This document shows, piece by piece, positions 1-64,000 of a stretch of 64,000 nt of DNA. Every line of letters begins with the position of its first letter. Position 1 is the stretch's first letter. The stretch lies in the NCBI GenBank assembly GCA_021234155.1, contig JAJEKV010000002.1:21603726-21667725 (forward strand). The letters run 5' to 3'. Origin of the DNA: Isoetes taiwanensis (Eukaryota; Streptophyta; Lycopodiopsida; Isoetales; Isoetaceae). The position numbers and the translations under genes were made by a program. The notes beneath the pieces are model-generated. The model ran no database searches, was not told the origin of the DNA, and saw only the letters and a program-made list of their open reading frames with translations.

Positions 1-915
1 CCAAAAAATACAATGCTAATAGATGAGTGGCTGATGTACCTGTCGAAAGCTTATCACCGGGATTAAAAAACCCCGCCCTTTCGGGTTTTCGAGGAAAAAC
101 CCTAGTGATAAGCCTTCGGCAAGGGGCTTGGACAAACGTAAGGCATAGAAATCGCTCCCAAAAAATCCCCGCATGGAGAAGTCGAAACAGATGTCGCTCG
201 CCAACCTGTACCTGCACATCACCAACACAACAAACGAGACAACACAAACATACTAGAGAATAGCATCACCCAGGGGGTGGAAAAAAAGCATCACCCAGCG
301 GGTGGAAGAAAAACATGATAAACAGAAACTTGTGCACAATACAATAAACAAAGAAGGGGCGGGAGGGTGGGTTCAAAGAGAATAAGGTATTGCTGAGAGA
401 AGAGGAAGCGCCGATGAGACGTTGATGCAGAACCGCACCTAAAATAGCGAAACCCCAACCAGAGAGGGCATGCACCGCATGCATGCATGCAAGACAGGCA
501 TGCTCGCCCCATCCTAGAATGTCGATCCGATGTCTCGGATTGAAGCGATTCTAGAATGGGGCTCGCATGAAACCAACAAACTGCTCGACTACCAGAGAAC
601 TTCCTTATCAAACTAGAATCGAGGACGAAGGTCACAGGACGAAGGCTAAAGAAGGGCCGAGGCCGAGAAAGGGCCAGAAACGCCAAATGGGCCAAACCAA
701 GCAGGAAGAAGCCCCTCTCCTGCCTGGAAAGAATTCAAAGAGAATAAGGTACTGCTGAGAGAAGAGGAAGCGCCGATGAGATGTTGATGCAGAACCGCGC
801 CTAAAATAGCGAAACCCCAACCAGAGAGGGCATGCGCCGCATGCATGCATGCAAGACAGGCATGCTCGCCCCATCCTAGAATGTCGATCCGATGTCTCGG
901 ATCGAAGCGATTATA
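1..915 (+). repeat. Hairpin-repeat family, copy A
   Basis: First of three copies (others 51272-52013 minus and 52262-53172 plus). Parts in order: a long hairpin (41-121) with stems 50-57/105-112 and 42-47/115-120; two short hairpins of the form GCATCACCC-nnn-GGGTGG (about 268-306); a long hairpin at 506-562; and a second copy of the last part ending in a hairpin at 886-903. The stretch 372-550 is duplicated at 734-912 (offset 362). The copy runs off the left edge of the window. No convincing reading frame spans it, and its class (foldback, Helitron-like or LTR-related) is unknown. Confidence 0.7.
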
Positions 916-1386
916 TAGGTGTCATGATTGTCCGCCATAAATGCCCACAATAAATGAGTCCACATATGTGTCATGTTGTGGTAATTTTTAAGGAAGAAAA
1001 TAGGTGAGAACAAAAATAGGACACTGCTTTATATAGAAAGAAGCTGGGGTGGTCTTGGCTGGATGCATTTCGAAGAGCTAAGAGATGAAAGAGAGTAGAT
1101 TTGTTTTTAGGGATGGCAAATTACAGACACTCCAGACACCCAGGTCTTTTAAGAAAGCCAGACGGTAGGGTTCCTGTATCTCAACACATTCCCTAAAGCA
1201 ATGAACTAAATGCCATGCTCTTTGATGGTGCACAGCTATGGCTAAGGAATCCAGAACTGGCTCAAGGAATTTAGTTATAGGTATGTTCTCAACTCCGTAG
1301 CCATAGTCGATAGGCATAACAGATTCGGGCTTTTTGTGTTCAGAGAGGCGACAAAATCTTAAAGCAGTGAATTGCGCACATCCCGA
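916..1386. other. Unassigned spacer
   Basis: No coding region, repeat or structural signal was recognised between the hairpin repeat and the Helitron start. Confidence 0.4.
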
Positions 1387-3022
1387 TCATATATATTACT
1401 AAAACTTGCAGGAAGGAATGTAGCAAATGGATTTTCGGCCACAAGAGTTTATCCCAGCTATTGGATCGAAACCAAGAAACATCCACAGGTCTGTGTCCCT
1501 GATTTATTGGGCTCTTCTAGAAGTTAGATTTGTAGCAGGAATGACAAAGGCTTATTAAATGTACAAGTTACCAAATCACAGTAACATTTCCACGTATGCA
1601 TCATGACTAAATCATCTTGGAGTACCAATATACTGAGAGATATTAAATGTTAAACATGATAGGCAAGTCACGCTCTTGCTATGGAACTGCTACAAAAGGA
1701 GCCATGGCTTAAGGATGTGTAGCCCCTGTTGGAGAAGGTATGTTTGTTTGTAGATCGTTTTACGTTTGGTTTTCTTTTAATCTGCATTATTCTCCCTTGC
1801 ATGTGGTCTGTATTGGCATGTGTAAGCATGTGGAATTTGGATCATAAAACTTTCAGTGGTTTCATGTTGTTGTTATCATATTATCTACTTCGATATGAGA
1901 TTTGCACTGGTTTGATTGAATTTAGATTATAATTTTTTTACTCGGTTCAGGTTAATCCCATTGTATATGTTTAGATCACGAAATTTTCATTGGGTTCATG
2001 TTATACTCATTTTATATGTTTAGTTACAGTGCTATCAAGTACAAGGATGCAATCTGGAATGCAATCTTTGTTTACAGAGCAAGACAGAGGCTCTTGCACC
2101 AGCCATGCCTTTGATCATGACGACAATACTTCCTCATGTTGCACCATTGTAGGGCCTTCACAAACACCTCCACATAATCTGCATGGACTTCCCAAACAGC
2201 AACCCACACAGGCATTTTCTCCACATCTAGAACCTCCACGGCTTGCTGCTCCTATGCAAGCACCACCTTAGTAGCACATAATAGCCCGGTTTTCTTAGAA
2301 GGCGGATTTGAAAGGAGAAGGTTTTCTGTTCAGGCTATTTTAACCTGTCTTTGGACTGTTCCTGCTTTAAGCAAATTTACAATCAGAGGTGGGCATCTCT
2401 CAATCTCTTAGGATATGAAAGGCAGCATTTTCGAGTCAGATTTTGCCATGGTACATGACCAAATCAATTATATTGCTCTTAATACGTAACACCACAATGG
2501 CATGATTCTTTTTAAAATTTCCAATGTAATGTCCTTTTGTCTTTTTTCATATATCTCTTTTGGACTCCTGAAGGAGATGGTCTGTAAAAATCATTTGTGA
2601 TTCTACAATCACTTCTTGTTGGTGATACAAGCTCAATGAAGAAGCTCTTAAATGTTTAATATGTCAAGTAATTTTTCCATTGGCAACGTGTTTATTAAAT
2701 GCAATGTGGGCTTTGGAACACATGGTACAACATTGATAAATGAATAGATTACCTTGACACATCTAAATTCTAAGTACACTATTGGTTGATTAGGATTTAA
2801 ATGAGCACCAAAACAATGAACGTGTGTTAGATGACCACCACATAGGCACGATGAATGCTTTAATATTTCTATTGTTGGGAATCAAATTTTAATGACTACA
2901 ATGTTCTCATAGCATTTTCTTATAACAATGAAGAACATCACACGATAAAACATATACAATAAATACAAAAGTATTGTCATGTAACAAGACGGACTTCCCA
3001 CCGAAGGTGGGCAATTTTCTAG
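1387..3022 (+). mobile_element. Non-autonomous Helitron (1.6 kb)
   Basis: The left end reads TCATATATATTACTAAAA after an A. The right end is CTAG (3019-3022) followed by T, with a 6-bp GC-rich hairpin CCCACC-GAA-GGTGGG (2998-3012) just before it. These are the three plant Helitron signatures: 5' TC, hairpin, CTRR, insertion between A and T. No Rep/helicase frame is present, so it would need proteins from elsewhere. The interior includes an open stretch at 1990-2271 without a recognised domain. The 5' end is less certain than the 3' end. Confidence 0.65.
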
Positions 3023-3032
3023 TTAATTTCTA

Positions 3033-3565
3033 AGGCCCAGATTCCACTGAGCCGAACGTTCTTATCTGGATGAATCGGAAAAGTCCACAATAGCATTGTT
3101 TTTTAGCTTTGAGATTCCATTACAGCCCGGCTGTTCCTGATGTGGTGGCAATTATTACAGATTTTACTCCAGGGCAAGATCCCCGGAGAGTTTGACGGTA
3201 CTTTGACAAAAAACTGCGATCTGGAATATGAGTGGAATAATGGCATTGGAATTTAGGGTGATCTCCGACTCGAATGCTAAGGCCCAGATTCCATCAAACG
3301 GCCGTCTGTTACCTCTGGAGTCTCGATCTTCCACCCTAAATACCAGGGCCACCATTCCACTACAATTCCATCAATTCTTGAGCAATACACAGCCACATCC
3401 AGATGGCAGGTTTTTATCACAGTACCAGCAAACTCCCGGGGGATTTTGCCCGGGAGTAAGATCTCTGATAATTGCCGCCACATCAGTAACTGTCGGGGTG
3501 TGCTGGAATCGCAAAACTTAGAAATCGTCCAGGTATGAACTTCCGGCTTAGTGGAATCTGGGCCT
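3033..3565. mobile_element. MITE with about 50-bp terminal inverted repeats
   Basis: AGGCCCAGATTCCACTGAGC at the left matches the reverse complement of the right end near 3526-3565, continuing imperfectly for about 50 bp. A further AGGCCCAGATTCCAT copy occurs at 3279 and an inverted GGGATTTGGGCCT at about 3584, suggesting nesting or internal duplication. No coding capacity. A target-site duplication could not be fixed. Confidence 0.55.
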
Positions 3566-3828
3566 AATAGAAGGAAGTTCAATGGGATTTGGGCCTAAGC
3601 TCCAAGATCTTGACACGCATGCTGGAGGACCAATGAATTTATTCCACTATTTTAAAACATCACTAGGCTAGACGTTCTGCGCCATAGGAAAACTTCCGAT
3701 TTTGCCAGAGGAATTTCGCTGTATGCTATGGTGTATTGCCTCGCCAGCTGGGCCACGTAGGCCACGTTTTTGCTGAGAAAATATGACCATTAGTTCTGCT
3801 CCACAACACGAAGATTCTATCAATCCGC

Positions 3829-3837
3829 TTATAAAAG
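3829..3837 (+). promoter_or_regulatory. TATA box of the GMC-like gene
   Basis: TTATAAAAG lies 98 bp upstream of the ATG at 3935, a normal plant TATA-to-start distance allowing a short 5' leader. It supports 3935 as the true start of a once-functional gene rather than an internal exon. Confidence 0.5.
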
Positions 3838-3934
3838 CAGCACATCACAGGCCCAAAGAGGCACCCAATTCCGGCGCTTCTATTCTACTGCTTCAATTCT
3901 ACAATCTATTCTGCAGCAATTTCGTTTTAGAATC

Positions 3935-4294
3935 ATGGCAGAAATGGCAACGGTGGAGTCTTCTCGGAATTTTAACTACGGCTACCCAACGCCAGGCATC
4001 CAGCATCCAACCGGAAGTCAAGTGATGGATAATCTATTCTTCCTCTCAGAGGCCAAATGGCAAAAAGCTCGCGAGCAGGAGCATTTCGATTACATAGTAA
4101 TCGGGAGCGGATTCTGCGCACTGGGCTTCGTCTCGCAGATCCTAAAAAACAAACCGGATTCCAGGATCCTGGTCCTTGAAAGAGGCCCGTTTTTTCTTCC
4201 CGAGCATTTCCAGGCCCTGCCTTTACCATTCCAGAACGCAGTGGGCGGAACGTCCGAGACCTTTCCCTGGACTTTATCCTCCATAACGGCCACT
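3935..4294 (+). pseudogene. GMC-type FAD oxidoreductase, 5' fragment
   Basis: About 120 codons open from an ATG behind a TATA box. Residues about 51-70 carry a dinucleotide-binding fold (FDYIVIGSGFCALG), followed by the second strand ending in an acidic residue (ILVLERG, about 78-84) and by VGGTSETFPW. This is the FAD-binding N terminus of glucose-methanol-choline-like flavoproteins. The frame then runs into antisense Copia DNA at roughly 4275-4330. No later part of the enzyme (for example the C-terminal active-site His region) was found, so the gene is truncated. The substrate cannot be inferred. The family call rests on the nucleotide-binding motif and overall look. Confidence 0.55.
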
Positions 4295-4299
4295 AGCTC

Positions 4300-5365
4300 T
4301 CCCCCTAGGTACATTAAGTGGCAGCTCAGCTTCAGCATGGAATCGTTTAAAAGCTTCAAATGCTTGATCTTTAGTTCTCAATGTATAACACTTGGTTTTT
4401 CTGGAAAAATCATCAGTAAACGTAATAAAGTATCTTTTTCCATGTATACTTCTAACATTTAAAGGTCTACAAAGATCACTGTGTATTAACTCAATGACTT
4501 CTTTGGCTCTTTGTCCTTTCTTTGGAAATGATAGTCTGCATGATTTGCCTTTAAGACAGCCAATACAATGAAAGTTTTCCTCCTTTCTTTTTTCTGCTGT
4601 AATATGCCCTAATTTAATCATGAGATCCAAGTTATTAGCATGAGTATGTCCTAAGCGTTCATGCCATATTTTGTAGGTAGGAGCTGTAATTGCATTTATA
4701 CTTCCAAGCACATTGTTGTGAAATCCAAACAGTCTGCCAATTCTCTTTCCCAAAAATTTCATTTCATTATTCAAAAGAACTTTGCAACAATGTGTCTCAA
4801 AATGAACATAATATCCCAAATCTACTAGCTGAGTTACAAAGATCGGGTTTTTAACTAGGTTTGGCACACACAATACATTCTCTAGAATGATTGGTTTGCC
4901 TTCTAAATCAAACAACTCCAGCATACCTGCTTATTCTACTTTTTGCATGTTTCCATCTCCCATCTGCACAAAACTTGAGTTCTTGAAGATTTTTGCCTTT
5001 AGCTTGGAAGGTGATCTAATCACGCTTCTTTCAGCTCCACTATCTAACACATATAAATTGTCATCATTCTTCAGTTTGTTTTCTGAAATTACTGACAATA
5101 GTTTAGATTTTCTGACCTCTGCATTTTCGTCAAACTCCTCTTCTGGCTCACTTGCTTGCTCTATAGCAATGTTGACTTGTGCAGATTTACCCCTACCTTT
5201 GTCTTGAGTTCTTCTTCCTCTAGAAGTAGATCCCCTGCCTCTGCCAGCTTTGAATGTATTTGTATCCTTATTTTTTGAAAAATCCTTGGGACTAGAATAA
5301 TTTGTAGCCAAGTGGCCATAACCTTGGCAGTTATAACATTTGATTCCCTTAGATAGTTTGGAACA
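4300..5365 (-). mobile_element. Truncated Ty1/Copia polyprotein
   Basis: Reading leftward from 5365: a zinc knuckle CYNCQGYGHLATNY whose last Cys is changed; an aspartic protease motif (LDSGAERSV); then GAG-pre-integrase with HERLGH and CIGCLKGK; and the start of the integrase core (IHSDLCRPL, FTDDFSRK). The frame is broken near 4925-4931. The integrase catalytic D,D35E region, RT, RNase H and both LTRs are missing. The left end is fused to the GMC gene and the right end (near 5363) to the 26-bp minisatellite. It is therefore a doubly truncated relic. Confidence 0.85.
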
Positions 5366-5519
5366 TGTAATGGTAAACCTGGACATGTAAGTGTAATGGT
5401 TAGCCTGGACATGCAAGTCTAGTGGTAAACCTGGACATGCAAGTGTAATAGTAAACCTGGACATGTAAGTGTAATGGTAAACCTGGACATGTAGGTGTAA
5501 TTGTTAGCCTGGACAACCA
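5363..5519. repeat. 26-bp minisatellite, left part
   Basis: About six units of the type GGTAAACCTGGACATGTAAG + TGTAAT, with the variant GGTTAGCCTGGACATG. The array ends abruptly at 5519 where the Helitron begins and resumes at 10259. Three units make 78 bp, so the array stays open in some frames and gives spurious repeat peptides fused to the Copia frame. Confidence 0.9.
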
Positions 5520-8500
5520 TCTTCTTTTTTATTTTGGGAGCATGTTGGGTTTCGTGCCAAAGGGAACGCCGCATCTTACGCCGCATGCGGCGTTCCCTCT
5601 CCCCGCCTGCGGGTCTTTTTTTTCGTCTGCGTCTGTTCCTTTTTCGTTTGCGGTGGTCTTCCTCCTACAATGGTTCAAATTCCAGAGGGAAAGAAGCGGC
5701 ATAGGAAGGCGATGGTCCTGACCCGGGCTTCTCTTCTGAAATGGTGTTCTCACGTCTGAGATGGGGAGCCAACATTTTCTTTTTCGGCCCCATTCAAGGT
5801 ACCGCTTTCACGCGTCATTTCTTCTCCATCCGCATTCAACTAGAAAATTGCTGAATGAAAACAGCAACTTTGCCGCATAGATGCCGTCCTTACAAAAGCC
5901 TTTGGCGTTATGGAGCTTCATAGCTGAAGAGGAGGTTGCAATGCTTGGGAACTGCTCTTGGCATTGCTCTTGGCATATGATGACGATCATACGATCCGTG
6001 CCATTTCTATTCCTTCGATTTTTATTGAGCAGTGCACCATTTCCTTGATGCAGCTTCCATTTAGCTTCATTTCAGGAGAAGATTAACTGTAATGAAATGG
6101 CAAGGCCGTATACATACTTCTAGCTTTGAATCAGATGCATTTGCAGTTGTGGATGCACTTCTGACCACTAAGGGCGATGATTGTAACTCTATCATACATC
6201 GGCTAGCACCTGTAGAAGCAAAATGTTATAGCTTTGTGTGTTGTTATGCTTCTTCTGACCAAGCTACTTCTTTGCATTTTGTATGTCATATTGTACTCTT
6301 GAGATCTTGCTCTGTTCTTCTTTTCTGATCTAATTTGTTAGTTTGCTTCCTTAATAATTGATGTAGATATCAACATTCTGACAACAATCACGTGATTGTC
6401 TTCCAGGTTATTCTTGCTCAGAACAAAAAGTTTTCATTGTCATTTATGACTGTTTGGGTATGCCCAGGATGTAGCAATCTGAGGTAAGCATGCGTTGAGT
6501 TATGCTTTGAATTTGTAAGTTTTATTCTTTGATTTAGCATACCTTGATTGTTTCTTTAATGGATTTGCTTACTCTTCTCTGTCTTATATTTTGGCACTCC
6601 TGGCTATAGCAGAAGCTCTTCTATTTTTGCACGTCCGGCTATGGCAGAAGGCGTTCATCACAGGTAAGATTTTACATCTGGCTTAACCATTACGATATGG
6701 ATTGAGCTTTCATGATTTTCAAGTTTCGAAAACATTTCCCTATGATTTTTCTTGCATTCTTTGCCATTTCATCCATTCAATCCTCTGCCATGCATTTTTT
6801 TGGCAAACCTTTTTTCTTATCCGGCCATGTTTTTTTTTCTTTCTTTCTTTCCACAATCAGTCTCTCTGCTCACTAGATCAGCCTTTCTTCAGTGACTAAT
6901 GTGATCATGTGCTCACGAGGCGGTGCAGAATGATATTAGATTTCAGATATTTTAACTGATTTGGTGATAACACTGGCTGTGCTTGATGCAGAAAGGGTGA
7001 TTTCAGTTTAGCAGTCTCGAGCATTGTCACCTTGCAATAAAAGATATGGATTTGAGTTTAGAAATCATCAACACGTAAGTCACTCATGTATGTCTTTCTC
7101 TGTTATGGCTTTGCAATGATGGGCTTTGAATTAAGGAAGCTCCTTTTCAACATGACTTCAAATCCTAAACTATGAGCTGCAAGAGTTAAAGCATCAACTT
7201 ATCTTTCAAAAATGTGGATTGTATTCCTTCGTCTTTTTGTTTTAAAAGGCACCTTTGTATTCTCTCTGTTTATCTATCTGCATGGCTTATTGGAACTATA
7301 TTCTCATTTCCGTCAACTGGCAGTTGATGGGTGGCATGGTTTGCAGGCAATATTCTATACCATGGTTTGCATGGTTTGTCAGCAATATTCTGTAAGTATC
7401 TCACTGCTTATATCTATGATATCTCATTTAGAGGCATGCATATGAGATCTATTCTTAATGATTCAAACTCTATTTGCATGGAGGTTCTTTTTTGTTTGGA
7501 CTCAATTCCTTATCATTCTTTTGGAAAAAAAATGCATATGCATGCATTTTGCTTTGCATTATTTGTGCAAAATTATTTGATCCACATGAAGAAATAGTTA
7601 ACATCCCACATGTACTTTTATTTCTTTTTATTTTTTTGGCATAGTCTTCTTTTATGACGCGAACCTAAATCTTTGTAGCGCATCTGATTTGTTGCATAAG
7701 ATGAGCACAGATTGGGAGCACATCTGATGTAAGTATGCTTTTTACCTTTCTAATTTCTCTCTTATTTTTTCTATCATTGTTTATCATTGAGTAATTTCTT
7801 AAGTAAATCTCTGATACATCTTGATGCAACAGTTGTCTTAGACGGACGTCCTTCCTCATCTCTGCAAAAACCAGAGCCAGACATCCTAGCCTATCCTAAC
7901 CTGTAGATCACGCGCTCTCTGCCATAGCTTGCCTCCTGCAAAACTGGAAGATATAGAAAGACCCCTTGATTTGAAGCAAACCTTCAGTGCTGCGTGACAG
8001 ATTAATTGCTGGGTTTAATGCTAAACCTTCACGATTCTAAGTGATCTTTCAAGCAGTGTCTTATATGCATAGAGTACGCCATTTTTGGCAACACACAAGA
8101 GGGGCAGATGAGACTCCCTTGGTTGGCATGTGTTTCTTCAAAACCTTGGCTGATCAAGGTATCATATGTTGGCTTTCCAGGACAATTCAGCTCTTTGTGC
8201 TTCTCAGTGATAATATTCCACCATTTTAATACAATCTAGCAGTGCCTAATCATAAATTGAACCAGACATGATTTAGAGTGGCTTTATGTTTCAAATACGG
8301 ATTGTCCACGAAAAGAAGATTTATCTGGATAGTTTTCTGAATACTCAGCTGACAGTTTCATCTTAAAGACCTGGGTCTTTAAATATAGACCTCTCATTCA
8401 AGGTGAGGCTTTCCATGGTACAACTCAGGGTGTCTTCTCACAAGTTGGCTGTCAAGGAAGGTTGAAGGGCTAAACATCTTAATCGTGAGGACAGGAAGTG

Positions 8501-10258
8501 TCCTTTGTGTGACTTGGACTTATTAAGTCTGAGAAACTTCCAGCTGCTTTGTTTATGACATTATTAGAGGAAGATACACTTCCTCTTTAGAGATCTAATA
8601 ATTCTGCAGCAGAATTATGACCAGAAATGTATGGCCTGTTCTACAAATGCTCTCAACAACAGAAGGGGCATCCATAAGGAAAATGAGACCATTATTCTTC
8701 AAGAGCTGGAGCAAGAAGATAGTGTGGAGGAGGAACCGCAAAAGAAAAGGAAGTCCCCTGATCCCAATAGCGGTTTCCAAAAGAATAGAATGCTCCGGAA
8801 AGCAAAAGCGGTCACTGCAAAACAGGAGGCATGGCAGCAAGGGACCAAACTTTGATATAAATTAAGGTGTAGGTTTTCTGTCTATTATGGTTATATAAAA
8901 TGCTGGATGCCTTCTGAACAGGCCTAACATGCCGTATTTATATGACCCATGGACCCTATGGGTCTTCAACAGATGTTAATAAAATCTTCTTCCTCCCTCC
9001 CTCTGTGGCTGAGAAAATACTATTGTTTGTAGATTTGCAGCTGCAAGCTGATGGTATCTACTTCACCCTTGAGCACGATGTGTATGACTGGACTAAACTT
9101 CAAACAGAAAGATCACCCGCCATCTCTGCCTTGCAGATCAAGGTGCTTGCTATGCACTGTCACCTGAAATGATCTTTATTGTTCCACTAACTGTTAATAG
9201 ACAAAGACTAATTTTTCTATAATTTGTTTCATGTCTGCAGCACGGACTGGATCGGTTTGACATGTTTAGGTAACATGGCTTTTTTACTTTGTTCATTTCG
9301 TCTGTTGAGGTTGAGCACCAGGGTGATGGATTGCTATTGCCATGTGGCTTTGGTTTTTGCAGCAACCAATATAGGGATAACAATAAGCTCTTTGAGACGA
9401 AACATAGACAATCTCAACAGATACAAAATATTCAAGATATTTTCGCTGGAGCAAATCAGGTCTGTCTTCGGCTTCATTTCCTCAGTCTAGATGTATAACT
9501 GATCTTCCTGAGCGGAAATATTCTCTTACAAATGAGCTGCAAACCCATGTGTCTGATGCCGTGTTTAAAGTGCATTGTGTCCATAAAAATTGTCTGTATT
9601 TTTACCCTTGAACGGTTAAATGTGTGCATTCGAAACCATTTTAAGTGTGAAAGTACATGGATATCTCAAACTTGGAAAAAACAGGAGGTAATTGATGTGC
9701 TTAACTGCATATTTGTTATTGGACATTAAGAGGACTTTATGATGCAGTTTGAAATTCATGTAACACAAATTTTGTACACTTCCTTGATAGGTTCTTTCTT
9801 TAATCGATGCTAATGGTTCTTTTCATCCTTTTTTGTACTACAATCACAAAGATATTTGCCAATAGTAAGACCATTCTGATGAGCTCGAGACAACCATTAT
9901 TTTTTCTCAACCCTTTTTGATGCAGTAAAAATCTTTAGGAAACTACACACCCCAACGCCAAAGTGATGACTTTATGTGTACTTTGATTCTTGCTTGCTTA
10001 CGATGACCAAGTGCATTGACCAACATCTCATCTATGCAGTTGGATAAAGTCAACATTCCATGTGTAGATAAGAAGCTACAACTATCACGTTTAGTTCACA
10101 AACATCAAATATAATCCTCACTTCATCTACATGCTCACTACAATTTCCTCCCCCATCCCATTTCAGCAATCCATTCTATCTGCCTATGCATTCTATTGCA
10201 CTAAAACATTTCATGTGGCCACAATTAATGCCCGACATTGTCGGGCACGCGTTTCTAG
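5520..10258 (+). mobile_element. Non-autonomous Helitron (4.7 kb) inside the minisatellite
   Basis: It begins TCTTCTTTTTTATTTTGGG after an A. It ends CTAG (10255-10258) before a T, with hairpin GCCCGAC-ATT-GTCGGGC (10230-10246) 8 bp upstream of CTAG. The flanks GGACAACCA and TGTATATTGGTAAACC together match an uninterrupted unit of the same array near 10455-10480 (GGACAACCATGTATAGTTGT), which proves A/T insertion. Inside there is a hairpin at 5561-5598 and several short open stretches with splice-like borders (about 6092-6328, 8617-8860, 8942-9172), but no Rep/helicase or RPA domain. Captured gene fragments are possible, and none was identified. Confidence 0.9.
5561..5598. repeat. Perfect 14-bp inverted repeat in Helitron
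   Basis: AGGGAACGCCGCAT (5561-5574) and ATGCGGCGTTCCCT (5585-5598) are exact complements around a 10-nt loop, about 40 bp inside the 5' end of the Helitron. Confidence 0.8.
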
Positions 10259-11150
10259 TGTATATTGGTAAACCTAGACAACTAAGTCTAGTGGTTAGTG
10301 GTAAACCTGGACATGTAAGTGTAATGGTAAACCTGGACATGTGATTAGCCTGGACATGTAAGTGTAATGGTTAGCCTGGACATGCAAGTGTAATGGTTAG
10401 CCTGGACATGTAGGTGTAATTGTTAGCCTGGACATGTAGGTGTAATGGTTAGCCTGGACAACCATGTATAGTTGTAAACCTAGACAACTAAGTCTAGTGG
10501 TAAACCTGGACATGTAAGTGTAATGGTAAACTTGGACATGTAAGTGTAATGGTTAGCCTGGACATGCAAGTGTAATGGTAAACCTGGACATGTAAGTGTA
10601 ATGGTAAACTTGGACATGTAAGTGTAATGGTAAACCTGGACATGTAAGTGTAATGGTTAGCCCGGACAACCATGTCTAGTGGTAAACCTAGACATGCCTA
10701 GTGGTAAACCCAGGCAAGCCTAGTAGTAAACTTAGACATGTGTGGTGGTAAATCTGGACATGAAAGTGTAATGGTAAACCTGGACATGTAAGTGTAATGG
10801 TAAACCTGACATGTACGTGTAATGGTTAGCCTGGACAACCATGTATAGTGATAAACCTAGACAACCAAGTGTAATGGTAAACCTGGACCATGCAAGTGTA
10901 ATGGTAAACGTAGACATGTAAGTGTAATGGTTAGCCTGGACATGCAAGTGTAATGGTAAACCTGGACATGCAAGTGTAATGGTTAGCCTGGAGATGCAAG
11001 TGTAATGGTAAACTTGGACATGCAAGTGTAATGGTAAACTTGGACATGCAAGTGTAATGGTAAACCTGGACATGTAAGTGTAATGGTTAGCCTGGAGAGC
11101 CATATGTAGTGGTAAACCCGGACATGCAAGTGTAATGGTAAACCTAGGCG
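10259..11150. repeat. 26-bp minisatellite, right part
   Basis: About 33 units mixing GGTAAACCTGGACATG and GGTTAGCCTGGACATG cores, spaced by TAAGTGTAAT or CAAGTGTAAT. Longer higher-order variants (GGACAACCATGTATAG..., CTAGACAACTAAGTCTAGTG) recur at irregular intervals. It is not a CRISPR array: there are no unique spacers and the context is eukaryotic. Confidence 0.95.
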
Positions 11151-11455
11151 GGGAATTTTATTTGGAGGGTTTTTTTGGAGATGGCTTGGAGGGTTCCATG
11201 GGAGAATATTCCTTAGAATATTCTATTGTAGCATGTCGCACCAGTCGCCAATTTTTTTTCCATGTAGCAAAATTCACTATAAGACCTTTTAACATAAAAC
11301 AAATTTGCGTTAATGAACATGTGTAGTGTGAAGGTTATAACATATACCATAATGAAATCAGTTTGAGTCAACATTTAGCGAATTCGCTAATTACCACATT
11401 AATAATAACTATTATAATTTGATATGGAAATCTTCCTACCAAGGACTATTTTTCC
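11151..11455. other. AT-rich spacer
   Basis: No gene was recognised between the minisatellite and the 3' end of the transposase relic. The stretch probably holds 3' flanking DNA of that transposase. Confidence 0.4.
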
Positions 11456-13083
11456 TCAGGCGGGGACCCTTTGGAGAACATCCTCTGTCAATACACGCTG
11501 AATGATGTCCAAGAAAAACCTGGGGTCGTGGTTTAGGACTTTTGCAAATACGTACATCAGATGTTTGCATGGAACGTATATCCTTTTCAGTTCTCTACCC
11601 TTGAAATCCGGGCATGTGCAGGTGGGATGCTTGCATACCCTCACTGTATAAGTTTCATCTGGTCGATGCAACTGGTATGCAACATCCCTATTGGTGATAT
11701 TGACCTTTACAGACTCAATATCACACTCCAGTTGTAAAGCTTGATTAAGCTTTGTTTCAGCTTCTACACAAAGCTTCCCTCGTCTGTTCATGCGCTTGCC
11801 AAAACGTTCCATAAAGTGGACAGAGCTGTTCAAAGTAGAAGAATTTACACTAGTCATATTGGACATTGAGTTCCGTGGGGTAATCCCTCTAACGAAATAG
11901 TTCCCTCTCTCCAATGTTTCCAACTCTGCACTAGTTATATTTACTCCTTTTGCCACAAGCCAATCTGCTGGACGAGTTGGTATGGCTATGATGCCTGCAG
12001 CTGGATAGTAGGTATGCTGCACATTTTGAGGACAAAATCAAAACCTTTGTGTGATCTCTCTCCCATTTACTTTCCTCTGTCCAGTGAAGCATGTTGCAAT
12101 AGTAGACTCTGTACGAAATTTATTAATTTCAGCATTGCATCTTCGACCATTGGACTTTATTCTACCTTGACATCTTATTTTACTACCAGGCTCTGTTCTT
12201 CTAATAACCTATTCCCCTGGCAGCAAATCATACTCCTGTACAAGGTATGTAGCATCATCAAATATTATATTCCGTTTTGCTGAAGCATCTACCCTAACTC
12301 TAGACTGAGTATGGGCCCTCTTGTCTGGACGATGACTACCGGAACCCACATCCTTGTTATATTCCGTGCTATCTCTGGCCCTTTTTAGCACAGTGTGATT
12401 GTTTCCTTCTGAACCTGCATGAATGGGCCTTAAACCACTATGTAAAACTGCCGAGTTGACTTCGATGACACAAGCAGATGGAGTAACGTTACTAGTCACT
12501 GGAGTGCCCATTCTGCGCATTAAGGTATCCATCCCTGGACCTATTCCAACAAAATTGTGTTCTCTATGTACTTTGCACTTTGCACTTTGCAGCACAGCTT
12601 CTGTCAAATCGTACAAGCATGCATCGTACAAGGATAATTTATTCACGTACCCTCTTGATGCTAGCCAACTAGCATGCACAGATTCTGATAGATTAGTGTT
12701 AGGGATTTGAGCTGCAGTTGCCAGATTCACTCTATCTTCCATGAAGTTGCCCCATCTGCTCACTCTTTGATGCCACCATGCTAGCCACGAACCTAATGAA
12801 CTTATGTCTGAAGGGCTAGTTTTTCCAGGCCACCAGCTGACAATATTTTGAAAAGCAACCTCAGCGTCTTCTGCAGTGTGCTGATCTCCATGCCCTGCAT
12901 AAATTTAGATGCTCTTGTCTATGCTCTTGGAATATGTATTTATTTGTGTGTCGTTGAAGACATTGTTCCCAATGAAACTTATAGCCACGTTCCTTTCCTT
13001 CCATGGAACACAACCCGAATTGCATTCCAATTAGCCTGAGCTTCGTCTGCCATGAATCCTTTGAACTGAGCAGGTGGTGAGTT

Positions 13084-13471
13084 TGTTGAACCTAGTTCCC
13101 CAAATCCAGGCCAACGCCAGAATTTGCACCAGAATTTCAAAAGGAGAGCTATATTCAATAAGAAATAATATTGCAAGTGCCTTCAACATAAGGATGAGGA
13201 GGCTGCCACCCTCTTCATATGAGCATTGCCACCATGCTCCAATGAAGAAACGTGAAGGGAAGAGGAGGAGAGAATATCTCCTCAAATTATTTATCCTTTA
13301 CACCTATTAATCCCCACCATTGTTTTCCACCTCTTCATCACAACCATAAAGTTTGCCTCTTCATCTTAAACCATCCACTGCCACCACTTAATCCCAACCC
13401 TTAAAATCAACCATTACAATATGCCTCAAATATGTTGGCTTACAACTTGTTGAACCACTTGTGGTTCAACA
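13084..13471. repeat. LTR 1 of the TRIM-like element
   Basis: It starts TGTTGAACC, ends GGTTCAACA, and is nearly identical to LTR 2 apart from an indel after CCAGGCCAACGCC. Confidence 0.9.
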
Positions 13472-14608
13472 TTATGCCCCAAAAAAGATGCGGGCCGGTC
13501 CCCTCGGCCCAACACATAATATAGCACTTAAGATACATTATGAAGTACATAGAAATGAGCTGGGCACATCCACACGCCCGCACTGGCTACTTTGGCTCTG
13601 GACCACGTGTGGATAACCATACTCAACAAGTCCAAAAAAGTACTCCCAACGTCCGCACTGGCTACTGTGGCTCTGGTCCACGCGGAAGTAACACTCCTTG
13701 GGAAAATAAAAATATAAAAAGTTACAAAATAGCATCATTAGTGCATGTCACACGTTGACAAAACCTTAGGGTGTCCCAACAAGAACCATGGGGTGCCCCA
13801 ACAAAACCATGGGGTGCGCTAATGAATATTGGCAACAGCAAACAAAGGGTCGGGGCAATGGTCGAAGGCACAAATAATTTCTAGGGTAGGTTATTAGGTT
13901 ATAGAGACGCTGCTGCAAACTCGGTAAAGCCGTTTCAGTTTAGATAATGGCAAAATATAGAAGGCTGAGTTTTCGGCAGCAAGATGTGGCGGCCTTTGGA
14001 GATCAATGGCATCTATCAGCATATGGATAGGCAGAGTCGGCAAAGGCAAAAATCTACGAATCCAAGCATTTTAGCAGGTTTGAGGGCATATTTAGAAAAG
14101 CAGATTCTGAACAAGCTGGTTTTGAGCAGTTCAAAAAGCTCAGGCACCTTCGGATTGCATGGCGCAGTAGCAGATCCAGGTCTTTAGATCATTGCTTTCA
14201 AAATTTGTAAACTTAACACAGTGACCAAGTGAGGCTTATGGTAGCTTTCAGGATTTCAGGGAAGAAAATGAGTGTATCAGAGATAGAAAGCATAGAAGGG
14301 ATGCAGAATCTATGGCAAAAAAATTGGGAAGGCTACGTTCTTTTGAATCTTCTTTTGAGTCTTCTGGAACAGCAGGGAACAGGTAACACACATTCTTCAA
14401 TGATTCTGCATATATATTTCTCCTGCACTTAGCCATTGGTCTGCTACGGGGGGACTTTTTCTTGAGATTAACAACATTGTTGCAAGAAGCCACAAACTTC
14501 ATGGAAATATCTTCATAAAGCACTCAGATATTCTGTTTTCTGATACAGCCTGTGCTTTGGGGAATAAAACTCTGCTCATAGAACAGAGTCCCACCAGGAG
14601 TGCCATAA

Positions 14609-15040
14609 TGTTGAACCTAGTTCCCCAAATCCAGGCCAACGCCCATAAAAAACCTTTCAATTGAATCACTAAATAACATTAAACCAGATTTGCACCAGAA
14701 TTTCAAAAGGAGAGCTATATTCAATAAGAAATAATATTGCAAGTGCCTTCAACATAAGGATGAGGAGGCTGCCACCCTCCTCATATGAGCATTGCCACCA
14801 TGCTCCAATGAAGAAACGTGAAGGGAAGAGGAGGAGAGAATATCTCCTCAAATTATTTATCCTTTACACCTATTAATCCCCACCATTGTTTTCCACCTCT
14901 TCATCACAACCATAAAGTTTGCCTCTTCATCTTAAACCATCCACTGCCACCACTTAATCCCAACCCTTAAAATCAACCATTACAATATGCCCCAAATATG
15001 TTGGCTTACAAAAACTTGTTGAACCACTTGTGGTTCAACA
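14609..15040. repeat. LTR 2 of the TRIM-like element
   Basis: Same termini as LTR 1, with an additional segment of about 45 bp (about 14644-14688), which is either an insertion here or a deletion in LTR 1. Confidence 0.9.
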
Positions 15041-15925
15041 GAGTTCTTTAGTATCATAACTTTGTTTAGCTTTGTGCAGAACTTTATCTGAGCTTCTATA
15101 TCCTCCATTTTCATGTCACATGTTGCTATTGTAAGAAGGCAACGCATACTGTACATTTCAGAAATTACAGTAAGTAAATAAATACTTTGAAATGGCAAGT
15201 GAAAAACATGATGAAAAAAATATCACCTTGAGTCGTACACATGACATGCTAAAGTAGTCCACCCAACAGTGCATTTTACGTGGTCAAAATGTACCCAAGA
15301 GTTTTCTAAATCTCCTCCTGGACTCATTCGATTGACGAGTTCAACTCCAGAACCTGCTCTTGTTGTGGACATTTTGAAGATATAGCACCGACCATTTTCT
15401 TCATCATGAAGTTGGTATGGAAACTTGGAACCGTGGAAAATTCGATATTTGCAGTGCTGTTTTAAGTATATGATCTTTCCAACTTCATCTTTTTGGTGGA
15501 CTTTACTGACTCTTATTTATCCATTGGCGTATCCTACAACAGAACAACTTTTTAGAAAATGAAGATCATCAAATAGTTACTATTTAAACTTGAGTATAAG
15601 AAAGGTTGAAGTTGCTTCAAAAGATTGTCTATTTTATCTCTCCCCCACCACAATCAGTAGTTGTGATCAAGTTGTTGACAGTGAGCTCCATGGGTACCTC
15701 CATCTGTATCTGTCCCTTCTTGCTTCCTATGGAAGCATTAACTCTACTATTGACCATTTGGTGTAGCAAATTTATTTCTTCACGAATTGGAGGAGTTCTG
15801 ATAGGATGATCATGTAAACCAACATGAATGGATAATCTTGTGTGCATGGCTTCGTCAGGTATAACATAATATATCACGCAACTGCATAGTGCGAGGCACG
15901 TTGGCTGCTCCTCACAGTACTCACA

Positions 15926-16464
15926 TTAGAGGAAAAATGAGATCACATTTTGTCCCATTAAGGGATGCTTAAAATGCCATGTCAGCTTTTTAAACTGTCC
16001 AATAAGAGAAGAGCTCCAGTATATCTCATTCCAGTATTATGTGGCAGCCTGTAATTAATGCAGCTGCAACTAACTTCTGTAGTATCATTTTTTCATTACA
16101 ACTTTTGATCCAGAACTCCGATTCAAAAACGTTTTGTAGCGATGGGTTCGTCTTCACAAGATCTATCTAGTGATAACCCATTCATATATCTTTTACGATA
16201 TAAATATATAAGAAATAAGCAAAAAATCGACCATATTGAAATACATCATAAGCATATATCATTGGAAAGATCTTTTCATTCCGCATCTAATGCAACAAAC
16301 GCCGCAACATTTTGACAAGTGGATCAAAAGTTATGGGGAAAAAACAACAGCAATGAAGTTGTTGGTGCTGCATTAATTGCAGTTAATAGAGGGTAGTCAT
16401 TCCATTGGAGGATTCTTATGGGGATAAAATGAGATCTCAAATTTCCTCTAATGCAAGCTAGAAT
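15926..16464. mobile_element. Foldback MITE in the transposase gene
   Basis: ATTAGAGGAAAAATGAGATC at the left pairs with the reverse complement of the right end (ATTAGAGGAAATTTGAGATC). Inner arms also pair (AATTAATGCAGCTGCAACTAA against AATTAATGCAGCACCAACAA, then AACTTTTGATCCA), giving a large foldback. Deleting it rejoins GILAC with EYCEEQPTC in the transposase frame. The target duplication is not clean. Confidence 0.75.
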
Positions 16465-17237
16465 TCCATGTGAACGGGATATAGGACCAAGTGCAGGTAG
16501 CTGCTTCATAGTTCCCTTCCACTGGACATCATTTGGTAGACTTCTGGAAAGAAAATAGTCACACGTTGGATTCATGCATCTTAAATGACCACAACACTTG
16601 GAATATTTAACTATGCCATCGAATGAATGACTTGTCTTATCGGGCTTCGTCCAGAGATGTGGATCAAACTTTCTTTCCATGCCTGCCATAGAATTCAAAT
16701 CATCTGGAGGCAGCTCAAATACCACATTGCCATTGTAATTAGAGGGTAGACACCTCACTGATATTGGTGCAGTAACAGATGAACACAATCTCTTAAGTTT
16801 GCTAGATCCAAAACTATCAACAAGTGTTTGAAATGTGGAAACAATGTTTACAATACTCTCAAAAATATGCTGGATCGGACTATCAACAATTATTGGTGCA
16901 TGAGGAGTGCTGACCTCAAGAATAATAGGTGTGCCTTCGACTGTGACAAAGTTCCCATTACAGGCTAGGGCCACATACATACTCTGCCCCTCTTGATTCA
17001 CAACTTCGTCAGAAGAATTGTCATTCCTCTACCACTCTTGGATTGCACAACACACAATTTTTCATTACGAATTTGAAAACTCTCACACAACCATTTCCTA
17101 GACTGTTGACATTCTCCATTCACAAAAGAGCATACCATTCTCAATGTTTTACCAGGTGATGAGATTATCACGTCATTTGCAGTGAAAGAAAGAATCTCAC
17201 AGTCGTTTGCAACCATTGCAACAACAAATAACTTCAT

Positions 17238-17650
17238 GCTACACAGACAACTCTCTCGCAGGAAACTAGACTACTAAAACAAGAATAGCTAATTTGAAGA
17301 CGTTGAACAATCAATTGAGGTCCTCAACATAATTAATTACGGTCACAAATATTCATAATTAATAAATTGCATGCCAACAATTTCGTATGCTAATTACAAA
17401 ATGCAATATTTTTCGCCCGTTTAAAACATTTAAATATTTTAGGGACATGTGACGTGTGAAAATGTAGGCGTTTTTGAAACCTCTATTGCTTTTGTAAAAC
17501 TTAATTTTCGAACCATTGCTTTTTCAAACCAATAGGCAAACGTACATGTTATTTCGTATCTGCTATCAGTTCTATTTGAAAATCTTAGTCTCTGCTATCA
17601 GGTCTTTCTGAAAATCATTTGTGTTTGGAAAATCATCTGCCCAGTTACAG
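17238..17650. other. Spacer before the microexon cluster
   Basis: AT-rich sequence upstream of the transposase start. No convincing terminal inverted repeat or promoter was recognised. Confidence 0.35.
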
Positions 17651-19220
17651 ACCCAGTGCGGCGGCGCACTTGATCCAGCAAGGTAAGTTCAATTTGAAAA
17701 ACCAGATGCTTGTTATTTTTGAATGGCGACTTCTGATATAGTTTTCCATGATTTTTTGTGAATGTTTCTGATATATTATCTGAACCCTTGCTCCAGTCAA
17801 TCCGACCCAGTGTAGTGGCGCACATCCTCCAGAAAGGTAAGAATGGATTGTTTTTTATTTTGTTTAAATACATTCACACACCTGCCTACAGACCTAGTGC
17901 GGCGGCGCACCTCTTCTGGGAAGGTGAGCAAACTCAGTAGACACAAATGTTTAGTAGGTTTCTCAGGAATGTCGCATCTATTTGTCATTATTTGGGTCTC
18001 AGAAAGTCCAGATATTACACCTTGAATCAGGATATCACAACAAGAAGATAGCTCCTTTTTCTTTCTTTAATCATCCAAATTTCTGTGTGTCTACACTGGA
18101 CTTGCAATTTCCTTGTAAAACAGGCCATTGACGTAGTCTGTAAAACAGGTTAGTTTCCTAGCTATAATGGTTCAGGTTAGTCAAAACTCATTACAACAAC
18201 ATTACAGAAATTTCTATAGTTGTAAGAGATATGGTGCAGTGTAAGATATGATGCAGTGTAAAATATGATGCATCTGGTAATTTCAACCTATTCCCAAAAA
18301 GTAATCTGGTAATATGGGTCTTTAAAGAGCTACTTATAAATCTAACCTGAGATCCTGAGTAGATTGCAGCTGGTAGGATGTGAATTAATTTGTCTATTTA
18401 GGTACTTGCTTGATCTATTTGCCATGTTGAAGACACATTAGGCAATGACTGTGAAGGAGCATATAATTGGTAGATTTAAACTGGATGTTGAAATGTCGCT
18501 GGACAATTTGTTGCTCAGAACCTGATGGCAGAAGACAAACATTTAAGTCCGGGCAACAGTCTGCAGACCTAGTACGACGGCGCACCTCTTCTGGGAAGGT
18601 GAGCAAACTCAGTAGACACAAATGTTCAGTAGGATTCTCAGGAATTTGTCGCATCTATTTGTCATTATTTGGGTCTCAGAAAGTACAAATATTACACCTT
18701 GAATCAGGATATCACAACAAGAAGATAGCTCCTTTTTCTTTCTTTAATCATCCAAATTTCTGTGTGTCTACACTGGACTCGCAATTTCCTTGTAAAACAG
18801 GCCATTGACGTATTTTGTAAAACAGGTTAGTTTCCTAGCTATAATGGTTCAGGTTAGTCAAAACTCATTACAGCAACATTACAGAAATTTCTATAGTTGT
18901 AAGAGATATGGTGCAGTGTAAGATATGAAAGAGCTACTTATAAATCTGACCTAAGGTCCTGAGTAAATGGCAGCTGGTAGGATGTGAATTAATTTGTCTA
19001 TTTAGGTACTTGCATGATCTATTTGCCATGTTGAAGACACATTAGGCAATGGCTGTGAAGGAGCATATAATTGGTAGACTTAAACTGGACTATTGAAATG
19101 TCGTTGTTCTTGAGATTAATTGGGACAATTTGTTGCTCAGAACCTGATGGCAGAAGACAAACATTTAAGTCCGGACAACAGTCTGCAGACCTAGTGCGGC
19201 GGCGCACCTCTTCTGGGAAG
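17651..19220 (+). repeat. Cluster of five 32-nt microexon-like modules
   Basis: Modules at 17651-17682, 17805-17836, 17892-17923, 18567-18598 and 19189-19220 share the core ACCYAGTGCGGCGGCGCACC. Each is exactly 32 nt and is followed by GTAAG or GTGAG. Four of the five are preceded directly by CAG, and the second has its nearest CAG 8 nt earlier. One frame reads RPSxxAHLxxxG in every copy with conservative changes (AAAHLIQQ, VVAHILQK, AAAHLFWE), but 32 nt is not a multiple of three. The last three modules sit in a recent tandem duplication of about 650 bp. A sixth module lies at 31387. Mutually exclusive or 5' leader exons are possible. Confidence 0.6.
17892..19188. repeat. Tandem duplication of about 650 bp
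   Basis: The sequence after module 3 (17924-18566) is repeated after module 4 (18599-19188), including GAAGATAGCTCCTTTTTCTT and the stretch leading to ACATTTAAGTCCGG. The second copy lacks about 60 bp present near 18250-18315 and has a small insertion near 19100. Confidence 0.85.
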
Positions 19221-19559
19221 GTAAGCTCAAACATTCAAATTTTGATGTCTATGTTCTCAAACTCTGTTTATGTAAGCTGCTTAAGCCTTTCATACATCAT
19301 GTTGGGCATTGCTTGTAAGAACTCTTAGGCACTAAGCAAGGTCTTCTCTGCATAAGATTCTGCAAACCCATCGAGCTAAACTGTAAAAGTTAGTGTTACA
19401 GCTATAGCCACATCCATGCTATGATTGTCGCAGAGCCTGCATAAGAATTATGTTGAGGCAGTCTATATAATATGAATGGCAACATGTAAACTCACTTTCC
19501 TCCCCAGATATCTGGGAACTCCCCGGATATTTCAGCTCCGACCTGGAATATGCAGATAT

Positions 19560-19675
19560 TATATTGGGGTTTATTGGGGTTTCCGGATATTGGATTGGGG
19601 TTTTCAGATATATACTTATTGGGGTTTCCAGACATTTTATTGGGGTTTCCAGATATTATATCTGGATATAAGTTT
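19560..19675. repeat. Short TTGGGGTTTCCAGATAT minisatellite
   Basis: Five to six imperfect units of ATTGGGGTTTCCRGATAT, about 20-26 bp apart. Confidence 0.75.
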
Positions 19676-20011
19676 TACAATTCTATTAAACTTTAATAAT
19701 AACTCAAACCTTATAATGGGTATCTGTTGGACATTTTATATGGGGTGGCTCCCCTCTGAAAAGCTGCACCACTCTTTAGTTATTGTTTGTTATCTTAGTT
19801 TATTGTCATCTTTAGTTATTGTTTGTTATGGTCTTAGAGGCATTTGCTCGGCTGTTTATTGTTTGCTCTTTTGTTTATTGTTTGTTAGCAATTTGCTCGG
19901 CTGTATTTTTTCTTGCTTTTTTGTTGACATGTCTTTGAAATGTTGAGATCCCTTATGGATAATAATGTGGCTCTCTCTTCATCTTTTGTTTAGAGTAAAT
20001 AAATATTCTAT
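19676..20011. other. TTATTGTTTGTTA-rich spacer
   Basis: Simple degenerate repeats of TTTATTGTTTGTTA. No gene was recognised. The CACTA element starts at its right edge. Confidence 0.45.
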
Positions 20012-20700
20012 CACTACAACAGAATAGGGGGTTTTCCGTCAAGTATAACGTCAAGCAAAGTGACGCTATGTGTATTCCCAAATTCCTACTAAATGTCACA
20101 GAGTTGACGCTAAACATGCCATACTTTGATGTCGCATGGGCGTCAAGTTTAGCGTCAAACATTGTGTCATGGCTCTATAACGCAAAAATGACACAACGAC
20201 CACATTTGTGGCAATTGCATGACATTTTTATATCAAGCTCATATCCAAATTATTTGATTATTGTGTCACATTTTGTATTGTATTAGTCTCAACTTCGTAA
20301 CTAGATTGTTACACTATATTTACATTTTTGTTTCGCAGGTTGGCATCATTTGCGTCATATTTGTGACCCTTTTATAACATGTTTTGTTTTATTTTGTTGA
20401 CGATATTATTTTATTTTGATAACATGATTGTGAACGAATTATGTCAAGTCATTTCATTTTTGTAATATTTATAAGTCTTTTGCGACATCTACATGTCAAC
20501 TTTATGGACACATGTTATACCATAGGTGTGTCCACATTACAAATATTTTTTGTGATAATGCCACCTCCAATTTTTGTCATTTTTATATTCATCAATAGAT
20601 GCGTTTGACAATTTTATGTTTTAAGTGCATTTCTTATTGTGTTCATATGCACTATCGTTATCTTCATTACATTCAGCGCGCATTTAGTAATCAGATCATT

Positions 20701-23700
20701 CCTATAACTTAGTTGACTCAAACTCACAATGCTTAGTTGTATATAGAAAAATCCACATACATGCACATGTTACGCACTTTGTATTGAAACTGAAGCCATT
20801 TTTGTCAATGTAATCTGCATCAATGTTTAAACAAGTAAAAGACTGAATCTGGGCCATGAATTAGCCCCAGACAATAATATCTTAGCAGATAATTCCACCA
20901 AGTAAATGTTGAAATTACAAAGGTTCATTCTAAAGGATCATAATTTCATACCGCTTAAATCTCAGAGAAAGACAGCTCTTGAAAGCCTTGCACACAAGGT
21001 ATTTCCATATCACACTTGAGTTTCAGAATTGAAGCAACCATACGTAGGTTCTAAATATAGAATCCCACTAGGCACTATACATCAAATCATGTTAAAAGAT
21101 GCATAGCATCCTGTTAAATATCTGTAAAGATCTTCATCAAGTTGAAGCAAAAAGTATCACATGAGCATCATTAGACACCCAAGCACGTCCTTCTTTGCCA
21201 CCATCCAAATCAAAACAAATGTTAGAACATTGGCAAGAAATGGAAAGGCAAGTGTCATTGACTGCCCTTCCGGTCATTATTCAACTCCTAAACTAATTTA
21301 TTGCATAAGGATCAAAGTTCATATGCAAACTAAGAATCCCCTAAGAATCCCCTAAGTACATTACATTATTAATTGAGCACAAAATGAGAGGCAGATATAC
21401 TCAAGCCTGTGGTAGAACTCCTTTGAGCTCATATACATGTTCGCAGTTGCTAGTTTAGTAAAGTGAGGATCTCAAGTGCAAGAGCAATTTCACTAGAGGT
21501 CTAGACATTACTAAATCAGCAGACCTGCTTATATAAGAGATGAACCATTCTTAAAAAAACTAACCTTAAACATCTTAAGGTCCAACGTGAACATCTTTAC
21601 AGTTAGACATCCTTACATCCGCTGAGGTCTTAACAGTTTTGAACTGCCTGGTCATCATAAATAATGAAGGTAATCAATCATCTACTAACCTATTTGAATT
21701 CAAGTTTCAAAATAACTTCAAAGCTGTTGTACAACTTACTTGGAAGTTCAACCATAGCACAAATATAAAAGCACAACCTTGCTGGAGAAAGATTACTGCA
21801 AGTATAGAAAAGAAAGACAATGAGAATAACAGAAGGCACCCAGTACCATTTATGGTCTCCAAATGTTTATTGCAAAGGAATTTAGTAGTAAAGAAATTAG
21901 AAAAAGCCAAAATGCTTTGAACAACTGCAACAAGAATTCATCCAAGTTCATGCTTATAGGTACACCCTAAGGTAAAAAGTAGAGATAATATGATATCAGA
22001 GATAGAACCATGCAAAATAGGCGAAAGATATATACGAAATTAAGAGAAATGTTTCATAAGGATCTGCCCGATCTCTAAACAAAACGGCAAACACCATTTG
22101 GACATTTGGTTTCTCTACTATTACTAGGAAAAAAAAAGGTCCAATTTTTTTTAAGACTAATCATAATAGCCTCAATGTACGCAATAGAGAATTAGCTTCT
22201 ATGAAAAAGACAATATAAATTGTATACCTTGAAAACACGTAAGAAAATGCATATTAAATATGATGGATGGATCTTGATTTGCAAAGGGAAATGTTTTGCA
22301 GAGAGGCTAAGATAATCATGGTTTGAGTTGGCAATCCCTAACCCCTGCTTCCATATGCCTGCTCTTGAAAAATATGATTGGTGCAAAATGCATGTGGCTG
22401 AACAATCTAATTTCTTGGTATCTTGGTAGACCCTGCAACATCAAAGACAATCGCTGATTTATAATGCTTAGAAATAGGAAAGTTTTTGAAGTAGGAAACC
22501 TTGTTCAACTCTTTCCAAATCAATCATCTGGCGCCTTACATTCCTATTATTACAGGAATATGGGATTGTAGATAGAGAAAGATAGAATAAAGGACACAGG
22601 AACTAATGTCCATACATAAATTGCATTAAAACGCAGAGGAGGACAAATTTAAAAGCAAAACATGAAGTGTATTATGCATTTACAGTTGCAAAGGCAGGTG
22701 ACATAAAAGATCAATTAATGACAGAGAAGTAAACTTGCAAGTAAAAACGAATTATTTGAAAGCTTACATGCAGATCATCACATGAAGGATGATTGATGTT
22801 TTTTGATAAAAGATCCCTCTGTAAAAATAAGAAACATCAACAACATGCTAAAAAAACAAACAACGTGATTCAAAAGAACACTTTCAAGGGCCAGCTTCTC
22901 AAATCTCACCATAAAACCATGCTCAAGCTGCAAGCATATGGTATCTTCCATAACAACTCTAGGGAAACGTTATTGCCAATCAAGGCTCAAGTGCAGGAGG
23001 AGCATTTTGCAATGTCATCAATAAAAATTGGAAGAAACACCGTCATCATTCTTTGCTAATAATAATTATAAGGATGGTAGATACCTTCTTGGGAGGGTAC
23101 TTTGAAAATGCAGCATGTTCATGAGCTAGTCCAGGAGTGACGCTGAAGGACCAAATGCCAGCTTTACAAATGAAAATTGTGATGCAGCACCCTGTGTGAA
23201 AAAATAAACATGCAGATAAGCAAGGTATACATGGACACAAAGAAACCAGAAATTACAAAATCACGAAACTAAAAGGAAAGAGAAAAAGGCCCCATACTTG
23301 ACATCGTATCATAGTCACACCTCAGATGCCATTCTGAAACAAAGCAAAAGCAAGGCAGAAGCAGGCTAGGAAAAGAGTAACTTGTATTAACAAAAAGGTA
23401 AGGACCACAAAAGCCAACCCTGCATGCTGCCTATCACCAGTGTCAAACAAATACGTTAGAACACCAAGTGCCCCAATTTTACTGCACCACTGACATTAAT
23501 AAGAATATTGAAACATTACTCTGAAATGGTTTTGATAAGCAAAGCAAGAAAGATCATGATATGCTTGAAGCAAATTCTCACCGTAACATCCCGCTGAATG
23601 TGACCATGGCATGGGATGGAAGACGAACAATGCGACAAGACCAACAGACTTTATCATTCCTGATCCTCTGGTGCAACATAACAAAGCATGCAAAACCTGT

Positions 23701-24400
23701 TAATCAAAGGCAAAAAATTAGCACCGCTGTACCTTGAGTATGCAAAAATGGTAGCCGCCATCCCCATCAAAGCGGCAACTTAGTTCCCCGCCAAAACTAA
23801 AAAATAAATAAAAACTAGCGGAAATGCAGGGTTGGGGTGAAGGTTAGGGCAGGGATGGAGTAGCTACATTGATGAGGCTTATTTTGACACGATTGTCTTG
23901 TGGTATCTTGTGGAGTTTGTGTGTTTAAGACATGAAGTGAAAGTTGGTTAGCGCTTGGAATTAGTGGAAGCTATACATATAGAGGCGCTATAGGGAAAGG
24001 GTGTGAATTTCAGTGGGGCTGTACGATGGCATTTAGAAGGTATCGTGGATTTGAATGCTATGTGATAGGGCTATTTGATGACATTATTGATGCAGGTTAT
24101 TCAAGATTTTCATGATTGACGAGTACATTGCATTGCAAGGTTGTAGCAGTTTTTACGTATATGTAGTTTTTCATGTTGGATAGTTTTTGTAGTTGTTGGG
24201 GTGATTTTGATATGAGCTATCAGACATGAACTGAAAGGTTCTTAGCGCTTAGAATTAGTGCAACTACACATACATACGCGCGATAGGGAAAGATGGTGCA
24301 ATTCCACTTACTTGATGTAACTAAAATTTATCACGATTGACGAGTACATTAAACTGCAAGGTTATGGCAGTTACCTTGTGTGCAGTTGCTGCTATATTAG
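20701..24400. other. CACTA interior, mostly unassigned
   Basis: No complete gene. Short minus-strand open stretches with splice-like ends occur near 23046-23190 (contains TPGLAHEHAAFSKYPPKK before a GT) and 23496-23690, suggesting captured exons that I cannot name. Direct copies of a TTAGCGCTTRGAATTAGTG stretch occur near 23950 and 24242. Confidence 0.3.
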
Positions 24401-24446
24401 CAGTGTTTTATTTGGCTCGAAGTATGTTGTCGTGATTGGCGAGACA

Positions 24447-24675
24447 ATGGACAATTGTTTCATGTCCTTTATTTATAACAACATTACGTACAGTAGACCT
24501 AGCGTGAATGCCCTTCTCATGACCATTATTGCATTGCCTTCTATTGTGGATCTTTGGCTCGATACAGTCGACAGTTGTTTTCTGTCGTTTATTCGTGACA
24601 ACATCGCGTACAATAGACCTGGCATGAATGCCCTTCTCACGACCATTATTGTGTTGCCTTCTATTGTGTTTGACA
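24447..24675. repeat. Tandem duplication of about 115 bp
   Basis: GAATGCCCTTCTCATGACCA at 24507 recurs at 24627 with the flanking sequence. Two diverged copies. Confidence 0.8.
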
Positions 24676-25039
24676 TATATGTGTTGCGGTTGGGGAGAGT
24701 TGTCGATGTGGACCATGATGCCTTTCGCATCTCCTGTTTGCGACCAATGTCAACCTTGGAAAAGGGTCCACAACCTGCAATGCCTCTACATCAATCATTG
24801 TACCTTCTCTAAGTTATAACTGAAACGTATCTGCAATAGATGCAAATTTAAAAATTGAAGAAGTGAAGATATGCTAGTTGCAGAGAAAATTATGGACTAA
24901 TTAGACTAGACTACAAAAGCTAAATAGATATCTGATGTATTTGTAGCTGGCATATCCACATGGCATAAAATTATAATACTACATTTGACTCATCTGAATG
25001 TTTATCAGCAGAAGCAATTAATACGTTCCTAAAATACCT

Positions 25040-25216
25040 TGTATGTGCCACCATTGAACAACAGAAGCCTTCACAGGTTCTTGTTGTACAAGCATCATAT
25101 ATGCAGTGTAGGAATTTCCAAAAAGATCCTTGTTGTTGGTAGAGCTTCCATTGTGTCACAAAATGGCCTGAAGTCCCATGGAACTCAATAACTTTATGCA
25201 TTAAATATCTCTTCAA
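25040..25216 (-). pseudogene. Exon-like host fragment, unidentified
   Basis: In one minus frame the stretch before a GT (near 25040) reads NSYTAYMMLVQQEPVK then VVQWWHIQ, with coding-like composition. A stop and frame change lie upstream. The NSYTAYMML string loosely recalls the end of a ubiquitin-specific protease domain, but this is a guess. It is probably a captured and decayed exon inside the CACTA element. Confidence 0.25.
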
Positions 25217-25507
25217 TATGATTCATCAAAACAGAACTTATTCTCGAGAGCATGAGAAAGATTCAAAACATACTGTATCAAAATCAAGCTTATTTGAACA
25301 AAAATGGTTGGCAACATCACAATGAGAAACAGAACTTTTCTGTTAATAGACCAGATTCTCCGGATTCCCAATCAACCCGCACTTAAATTAAATCAACCTG
25401 CACAATCAGACATCCAGCTACAAGCATGGATCATAAATGTTATTCTCCATTCTTAATGTGCAAATAACTTTCTTGATTACAATGTGAACCCAAAGCTAAG
25501 ACTTTCT

Positions 25508-25735
25508 ACGGTACTAATGTGCCATAGACTTTTCTACATGCCAATGCCAATGTAAGTGACAATAAATGCCATTGGATTTCCTTAAACGTTCATGTAAACC
25601 CATCATAAATGACATTATCCATTTCCAATGTGCCATTGACTTTCCTGCATGCCAATGTACAAACCCCACCATAAATGCCATTGTCCATTTCCAATGTGCC
25701 ATTGACTTTCATGCATGCCAATGTACAAACCCATA
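25508..25735. repeat. Tandem repeat of about 65 bp
   Basis: Three to four units containing CCAATGTGCCATTGACTTTC and CATGCCAATGTACAAACCC with ATAAATGCCATT. Confidence 0.85.
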
Positions 25736-26542
25736 ACATAGTGCAAATATTGATCTAAATTTAGCAGTAATGGTATCAAGTACAATGTACAGGCATTGAG
25801 CTCAAGGTACAAGGTACTCTGATTGATGCAGAGAAGGCCTAAAGATGGGTATTTTGCTTGCGTTGCTTCAGGAAAGAATGCGCACTCTTAAGCCAAAATA
25901 AAAAACATTGACGTTGAAGTAAATGTTAAGAGCAAGATAATATTGAACAGGTTTTATCCTCCAAAGGGAGCATTTATACAATTCTGTAAAGGATCGACTC
26001 ACTTCATGTGGACTAATACACCACCTTCTTGTATCATGGTACTATGTTTGCATCATCCCTTTGATATCATATTTCTGAACCACACAAACGATGATGTAAA
26101 GAAGCTTCATCTTTTACTCTTCCACCTGATAAGAAGATGAATCAAGTTTATATATGGAAGCCTTGATCTACCTTCTATAAATAAATTACTTGACCTTGCA
26201 AAAGGCAGAACTTTCCATTTTATGTTAATATCTCTGCTGTCATTCAAGCAAGGTAACAAACTAACCTTTTTATTTCTTAAACCATTTTGACTAGATGTAC
26301 ATCTTTTTCTATTTTTAACATGCTCTGTAGTCTGAAATGCTTCAAATCTGTGCAAAATCCAGCTTATTGGCCCTCCCTAAAGGCAGCATCGTTTAATGCT
26401 TTCCTGCATTTATGCATCCAAGCAACAAAACACCAAGAAAATTGGCACCAACTTGAGGTGCAATCTAAGATTGAAAATTTGATGTAGAAACATTATGCAA
26501 TTACAACTGTTTTGTAAGCATACAGGAAAGACGAAATTTGAG

Positions 26543-27070
26543 TTTCTATTTCGTATTTTCTTCTTCGCTTAAAGCTGGCCTGTTTCCAATAGGATTTCCA
26601 CCATTTGGACCTCTCCTTCCTTGGGCAGCTGCTGGCATATTGAAAATAAGAGCAGTCAGTTGAGGCCGAACGGGCCATAAGTCAAATTTCCCTGGAGTTA
26701 CAGGGGCCACATTTAATGCCAATTCATCTGCAAAAAATCAATATCCTGATTTTTTCTTGGGGGAATATCACTTTTTGTAAGAAGCTGCACCTTATTTGTA
26801 CATGCTAGGCTTTAAATTTAAAACTTGAATATAAAAATGACTACTAATTCACCTACCTGGCGGTGCTTTGGACATTGGATCCTCAAAACAACTTGGAGTA
26901 GATGCAAATGTATATTGCCCTGCATGTTGTCTCCGGAGCCATGTTTTTCTTGTAAACTGGAGCAGAACACACGTTAAGTGGCTATGGAATGACTTACTTG
27001 CATAGCCTGTGCTGTAATTGGTATCTCCCAGCACTTCCCATTTGGCATTTATGTCAACTCTGCAACACAT
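26543..27070 (-). pseudogene. Two spliced exons of a host gene captured in CACTA
   Basis: The upstream exon (to 26874) encodes TRKTWLRRQHAGQYTFA and ends PMSKAPP at GTAGGT. The downstream exon (26729-26543) begins after a CAG and continues in frame as DELALNVAPVTPGKFDLWP, then RPQLTALIFNMPAAAQ, to a TAG. The joint keeps the frame across the intron, which is strong evidence of real exons. I do not recognise the protein. The fragment looks like the C-terminal end of a gene, carried on the minus strand. Confidence 0.45.
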
Positions 27071-27675
27071 GCTTATGGCTCCATAACTTGATTTGAATAT
27101 TGCCCTATTGCATGTTCAACTGTTTGCCCTATTGCATGTTTCCTCCTGACTATTGCTTAATAGTATAAGGCAAACGTGAGAAAGAAGATCCACAAGAGAT
27201 GCTTTTCTCTAGAAACAGATGAAATCTGCAAAAATGGAATCGAGGAAGGAAGGTAACTTGAGAGCAAATGACGCAGAAGCTTTCACTTTAAAGATTTTTG
27301 AGACCCTGTGTAGCACTCCAGTCGTTGTCCCTTGTACCCAATTCACTCTCACTTACACAGCTTAGGCAGCGATGAAAAACGGCCAAGCATAGCCTTCTAA
27401 AAATCACAATTTATTGGCCCACACAATGAAAAACTACTTTTTATACCCATTGATAGGACTGGTTTACCAAATATTCATCCCATCCTCTACCTAGAACCCT
27501 TGCTCTGTGGCATCCTACTCATTGAAAGCCTTGTGCTGGAGAAGTATAATTGTCAAAGTGGATCACGTTCTCATGGCTAAAATATGTTCGAGGCTTGGTA
27601 CCCCATACGGCACTGAAATTCCTTAAAGACAGAGTTGCTGCAAGAGGACATCCTGTAGCAACATACCAGAAAAAC

Positions 27676-27826
27676 ATACCAGAGAAGAGGTTTTGCAGAC
27701 CTCTTGGCGCTGATAGACACGCAAAGGGATGAACTTGTTATTAGTCTAAGATCTGCACAATGCCATTTCGTGCGAGGGTCGAAGGAGAGGAAGTAAGATA
27801 AACACCAACGGGAGTCAGATCTGCCA
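27676..27826 (-). pseudogene. First-exon-like fragment, RPA70-like N terminus
   Basis: ATG at 27826 opens MADLTPVGVYL and continues to NGIVQILD before a stop. The pattern LTP...G(I/V)VQ(I/V)LD resembles the start of replication protein A large subunits. Immediately after, another frame reads LRLITSSSL, as expected for the same protein, so a small deletion at a short direct repeat (ATCTTAG) may have broken the frame. A CACGTG G-box lies upstream near 27955. No other RPA domain was found. Confidence 0.3.
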
Positions 27827-27989
27827 TACCCTAACAGATCGGCCGCGCGCGAACAGAGAAGAAGATTTTTCAAGTACTTTCTAATTTTCATGGCCGTCCG
27901 ATGCGAAATTAGGGAAACTAATGGTTGAGATGGAAAACAGCCGACGTGGCAGGACACGTGGCATAGCTCAGAACGCAGAAAGTGGGCCG

Positions 27990-30124
27990 GGGGGTTAGGC
28001 AACCCTGCTAAAGATTTCTACATTTTATTGATTCGTTTTTTTTACTACCCCTTTTTCTTTCTTGTGATTTTGCTTTCTTTAGTGGTTCATGTTTTTATGG
28101 TAAATTCGGGACCCTTAGATTGTGAAAAATTCCATGGAATCTTCTGCATGGAAGATCAGCATTTTTTCCGCTTAAAAACTCTTGCAGGAAGCAATGGTGC
28201 GAAATATTTCAAGCTATATAAAATTTATTATCACGACATAGAGCAATGGTTGTACTTTTCCACAAGGAAAAAAAGAACAAGTTGTTTGCCTATGGCTTGC
28301 AGGCAAGGCCACAATCTTGAATAACCGCCATAGGTAATTTGCCCTACATCTCTCATTGCGGATCACACATCCACATTCTGACCCTTATCCCTTATCCCTT
28401 CTTTATCCTGCTGAATAATCGCTACAACCTCTACAATCGCTGGAGGATCCACAACAGAAACCCTCCTGCAGTATTTCCAACCTGAACCCTAGTAGGCAGA
28501 AACCGAGGCAAGAGGAATCGAACCCCCAAGCCGGAGCGGCCTCACCAAAGCCCTGTTTTAGCGATCATGCTCAATCCAGCAAGGACAGCAAAGGACTTAC
28601 ATGAGCTGATCATTACATTCATCAGCAAAGGGTTTGTAGCCCATGAAGCCTAGAGTACAGTACAACGGACAATAAAACAAGGGAACTTCCTGGGGCTCGA
28701 TCCTATCACACTACTTATGAAGCTGAACACATGTAGGTATGCTCCATCAGATTCGGCATGCCTCTCAATGCTGGAAGCTCGTGTCAATTGCCGGGCAGTT
28801 TCTACTTCTGGCCCGAGCAAATCCCATCCCTCGACCATTTACACAGGAAGCACTCGAAAAAAAAAGTCAAGAAATTAAGTAGCTCTAAAATTAGCAACAA
28901 GCACCTCAAATTTGGTATTTATACGATCACAAATACAATACTGCCTAGAAATCTGATGCCCAACCACTGCCTGAATACCCTCCCACAATACACAAAAGAT
29001 TGTGCAAACTTTATCCTAGGGTATGGTAAAAACATTTTTTACATTTTCTCGAATTGTTTTTTACTTGTTTCTTTTATGATTTTCCTAAGCTATGGTTTCG
29101 GTGTTCTCCATAGTTAATAGAAAAACATAAAAATGTGTTGTCGCACAAAGGGTTGCCCTAATGTGCTTTCATCAAAGCAGGAAGAAAATTATTCTGTAAG
29201 CATCTTCCAAGAATGAGAATCTTCATCCCCAAAGACATATTGCCCTCGCGCTTTCGTGTAAGTTCATTTGATATGCAAATTGTGCTCCATAAATCCAAGT
29301 CTTTGACCAACAAGAGGTACATAATAATGCATATAGCCACCCTGTGATCATAAGAAGATTGATCTTTCTATAGAAAAGGTGATTCCAATGTATTCATTTC
29401 TCAACCAACTAGATAAGGATACATGGTATTATCTTCGTGAACACTATCGGTCATATCTATAAAGTACAAAAATGACTATCAAATTATGCCATGAGATCAC
29501 TAAACTAATTGCCACCAAGGATATAAAAGTACCCCAGATGGGCCGATGTTGAAACATGATATGTTCATCTTGTTATTGAACCAAAGTGTGCATGCACCAT
29601 AGTGTTCAGAACCTCCCTCATGTATAAAAGCTCCCTTGAACCGATAACTATTTTATTACACTGCAATTAGGAAAAAAACTTGTTTAGTTTGCGATTGAAA
29701 TTTTTTGCCAACTTGTGATACTCACCCCCAAGGAATTACAATACTCAATATCATCACTTTTGATGGTGAGAACACGTGGGAAGCCTTGTCATGGTTAAGT
29801 TTAATCATAACATTTAGAAGTAAATTTAGCCTTCTACTATCAATGCCAGCATCTGTCAACTTGGAATGACTGGCAAAAAGTAAAGATGCACCAAAGCAGA
29901 CTCCCACTATGATCATACCATCTAATAAAATTGCATAATTTGCCATCACAGATTCTGCAAACAATTTGTTTGTGCATGATAAAGCAATGCAATGACGGAA
30001 AAAATAATCTTCCCATTTGCCACGAGTTATCTACTACCACGCACTGGGATGCTTCCATCAAGTTGTGTGTCACAGCAGGCTGGAAAGCACTATATGTCAT
30101 GCAGAGCAATAGCCACAAGGCAGA
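27990..30124. other. CACTA interior, mostly unassigned
   Basis: No gene was recognised. A stretch at 28505-28560, read on the minus strand, contains a tRNA T-arm-like GGTTCGATTCC, but no full cloverleaf was found. Confidence 0.3.
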
Positions 30125-30925
30125 GTTGTATGCATGGGGCCGCCAGTCACACCTGTTCAGGGCCTTGGTCGAGCCAGTTCTCCTGTACGGGGCAGAGGTG
30201 TGGGGTCCGGTGATATCCCTCGCCACTTGGAATGACCTGCAGCAGGTACAAAAGGCCTTCTTAGCACAGGCATTTGGGGTGAAATCCACAGTTCCATATC
30301 AGATCCTGCTCCAGGAGACGGGTTTTCTACCCCTTCAAAGGGTTGCACTGGAATGCCATATCATTTACTTTCAGAAGGTAGTTAGTATGGGTGATGCCCG
30401 ATTGCCCAACCTTGCATTGGCAGTAGCAATGGGCCCACAGCGCCTCAAAGCCTATTGGAAGGACAAGCAAGCTCAGTGGTTCTCACATTGGAATGTGCAG
30501 ACACACAGATGGGGGCGAAAGAGCACAATGCATTGCGGCATTATCTAGACACTAGCTTCCTTACCAAGCTCTGGGATGCAGATGCCCTACTGCATGTTAA
30601 AATGGCATACTACATGCAGCAAGTCAACCCCATGCTCACAAGAGACCCACAACACTCCTTGCACACGCATTTGCCCATGAAGAAGCACAGACTGATAGCT
30701 TCCATTCACACGGGTGCGTGCACCGCCTTCGCATTGAGACAGGGCGATGAACTCGGGAGCCACGTGAGGACAGGTTCTGTCAGTATTGCCAATAGAGTGT
30801 CATTAAGAATGAATGTCATGCCCTTCAGACCTGCCCAGCGTTCGATAATATCCGGGCACAGTATATTCAGTTAATTGTGGTTCACCAACCCCTGCTTGAG
30901 CTGTTGAACACGGCGTATGTGGGCT
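30125..30925 (+). pseudogene. LINE ORF2 C-terminal remnant
   Basis: RALVEPVLLYGAEVWG followed by LQQVQKAFLAQAFGV is the typical region after the reverse transcriptase of plant LINE ORF2 proteins. Further on come HYLDTSFLTKLWDADAL and a Cys-His cluster (CQYC then NECHALQTCP) typical of the LINE C-terminal finger. Stops and frame changes near 30455-30550 and 30760 show decay. The RT catalytic core and endonuclease are absent. It lies inside the CACTA element, so it is an older passenger or was captured with it. Confidence 0.7.
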
Positions 30926-31386
30926 TGTTGATATCATGACAATAATATATCACAAAACATGATATAAATATGCCACAAAATTGGCCACAAAAGATTAGAA
31001 CCAACGAGATTATACTTGACACAAACTTATTGATATGATTGACTCTAAAATATGTCACAAACATTACACAATAGTTGACGCAATTAGTATTACAAAACCT
31101 AACATAAAAGTACCAAAAATATGACACATCCTTTTCAAAAAAGTGACGCTATAATTGACACAACTTCAATGACGCAAGTTTCGACACAATCAAATAAATT
31201 TGTGTCACTTTTGAGCTTCTGACACAAATTTGACAAACCTTCAAATGTAGTGACACAGGAATTGACGCAAAATCCCTATCCTCTTGTAGTGATGTTTTTG
31301 GCATATCCATGTCAGATAGTTGTTATTGATGGTGATGTCTCTTATCTAGCAGAAGACAAAGATCTAAACCGGACACTAGGCTACAG

Positions 31387-31418
31387 ACCCAGTGTGGCGG
31401 CGCACCTCTTCCAAAAAG
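31387..31418 (+). other. Sixth 32-nt microexon-like module
   Basis: It is preceded by CAG and followed by GT. The core is the same as in the 17651-19220 cluster and the length is again exactly 32 nt (RPSVAAHLFQKG frame). It lies 96 bp beyond the CACTA end and 146 bp before the ATG of the methyltransferase-like gene. Joined to a CAG acceptor at 31513, a third frame stays open into that gene, so it may be a 5' exon. Confidence 0.5.
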
Positions 31419-31532
31419 GTTGGCACTTTCATTCATAATGTTTGTTTGTTAAACCAAAAATAAGGTTCAATGCATTCATTTTATATATATTGAATACTTT
31501 AGGTGTTGTGCAGATTAGGGACATGGTCTGTT

Positions 31533-34500
31533 ATGGTTCACACTAGAAACAAAACTCCCATCCCATTTGTTCCTCTAGCTTACACACCACCAAAGAGAAG
31601 GCGACAGAAGCATTCACATTCACTGGAGGTATCCAAAGAAGAAACAAAATCTATAGCCCCCGATCTAGTGTTAACCGAATCAGCAATGACCAAAGATATA
31701 AAAAGTCCAATGGCAAAGAAAGGCAAACCAAGTGATGTTCAGGATATGACTGCCACTGATCCAGAATTTGCACAGGTGAGTGGTTCTCGAATTGGATCAT
31801 TTTCTTTTTCTCCCCGTGAAATATTTAATCATGAACTTTGTATAGGTTTTTGCTCACGAGATGGTGGCTGACATAATGAGCAAATGTCGCATTGAGAGAG
31901 GAACAGAGCCTCCCAAGATTCCCCTTTGTCGTGTTTTGCGAAATGAAGCCGTGCGTCCAGTCTCAAAATCTGATACTAAGATGAGGGATATACTTCGTAA
32001 TGATGGATATTTACCTGAGAAGGGAAAATTTGTGCTATCTATGAAATCCATTAAGGGATGTGATGTTCCAGTTACGGACTCTATTCGCTCTAAATGGGAT
32101 GATTACTGGAATGAAGTTAACGATGACTTTGAGAAGGAACTTGAAGCTTCCGAGGAGTGGAAGGACTTGTCAGGTAAAATGTTCCTTTGTTGGGATGGTA
32201 ACCATAGAACAGTAGCATGGATGGGGGAGGTACGTTACAACCATCAATTCTGTTATGAGAAGAGCAGGCACATTCGAGTCGAAGTGTCTTTCATTGACGT
32301 GGAGAAGTGTCATGTTCAACAACTCATTTCGGCCCTCAATAGAGTTAACGAGTAAGTGGGTTGAATGTTTTGCATTGTTATGGTTTTGAATTTTGTTGAT
32401 GATTTTCATGTGTATTTCAGGTTGAATGAAGATGGTGTTGTTCATAACACAATGAAGGATACAATATATAGTGTCCACAAAATTGTACAGCAAATCCAGA
32501 GCAATATTTTTCCAAACTGGATCCTCAATAGTTGGCTACATTAAAGATTAAAGATAATGCTTTTTCCAGCACTGGCACGGAACAATGGTATCAATTACCA
32601 CGTTTGGCTTACTACAAGATACTATTCCAGGTTACATGACATACTTGTTTATTAACCCTTTTAAATTTATTGTCCTCATTTGTGTGCTCATAACAAATTG
32701 GATTGTCCTTGTAATTGTGATAGAGACAAATGGATAAGGAGATAGCAGTTGAATTGGCAGCAGCAAAAGTGAGTGATGACAAAGAGGCCTTGCGGACAAC
32801 AGCCACAAGAAGGGTCCAAGATAAATGGGTACAGAAAATGGGAAAGTTGCTTGCCATAGTCAATCCTGCATTGGGTCCAAGTTGGTTAGATGCTGTTACT
32901 AGAGCTGATTTTGACACCAAAGCTTCGCGATTGTCCATTGAAAAGTTGCTTGACATGGTGAAGGCTAAGGTACCCAATGACATAAGAGATCGTTGGGTGC
33001 ATTGGATGTCGTCTGGGTCTGCTATCCACAGCACGTATGGGATGCCTAAGGGTGACAAAAGCTTTAAGGACTGGATAAAAAAGGAAGTTTGGTTGGAGCA
33101 CTTGGTTAAGAAGTCTTGTGGTCTTCACTGAGACTTCTGCAATATATCAATTGCAGATTCAAGTTCCACATGGTGCAGACCTGGAAAGTTGGTTCCGAGC
33201 CTTCAAATTAAAGAACAGAGCCAATATGTTCAAGCCATATCACAAACATATGTCTGCAACTACGGCTCCTGTCTCTTCCTATGAGATAGATAGAAGTTCA
33301 AGAAGAGTAGCCTACAGGTATAAAAGTTTCTGCATTTATTTCTCTTGTAAGAATCCGTCTAAATGTTATGTGCAATTTTGCAGATATTACATACACATTC
33401 TCAGTGAAATTTTTTTAGCAAATCTTCCAACTGAATTGGAATGTTGGAAGTCCTCAGATGAAAATTCCATGTGCTCAAAAAAGGGGAACTTGGATAGGCC
33501 AGGTGGTCTAAGTGATTATGAAGCTCAAAATTGTTTTTGGTGGATAGATTTTGCTAGTGGAGAATATCCATTAAGTGAGGAGGAAGAGTATAAGGCAAAT
33601 GTGAAAGTTTCAGTGCTCAAGAGCAAAGTGGATTCTAGTGAAAAGATAAAAAGAAGTTTGGATGCTCCAATCGATAAAAGAGATGTGAAAAGAAAGAGAA
33701 AAAATCAAGAAAAGTCACAAGCGTCTGGTACATAATTTTACTCATTTTTTTGCATTCATGTGAATATAGATCTTTCACAAACATGTGACACTTTCTTAAA
33801 CATGTGGCAGCTACTGCAACAATTGATTTGGATTTATCCGAGGCTACTTCAGAGGAAGATGTCCAATATTTTGACATTGCCAAGGTGGTTACAAACACTT
33901 CGCTTGAATTGCATTGTGGAGACATTTTGAGTACGTATGAACAATATTCAAAGAAGATAGAAGCTCCAGTTTTTCAAAATGTTAGAGATTTTGCAAAGAG
34001 AAATGCTAGGAAGTCGCATGAGTATAAGAGAGGTGGTAATGTCAGGGATTGGGGGTTTGAGTTAATATTTATTGATTTCCCTACAAATAACATGTCATGC
34101 GGGGAAGATTTTGAGATTCCTCCATGGAACGTATGCAACACTTCTTTAATCCAAGCCTCTTTCTCGTTCGGCACATTGTGCCTTGATGATGATGGCTGGT
34201 TGGTCTCCATTTCTTCGGTTGAACAAGCAAGAATAGTGGAGAGGCCTTTAGAACTTGCTACTTGCATCAGGATGCCCCTTTCGGATACATAAAGGACAGA
34301 ATTGGGAAGTTCACAAGCAACGTGTTGCTAGTGACTGTATGGTCAAGAAAGGGTACTTCACCAAGCATTTAGAGTAATGTTCAGTTCTCAAGTAAGTGAT
34401 CTTCAATTTTTTCTATTACATTATAAGCTATCTTATTTGATGTGTATTGATTTTATGTTTTAGTTTTACTATATCTGGTTTCATGTTTTATTAATATTTG

Positions 34501-34890
34501 TCCATTTCAGACAAACGTCTTTCAATCTCCAATCTATCTCTTGCTCATTTCTTCATGGAAGGCAGTAAACTTACAGCAAGTCCTACTACGCCTGGTAGGA
34601 AATCCACCGAGAAGTCCATTTCTTTCATGGAGTTTATTATTGAGAATTTTAGTCCAAGAGAAGGCTTGGTATTGGACCTACTTAGCGGCACAGGTTCAGC
34701 ATTGGTAGCATCTGCTATTTTATCTCGTCACTGCTATGGATTAGACAATGATAAACTGTTAGTGGATCATGTAAAGGCATCTCGTCTTTCAGGCTTAGCA
34801 AGTGTTTCACAAAGGTTTGATAAAAGGAACATTGATCATCCCGAGGATTCAGACGACGAAGTGGCAGAGGAAGATGAAGAACCTTCATAG
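31533..34890 (+). pseudogene. ParB-like / beta-class N4-N6 DNA methyltransferase-like gene
   Basis: Exon-like blocks: 31533-31775, 31846-32351, 32421-about 32620, about 32727-33130, 33147-33318, about 33383-33735, 33811-about 34370 and 34511-34890. Most have GT-AG borders. Block 2 holds MFLCWDGNHRTVAWM, matching the DGxxR motif of ParB-like domains. Block 7 holds FELIFIDFPT, in the place of catalytic motif IV ([S/D/N]PPY/W) but degenerate. The last block has KSTEKS, then GLVLDLLSGTGSALVASAIL and HCYGLDND, a clear SAM-binding motif I in the motif IV-before-I order of beta-class enzymes. ParB plus methylase pairings are common in phages and bacteria. Frameshifts near 32500-32530, 33110-33150 and 34260 indicate decay or unmodelled splicing. 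4mC methyltransferases are known from liverworts, but homology is untested. Confidence 0.6.
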
Positions 34891-35429
34891 TATGTTTGTT
34901 TTTTTCTACTGTAATTCTTTAGCATTTATGTCAATGCTACTTAACTTTTTTTACGTATTAGCATTCTTCCTGTGTATGCAGAATCAGTAGCATCACTATT
35001 GTCAACAAGGGAATTCCCAATTCAAGTGGAAAGGAGACGTCGACGTTGTCGGCTTGTAGATGATGAGTGTGCAGAAGGATGACGACTTCTTATGGCTGTA
35101 TTTTCATAACATTATTGTTTCTCATAGTTTTTTGGCTTCCATTGTTTACTTCAAACAATTTGCTTTACAATGCTCTCTTTTTCTATGCCTATACTGTGGA
35201 CATGATAATAACAATATGAACACTAACGCAATTATATTTATTATAATAGTATGGGCAGTATGATGTATGGACATAACATAGTAAGGAGTATGGTGTATTT
35301 ATTATAATTGTATGGACAATATACTACTTTGGTGTAGTTATATTTATTATAATATAGTCTAGAAGTGCATCTTTTATACCACAAAATTAAAAAAAAAAAA
35401 AGACACAATAACATTACCACATTACAGAT
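34891..35429. other. AT-rich spacer
   Basis: 3' flank of the methyltransferase-like gene, with TATTTATTATAAT repeats (35220-35360) and an A-run near 35390. No gene seen. Confidence 0.45.
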
Positions 35430-35590
35430 TAAGAAGCTTGGTGACAATAGCAATTTGTGATATGAAAATAGAAGATGCTCAATCACAAAGGAAATTCTGG
35501 AAAAAGTTGAATAAAGTGATGATATCTAAGGGTTACGAGCCTGCTCAATTTCATGGATTTATGGCTGATGAAGCTCAGGCAAATTGGATA

Positions 35591-35698
35591 TGTGACGTCC
35601 CCTACTCGTATACGGTGCACTCACCGTATACAAACAGGAGTTCACCCCCCATACCAGCTCCATGCTGATACAAGGCCCTCCACGTATCACTGCAACCT
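35591..35698 (-). repeat. Remnant 3' LTR (108 bp)
   Basis: Nearly identical to 38816-38923 (shares ATACAAACAGGAGTTCA and CCATGCTGATACAAGGCCCT), then diverges abruptly into the C-terminal coding sequence of the minus-strand frame. Confidence 0.85.
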
Positions 35699-36683
35699 CG
35701 TTCCCGCATTCCTCGTGACAGCTTCGATCCAGCTTTCCTGGCTTTCGGCTTCTTGGGGGGGAATAGGCTTCTCTGGAGGTGGATTGAGAGTCTGCTTCTT
35801 CGTTGGCCGTCCTCCTTCGACATAGGTCACCTTGTTCGCCTGGCAGTAGAAGTTGTAGGCCTCCCACTTCTTCATGAACTCCTGGTGTGCCTTCAACTTC
35901 TTCTGGTAGACCCTGAGATGGTCTACCACGTAAGATTCTCGAGCAGGCCGGGGCGGCTTCTTGGTGTCCTTGTCTTTCTCCCATGTCGGGTAGGACGGGG
36001 GTACCTGCACCTGTGGTTCCTGGTCCGTCCGCTCCTCATCTGGGGGCTTGGAGGAGCTCCCTCCCTCTGGATGAGAATTGTAATCCTCATCGTCTGAGTC
36101 ATCCTAGGATGGGGGCTTGTCGGGGGGGTCGTTCCTCGATGACGATCTTTGTCATCGGGGTCTTCTTCGTCTTCCTCTTGGGCTCCTCCACGTTTTTGCC
36201 CTTGAGCTTCTTCTTGGCTTCCGCCTCCTTGGCCTCCTTTGCCTCTTCTCTTTTCCTCTTCTTCTCGGCCTTCTTCTCGCGGCGTCGTGCTTTTGCCTCG
36301 TGCATCTTGATCCAGACCTCGAGCTCTTCCTCTACTGTTGGCTCGGGGGTGGGCTCCTGTGCCTTGGCCTCCTGCTCTCGTTCTGCCCTTTCTTGTTTTT
36401 CCTTCTCCATCTGCTCGAACACTCTCTGGATTTGGTCGTCCTCTGCTCCAAGATCTGCTTCCTCGTCTGCCTGCTGGTTGAAGACGTCAACCTGCTCTCC
36501 TTGCGATCCTTGCTCGGATCTCTCCTCCTGTTGCTCCTCTGAAGTGCTCTCCTCGCCTGATGAAGGTTGGTCCCCTCTCGCGAGAAGTCGCTCCCAAAGC
36601 AGCTGCTGTATGTGCCTCCTGTCTTGGGCGCTAGACGTTTCACCTGATCGATATTTCCGAGCAGTCTGTTTGGTTCGCGCCAC
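35687..36683 (-). pseudogene. Retroelement protein with a histone H3 tail-like N terminus
   Basis: Reading leftward from 36683, codons give x-ARTKQTARK-YRSGET. The nine residues after the first codon are identical to histone H3 residues 1-9 (R2, K4, R8, K9 included). The first codon is GTG, with a TAA two codons upstream, so a former ATG may have mutated. The rest is charged: an acidic Glu/Gln-rich stretch, a predicted coiled coil (about residues 85-110) and a Lys/Arg-rich stretch (KAEKKRKREEAKEAKEAEAK). It stops at 36099. A second frame (36010-35687) continues with DHLRVYQKKLKAHQEFMKKW and ends at the truncated LTR. There is no core histone fold. The role may be chromatin targeting; this is inference. 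Confidence 0.7.
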
Positions 36684-36897
36684 GTCTTACTTCACGTCAA
36701 ACGGAGGTCGGGCGCCCAAAAATTGCCTCGAAGTGTGGAGCTAACTTCTAGACAGGAAGTCTACAAATGAGAGGGGTTTGGCTCTATTTATAGTTTGGGC
36801 GAATTTTAGGTCAAATTCTAAGTTTATCATTTACATGTGCCAAAGCGCCTATTAGCCTATAACATGTACTTACTTCAGAGTTTTCTAATTGAATTTA

Positions 36898-36960
36898 CTC
36901 ATGGTGTGCGTTGGGGGCCTGATCTAATATTTAGATCAAGGCTCTGGCGCATACCGTGAG
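36898..36960 (+). other. 63-bp covarying hairpin, copy 1
   Basis: Outer arms CTCATGGTGTGCG and CGCATACCGTGAG pair with two G.U wobbles in the plus-strand RNA. GCCT (36917-36920) pairs with AGGC (36939-36942). The inner stem GATCTAA/TTAGATC closes a TAT loop. See copy 2 at 38543. Confidence 0.75.
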
Positions 36961-37074
36961 CACTTTTGCATTTTTGACTAAATTATATGATTTCTAGGCA
37001 TATTCCTAGGGGTATGATATACGAATCTAACTAATTCTTGCCTTAAAACTCGATGAGCTCACTGGATTCTATCA

Positions 37075-37086
37075 TGGTATCAGAGC
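37075..37086 (+). other. Plus-strand primer-binding site
   Basis: TGGTATCAGAGC is the plant retroelement primer site complementary to initiator Met-tRNA. It follows ATCA, a plausible LTR end, so a plus-oriented LTR probably ends near 37074. Its left edge was not found. Confidence 0.6.
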
Positions 37087-37099
37087 CTACATGAAGAAG

Positions 37100-38080
37100 G
37101 AAGAGAGTGTAGGATCGATCTGGTTTTGATCAGCAAAAATTTTCAAGAAAATTTGCTTTTGGAGCCAAGCTTTCAAGGGCTGGATCAGATTGACACCGGG
37201 CAGCATCCTGGTGTAATCTGGATCGGAGGAATTCGAGCTGATTTCTTGGCAAGAGTTTCTTGCAAGATCAATTAGTTGAAAGGCAGCTTTGCCTTGACAT
37301 CTTCTTTGAAGCGGGATTCAGTTTTTTAGTGAAGATTTAGTGGAATATGGCAAGCCAAGAACTGGCTACGATTTGCAAGCATTAGGGTTCGTTTCTTTGC
37401 AAGAAGGGGTGATTATAAGACAGGATGTCTTGGATCGGACAAATTTCATGAAGATTTGTGGATCTGTAAATTTTTTTCGGCTGTAGAGGGCAGATTTGTT
37501 TGACGATTCATTTACAAACACAGGCATAGACTGGGAGCTTTGCAAATTGGATGGAATCTGTGTTGATTTGGTGGATCCAAAGGTTCCGTGCCAAATAGAT
37601 TGGCCTGATGGCTTGATTAGCAGCACCAGCAAGGGGGGCAGCATCAACGCGTTGTGCAAGAGCAGCAGGAGTAGCAGATGTAGCAGCAGCGGAAAAAGAA
37701 GCAGCCCAAGGGGTATCAGGACATGCAATGGGCGAAACGGTAGAACATGCTGAGCAAAAGTGGTCGTGCAGAAGCAGTAGTATCAGCATCAGCTTCAACA
37801 TTGGGTGCAGCAATAGCTCTGAGAGCCCTACTAGCAGTCGTGGCAGCAGCAACCCGCGGAGTTTTAGTAGCTCTGTGCATGGCATCCCCGACCTTAGCAT
37901 TGGGTGGCTTGAACACTCGTGCTTTGCTTTCGACCAAGGCCACTGCGTCTCTGGTGCAGTTGATGGTCCGCACACGAGCTAGCTCCCTTCAACGTTGTTT
38001 CTATTGTCGAGGGGTGAGGTCATGATCGATATACATTGAGGTGCCCTTTAGTTTCAGCCACTAGCATAGTATGGCATCTC
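37100..38080. other. Retroelement interior, uncertain coding
   Basis: Long Ala/Ser/Leu-rich open stretches on both strands (37496-38025) reflect AGCAGC-type codon repeats. None has a recognised domain, and the coding strand cannot be decided. Confidence 0.35.
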
Positions 38081-38524
38081 TTACCAATGCATCGGCAACT
38101 GTGAATTTGGCAATGTGTGGGCAGTCTGGGTGTTGAACACAGAGACGGCTATCCTGGGCAATGTCTTGGAGGGTCTGGAGGTGTTGGTATTGTGCCTCAC
38201 TGGCTGCCTATAAGGTCTTTTGGACTGTAGCTGCCCTCTCTTCTGCCTCTGTGCGGAGAGGCAAAAGATATGTCTAGGTCTCCTGCTCGAAATGATATCC
38301 ATTCTGGCAAACAGGGTTTCAAGGGTAGTATGCAGATCCGCAAGTCGCGCTCTGTCTTGCTGCCTTTCAACGTGTGCTAGGCGAAGGTCATCCTCAAATT
38401 GTTGGATGCGAGTCTCCATGCTGGAAACACGCTGCTTTTTTGTGGTGAGGTGCTTTTTAAGCAGTCTGGGCATGGAGGCTTGCACTTCTTCTGTCAAATA
38501 TGCAAAAAATTCATCAAGTTTCAA
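38081..38524 (-). pseudogene. Gag-like N terminus, Ty3-type
   Basis: LDEFFAYLTEEVQASMPRLL is followed by a heptad-like helix (METRIQQFEDDLRLAHVERQ, then LHTTLETLFARMD), resembling the N-terminal coiled coil of plant Ty3 Gag proteins. It is located about 280 bp inside the primer site at 38802-38813, where gag is expected for the leftward element. There is no upstream ATG before a stop (the first codon is TTG), and no zinc knuckle was found downstream. Confidence 0.5.
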
Positions 38525-38542
38525 GGTGTTTATGGCCAGTTA

Positions 38543-38605
38543 CTCATGGTGTGCGCCTGGGGCTAAACCTAAATTTTAGGTTGGTGCTCTGGCGCATACC
38601 GTGAG
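38543..38605 (+). other. 63-bp covarying hairpin, copy 2
   Basis: The 13-nt outer arms are the same as at 36898-36960. The inner stem is AACCTAAA/TTTAGGTT, different in sequence from copy 1 but equally paired. Identical total length. Confidence 0.75.
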
Positions 38606-38801
38606 ACATTTCCACATTTGGTCAAAATTTAATTCAACTTTTTAGTTTTCTTGGTTTCCAATTCTTCTAACTGTTACTAGCTTAGCATAACTACAAAAAA
38701 TGAGAAAAAAAATTTCCCACTTTTTCGAGGTTTGAGAATTCTACTAAGTTAGTACTACTGGGAGCATGGCCAGTGCTTTGCTCTTTGTCTCCAAGAACAT
38801 T

Positions 38802-38813
38802 GCTCTGATACCA
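38802..38813 (-). other. Minus-strand primer-binding site
   Basis: GCTCTGATACCA, the reverse complement of TGGTATCAGAGC, lies 2 bp from the LTR edge at 38816 and sets the leftward orientation of the element. Confidence 0.85.
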
Positions 38814-38815
38814 CT

Positions 38816-40392
38816 GTGACGTCCCCTACTCGTATATGGTGCACTCACCGTATACAAACAGGAGTTCATCCCCTATACCAGCTCCATGCTGATACAAGGC
38901 CCTCCACGTGTCACTACAACCTTGATGAGTTCCAGTGGGAAGAATGAAGGGGTCATTTTACCCTGTCTCCCTTCAGGGCCTGCCTAGCTGCAGAAGCATA
39001 AACATACATGTCAGTATACAACATCAACATCACATGACCATCACGAAGGATGGCTCACCACATATCTGCATAGACAAAGATCAACACATCATATATGGAG
39101 ATCCTACCCAAGGCTCAGACTCAAAGGGGATGACTGACGGCTTGGGCCTTCAGAAGTCATTGCAGACAGAATTCATGGCAATGGATTCGGCTGGCATAAG
39201 AACATGGCTTATGGTAGTCCACTCCATCCGCCCCTCCTGTGCACACTTTGCAGAGTAGGATGAAAAGTGTTGGGACCTGACTGTAGCTCGCCGGGTGCAT
39301 AGCCAAAGGCTATTCCTGGGTTGCATCTCCCCAGTCCCGATAGGGCAGGTAGGGATCACTCCCACCAGAGACTATCATGCTGGTTCAAGGTGACTAGAGG
39401 GCCACTGCCCGTACTCGACTTGAACTCCATGGAAGGTGTCCACCACCCCAAGAGTGTTGAACCCATGCAAAGCCCGCTCGCAGTGGCAGAGCATTAGGTC
39501 TAGTGCACTGTAGTCCCCGATAGGCTTTATTATCAGAGGGACGTGATCATGAACCAGGACATGAACCTCCTTGTAAGCCAGTCTGGCCCCTTCACCCACA
39601 ACCAGGTGTGGTTCTTGTACACATGCCGAATTTAATAGTGCATTAAAGAGGGCTAGCTAGGAGCATCATACTACTAGGCTTTTAAGGCCTCTACCCCCCT
39701 TCCCAATACAATGAGTCCACAGAGATCATCATCACATACATATCATAGAAAAACTAAAGAATAAGATTTAATCTAAATCACAGAGTTAGGTTCTTTATGG
39801 CTTGATATCTAGAGGTCTAGATGGCTACTATGGGCAAATCAATAGGCTAAACCTACTTACTCTATGTCTGGGAGGTGGTTTAGACTATTGAATTGGCAAA
39901 ATACCTGATCCCTGGCTTGCTCCTCCTGTTCTGAACGCATCCATGCTATAGAATTGCTCGAAGATGAAGCTAGAAAGGGAAGCTGATGAGCTAGGCTGCT
40001 CAGACAGATTCTGGGAGTTGGGATTGGCTCCTGGAGCAAGGGCAAGCAAAACAGAGTTCTAGAAGGTTGTGGACGAAAATGAAAAGTTAGGGTTCCTATG
40101 CCTTATAAAGACTATAAGTTAGAGATGGGCTTCCATTATCCCTTGAGCATGTGGGACAAATGGGTATGGCCCACTTGCCTATATTAATTAAGTGGCCTAA
40201 GGTATACACATGAATAAATGTGTACATATGAATAAATGTGCACATGAATAAATGTGCACACACTTGCAAGTTGCCCCCTAGGGTGCTACTTGCTTGGGTA
40301 CACGTCGGCGTGCACGTCAATCAGGATGGCGTGTACGTGTGACGAGGCAATACAGTATACGTCCGGACCGTATACTGTGCTGGAACATCACA
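38816..40392 (-). repeat. 5' LTR of the Ty3-like element (1577 bp)
   Basis: It runs from TGTGACGTCC to ACATCACA. It contains a palindromic ATACAGTATACGTCCGGACC segment near its end and a CTTATAAAG TATA-like box (about 40102). The part CGCCGGGTGCATAGCCAAAGG (39288 on) is shared with the LTR at 43050-44124, showing one LTR family. Confidence 0.8.
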
Positions 40393-41967
40393 TGATAGCA
40401 GTTAGAGATGTTTTATTTGAAGGTAAAGAAGTGTGTGAAAAAGAGCGCTCTTGTGTCTTTCACTTTGAACAATGTATGCAGAGGCAGGCCAAGAAGCATC
40501 TCAGTCCTGAATATAGAGAGGAGTTTATGAAAGTCTGCAGAGAATGGAGAAACTCAGATAATCCAAATGAATTGTACCTTTATATGACATGTTGTCTTCT
40601 AGAGAAGGCTTCTGCATCAAATGTCAATGCATTGTGTTCGTGGATGGCTTGGTGGCATCAGAGAGTGAGCCGATGGGGAAATTATATGAAAGCTTGTGCC
40701 TCAATAGAAGATGCTATGCATATACCTGATACTAATTTGTCTGAAAGTAGACATGCAAGTTGGTTAGCAGCTACAGGTTATAAAAAAAACTTTAACTCTG
40801 TATGATGCTAATTTGTCTGATTTGACAGAAGCTATCTTACAAAGTAGTAAATACAAGTCACACCTCGACCATAACTTTGTTGGATCAGGACCAGGAATAT
40901 CTACACTTTTCTCAAGGTTGCAAGGTAGATTAAGTAGTGGGATCAGGAGTAAGGAGGTTACTGATGCAGTTATTCAGGAAGTTAGCAGACAGGGTTTACC
41001 AATATTTCAGTGTGGTTATGGTGGGAATGATCAAACAATATCAAAGAGAAAATGCATGAACAGCTCCACAACCATAGGTGAGTTTGGAACACATAGACCA
41101 GATAAGCAAGCAAGAAATATACCTAGAGTAGCATGAACAGATCCAGTAGTCAAAAATTTATTTGGGTCAAATTCTATTGACGTCAATGAGAGAGAAATCT
41201 TTGATACCAACTGGGCCATTCGTAGAACAAATGTTGGCAGTAAAGTGAGATGTCAAGGCAGGGTTTCAGTAAATGGTAAAAAATGTGACAAATTGATTAA
41301 CAAGGGCCTATCATCAGTTGCAGCGCCATCATATTATGGTATAAGGTCTTATAGAGGAGGAACATGCGAGCAATTTTTTTGGTTTTGTCCTGATAAATAT
41401 AGGTGCACATGGTACCCAAATGCTGATATGGTTTCCACATCCAATCGTCCTGTTTTGTGGCCAGTACATAAGGGTGTCAAACTTAAGCCTAACGAGCTCG
41501 AGACTTTGGAAAAAGGTGGCTATAATCTGGAAGGATTGAGTAGAACCACATATACCCATCAAAATGAAGATGTTCAGTATGTTCACAGTTCTGGAAGTCA
41601 ATGCTTTGTCATGAGACGTGATGGTAAGCATGTAAACAGAAGGACTAAACTTAGTAGAGTTGCATAACTAAATTTGGAGCAAAGCAAAGACATGGATGTC
41701 TCAGTTCTAAGTAATGTGATTGTTCATAAGAGACATGTGGACTTCAGTTTGAATAGAAATGGCAATGTGTATATTGTTAGCATCAAGAAAGAGCCTTCAT
41801 GCACCTGTCCTAATTATCAGAAGAGGGTTGCAAAGGGAAGCTTCATCCCATGCAAGCATATGTTCTACATCTTCCAGTCAGAGCTTCACAGAGATCCCTC
41901 CATTGACATGTCACTCCAACCAGTGTTTAGTGACGATCTTCTGGATAGCTTATTGCATGTCTTTTAA

Positions 41968-42411
41968 CAGAGTTACAACTCATTTCGCTTTATGGAACTA
42001 ATGTTTGTTGGATTTTAATAAACATTATGTGATTGGTAGTTTTACATTGATTGATTTCTTACATTGTAATTAAACATTGCCAACCACTTTGCAACTATGA
42101 ACATTCTAGGCTTTAAATGCTATATGGTCTTACTTATACTCGTAGCATAGTACATTAATCATTGTAGTACTTTTTACAAAACCAGAAATAAAAAGAAGCA
42201 GTTAAACTAAATGATATTGCCAAAAAACGTAATTGTAATAGTCTAAAATAACTTCAAAATATAATCTTTGAACATGAAATCAAATCTTACTTTAAAATAT
42301 AAGCTTCGAACTTGAAATCAAATCTTACTTATACTCGTAGCATAATACATTAATCACATTGTAGTACTTTTTGATAACTTTCTAACTTGAGGGATAAAGA
42401 CCATAAGACCA
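41968..42411. other. 3' flank of transposase copy 2
   Basis: AT-rich. CTTACTTATACTCGTAGCAT occurs twice (about 42128 and 42330), giving a direct repeat of about 200 bp. Confidence 0.5.
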
Positions 42412-43045
42412 TTATAAAAAGGACCACAAAAAAATTGCACTCTTCACAAGGTATTGGAGAAATTTGAATCTTCTTGTCTTCTTATAGGCCCTGTCAAGAA
42501 GAACCTCAGGGACGATTTCAAGCTGGTCGTCCGTCATTTCTAGTAACTCGGTTATCTCCAATACTTCCCCTGGATTAGGAGTATGCCTCTTTAGGAGACT
42601 TACATGGAAGACCCTATGGATTTTGAGATGTGCTGGCAGGTCCAACTTGTAGGATTGGGTACCTACTCTTTTGGTTATTCTGAAAGGTCCAGCCCATCTT
42701 GGAGCAAGCTTCTTGCAATTGCCGATGCGGAGCTTGGTCTGCTTCACCTTTATCTTCAACCACACATTGTCTCCCACCTGAAATTCCCTTACCGTTCTAT
42801 GCTTATCGGCTACGCTTTTCTGCCTACTTCTCGCTGCTAGAAGGTAACCTCTTACCTCCTCCACCAATTGCTGCATATTCGATAACATCTGCTGGGAGAC
42901 TTCCACTTTTGACACTGGGTTGTGCCAAGTATCTGGGGTAAGACATTGATACCCAGAATTAATCATGAAAGGAGACATCTGCGATGACTCCTGCTTAGTG
43001 TTGTTGTAGGCAAACTCTACTAAGTGGATGAAATCTTCCCACTTA
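42412..43045 (-). pseudogene. Ty3-type integrase C-terminal remnant
   Basis: Reads VGDNVWLKIKVKQTKLR, then KLAPRWAGPFRITKRVG and HRVFHVSLLKRHTPNPGEV, the standard end of Ty3 integrases with a degenerate chromodomain-like tail (DDQLEIVPEVLLDR). RT, RNase H and the integrase catalytic core are missing. It is fused directly to LTR sequence at about 43047. Confidence 0.85.
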
Positions 43046-43049
43046 AACC

Positions 43050-44124
43050 GTAGTCTGCCGGGTGCATAGCCAAAGGGGCTACTGCTGGGTTACATCTCCC
43101 CAGTCCCGATGAGGCAGGAGGAGAGTCTCCTCCCCTCCAGAGGCATGCATGCCCATCACAGGCGGCTAGAGGGCCACTGCGCGTATTCGACTTGAACCCC
43201 ATTGAAGGTGATGCATCACCCAAGAGGTGTCGAGCTCATGCCTTGCCCACACGCAGTGGCAAACCATTAAGCCTAGCCCACTAAGATCCCCGGTAGGCTT
43301 TACACACCAGAGGGATCAGTCTGCGATGGGACAAGTCCTCCTTGTCAACCGGTCTAGCCCCGCCACCCACAACCAGGCGGGCTCCTGTGCACGGGCCGCA
43401 TTAATTGGGTATTAATGAGGCTATCTAGGAACATCTGCTACAGAGGCTTTTAGGGTCTCTACCCCCCTTCCCAATACACGGGAGAGCATAGAATGAACAC
43501 CGTAATCATCAAAGAGCTGAATTGTAGAATAACATCTAATCTATCTAACCTACACATCCAAAGTTAGGTTCTTTTGTTAGAGCTTATGATCTCGGGATCT
43601 ATAAGGCCTCTAAGGCTGAACTAACATGCAAAACCAGCTCATTGCCAAGCTAAACGACGGCTTTGCACAACAAAATGGGCACCTGACTTGCTCCAGATCC
43701 TTGGAATGCATCTATGCTTCTGATCCTGTTGAAGACTGCTGCTGCTGGAAGATCTGTTGCGCAAGGGCGGCTTTTCAGAGCCTGGCAATGCGAACTAGAG
43801 TCCTGGCTTGGCCGGAATGGCTTTGTGAAACCCTAATTGTGAAAAAGGAAGAAGGGTTTAGGGTTTAAGGGGAAAGCCCTTATATAGAAACCCTTAGGGT
43901 TAGGTTAACATTGGCCAAATGGGGTTTTGCCATTTGGCATGGGGTTTATATAGTTGCATATGTTTATCAAACATGCACAATATACGAGGTTGCCCCCTAG
44001 GTGCAATACTTGCCCCCTATGTGCAACCCTCTACGTCTCGCTAGTACTTGTCATGATGACATGTACGTGTGACGTGGTAGTATAATATATGTATTTGGGG
44101 CATATATTATACTAGAATGTCACA
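43050..44124 (-). repeat. Truncated LTR related to 38816-40392
   Basis: It shares GCCGGGTGCATAGCCAAAGG, CTCCCCAGTCCCGAT and a similar end (GCCCCCTAGG...ACGTGTGACG...TGTCACA). Its inner end is lost at the integrase junction. The palindrome CATATATTATACTA replaces that of the other LTR near the terminus. Confidence 0.75.
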
Positions 44125-44164
44125 GTAATGGAGGGAATTAAAACAAAGGGGGAAGACAAACCTG

Positions 44165-44561
44165 TGGCTGCAGACGCAGCCAAGGCATCAATCCAAACAT
44201 CCCTGACCATTTGTATGGTTTGATCTAAACCATATCTCCACATGCATGCAATGTCTAAGGCTGAAAAAAAGGAAACACAGTCAGTTAAGTTCAAGTCAAA
44301 GATAAGAAATAATAAGAAGTTTCTGGAAAACTTAGCTTTTGGTTTCGTAGCATAGAGCAGCTACAAAGTTTGGCCTCCATATCTCCCTTCTGAAGCCCAA
44401 GTTTTGGCGCAAAAACTCCATCAGCTGCTCAAGAAATTGCTTGAGAGATCCCTATAGGAAGACCGTTCCTACTCCATGGAGGACAAAGGAAATCCGTTGT
44501 GGAAGATTGCATATCTGTGGTAGTGCAGGGGGTCTCCATCAGAGGGCACAACTGTGGCCAT
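44165..44561 (-). pseudogene. Host gene 5' fragment, unidentified
   Basis: ATG at 44561 opens MATVVPSDGDPLHYHRYAIF. After a stop and frame change near 44465, an adjacent frame gives LEQLMEFLRQNLGFRREIW then NFVAALCYETK. A possible GC-type donor follows, then an acceptor TTTTTTCAG at about 44263 and an exon encoding LDIACMWRYGLDQTIQMVR to SAAT before GTTTGT (44165). The composition and splice borders are gene-like. I cannot name the protein. The LTR at 44124 may have cut it. Confidence 0.4.
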
Positions 44562-45269
44562 CTTCGTCCTCAACAAACCCTAAACCCTATCTCCCAACTG
44601 TCGTGGGAATGCTTAGGGGGCACCGTTGCCAGAAAAAATAGTTTCCGTTAGCCATCGTAGCCCTAAACCGTCCAATGGAGGTGCCCCATATGTGGGCACT
44701 CTCCCTTAACTAAATAGGATTCCACCTGTTGGTACTCCATTCCAAGTACAACGAGTTTCTATTTGGGCCACATTATTTGGGCCACATGTTTTCTATTCTT
44801 TGATGCAGCTTTGCAAAACTATGGCCCACTACCAAAATTAAAATGTCATGATTTTGAAGTAAGTTCGTACTTAAGTGGATTTGCGAATATTGTTTTGTAT
44901 GAGCTTTAGATGAAGTGAGCTTGCATGTAAATTTAAGCTTAGTGTTTTATTCTAAAATAGATTCTATGCTTATGCATGAGTGTCTTTTGTGAAGGCTTCT
45001 TCCTAGAGGTTTACTCTTGAAAACACTTGTTTTAAGGTCTTATCATGTTCATCTCTTGAGTGTTGTCGGTTTCCTTTGTGTGCATTCATTGCTACAAACT
45101 TCAAGCTTTCTAAGATGCTTGAGCTGAAAAAGAGTCTTAGAAAATGTCGTGTTTTTTTGGAGCCTTGCTATGTCGAATGGCTTTAAATGAATTGTGGCAG
45201 ATATGGCATGCAAAAACCTTTGTATTATTGGCATTGACATCTAATGGTTGTACACTTGACTATCCACAT
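44562..45269. other. Unassigned spacer
   Basis: Nothing recognised. Confidence 0.35.
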
Positions 45270-45743
45270 CCCCGTGTGCCTTGAACCTAGGAACCATGCT
45301 CATTTCTAGTCGCATGTGTGAGCTTCACATTCATATGTTGGGCTGATTGCTCACCTTGGATGGGTGCTGGTTGTGCTTCCCATAGTTGCTACATTTCATC
45401 TATTCTAAATGCTTCCAGTTCATCTTCCTCAGAGTTGCCTTCTTCAACTTGCTCCATTATTGCTGCATTATCCTCCGGAGCAACCCTACCAAACCTTGAA
45501 CCCTAGTTGAAGGGCCAATTGCCTGTTGTGCTGAGCCCTGGCTTGATATTGTTTGGAGTTGGGCCATACTAAATTGACTGGGAGATCAATTCTGCAATGT
45601 CCTCCCTCTTTGGCTCTGTCCTCCCTTTGCTGACCACATAGGCAGCCCGATGCCTCTTGAATGCTGCTTTTGAATGGAGCAAAGGATGCCACATCCAAAG
45701 GTTGTAACCTATGGCAATGTTGCCTTTCAAATATTACGAACAT
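45270..45743 (-). pseudogene. Tc1/mariner pogo-like DDE transposase remnant
   Basis: HRLQPLDVASFAPFKSSIQEA matches the segment before the last catalytic residue in pogo/jerky-type DDE transposases (HxLQPLDVxxFxPxK). Frame changes follow. The acidic tail (EQVEEGNSEEDELEAF) is in another frame. Catalytic Asp residues upstream were not found. Confidence 0.65.
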
Positions 45744-46360
45744 ATTTTCACAAGGTCAAGATAAACTAAATAAATGTCAAAAGTTATATGAATTTGAATG
45801 CGACATCCACAAAGTTTAGTTATGCACAATCCTTTGAAGATCATGTATTCTAAGAATATTAATAAAATATCAACTTCACACTAAAGAAAAGCAAAAGAAA
45901 CAAATGTTCTTTAAGGTTGAATAGACAACAACAAAGTATTAGAACGTGGTGTCATAAAGCTACCAGATTGAACTTTAGGAGGTACATTTTAAGTTCCATG
46001 TTGGTCCTATATGCTATTTTATCTTCCTTTATATTTATGTGAACTATCAATCCAAGCATCATTTCTTGGATTAACAAACAGCCCCAAGTGTCTAACTATG
46101 TCTGCCTATTCTTAGAGCATGCTTGAATAAGACATATCCATTAAAAGATGTCCTTTGGAGTGTGTTTGCATAACACTCCAAATACATAACACATATGCAC
46201 CTCTTATATTGGTGATGAAATCACAATGTCTTAGACGCGGTACCACCGCAAACTCATCACCATATATGCCTCAAAGTGAAAGATAAGGTTTGCCATTGTT
46301 TAGCAAAAATAAATTTAGAGACAATTTTTACGTAATGTCACATTGGCAGCGACTATTCTA
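45744..46360. other. Unassigned spacer
   Basis: AT-rich. No gene seen. Confidence 0.35.
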
Positions 46361-46800
46361 TTAATATAACTACCATTAACATTAATGAACACAAACCATT
46401 ACATCCAACACATTCAAATTAAAATCCCCCTCAAACCCCCTTTGGTTTGGTTGCATTATTCACACAGGGGGTGACTTCGGGCATCGAGAGCTGTCAGATG
46501 GGCATATTTGCCCTTTATTCCTCGATCTAGACCGTAGATAGCGATCCTCATTTGTGGGGTATGCTTGTACAAGTTTTGGCATACTGTATATTGAGGTTTG
46601 CAAAATACTATAAGGTTTGAAACAATGTACTGAATGGTGTTGATTTTATACGTATTATATGATTTTAGGGGCTCTCACTGCCCTACATCACCCCCCGTAT
46701 GAATATGCACCCAAACCAAAGGGGGTTTGAGGGGGATTTTAATTTGAACGTGTTGGATGTAATGGTTTGTGTTCATTAATGTTGATGGTAGTTATATTAA
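46361..46800. mobile_element. Foldback MITE, 440 bp
   Basis: The left arm (TTAATATAACTACCATTAAC onward) and the right arm are inverted copies for about 95 bp with few mismatches. The pairing continues imperfectly to about 150 bp (GGTTTGGTTGCATTATTCAC against GGTTTGGGTGCATATTCATA). Both outer edges are TTAA, compatible with TTAA or TA target duplication. No coding region. Confidence 0.85.
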
Positions 46801-47139
46801 AAAAAAATTGGGCCCTTCGGGCCCTAAGAAAATCAAACATAGTTAAACTTAGATGAACGAAGTAGATATATGCTCAATAAGTCCATGTATAATAAAAGTG
46901 TGGATTTTAGTCATTGAGGCATTAATAGAACTTATAAACTATATAAAGACTACGAAGCAAGAAGTAAAGCAAGAAACGATCACATAAGGTTTGCAAGATG
47001 ACAGCAAGAAACGACCACATACAGTTCTTATGAACCTGTGGAAACACACGTCATTGCAGATTAAGTTAATAGGTTAACAAAATAATTATGTAAATAAAGA
47101 ACTAGAATTGAGGATGGCATATATTGGAGCATAGATGCT
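46801..47139. other. Unassigned spacer
   Basis: Starts with an A-run beside the MITE. Nothing else recognised. Confidence 0.35.
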
Positions 47140-47800
47140 CTATTCAGTCTTTGTTGGATTTGAACCAACATAAACATCCATACCATCCGAATATCCCTGT
47201 CTTGCATTTGTTGAAAGGCATTTGTTGAAAGATGGTAAGACTATCCGTTGCATTGCCATGCTGCGCACATAATGCAGTAATTGCACTCCAAACCAGCTGC
47301 ATTCCAAACCAGACTAGGTGCATTCCAAACCAGGTGACTGATACAAGCTCAGGAGACCACATACATCCATCTAATTCTGCAAATGTAAAATTTGGCTAGA
47401 ATAATGTGCACATGGATAGGCTTGCCGCTTGTCAATTGGCAAACTAGGTGAAATGCTGCCAACTAGGAACCTTGGATGTGCAGGTAGGCTCAGTGTATGC
47501 AGATAATACAATAGTGTATGGTTTCATGTTTTCAAATAGCATCTGCTGTAAAATTTTACTGGTTCCATCCTGAGCATATGCTGTAAACTATCATTTCCTG
47601 AAATTATGAAATTATATCACGTCCAAATAGTTTCTCAAATAATCTCTTTGCACTTTTTGGACTTCCACACTTCACATAGACCATGATAGGAGAATTTCCT
47701 AACATTACATTTGAATCAAATGCACCATGAATAATACTGGCATGAATAACCTTACCTGCTATTAGTGCTGTTGGATTCGCGCAAGCCACTTAGAATGCTT
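47140..47800 (-). pseudogene. PPR protein pseudogene
   Basis: ACANPTALIAGKVIHASII and SPIMVYVKCGSPKSAKRLFE match the plant combinatorial PPR pattern (ACA..ALxxGKxIHAxII, NxLIxMYxKCGxxxxAxxxF). Further left, VWSAITALCAQHGNATDSL matches the next repeat (VSWxxMIxxYAQHGxxxEAL). The intervening part has stops and frame breaks (about 47360-47600). PPR proteins bind organelle RNA. This copy is not functional. Confidence 0.7.
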
Positions 47801-48056
47801 TCGGAGGTGCTCTAGATGCCAAAGGTGCTACAAGGAAAAATGCACGAAAGGAAGAAACAAGTTGATGTGTAGGTTTAAGGTGAAAAGGACCTGGCACATA
47901 AGCAAAGCTAGTATGTTGCTTGGAATAATGGCATTCAGTTGGACCTGAAAATAAAAATCGTGCTTCCTCTGCACTATAACTTATGCTCCTATGCCAAGTC
48001 GCCTTCTGCACGCAGCCACTATGAGTAAACGATGGTTTTCAAACCTGAATCAACCA
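47801..48056. other. Flank of PPR pseudogene
   Basis: Possibly more upstream PPR remnant, but no clear motif. Confidence 0.3.
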
Positions 48057-48066
48057 AATCATATGG

Positions 48067-48476
48067 GGATGGCCGTAAACCTACTCCAGGATGTGGTAAA
48101 CCCGGACACATGTCCGGGTTAACCACTGCTGCTCAGTTTCAAGCTCAAAAGACAACGGTTTCTGCATGTTTTTTCACTGATCTTGCTTGATCCATGCTCA
48201 AATCTCTTGCTCTCTTGATAGAATGAGGTTTTTAGGGGCTGCCAAGGTGATTCCAATGGTGTTTGAACCGGATTCAACCGTTCAATAAGTTGATTGCAAG
48301 CTCTATTCAAAGATCAGCATGCCAAAACACAGTCCCACGCTCAGTTCACCGCGTGGTAATCCCAGCAAAAAAAAGTGGTTAACTCGGACAAAAGTGTGGT
48401 TAACTCGGACATGACAGTGGTTAACCCGGACATGTGTCCGGGTTTACCACATCCCGGAGTAGATATACGGCATTCC
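48067..48476. mobile_element. MULE-like MITE with palindromic TIRs, 410 bp
   Basis: A 10-bp duplication AATCATATGG flanks it (48057-48066 and 48477-48486). The ends GGATGGCCGTA and (reverse complement) GGAATGCCGTA lead into near-identical 46-bp arms starting CTACTCCRGGATGTGGTAAA. Each arm contains its own 34-bp palindrome with the centre GGACACATGTCC. Next to the right arm, GTGGTTAACYCGGACA is repeated at 48375, 48396 and 48417 (21-bp period). No coding frame. Confidence 0.9.
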
Positions 48477-48486
48477 AATCATATGG

Positions 48487-49329
48487 TAACAAACTCCATC
48501 TTATGGCTTCATGCTTTTCTGTATCTTATTGCAATCTTGATCTGCAAACTCCATCTGAATAGAGCACGGCATGATCGATCCTGACCTTCCCAATACAAAC
48601 GTGAAGCTGTGGAAGTCTGTTGCAGCAGGTGGGTCCAAATGCACGAAGCCCATCTGTGCACGGAATAAAAAAGTTGGAGAAAAGGGAAAGTTCAGATTCT
48701 TCAAGCTCCAGATTTTTAGTACTCAGCAAATCCACATGATTAATCCACATGATTAGAGGATGATCTTCCATGGGCTTACAACAACGACAAGGCCTACACT
48801 CACGGACCCTAAAAAAAAAAGAATTCGACCCTTGCATGCAGAGAGCATAAGCATCTTCTCATATTAAAAAAAAAAGGGGGCTAGACCATTGGAATATGTC
48901 ATTGATAACTAAAATTGTATATCTGCGCTCTAGATATACGGATTAGTAGGCCTCATGCAATACGCCCATCAAATCATAGGAAAACCATTGCAAAAAACAT
49001 ACAAAAATTCAAAAGAAACCCCCTGTTATTATGCTATATAACGCATTTAATACTCCAAGATTAAATGAATCACATGAACTCTCCACAAGCATCAAGGTTT
49101 GCCATTGCAGATACTGCTCGACATCACCGAACACTCGTTACTAGTATAACTTAAAAAGCAAACCTTTTCTTTTAGGTTATCAAAGATGGTATACATTTGC
49201 AAACATGTTTAATGGAATTGTGAATCAAAACATAGTAATCACTAGGATGCATCGTAGCATAATTTTAAATGTTGAACATATATCTCTAATATATAATTGT
49301 AATATGGACAATAAGGGAGCAGCTTAAAG
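48487..49329. other. Unassigned spacer
   Basis: Short open stretches without recognised motifs; A-runs near 48810 and 48865. Confidence 0.35.
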
Positions 49330-50489
49330 TAACTTATTTAAAATAATCTCTATGTTCAGTGTTGTATACGTGTAAGCACCAAATTTTCTTAGAAGGATAT
49401 CGTTGTTTCTAGAAGTTGCTGTGGAGATTGTGAAACGTCCATCTAGAGGCAACGAGAAGCATTTGTGATGACCAAAAAGTGATGCATAGTGAGAATATCT
49501 GCTCCTGAAGGCTGATAGTTCTTCGTTTAATGACAACGTGAAATTAAAATTGGTTTCTACTGATGATGTAATCGAGAGGCTTGAGAAGCTGGAGATTGAG
49601 AACTTTTCAACGGTAGGTAAGCAATTTGGATCATTGCAGGTAACTACTGTGCACCCGCAATTGCTAACATTCAGCAGCAATTTTTGAATATTCTAGAAAA
49701 ATCTGTGAGCGCACGGGAGCTAATCAAATATTTAGAACTTCTCCAGAAAAGTGAAATTTAAAAGAATATCTGCATGTAGCATCCGAGATGAATTCTCTTA
49801 TGAAGAGAAGCATAAAACTGAATAGGATGAAATTTCATTTAAAACGCAAGATACTCATAATCGCAGTGCTGTTGGTTTATTTTTGCCTGGATTGGAGAGT
49901 TCTAACTTATTTTACTGGATTGGACAGTGGAAATCAAGCTGTAGTTTTGCAATTCTGAAGTAGAAGACGCTGCCTGTGAGAGAAAGGAGGGATTAATATT
50001 TTCTTAAATAGCCTCAGCATCTGAGAAGGTAGAGATTGACATTTCCGGACTGAAGTTCAGAGGTTTTCCAGACTGTCAACCAAATATAGAGAAGTGTATA
50101 TACAAATAGAGATTGAATTCAGACTGGATGTTATCCGATTTCTCTACTTTTTCAACTTGAATTGAGAGTTTAGAGATACCCAGTCATATTCTATTTGTGC
50201 AGTTGTGAAGCTCAATGTCATTGGCTTTCTCGTTAATATATGGAGCACAACCGTAAATGTTGTTCTCCTTGAATATCAGCCTTCTGGAGGATAAATTGCA
50301 TTTGCAGAGCTTTGCTTGTGTCAAATATGCATCTGGTCCAACAAAGTTTTGGCCCCACTCGAGGATCCACTGATTGATTTTGTGAGCTTTATTGGAGAAT
50401 ATTTCTCTGAGCTCGTTATTTAGATGACCCGTATTGCTGTCACTCCATCCAACCATGTCGGTTCTTTCTGTTTTTGTATGCATGTTCAT
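49330..50489 (-). pseudogene. Unidentified minus-strand gene remnant
   Basis: Two open stretches (50489-50184 with INQWILEWGQNFVGPDAYLT; 49680-49324 with NFTLSLNEELSAFRSRYSHY) have gene-like composition and may be exons of one gene. No family motif was recognised and the borders are unclear. Confidence 0.25.
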
Positions 50490-51271
50490 GCAACATTAAG
50501 CGAGGAATACGTTTGATCCACTATGGAGCTTCAATTTTTAAACAGGTTTATACTAGCATATCCTCCTTTTTAATTAGGTTTAAGTAGATTTTTAATTAGG
50601 TTTAAGTAGATTTCCTGTGAAAATGACGATTTCTTTTCTATTTCTTAAAGATTCCTTTTGTTGGTGGGAAATTTCTAGAAAATTGTAGGATTTATGCACA
50701 TTCACAGAGAAATGGCAATGGCCATAGCCTAGGGTTTGACAAACCCTCAAAATATTCCTATTCTGCAGGTCTACTATGTCACGAAAATGGTACTGAGTAT
50801 TATATGGTAAAGAATTAGCTAAGGTTTTAAAAGCACCAAAACTATAGTTCACCGAACCTTTGACCATTAATCAACCTAATTATATATTCTCGTTATCCAT
50901 ATCCATATCAAATAAACATACAAGGCATTAAAAATCACAAAGATATGCACCAACGGGTTTTCCCAAACCTTTATTCACCAATAAATAAACTCTTTACGCT
51001 CATTGAAAACATGTAGGTTTGCAAATGTCATCATTTCTTAGCTATGTAGCTTATTATACACTATATCAGTATGTTTTTTGGGTGTCAAGCATGAGCGTTG
51101 ACAATTTAAACACATGACGAACCACGTGATTGAAACACATTTAGTCCTTTTTTTGCATAGGATAATGATAAAATTCCATGGCAATACCAAACAGATTTCA
51201 TGCTTCCAATGGTTTGCAAAGTGCAAATTCTGGGAAGGGACTCGCGGGAGACACAAAACCGGTTCCTCTTC
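50490..51271. other. Unassigned spacer
   Basis: TTTTTAATTAGGTTTAAGTA is tandemly repeated (50569-50612). Nothing else recognised. Confidence 0.35.
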
Positions 51272-52013
51272 TCTCAGCAGTACCTTATTCTCTTTGATTT
51301 GTTTCCAGGCAGGGGAGGGGCTTCTTCCTGCCTGGTTTGGCCAATTTGGCGTTGTTTTCCTGCTGTCCTTTCCGGCCTTTAGCCTTCATCCTGTGACCTT
51401 CGTCCTCGATCCTAGTTTGTTAAGGAAGTCCTTTGGTATTCGGGCGCTTTGTTGGTTTCATGCGAGTCGCAGTGCAAGAATGTCGTCGATTCGCGTAGCG
51501 AATCGGCATTCTTGCTCAAGACGAGCATGCATGCATTGCATGCATGCATCGCATGCGTTTTGGGCCGTTCATCAGGTTGGGCGTTTTCTACTTATTGCAG
51601 AGTTCTTCATCGACGTTTCATCGGCGCTTCCTCTTCTCTCAGCAGTACCTTATTCTCTTTGAACCCACCCTCCCCCCCTTCTTTGTTTATTATATTTTGT
51701 ACAAGTTCTGTTTATCATGTTTTTCCACCCGGTGGGTGATGCTTTTTTTCCACCCACTGGGTGATGCTATTCTTTGGTATGTTTTCGTTTGTTGTTGGTG
51801 ATGTGCGTGCAGTGCGGGTTGGCGGCGCCATCCGTTTCGACTTCTCCATGCGGCGGGTTTTGGGGGCGATTCTATGCCTTATGTTTGTCTAAGCCCTTGC
51901 CGAAGGCTTATCACTAGGGTTTTTCCTCGAAAACCGAAAAGGGCGGGGTTTTTTAATCCCGGTGATAAGCTTTCGGCAGGTACATCAGCCACTCATCTAT
52001 TAGCATTGTATTT
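51272..52013 (-). repeat. Hairpin-repeat family, copy B (inverted)
   Basis: Reverse complement of copy A over most of its length. Hairpin 1 has stems 51907-51914/51962-51969 and 51899-51904/51972-51977. The short hairpins CCACCCGGTGGGTGATGC and CCACCCACTGGGTGATGC lie at about 51726-51768. Hairpin 2 has stems 51474-51482/51507-51515 and 51487-51494/51498-51505. The second internal repeat is truncated near 51272. Confidence 0.75.
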
Positions 52014-52261
52014 GTTTTGGGGTCCAAATGATATAATTGGATTTTCCCTTTATTTTTCGTGGGTAGTTCGCATGTGTGCGGCTATCCACTGTCCACCTAG
52101 AAAATCTGCTGAGATGAATGAGAAGCCTATCTATTAGGCTTGTCATTCATCACAGCAGCAGTATACAATGCGTGGACAACTAGGGAGAGAGAGAGGGGAT
52201 AGCCGACCATAGGAACAATATCGGACTACCCCCTAAAAAGAAAATGTGCCAAGGCAAAATA
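52014..52261. other. Junction between two hairpin-repeat copies
   Basis: Unassigned sequence separating oppositely oriented copies B and C. It may hold the true outer end of one copy. Confidence 0.3.
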
Positions 52262-53172
52262 AAAGGGTAATGGCGACAACTTCTCATCGAGATAAAAAAC
52301 CCCGCCCTTTCGGGTTTTCGAGGAAAACCCTAATGAGAAATGGTCGCCAACAACCTTGAATGTGTTGCCTGGAGAACGGAGAGAAACGAGTGGCGAAAGC
52401 AAAATAGAGCACGACCCCAGCAAACGGCGAAAGCGACCCCCGAATGTGTCCATGGAGACCCGAAGGAGAGGGGTGATGGCGAACAGAAATAGAACAGGAC
52501 CCCAGCAGACGGCGAAAAACGGCGGAATCCTGCAAGCAATACCAACAAAACTCCCAAAAAGAACACCCGTAAATGGTCAGAGAAAACAAATAGCACAAGC
52601 TGCACCAAGAATCCTGCAAGCAATACCAACAAAACTCCCAAAAAGAACACCCGTAAATGGTCAGAGAAAACAAATAGCACAAGCTGCACCAAGAAAGTCC
52701 GAAAATGAAAACAGAGGAAAAAAGAACATAACAGAAAAAGATAGCATCACCCAGCGGGTGGAGAACCATTATGTAAAGATATGCATCACCCTCGAGGTGG
52801 AAATAAACAGCATAAAGCATCACCCAGCGGGTGGAGAACCATTATGTAAAAATATGCATCACTCTCGAGGTGGAAATAAACAGCATCACCGGCAGGTGGA
52901 GAACAACACAGTAGGAGGGCGATGGAACAGAAACATAAGAATAGCAACACTCACAGGTGGAGAACAACGAAGAGGTATGAACAACAAAACATACAAATGA
53001 AAAAGACTCATGCGCCACCGTCAGCAGGGCGGGAAGGGAGGGAAGCCACGAGAGGAGAAGAAGAGCTGCTGTGAGAAGACGCCGATAACCGAGCCAAAAC
53101 GGAAAAGGCCTAATATAGGCGCTCGTCCCTTCCCAGAATGGCGATCCGATGGCTCGGATCAATGGGATTATA
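52262..53172 (+). repeat. Hairpin-repeat family, copy C (diverged)
   Basis: Hairpin 1 (52271-52349) has stems TTCTCAT/ATGAGAA and TGGCGAC/GTCGCCA, different from copies A and B but fully paired. Its apical sequence ACCCCGCCCTTTCGGG is unchanged. Then come CCCAGCARACGGCGAAA repeats, an 83-bp tandem duplication (about 52526-52692), at least five short hairpins GCATCACYC...GGTGGA (52743-52960), and the terminal hairpin GATCCGA-TGGC-TCGGATC (53143-53160). Confidence 0.75.
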
Positions 53173-55480
53173 GTGCAAGTGCAAAAAGTGAGTCCATCAA
53201 ATGAATATTTTAGTATTATCTCCATAAACTTGCCCCTAAGGCTAGCATGATTCATATACTATTCCTCTTCTTTCCACCAAGATTTTCAACTCTTTGATGG
53301 TACAACTTCTATACCTTAATTAATCCATTTATTCCAATCATCCCAATCATCCACAATCTTTTGCCCCTCAAACCACATCGGTTGAACAGATATGGAGCAA
53401 AGAAGCATATAGCAACCAAGAACCACATAGAAAAGGTAACCAAAATGTAAACACCACCACCTTTTGTAATTGGCCATAGGCAATATCTAAACTATATAAT
53501 TCTTATAGGCAAGATTCCTCGAGAATATGTTTTTTGATTCTCTTTTAATTAGCCGACACGTCCACAACTCTGTCCGGGGGAAAAATTCGAAAAACAAAAA
53601 AAATAAAAGATAAAAATCTGAATGACGCCACATTTGTCTCTCTCTCGAAGCTACTTCGCGGCATACAGATCCTGCTCTGCTTTCGAACTTCGGGACGAAC
53701 TTCGTTGGGGGTTTGTTACTGTGTGCTGCTATAGATACTCCGCTGATTTTCTAGGAGTAGTAAATATTTCAAAGAGTTGAATCCAGCATCGAGACAGGAG
53801 ATTGGTTGGCTGCGAATTTGGATTGAGCCCACTGTGAGCAATGAGTGCCGGTTTGTGATTTTGAACTCTTGCCCGTCAATGATTTTGAACCCATTAGATA
53901 TTATCTGGGTTTGAGCGATCATTAGATATGAAAATGGGCTTGTGCTTCCACAAATCCATCCCTTCCAGGGACCATTAGATATGAAAATCCGGCGATCTGT
54001 TCTGCACTCTGTTGTTGCCGGATTTTTCGCCTGATCATTAGATATGATTAAGGTCAGCTCATTCCAAGCAGTTAAGTAGCTCCAACAGACAAAAGCATAG
54101 GCTATGTTCGCCTCATGCAAGATCGGCTTCAGAAGCAGCAGCACCAGATTCGACCAGCAATGCAGAAGCTCCAACAAGCAGCATAGGCTATATTCCACCA
54201 CACAGGCGTCCTCCTCCTCCTAATCTTAGAGCCCATCCCCATACCCATGTCAATATTATAAGATACGCTTCACATTGGCCTCTTCATACGCTGCATAAAC
54301 GAGCAGGCTTTGGAGATTAGCATCTCAGCAGAAGAATTGGTCGACCTCTTTTTGTTTTTTTCCCTAATTTGCGCCGTTATCGGCCAGGGCAAAAAGCCTG
54401 TTAGGATAGGAAGCTGCAGCTATTTCCAAAGGAGCGCCGGCGGCATGCAATTGTCTCAAGCCCTTGGATTGAATTTCTTATCGCTGCCTCAGGTGATTAA
54501 TCGCTGCTTCAGGTGGATTTCCTTTTGACTGGTGGTAACAAATTGGGAGATCCTTGGTTTGAATCGAGGACCTTAATCGAGCTGGATTATCCTATACAGG
54601 TGCCATTTTGGTATCTCCTGATGGACTTTGGCTTGCAGAGAATCAACAAGAAAGGATAACTTGTGCTTTGGAGAAGTGTGGAATAATGCGCTGGGAACGT
54701 TATTCTATAGATTGTAATTGCAAAGATATGCCATTAGGCATTCCAGATGGCTCAAGCTTGCAGTTTCAACTTCTGCAAAGATAGAAAGAGATGGAAATCT
54801 CTTCTTATATTCCTGGTAAACAAGGGCAAGGAGATATGAACAGGCTGCCATTTTTCTAGAGGTAGTTTGCAAACACATTCATTTCACTGTTGAGGTTTCT
54901 TTTAGGCAACATCCGTAAATTCTTGTGTCGTTGGTTTGAATTTGTGTTGTTAAAGTTCGACTGAGACTGCTCAAATTTCAATCATTAAGTTGATTGCAGG
55001 ACGTATCTTGGGAGTAAGTCCATGGCTGTCTGGGATCTTCTTCCTAGCATGCCCAACCCAATTGAGTCATTTGGGGTTAATTGGTTTAAAATTTATACAA
55101 GTCTGTGCTCTTTGAGCACTCTTGGATTGCCTTCTTTAATGGATCGTCTTTCTTCTTCTATAGAGTACGCAATTTTTTGGCCGGTCATATATCCTAGAGT
55201 ATTTCATGATATATCCTAGAGTATTTCATGTGGACCGAAACTTTTTAATTTGAATCCGATTATTTGATTCAACCGTAGGGCTTTGTTGCACAGTGGCTAC
55301 CAATAAAGTTTCCACTAGTCGAAATTTGTGAAATATGATTTTGCATCACATTGCTAGACATGGAAAATAAATATTGGATGATGTTTTAAAACCCTAAATC
55401 GTGGGATTGTGCGAGAGATCTTTTCCCCGAGAGGATTCCCTTCTTCTAATTCTGCCAAATACAGGGGAGTTGGGGAAGAG
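53173..55480. other. Unassigned region
   Basis: Scattered short open stretches (for example 54310-54528 plus, 53716-54201 minus) without recognised motifs. AGATACCATTAGATATGAAAA-like short direct repeats occur near 53935-54050. No gene is supported. Confidence 0.3.
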
Positions 55481-55486
55481 AAATGT

Positions 55487-55510
55487 TCGCGGCGGCCTTG
55501 GCCGCCGCGA
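55487..55510. repeat. GC-rich perfect hairpin 1
   Basis: TCGCGGCGGCC and GGCCGCCGCGA are exact complements, followed by TAAATTTCTTGTA. A related hairpin with the same downstream motif lies at 56316. Confidence 0.7.
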
Positions 55511-56315
55511 TAAATTTCTTGTATAAATAATCGACAGCATAAAATATAAATAACAATTTTATGCATTCCGTTGCCACTCAATAACATCATTTTTATATGT
55601 TATATGTTTGCTCTTTGAATTCATTTCTCTATCTATCGCATGCAATGGAATTAGTAAAATATCTTGTGCAATTCCCATATATAAGTAGTCTTTCTAGTTG
55701 TTGCTACTGGAATTTATCTTTTTTGTTGTTTAACTTTGCATGTTGATCAAATCTCTTACCGACTCATAAGGGAATTAAATTCTTTAGAGAGATAATATCA
55801 CAAATGCCATATTAGTTTGTTAGAAGTCTCATCTCTTGCTACACATTTAAAAAGCTATAGGACGCGTTTTCGTTGGAAGTATGCTAGATTAGTTTATCTT
55901 TTTTATACACATTTGAAAAGATGTAAAATCACCTTTTTGTTGGACCTTCTCATTGGAAGTATGTAGGAACATCATCAAATCTAGATAAAATAGATGTCTA
56001 GATGCTTCTGACCCCATTTATTAGTGATGTCTCAATTTCCAAAGGGTCACATAAGGTTAAGAACAAAATATTTTTGGAGGCAACTATCAAGCAAGGGTCG
56101 AAATTAGAATATCCGATTTGCTAGAGTAGATGCAGGCAAAATTCCGGTCGAAATTTCATAAAAATAGTGTTAAATCCAGCAAGTTTGAGGTATTTTTCTC
56201 AAAAATCCGGTAAGCATAAATAAAGGGCGACATTTTTGCTGGTTAGTGCAAAATCTAAATTCGAGGCCTGCTATCAAGTCCCATTACATAAGTACCCAGT
56301 AAAAAGGACAAACTA
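55511..56315. other. AT-rich region between two GC hairpins
   Basis: No gene seen. AAATCCGGTAAGCATAAATA-type sequence follows degenerate short repeats. Confidence 0.35.
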
Positions 56316-56335
56316 GCGGCGGCGACTGCCGCCGC
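56316..56335. repeat. GC-rich hairpin 2
   Basis: GCGGCGGC-GACT-GCCGCCGC, then GACAAATTCTTGTA, matching the sequence after hairpin 1. Both are in the same orientation. Confidence 0.7.
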
Positions 56336-56379
56336 GACAAATTCTTGTAAGTGTTAAACTAGTAAAAATACATTTTTTG

Positions 56380-57010
56380 TTTTGATGAATGTGGATCTTT
56401 ATTACTCAAAAGAATACAAAGAGTACATGGGGGACTCAAAACCTAGTGGAGAAGATGTCCACTAGAGCAACACTATCCACCACATACATAACACAGAAAA
56501 GCAGAGAATACATATCACCATGAGCACACCTGTTTGCTATGAATAAGCCTGAATCTGAAGATATCGCTCCCAAATGACATTCTTGACATCATCCTTTAAG
56601 GAAAAACACTTATACGCCTTTACAGTGCGACTACAAGCATCACTCGGCACTTGCGTATCTGAATCGAATGGAATTGAAACAAAGTGCGCACAGTCTCCCA
56701 AGCAGCTAGCAACCCCTTGAGGAAAGGAGAGGCATTAGGATATGGAGAAAGTGGATAGAATAATGCCCATGGGAGGAATGGCTTAATGGATGGAGAGCCA
56801 AAGGAAATGCACATCTGTAAAGACTGGTGAATGAGCTGCAACCCTGGGGAATTATCAGCATTATTTAGAATCCGCCACATGAACTTAGAAATCAGCACCT
56901 TGCTCTGGAGAAGAAAGTGAATCATCCCCATCCCCCCACAAAGTTTAGGCGCATAATGCACTTTGCCCAATCCACAATGAGAACAACACAACAAGAAGCA
57001 AACTCAATTG
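56380..57010 (-). pseudogene. LINE ORF2 3' remnant
   Basis: KVHYAPKLCGGMGMIHFLLQ and SKVLISKFMWRILN are the typical post-RT segment of plant LINEs (lPKxxGGLGMxxxxxxNxALLxKWxWRIL). KGLLAAWETVR follows. The minus-strand 3' end carries AATAAAGATCCACATTCATC near 56380-56400, resembling a plant LINE tail. Heavily truncated. Confidence 0.65.
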
Positions 57011-58990
57011 TTGCAACCTCCTGAGCGTACCTCATTGCCTTAAGTCCACTCAAATCGAATGTTGACACTACTAAAACAAAACAAATATCTCTATATCACA
57101 GTTGGACACATTTTGGGGCAGAAAAGGTTTGTTCCAATTGAAATTAAGAATTTCTGGTTGAGCTAGAGGATTGCAGGAAAACTTCCGGTAGATTGTGATG
57201 CATATCCCTATAAGGGTAATACAAATTCTAGATTGCAAATTTGAAATATCCGACTATTTGAGGAAACATCAGAAAACTTTTCGATAGGGTTAAAAAAGTT
57301 TGTCCAACAGTGGAGGACTAGAGAATTGAATTGAATTGAATTAATTTTTAGACCAAATGGGTCAAATAGATTAGAGAGCAACGCTTTGTGGTGTAGCACC
57401 TTCTTATAATGTGCCCGCGATCAGGAACCGTATATTTGTTACATAAGATTGTGCATGGTTTGACAAGGAATTGGTATGCCAAAACGTATTTTGCTGATGG
57501 TGGCATCACAGATGCGATTCAGAAAGCGTATTTCTGTTTCTTCACATGGTCTCTTGGTGGGTAGGAGCCAACTGTCGCAGACTATCCTGATTGCTAAGTT
57601 TGGTGTTCCACCTGTCCGATTTGCTATCTACCTGATCGCTGCTATGCTTTGAAATCTAGCACACAGGCGATCTAATAACCCGTAGTGGTTCCCAATCCAG
57701 GCTGGTCCAGGAGTTCGATTCCTGTTTGCTTTTTGGGTTGCTCCATTCCGGCATCCAGGGTTGTCCAGGAGGTCGAAAACAGTTTGTTGTTTGAATTTCG
57801 GCATAGAAGTATGTGTGGTTGTCCCGCTCCCTCTGTTTCTTTCAATTTTGGCATGCCCGCTAGTCCAGGAGCTCGTTTTTTGTTTGCTGTTGCCTCTTTT
57901 GCCCGCTTGGTTGCTGCTACCGCAGGCTTATGAATTCCGGCATAAAGGCCAGGGGGGGCTTAGATCATGTCGTCCTTCTTGGAATCCATTGGTGCCCTTG
58001 TCATCTGCATAGCAGGCCTCTGAATTCCGGCATACAGGCCAGTGTGGCCTTAGATCCATGGGCATTGGAATGTAATTGGGGTTCAATTCCCTAGGCCCAG
58101 ATCGCATGCAGTATTTGGGGTGTAGGGTTGCTTTCTTGTACAATACCGTGTTTGTGCTCATTAAGCCAATGGTATTTATGCCGGGACGACCCCTATAAGG
58201 GGTCAATTTGACCCCATCTTGACCCAGAGGGAGAGGCCAGGATCTGCTTCGCCGACATATTCCCGCGAAGATGCCATCATCTGACGGCGGTTTTGTGCAA
58301 TCCTATATGTGGCCTATGTATATTTAAATGAGGCCGAGGCCATTAATAATATCGCCCAACATCTGTCTGTGTATAATGTATGTGAAACTACAGAGTTGGA
58401 CGGTTCAGATGCTAGGATATGGAATCTTCCTGAGATTATTCGTCCATCGGATTAGCGACCAAAATGACACAACACAACATATGTCATGTGGCCCTGCATT
58501 TGAGACCGGGGTAAGAATATTCCAGGCATCCTGAGAAATATTCCGGCGGGGCAGAAGAAGGGTACAAGGCATCGAGGGGAGGACGATCCGGGGGCGGGGC
58601 AGAAGGAAGGCCGGCACCAACGTGTTTCGTGCGCATTTGTTCATTGTTGCCAAATCTAATTTCATCGTGCTCCTGCCTGCTTTGCCCCGTTTTTTGTAGT
58701 TTTCCTTCTTCAGGATCCATTTGTTCAGGATCAGTCTTGGAGCTGGATCATTGGTACCCATATTTGCAAATCACCAGATTTTTATCTCGCAGTTTCTTGC
58801 TATGCGTGCCTCCTATTAATGATGCTCATGTGGATTAATGGGAAGAAGTAGATCTGTGTGCTTTTGCGGAATGGTAAATGGGTAGGCAAGCATTGGCTGC
58901 CTTGAAGTAAGGGTGAGATTTTTAGGTCATGAGAAAGAGCAGGTTCTGGGCAAGGTTTTGGAGCGCATTTTGAATCTTGAGAAAGGGGAA
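57011..58990. other. Upstream region of the ARG1-type gene
   Basis: GAATTCCGGCATAMAGGCCAG occurs at 57931 and 58021 (period about 90) after earlier TCCAGGAGNTCG repeats from 57700. The nearer part (58100-58990) should hold the promoter and 5' leader, but no decisive TATA box was identified. An in-frame ATG at 58913 exists upstream of the chosen start. Confidence 0.4.
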
Positions 58991-61900
58991 ATGTCAGACA
59001 TTAAAAGCGGTCCACCACATGTGGCTCGGAAGGATCCATATGAAGTGTTGGGTGTGCCAAAAGATGCCACGGATCATCAAATAAAAACTGCATATCGGAA
59101 GATGGCTCTGAAGTAAGTTTCTGTAGAAGTCAATGCTTTTTTTTTTTTTCTTTCTTGCTTTAAGCAAGTTCTGAAATGGCGGCATTTCTTCTCATTGAGT
59201 TTCTCCAATGCTTTTGATTCATTTCCCTTAGCATTAACTTGAGAACATATCTCCTCTGCTGAGTGGATTCAAAAATTTATAGTGCATTACTAGCTCAGGA
59301 ATATCGACCAAATATAATGCAATAAGAATAGTGTAGAATAAATTGTCCTTCTAGTTGTCTTCTTGAAGCTAATTGGATTTCTTTACAGGGGCCAAGATTG
59401 TATGTTCTCCATTAGGAGTAAAATGCATCCTTCATAATTATAACCTATATCAGAAGTTTTGTGCTTAGTTCAATACGATGCCTGCTAATTTGCTATATGA
59501 TTAGGGTCACAGTGTTCATTTGGAAACAATTTTCAGATAGTTAAAATGGTCCTGTTAGCTGGCAGGTATCATCCAGATAAAAATACAGGCAATCCCGAAG
59601 CTGCTGAGAAGTTCAAAGAAGTTGCATATTCATATGGGTTACTTTCAGATCCAGAAAAGAGGAGAAAGTATGATGCTGCGGGATTTGAGGTATCTTTATT
59701 TTTGTTGCAAGTTGTAGCCATAATATTTCCTGCGTTGATGACCTCAATGCATTTTTGATATACGTATTGTGTCTTTGTATTTTGTAGTGGACGTGCAAAT
59801 AAATGTACGGGGCTTATTTGGCTTCAGAAAGATTAAGCTATACACTCCATTAGGCGATTCTAATGTTTAGAGGAACTGTTAATATACACAATGTATCTAT
59901 AAATTATTATGAAAGTATAATGATGCACCAGGCCATAGATTGTAATTTTTTGTTGACAACTATAAAATTACCTTTATTGTAATTGTGATTTTTCTCTTAG
60001 TTGTCATTTATCTTCTATGCAGGCTGTTGACCTTGATGGTTTGGACATGGAGTTGGATCTCTCAAATTTGGGAACAGTCACCACAATGTTTGCTGCTTTG
60101 TTTAGGTAAATTTCTCATTTCCTAAGCGCCAGATTAATTGGCCTAATTCCTGATGATTCATAATTGTGTCTCAATGATATAGCAAACTTGGAGTCCCCAT
60201 CAAGACTACCATCTCAGCAAATGTTCTTGAGGATGCAATGAACGGGACAGTGACTGTTCGGCCGCTGCCTCTTGGCCGGCCTTGTCATGACAAGGTACAG
60301 TCTTTTATAAAAGTAATACATTGGCATTACTTTCTAGAATTACATCATATCATGAATATAGGTTGAAAAGCAAGGCGCCCACTTCTACGGAGTAACAATC
60401 TCACCAGAACAGGCACAGGCTGGGGTAGTTGTTCGTGTCACATCAGCAGCTCAAAGCAAGTTCAAGGTGATTTCTCTCAAAACGCAGAGCAATCTCGTAA
60501 TGGGCATTATATTCTAATGTATTGTGATCTATGCAGTTATTATACTTTGAGCAGGAGGAGAATAGTGGATTGGGTTTAGCTCTTCAGGTAAAAGTTATTT
60601 GCCTACGAATGATGCCACAGGAAAACCTAGTTGAACGATTCTATTAAGCATCATTTATTGTACTGAAGTGAGTACTGGCTAAAAAATTTAGTTCTCTTCT
60701 TTGAGAATGACTCTACACACAAGCGTATAAGCAAGGGACAGATATTGTCAGGAACAAGGCATGCCGCCTATTTGTCTCTTGTTCTCTTCATTCCTTTTCT
60801 CTCCAGACTCCACCTAGGCCTAACCACCTTAGAAGGGATTTACATTTCTCTTTAGCTGCAGCTGATTACTGAGTTCTCAATTCTCAGAGTTGCAACTCCA
60901 ATATGCTAAAGAAATTCACAGCATTTGTTGCTGCCATCTGGCCCAATAGGGAGGTAGAAAGAATACAGGATATTGCATTAATATGTAATCATATGAATTT
61001 TATTTTTGTGCCAGTTTATTGGATATCGGTATGCATGTAGCAATCTAATCTGTACTTCTTTTCAGGAGGATAGCTGTAAGACTGGAAAAGTCACCTCTGC
61101 AGGGATGTATTTTCTTCATTTTCAAGTGTATCGGTTGGATCCTGCAGTGAATGCAGTAAGCTGTTAATCTTTGGTATTTTTAAATTTGTGTTTAGTTGCA
61201 TGTGTGAGATGGATATCAATTGCTTTATTTCAGCTTGCTATGGCTAAAGATCCAGATGCGGCATTCTTCAAAAAACTGGATGGCCTGCAACCATGTGAAA
61301 TGACAGAATTGAATGCTGGAACACATATATTTGCAGTATATGGTAAGATACAATGTTCCTCACCTGGAATAGCCGCAGATCTTAGTGGTTCAATTGCTTT
61401 GATACAGGTGATAATTTTTTCAAGAGTGCAACATACACCATCGAAGCAGTGTGTGCAGAGTCCTTCGAAGAGAGCGTTGAAAAGCTTAAGGAAATTGAAG
61501 CACAAATTTTAACAAAACGAAATGAGCTTAAGCAGTTTGAGACAGAGTATCGTGAGGTATAATTATCATGATAGTTGTGTGCTTATTGATTGTTTTATGA
61601 GCGGCATGCAATTTCAGTTTTCCTAGCTAGCATTATGGACCCCAGGTTAACTGATCCTATGCAAATAAGAAAGACTAGATTCTGTATATGCAACTGCATA
61701 ATTGACTGAAGTTTTTGCCCTATATAAAAACGTTTTCTGGCATCTAGTAGCTCTGATGTTATTTTGCTAGTTTTTACTGAAGCCATCCTCCACAGTCTTT
61801 ATCCTTTGCAAGCATCTTTTTACCTTTTATTGGTCCTGATGCATCTTGAAATGCCCATTATTAGCAAGTAATCAGTTGGTAACATGTAACACGATAACTG

Positions 61901-62531
61901 GAAATGTGGAGGTCTAAGAGGGAATCTGCTAAATGCAAAAGCAATTTTCGGATTATTTTTCAGGTTTTTTCTATTGTCATTGTATGGTGCATGGAACAGC
62001 AAAATAATAGGGCCATTTGATGCCATGCCTTAATAAGATACAGGACAATAACCTTGAGAGGTTGTTACATGCAAAGCACTTGGTTGTTGTAACATTACAT
62101 TGTGTGAAGAAGCCCCTTGTAATTCAAACCAGAAATGCATGTGATGTGGCTCAGGAATGGTTTTTTTCATATTTTTGAAGTTTTATAGGATTGGTCATCC
62201 TTTCAGTTTTGCCTGAGTACCATCATTTTGCAGGTGGTTAGCCGATTTACCGCTGTTACAAACAGATATCAACAAGAAAAACAGGCTGTAAGTAATGTGA
62301 AGATTGCGTCATATCAGAACTGCTGTTCATTTGCTTGTTGTGCAGGTTGATGAGCTTTTAAAGACACGAGAAGCAATTCATGAATCATTCTCTCCGAGCA
62401 TGAAAAAGACAGCGGAGCAGCCAGATGCAGGAAGTCCCACAAAAGAAGACGATACATCAGATGGGAAAGATAAAGACAAGGCAAAGAAAAAATGGTTCAA
62501 CTTTAAGCTTGATAATCAGAAGATTATCTAA
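58991..62531 (+). CDS. ARG1: ARG1-type J-domain co-chaperone (11 exons)
   Basis: Exons: 58991-59112, 59566-59689, 60023-60105, 60183-60294, 60362-60466, 60537-60587, 61066-61155, 61234-61342, 61408-61556, 62234-62287 and 62346-62531. All have GT-AG borders, total 1185 nt, 394 residues, no internal stop. An N-terminal J domain has [19 protein letters not shown] and HPD at residues 43-45, the motif that stimulates Hsp70 ATPase. Then come [25 protein letters not shown] and [16 protein letters not shown] coiled coil follows (about residues 283-347, [20 protein letters not shown]), and the end is KKKWFNFKL. This matches Arabidopsis ARG1/ARL2 (about 410 residues), peripheral endomembrane proteins needed for root and hypocotyl gravitropism. 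The start at 58991 gives the family-length N terminus; an in-frame ATG at 58913 would add 26 residues. Confidence 0.93.
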
Positions 62532-63120
62532 ATACAATGCCATCATTTTGGCAGCTCTCTTTCCTTCTATTGATTCTTGCTTTGCTCTGTATAGCAAATT
62601 TCTATTCTTCATTCAATATATTGTTCTCTTTTTGGTTTCTTGGCATGTGTTTTGCAAGAATGTGATCAAGTATCCTCTCCTCATTTTACTGTTCTCAACG
62701 GGAACTTGAATCTTAAAAAAATGTTTTGAATGTTAAAATGGTCGGTAATAAGGGCCAGTAGCTTGAGCGGAAATTGTTTGTGAAGTTTAGATGCTAGTGT
62801 AATTTCCATGTACAAAGGATGATGCCCTCCGTTAACGGTGTGGTATGTATTTTTTTTTGGGTTGCCCGTAGGGGACAACCCTTGGGCTGGGGACAACCCT
62901 TGGGCTGGGTTCCATGCACCATCACGACCCTCACCATACATTGGCCAGAAATTGGAATAGTGAACCTACTGTGTTGCCTGCTTTGAAGTGCAAGTCCATA
63001 AATCCAGTCCTTAATTATCAAAATTGCAGCTTCGCTAGCCTCTGCTTCTGTCTGCCCATGCCTTTTGCAAATTTGGGCTTGTTTATTTGGCCTTTAGTAC
63101 ATAAAAAAAGTCGCCCTATT
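62532..63120. other. 3' flank of the ARG1-type gene
   Basis: 3' untranslated region and flank. GGGGACAACCCTTGGGCTG is repeated in tandem at about 62871-62908. Confidence 0.5.
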
Positions 63121-63260
63121 TTTTTTTTTTTTGGAGAAAAGGAATTTTTTATATTTTATACAATAAAAGTACAACGTACAATGTTTCAAACTTCACAGAG
63201 GATTACTACAGGAATAACCTCAACCTCTTCATCCTCTATGAACTGAAACTTATTCAAATG
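63119..63260 (-). mobile_element. Possible LINE 3' tail
   Basis: On the minus strand, CAATAAAAGT-rich 3' UTR-like sequence ends in an A-run (T-run at 63119-63132 on plus). No coding part seen. Confidence 0.35.
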
Positions 63261-63351
63261 AGTAACAGCAAAACAAAAGAAGTATAAGATAGCTAACAAT
63301 GGATAAGAAACCTGATTCTCAAAATGTTGTGTCTGAGGTGCATAGTAGAGT

Positions 63352-63891
63352 GCTGCATTGTCGGGGTCACAGATAGCCTAAAGCTAGCTAGGCTTAGTAC
63401 AAGCCCAGCCTCCAGACTCCTCCCCTAAAAGCCTGGTGCAGGATATAGAAACTCCTGTATAGCCCCCTAGCTCGGCAATCTCCACTGAAAGGGTCACCCT
63501 GTAAGGGAGTCTTCCACTTCCATTATCCCATCAAGGAGCCCATACATCCTTGATAACTAAGCACATCCATCTTGTTAATCATGGCAACTACCACCAAGTC
63601 TACCTGTATACTACTTTTGAAGTGGCATAGAAGACCGGCTATGCCACCAGCTGTCACTGCACATTTTACTCTTACCGAGATACAAAGAAGTGAAATAAAG
63701 AGACAAATCAGTGTAAGAAGAGTAGCCTGCCACTCTGCTCATAGAAGCTGCCACTGCTTCATGGATTCTGGTCTCTCAGCTTTACTCAAATAAATCACCT
63801 GTGAATTGCATCAAATAAAATGCTGCATTGTCGGGGTAGGCAATCCAATTGAAGCTGGCTAGACAAAAAAAAAAAAAAAAAAAAAAAAAAA
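63352..63891. repeat. Repeated TGCTGCATTGTCGGGGT motif and A-run
   Basis: TGCTGCATTGTCGGGGT occurs at 63352 and 63821 with weakly similar following sequence. The second copy leads into about 25 A residues (63867-63891), suggesting a SINE-like or processed 3' end. Confidence 0.4.
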
Positions 63892-64000
63892 ATGCAGTGC
63901 TGCACCTAGATGAATATAGGATGGAGGCTGAGAATACCAATTTGTTGAAAAAGGCCAAGAATCTGGTTGCATTCAAGGCTGCACACAAAATACAAGGTAC

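Follow-up and report, generated by a model that had tools for sequence, protein, structure and literature searches.

Why should a reading frame in a quillwort retroelement begin with the first nine residues of histone H3? Such a frame lies in the window examined here, a stretch of 64,000 nucleotides of Isoetes taiwanensis DNA (contig JAJEKV010000002.1, positions 21,603,726 to 21,667,725), and an initial annotation had called the match exact and very unlikely to be due to chance. Translation confirms the match and places it on the minus strand, which the annotation had left unstated: the frame reads D-V-ARTKQTARKYRSGETSSAQDRR..., with ARTKQTARK at 36680-36654. It then continues YRSGETSSAQ... 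as far as a stop codon at 36101-36099, 195 codons when counted from 36686. The interval 35687-36683 had been taken as a single frame, and it is not one; it is interrupted by this stop, and a further piece of the protein, at 35992-35786, lies in another frame. The features of the insertion that carries the frame, and of a neighboring remnant, are given below in window coordinates.

35586..35590, no strand: left target-site duplication GGATA, identical to the right one at 4 of 5 bases (flank comparison)
35591..35698, minus: end fragment of the 3' LTR (its last 108 bp), fused straight to linker coding sequence (95% to 38815-38922)
35786..35992, minus: what is left of the H3-variant protein's conserved middle domain, in a different frame (58% identity over 69 aligned positions)
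36099..36683, minus: initial open stretch of the interrupted H3-variant ORF, comprising the tail and a charged linker, terminated by the stop (translation, genome search)
36654..36680, minus: ARTKQTARK, exactly H3 residues 1-9, after a GTG codon (V, 36683-36681) (translation, genome pattern count, copy comparison)
36895..36984, minus: leader hairpin repeat, first copy, z -5.85 (repeat search and folding)
37048..38506, no strand: later insertion within the leader, borders approximate (flank spacing in relatives)
38540..38629, minus: leader hairpin repeat, second copy, z -4.10 (repeat search and folding)
38802..38813, minus: primer binding site TGGTATCAGAGC adjoining the 5' LTR (sequence; L054, L056 and L093 have this motif too, behind an LTR-like end)
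38815..40392, minus: 5' LTR, 1.6 kb (repeat and alignment comparison, target-site duplication)
40393..40397, no strand: right target-site duplication TGATA (flank comparison)
42443..43044, minus: separate remnant of the same element family, integrase C-terminus with a Tf2-1-like SH3 domain (alignment, Pfam)
43047..43478, minus: LTR piece of this second, integrase remnant, 73-94% to parts of related LTRs (repeat and alignment comparison)

The whole insertion extends from 35591 to 40392, and joining its flanks restores an open frame; target-site duplications were examined in this copy. The copy lacks gag, pol, most of the 3' LTR and the histone fold that in relatives comes after the middle domain. 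Pfam gives no match for the 194-aa frame, and three fold queries run by tblastn detect no histone fold within the 64-kb window. The view that the protein has no histone fold is thus correct for the truncated window copy and wrong for its relatives, which end in an H3 fold. The window copy is a dead retroelement insertion. Its Ty3-like setting, behind a primer site TGGTATCAGAGC that we take to be of the tRNA-iMet type, had been recognized correctly. A gag-like frame had also been reported ahead of the H3-like frame; in the family the H3 ORF is upstream of gag, and the one frame tested (38084-38539, minus) gives no gag match in Pfam, only a sub-cut-off match (0.055) to an unrelated family. As for the later insertion in the leader, its flanks are 19-58 bases apart in 8 of 11 aligned copies (L002, L003, L004, L006, L007, L008, L010 and L012), the other three being uninformative.

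The insertion splits a plus-strand reading frame (window 35500-35590 and 40398-41980) that presumably resembles a MULE-type transposase; two parts of it that were tried have no Pfam match. To the left of the insertion, a broken-up plus-strand frame at window 34495-34887 contains an N6_N4_Mtase DNA methylase domain (PF01555, E=3.8e-7) and is possibly part of another mobile element.

The tail is not confined to this locus. In the genome searched (1,658,258,908 bases in 1,110 contigs), a degenerate pattern covering all codings of ARTKQTARK has 1,064 exact sites (521+543), and the reversed pattern has 0. ATG followed by ARTKQTAR has 1,888 exact sites (904+984), again with 0 for the reversed control. 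Both counts are slightly inclusive, as MGN in the pattern also admits AGY, and both include some true host H3 genes. A chance match is ruled out by these counts, with their controls of 0, and by the selection values for the tail given below. Among the ARTKQTARK matches listed, 20 sites comprise three true H3 genes (L044, L045 and L050), one unclear case (L047) and 16 that by eye are retroelement-like frames with a very different sequence after the tail. At G000:C217, three exact tail sites (120970, 126779 and 132560) lie on one strand at ~5.8-kb spacing, as a tandem element array or a segmental duplication.

A six-frame genome search with the 194-aa frame returned at least 159 matches, with the best 150 of 12,266 first-look candidates scored. 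From these, 31 copies were chosen by ORF: the eleven best (L002-L012) and twenty from the weaker part of the matches listed (L013-L032), the latter picked among matches reaching query residue 1 or 2, so that the set is biased to kept N-termini. Within it, M is present in 29, A1 in 27, R2 in 28, T3 in 30, K4 in 31, Q5 in 30, T6 in 30, A7 in 29 and R8 in 28; ARTKQTAR is exact in 20, and at position 9 there are 19 copies with V, 11 with K and one with I. That the copy starting with GTG might be dead and come from an ATG family had been suggested, and this is borne out by the 29 of 31 copies that start with ATG. In 17 copies chosen by fold, two of which are common to both sets (L018/L072 and L025/L068), ARTKQTAR is exact in nine, K4 is kept in 16, position 9 is V in eight and K in six, and the tails of L066 and L070 are decayed. 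Members lacking the ARTKQTARK start had been named as a test of the initial annotation: A1-R8 is held, and K9 is not general (11/31 and 6/17). Fifty exact tails at different places have 37 distinct codings, with R2 encoded by CGN in 33 and AGR in 17, and R8 by CGN in 18 and AGR in 32. Because codings are this diverse and draw on both arginine codon families, it is the protein that is conserved in the tail and not the DNA, and a DNA-level signal is ruled out as an alternative.

What follows the tail in relatives of the window copy is a histone. The L053 ORF encodes 416 aa from its ATG, with a Pfam Histone match at 303-411 (E=4.1e-24), and the best PDB matches of its fold by phmmer are Histone H3.2 chains (E=3.5e-24); L055 also has a Pfam Histone match (E=6.8e-23). 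The fold lies downstream of the tail in all five tail-bearing 10-kb loci (L053-L057). The frame from tail to fold is unbroken in L053, has an in-frame stop before an open fold in L055, and is broken in L054, L056 and L057. A genome search with the L053 fold gave a match in 150 of 150 scored (the best 150 of 9,084 first-look candidates), and in 122 of these best-scored folds, a set biased to good matches, there is no stop within the match. We fetched 20 loci, 17 of them fold matches with long open frames and three of them tail sites, and in 13 of the 20 the tail, linker and fold form a single frame. Together with L053 this gives 14 unbroken ORFs of 388-467 aa from ATG, with 289-368 residues from tail to fold. 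In this build, which we call type A, most of H3 residues 10-46 give way to a long charged linker, which contains a conserved middle domain; type A has neither the H3-like length of ~135 aa nor the S10-T45 segment, and HRYRPGT is absent before the fold. The window frame is probably the decayed N-terminal half of an H3 variant that Ty3/Gypsy LTR retrotransposons with a chromodomain encode. The tail had been proposed to recruit H3-tail readers or writers; relatives encode a whole H3 variant, tail then fold, and not a tail serving as bait, and tail-only mimicry is ruled out for the family by the fold in the same ORF.

A check of the N terminus for purifying selection had been proposed, and such selection is seen. 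Across the 14 ORFs, A1-R8 shows pS of 0.738 and pN of 0.042 (NG86, Nei-Gojobori), and the resulting ratio of 0.014 is only indicative as pS is near saturation. A1, R2, K4, T6 and R8 are identical in 14 of 14, and most of the following 20 positions vary. By the same method dN/dS is 0.084 for the fold, 0.203 for the middle domain and 0.266 for the linker; choosing open ORFs, which dropped seven broken loci of 20, lowers all of these values but not the contrast between the parts.

The changes within the fold bear on what such a protein might do. C110, H113, A114, R116, D123 and L126 are residues of the H3-H3 bundle. In 20 type A folds, C110, A114, K115, R116, D123 and L126 are invariant, and H113 (19), R69 (19), R72 (18), R83 (19) and T118 (18) are nearly so. 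R63 is replaced by P and K64 by R in all 20, K122 by Q in 13, and R128 and R129 are lost in 16 and 20, respectively. As judged from these residues, pairing with H4 and the H3-H3 contact look possible, and DNA contact looks altered. Because of the changes at R63, K122, R128 and R129 and the missing HRYRPGT segment, type A nucleosomes could be unstable or not form at all.

The host elements are chromodomain-bearing Ty3/Gypsy LTR retrotransposons. The H3 ORF lies between the primer site and gag, and is followed on the same strand by a second ORF, gag, protease and reverse transcriptase (RT), RNase H, integrase and a chromodomain. Pfam identifies gag in L056 (Retrotrans_gag, E=3.9e-16; Ty3_capsid, 8e-15), protease and RT in L055, RNase H in L056, integrase in L054 and L057, and Chromo in L057 (E=1.5e-8, 34.8 bits vs a cut-off of 25.1), with L056 below the Chromo cut-off. 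By tblastn, same-strand pieces of gag and protease/RT are found in all five of L053-L057, and pieces of RNase H and integrase in four (L054-L057); no copy among the five is intact throughout. The C33 element is bracketed by LTR-like repeats that are 88% identical over 1,573 aligned positions, and the LTR-like pair of C2 is 85% identical over the 279 aligned positions in view. Between the H3 ORF and gag lies the second ORF, which is diverged and up to ~520 aa long (L056 2890-4446, L054 3045-4013, L093 3054-4499) and partly alike between loci (~29-38% over longer tblastn stretches). Pfam gives no match for the stretches of it that were searched (L056 2890-4446, L054 3045-4013 and two pieces of L093), and PDB gives none for L056. 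Six more loci of the L056 subfamily have broken tail frames, with an open fold stretch in L096 only. Compared by eye with the known cage positions, the chromodomain keeps one of three aromatic cage residues, and for that reason a loop in which the element reads K9 methylation is not supported.

Strong hairpin repeats, whose arms are specific to each family and enclose a GCGCC core, flank the H3 ORF on both sides, at 592, 806, 2476 and 2676 in L053 and at 538, 719, 2469 and 2662 in L057. These two loci have two before and two after the ORF, L055 has three and two, L054 has one and three, and L056 has two after it only. Six hairpin repeats that were folded have z between -4.1 and -7.1.

A second build was found by a genome search with an Arabidopsis CENH3 fold, which also matched host H3 genes. 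In these type B loci (L082-L094; 13 loci at 11 places, as L083/L093 and L085/L094 are the same places) a new N-terminal domain comes first, then an internal stretch, RKSTARKSGAQY for example, and finally an H3 core that carries HRYRPGT or a near variant of it. Read by eye, the ARKSG-like RKSTARKSGAQY piece appears to be the rest of an H3 tail; type B has only this internal piece, in contrast to the A1-R8 start of type A. Pfam Histone matches are strong (E=3.3e-41 for L093, 4.5e-42 for L094), and over 88 residues the type B loci share 69-78 identical residues with host H3, compared to 45-50 for 17 type A folds. In seven type B ORFs the H3 core has pN of 0.093 and pS of 0.818, and the rest has dN/dS of 0.237. 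L093 has an LTR end and primer site of the same kind as type A elements, and L094 has a decayed gag (tblastn, 42% over 132 aa, E=9e-25), so the idea that type B is wholly devoid of gag and pol is partly wrong; over the 10 kb examined for each of L093 and L094, tblastn detects neither protease/RT nor RNase H nor integrase. With the best 40 of 1,634 candidates scored, copies are present that match the L093 ORF at 99, 98 and 97% identity, and type B has therefore spread recently.

For the H3 ORF, the analysis establishes its anatomy and homology, where it sits in the element, that it is present in many copies, and that tail and fold are under purifying selection. An H3 gene was captured by LTR retrotransposons, in which selection appears to maintain it. 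Of the two origins first proposed, capture from H3 is the best supported, and convergence is contradicted by the fold in the same ORF as the tail. It is possible that one H3 capture was followed by divergence, or that there were two captures.

How might the element use its histone? We suppose that the protein would be made and lose its Met, freeing A1; that it would pair with host H4 and enter nucleosomes or nucleosome-like particles; and that it would there present a tail whose K4 can be methylated but which lacks the usual sites of K14-K36 and, in many copies, K9. Its effect may be to keep element DNA transcribable against H3K9/K27-based silencing, a use that we favor, tentatively, because type A offers K4 without the K14-K36 segment and often without K9. 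Anti-silencing as the sole use does not fit, because a sizeable fraction of copies retains K9. More speculatively, quillwort LTR retrotransposons might build their own chromatin, placing on element DNA an H3 with a K4-methylatable tail and a long spacer that either counters silencing or marks integration sites. It would be a selfish histone that is passed on and diversifies along with the element, and types A and B would represent at least two builds of it.

A role in integration is somewhat unlikely, and it is the strongest of the alternatives. The element H3 could mark chromatin for the element's own integration, the histone or its tail tethering the pre-integration complex through K4/A1 readers (PHD, WD40), possibly to nucleosomes that already hold element H3. 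Readers of this type need a free A1-R2-T3-K4 end, which is the most conserved part of the protein, and a chromodomain lies behind integrase in the same elements; however, the H3 ORF is separate from pol, and by eye that chromodomain seems to have no full aromatic cage.

It is improbable that type A arose from a centromeric CENH3 and takes the element to centromeres. This reading comes from a tree of 88-residue folds (26 element folds with identical ones removed, one host H3 and four reference sequences), in which type A groups with two plant CENH3 sequences at a support of 94, on long branches, and the main type B group joins H3 at a weak support of 51 (84 with L088). However, in an alignment with CENH3 sequences, type A has no two-residue insertion giving the longer CENH3-type loop 1, its tail start is canonical, and the L096 fold, which is outside the tree, looks by eye intermediate between canonical-like and type A folds.

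Packaging, with the histone acting like a nucleocapsid to compact the element's RNA or cDNA inside the particle, is a poor prospect. A Lys-rich linker joined to a histone fold, in an ORF that precedes gag, would suit such packaging, but it leaves unexplained why A1-R8 is conserved exactly at near-saturated synonymous change, and by eye gag seems to carry a zinc knuckle of its own.

Very doubtful is passive hitch-hiking, in which a captured H3 gene is copied without function like transduplicated gene fragments. Captured gene pieces in transposons are on record in the parts of the literature available, and many H3-ORF copies are broken, including that in the window. Against this, diverged copies have dN/dS values well under 1 in both tail and fold, the tail is kept while the linker has turned over, and the best-scored folds, biased to good matches as they are, mostly have no stop. 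Finally, a convergent tail mimic without histone ancestry, which the tail-only window copy taken alone might suggest, is practically dismissed by the H3 fold in the same ORF, in the order tail then fold.

Plant chromoviruses share with these elements gag, RT, RNase H, integrase, a chromodomain and a primer site of the tRNA-Met type, and we know of none with a histone ORF. The canonical host H3 (L044, L045 and L050) shares the A1-K9 tail and the fold with the element H3, but is 135 residues long compared to 388-467 in the element ORFs; relative to host H3, type A has its linker in place of most of residues 10-46 and type B has its new N-terminal domain. A transposon-borne H3 is on record in the fungus Pyrenophora tritici-repentis, where, according to the available part of the report, a hAT DNA transposon carries the H3-like gene H3L in 26 very similar genes that have insertions in the tail and have perhaps undergone drift (PMC3538342). 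Both systems, on that partial text, have a mobile element that carries and multiplies an H3-like gene and that exists in longer and shorter forms (PMC3538342). In contrast to the fungal DNA transposon with its terminal inverted repeats (TIRs), as described there, the quillwort elements are plant LTR retrotransposons with diverged subfamilies and a long linker, and whereas the H3L tail has insertions, the tail start A1-R8 of Isoetes type A is under strong selection. Membership of the hAT-borne H3L class, with hAT transposase between TIRs, is rejected for the elements described here, which have LTRs and Ty3-type pol.

The accessible text on the bracovirus histone H4, CpBV-H4, provides a near precedent (PMC5423620, PMC9145170); that protein is an H4 of a wasp-borne DNA virus, whereas ours is an H3 in a retroelement, known from sequence alone. 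Orchid Ty3/Gypsy elements, in the sections available, carry an AlkB-type m6A demethylase, similarly an extra captured regulatory ORF in Ty3/Gypsy, but its product is an enzyme that acts on RNA, unlike histone H3 (PMC9289625). The results section of the same source, in which LTR elements of 121 angiosperms were screened for extra domains, mentions no core histone among them (PMC9289625). The word 'histone' is absent from a review of giant transposons (PMC6431247) and from the main text, as available, of the Isoetes taiwanensis genome paper (PMC8566536). In the literature searched, to which preprints and most subscription papers do not belong, we found no report of an LTR retrotransposon that encodes a histone. 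Transposon-borne H3 is already on record, and it is the scale, the element class and the constraint that are unlike the hAT precedent.

Hosts silence retrotransposons largely through marks on the H3 tail. An element H3 whose tail end is its most constrained part would directly attack or use that silencing, and makes it testable which tail residues an element needs. The diverged element copies are in effect natural H3 variants, and show which fold residues are tolerant of change. For Isoetes taiwanensis itself, H3 gene counts and histone annotation in the genome may be inflated by these elements.
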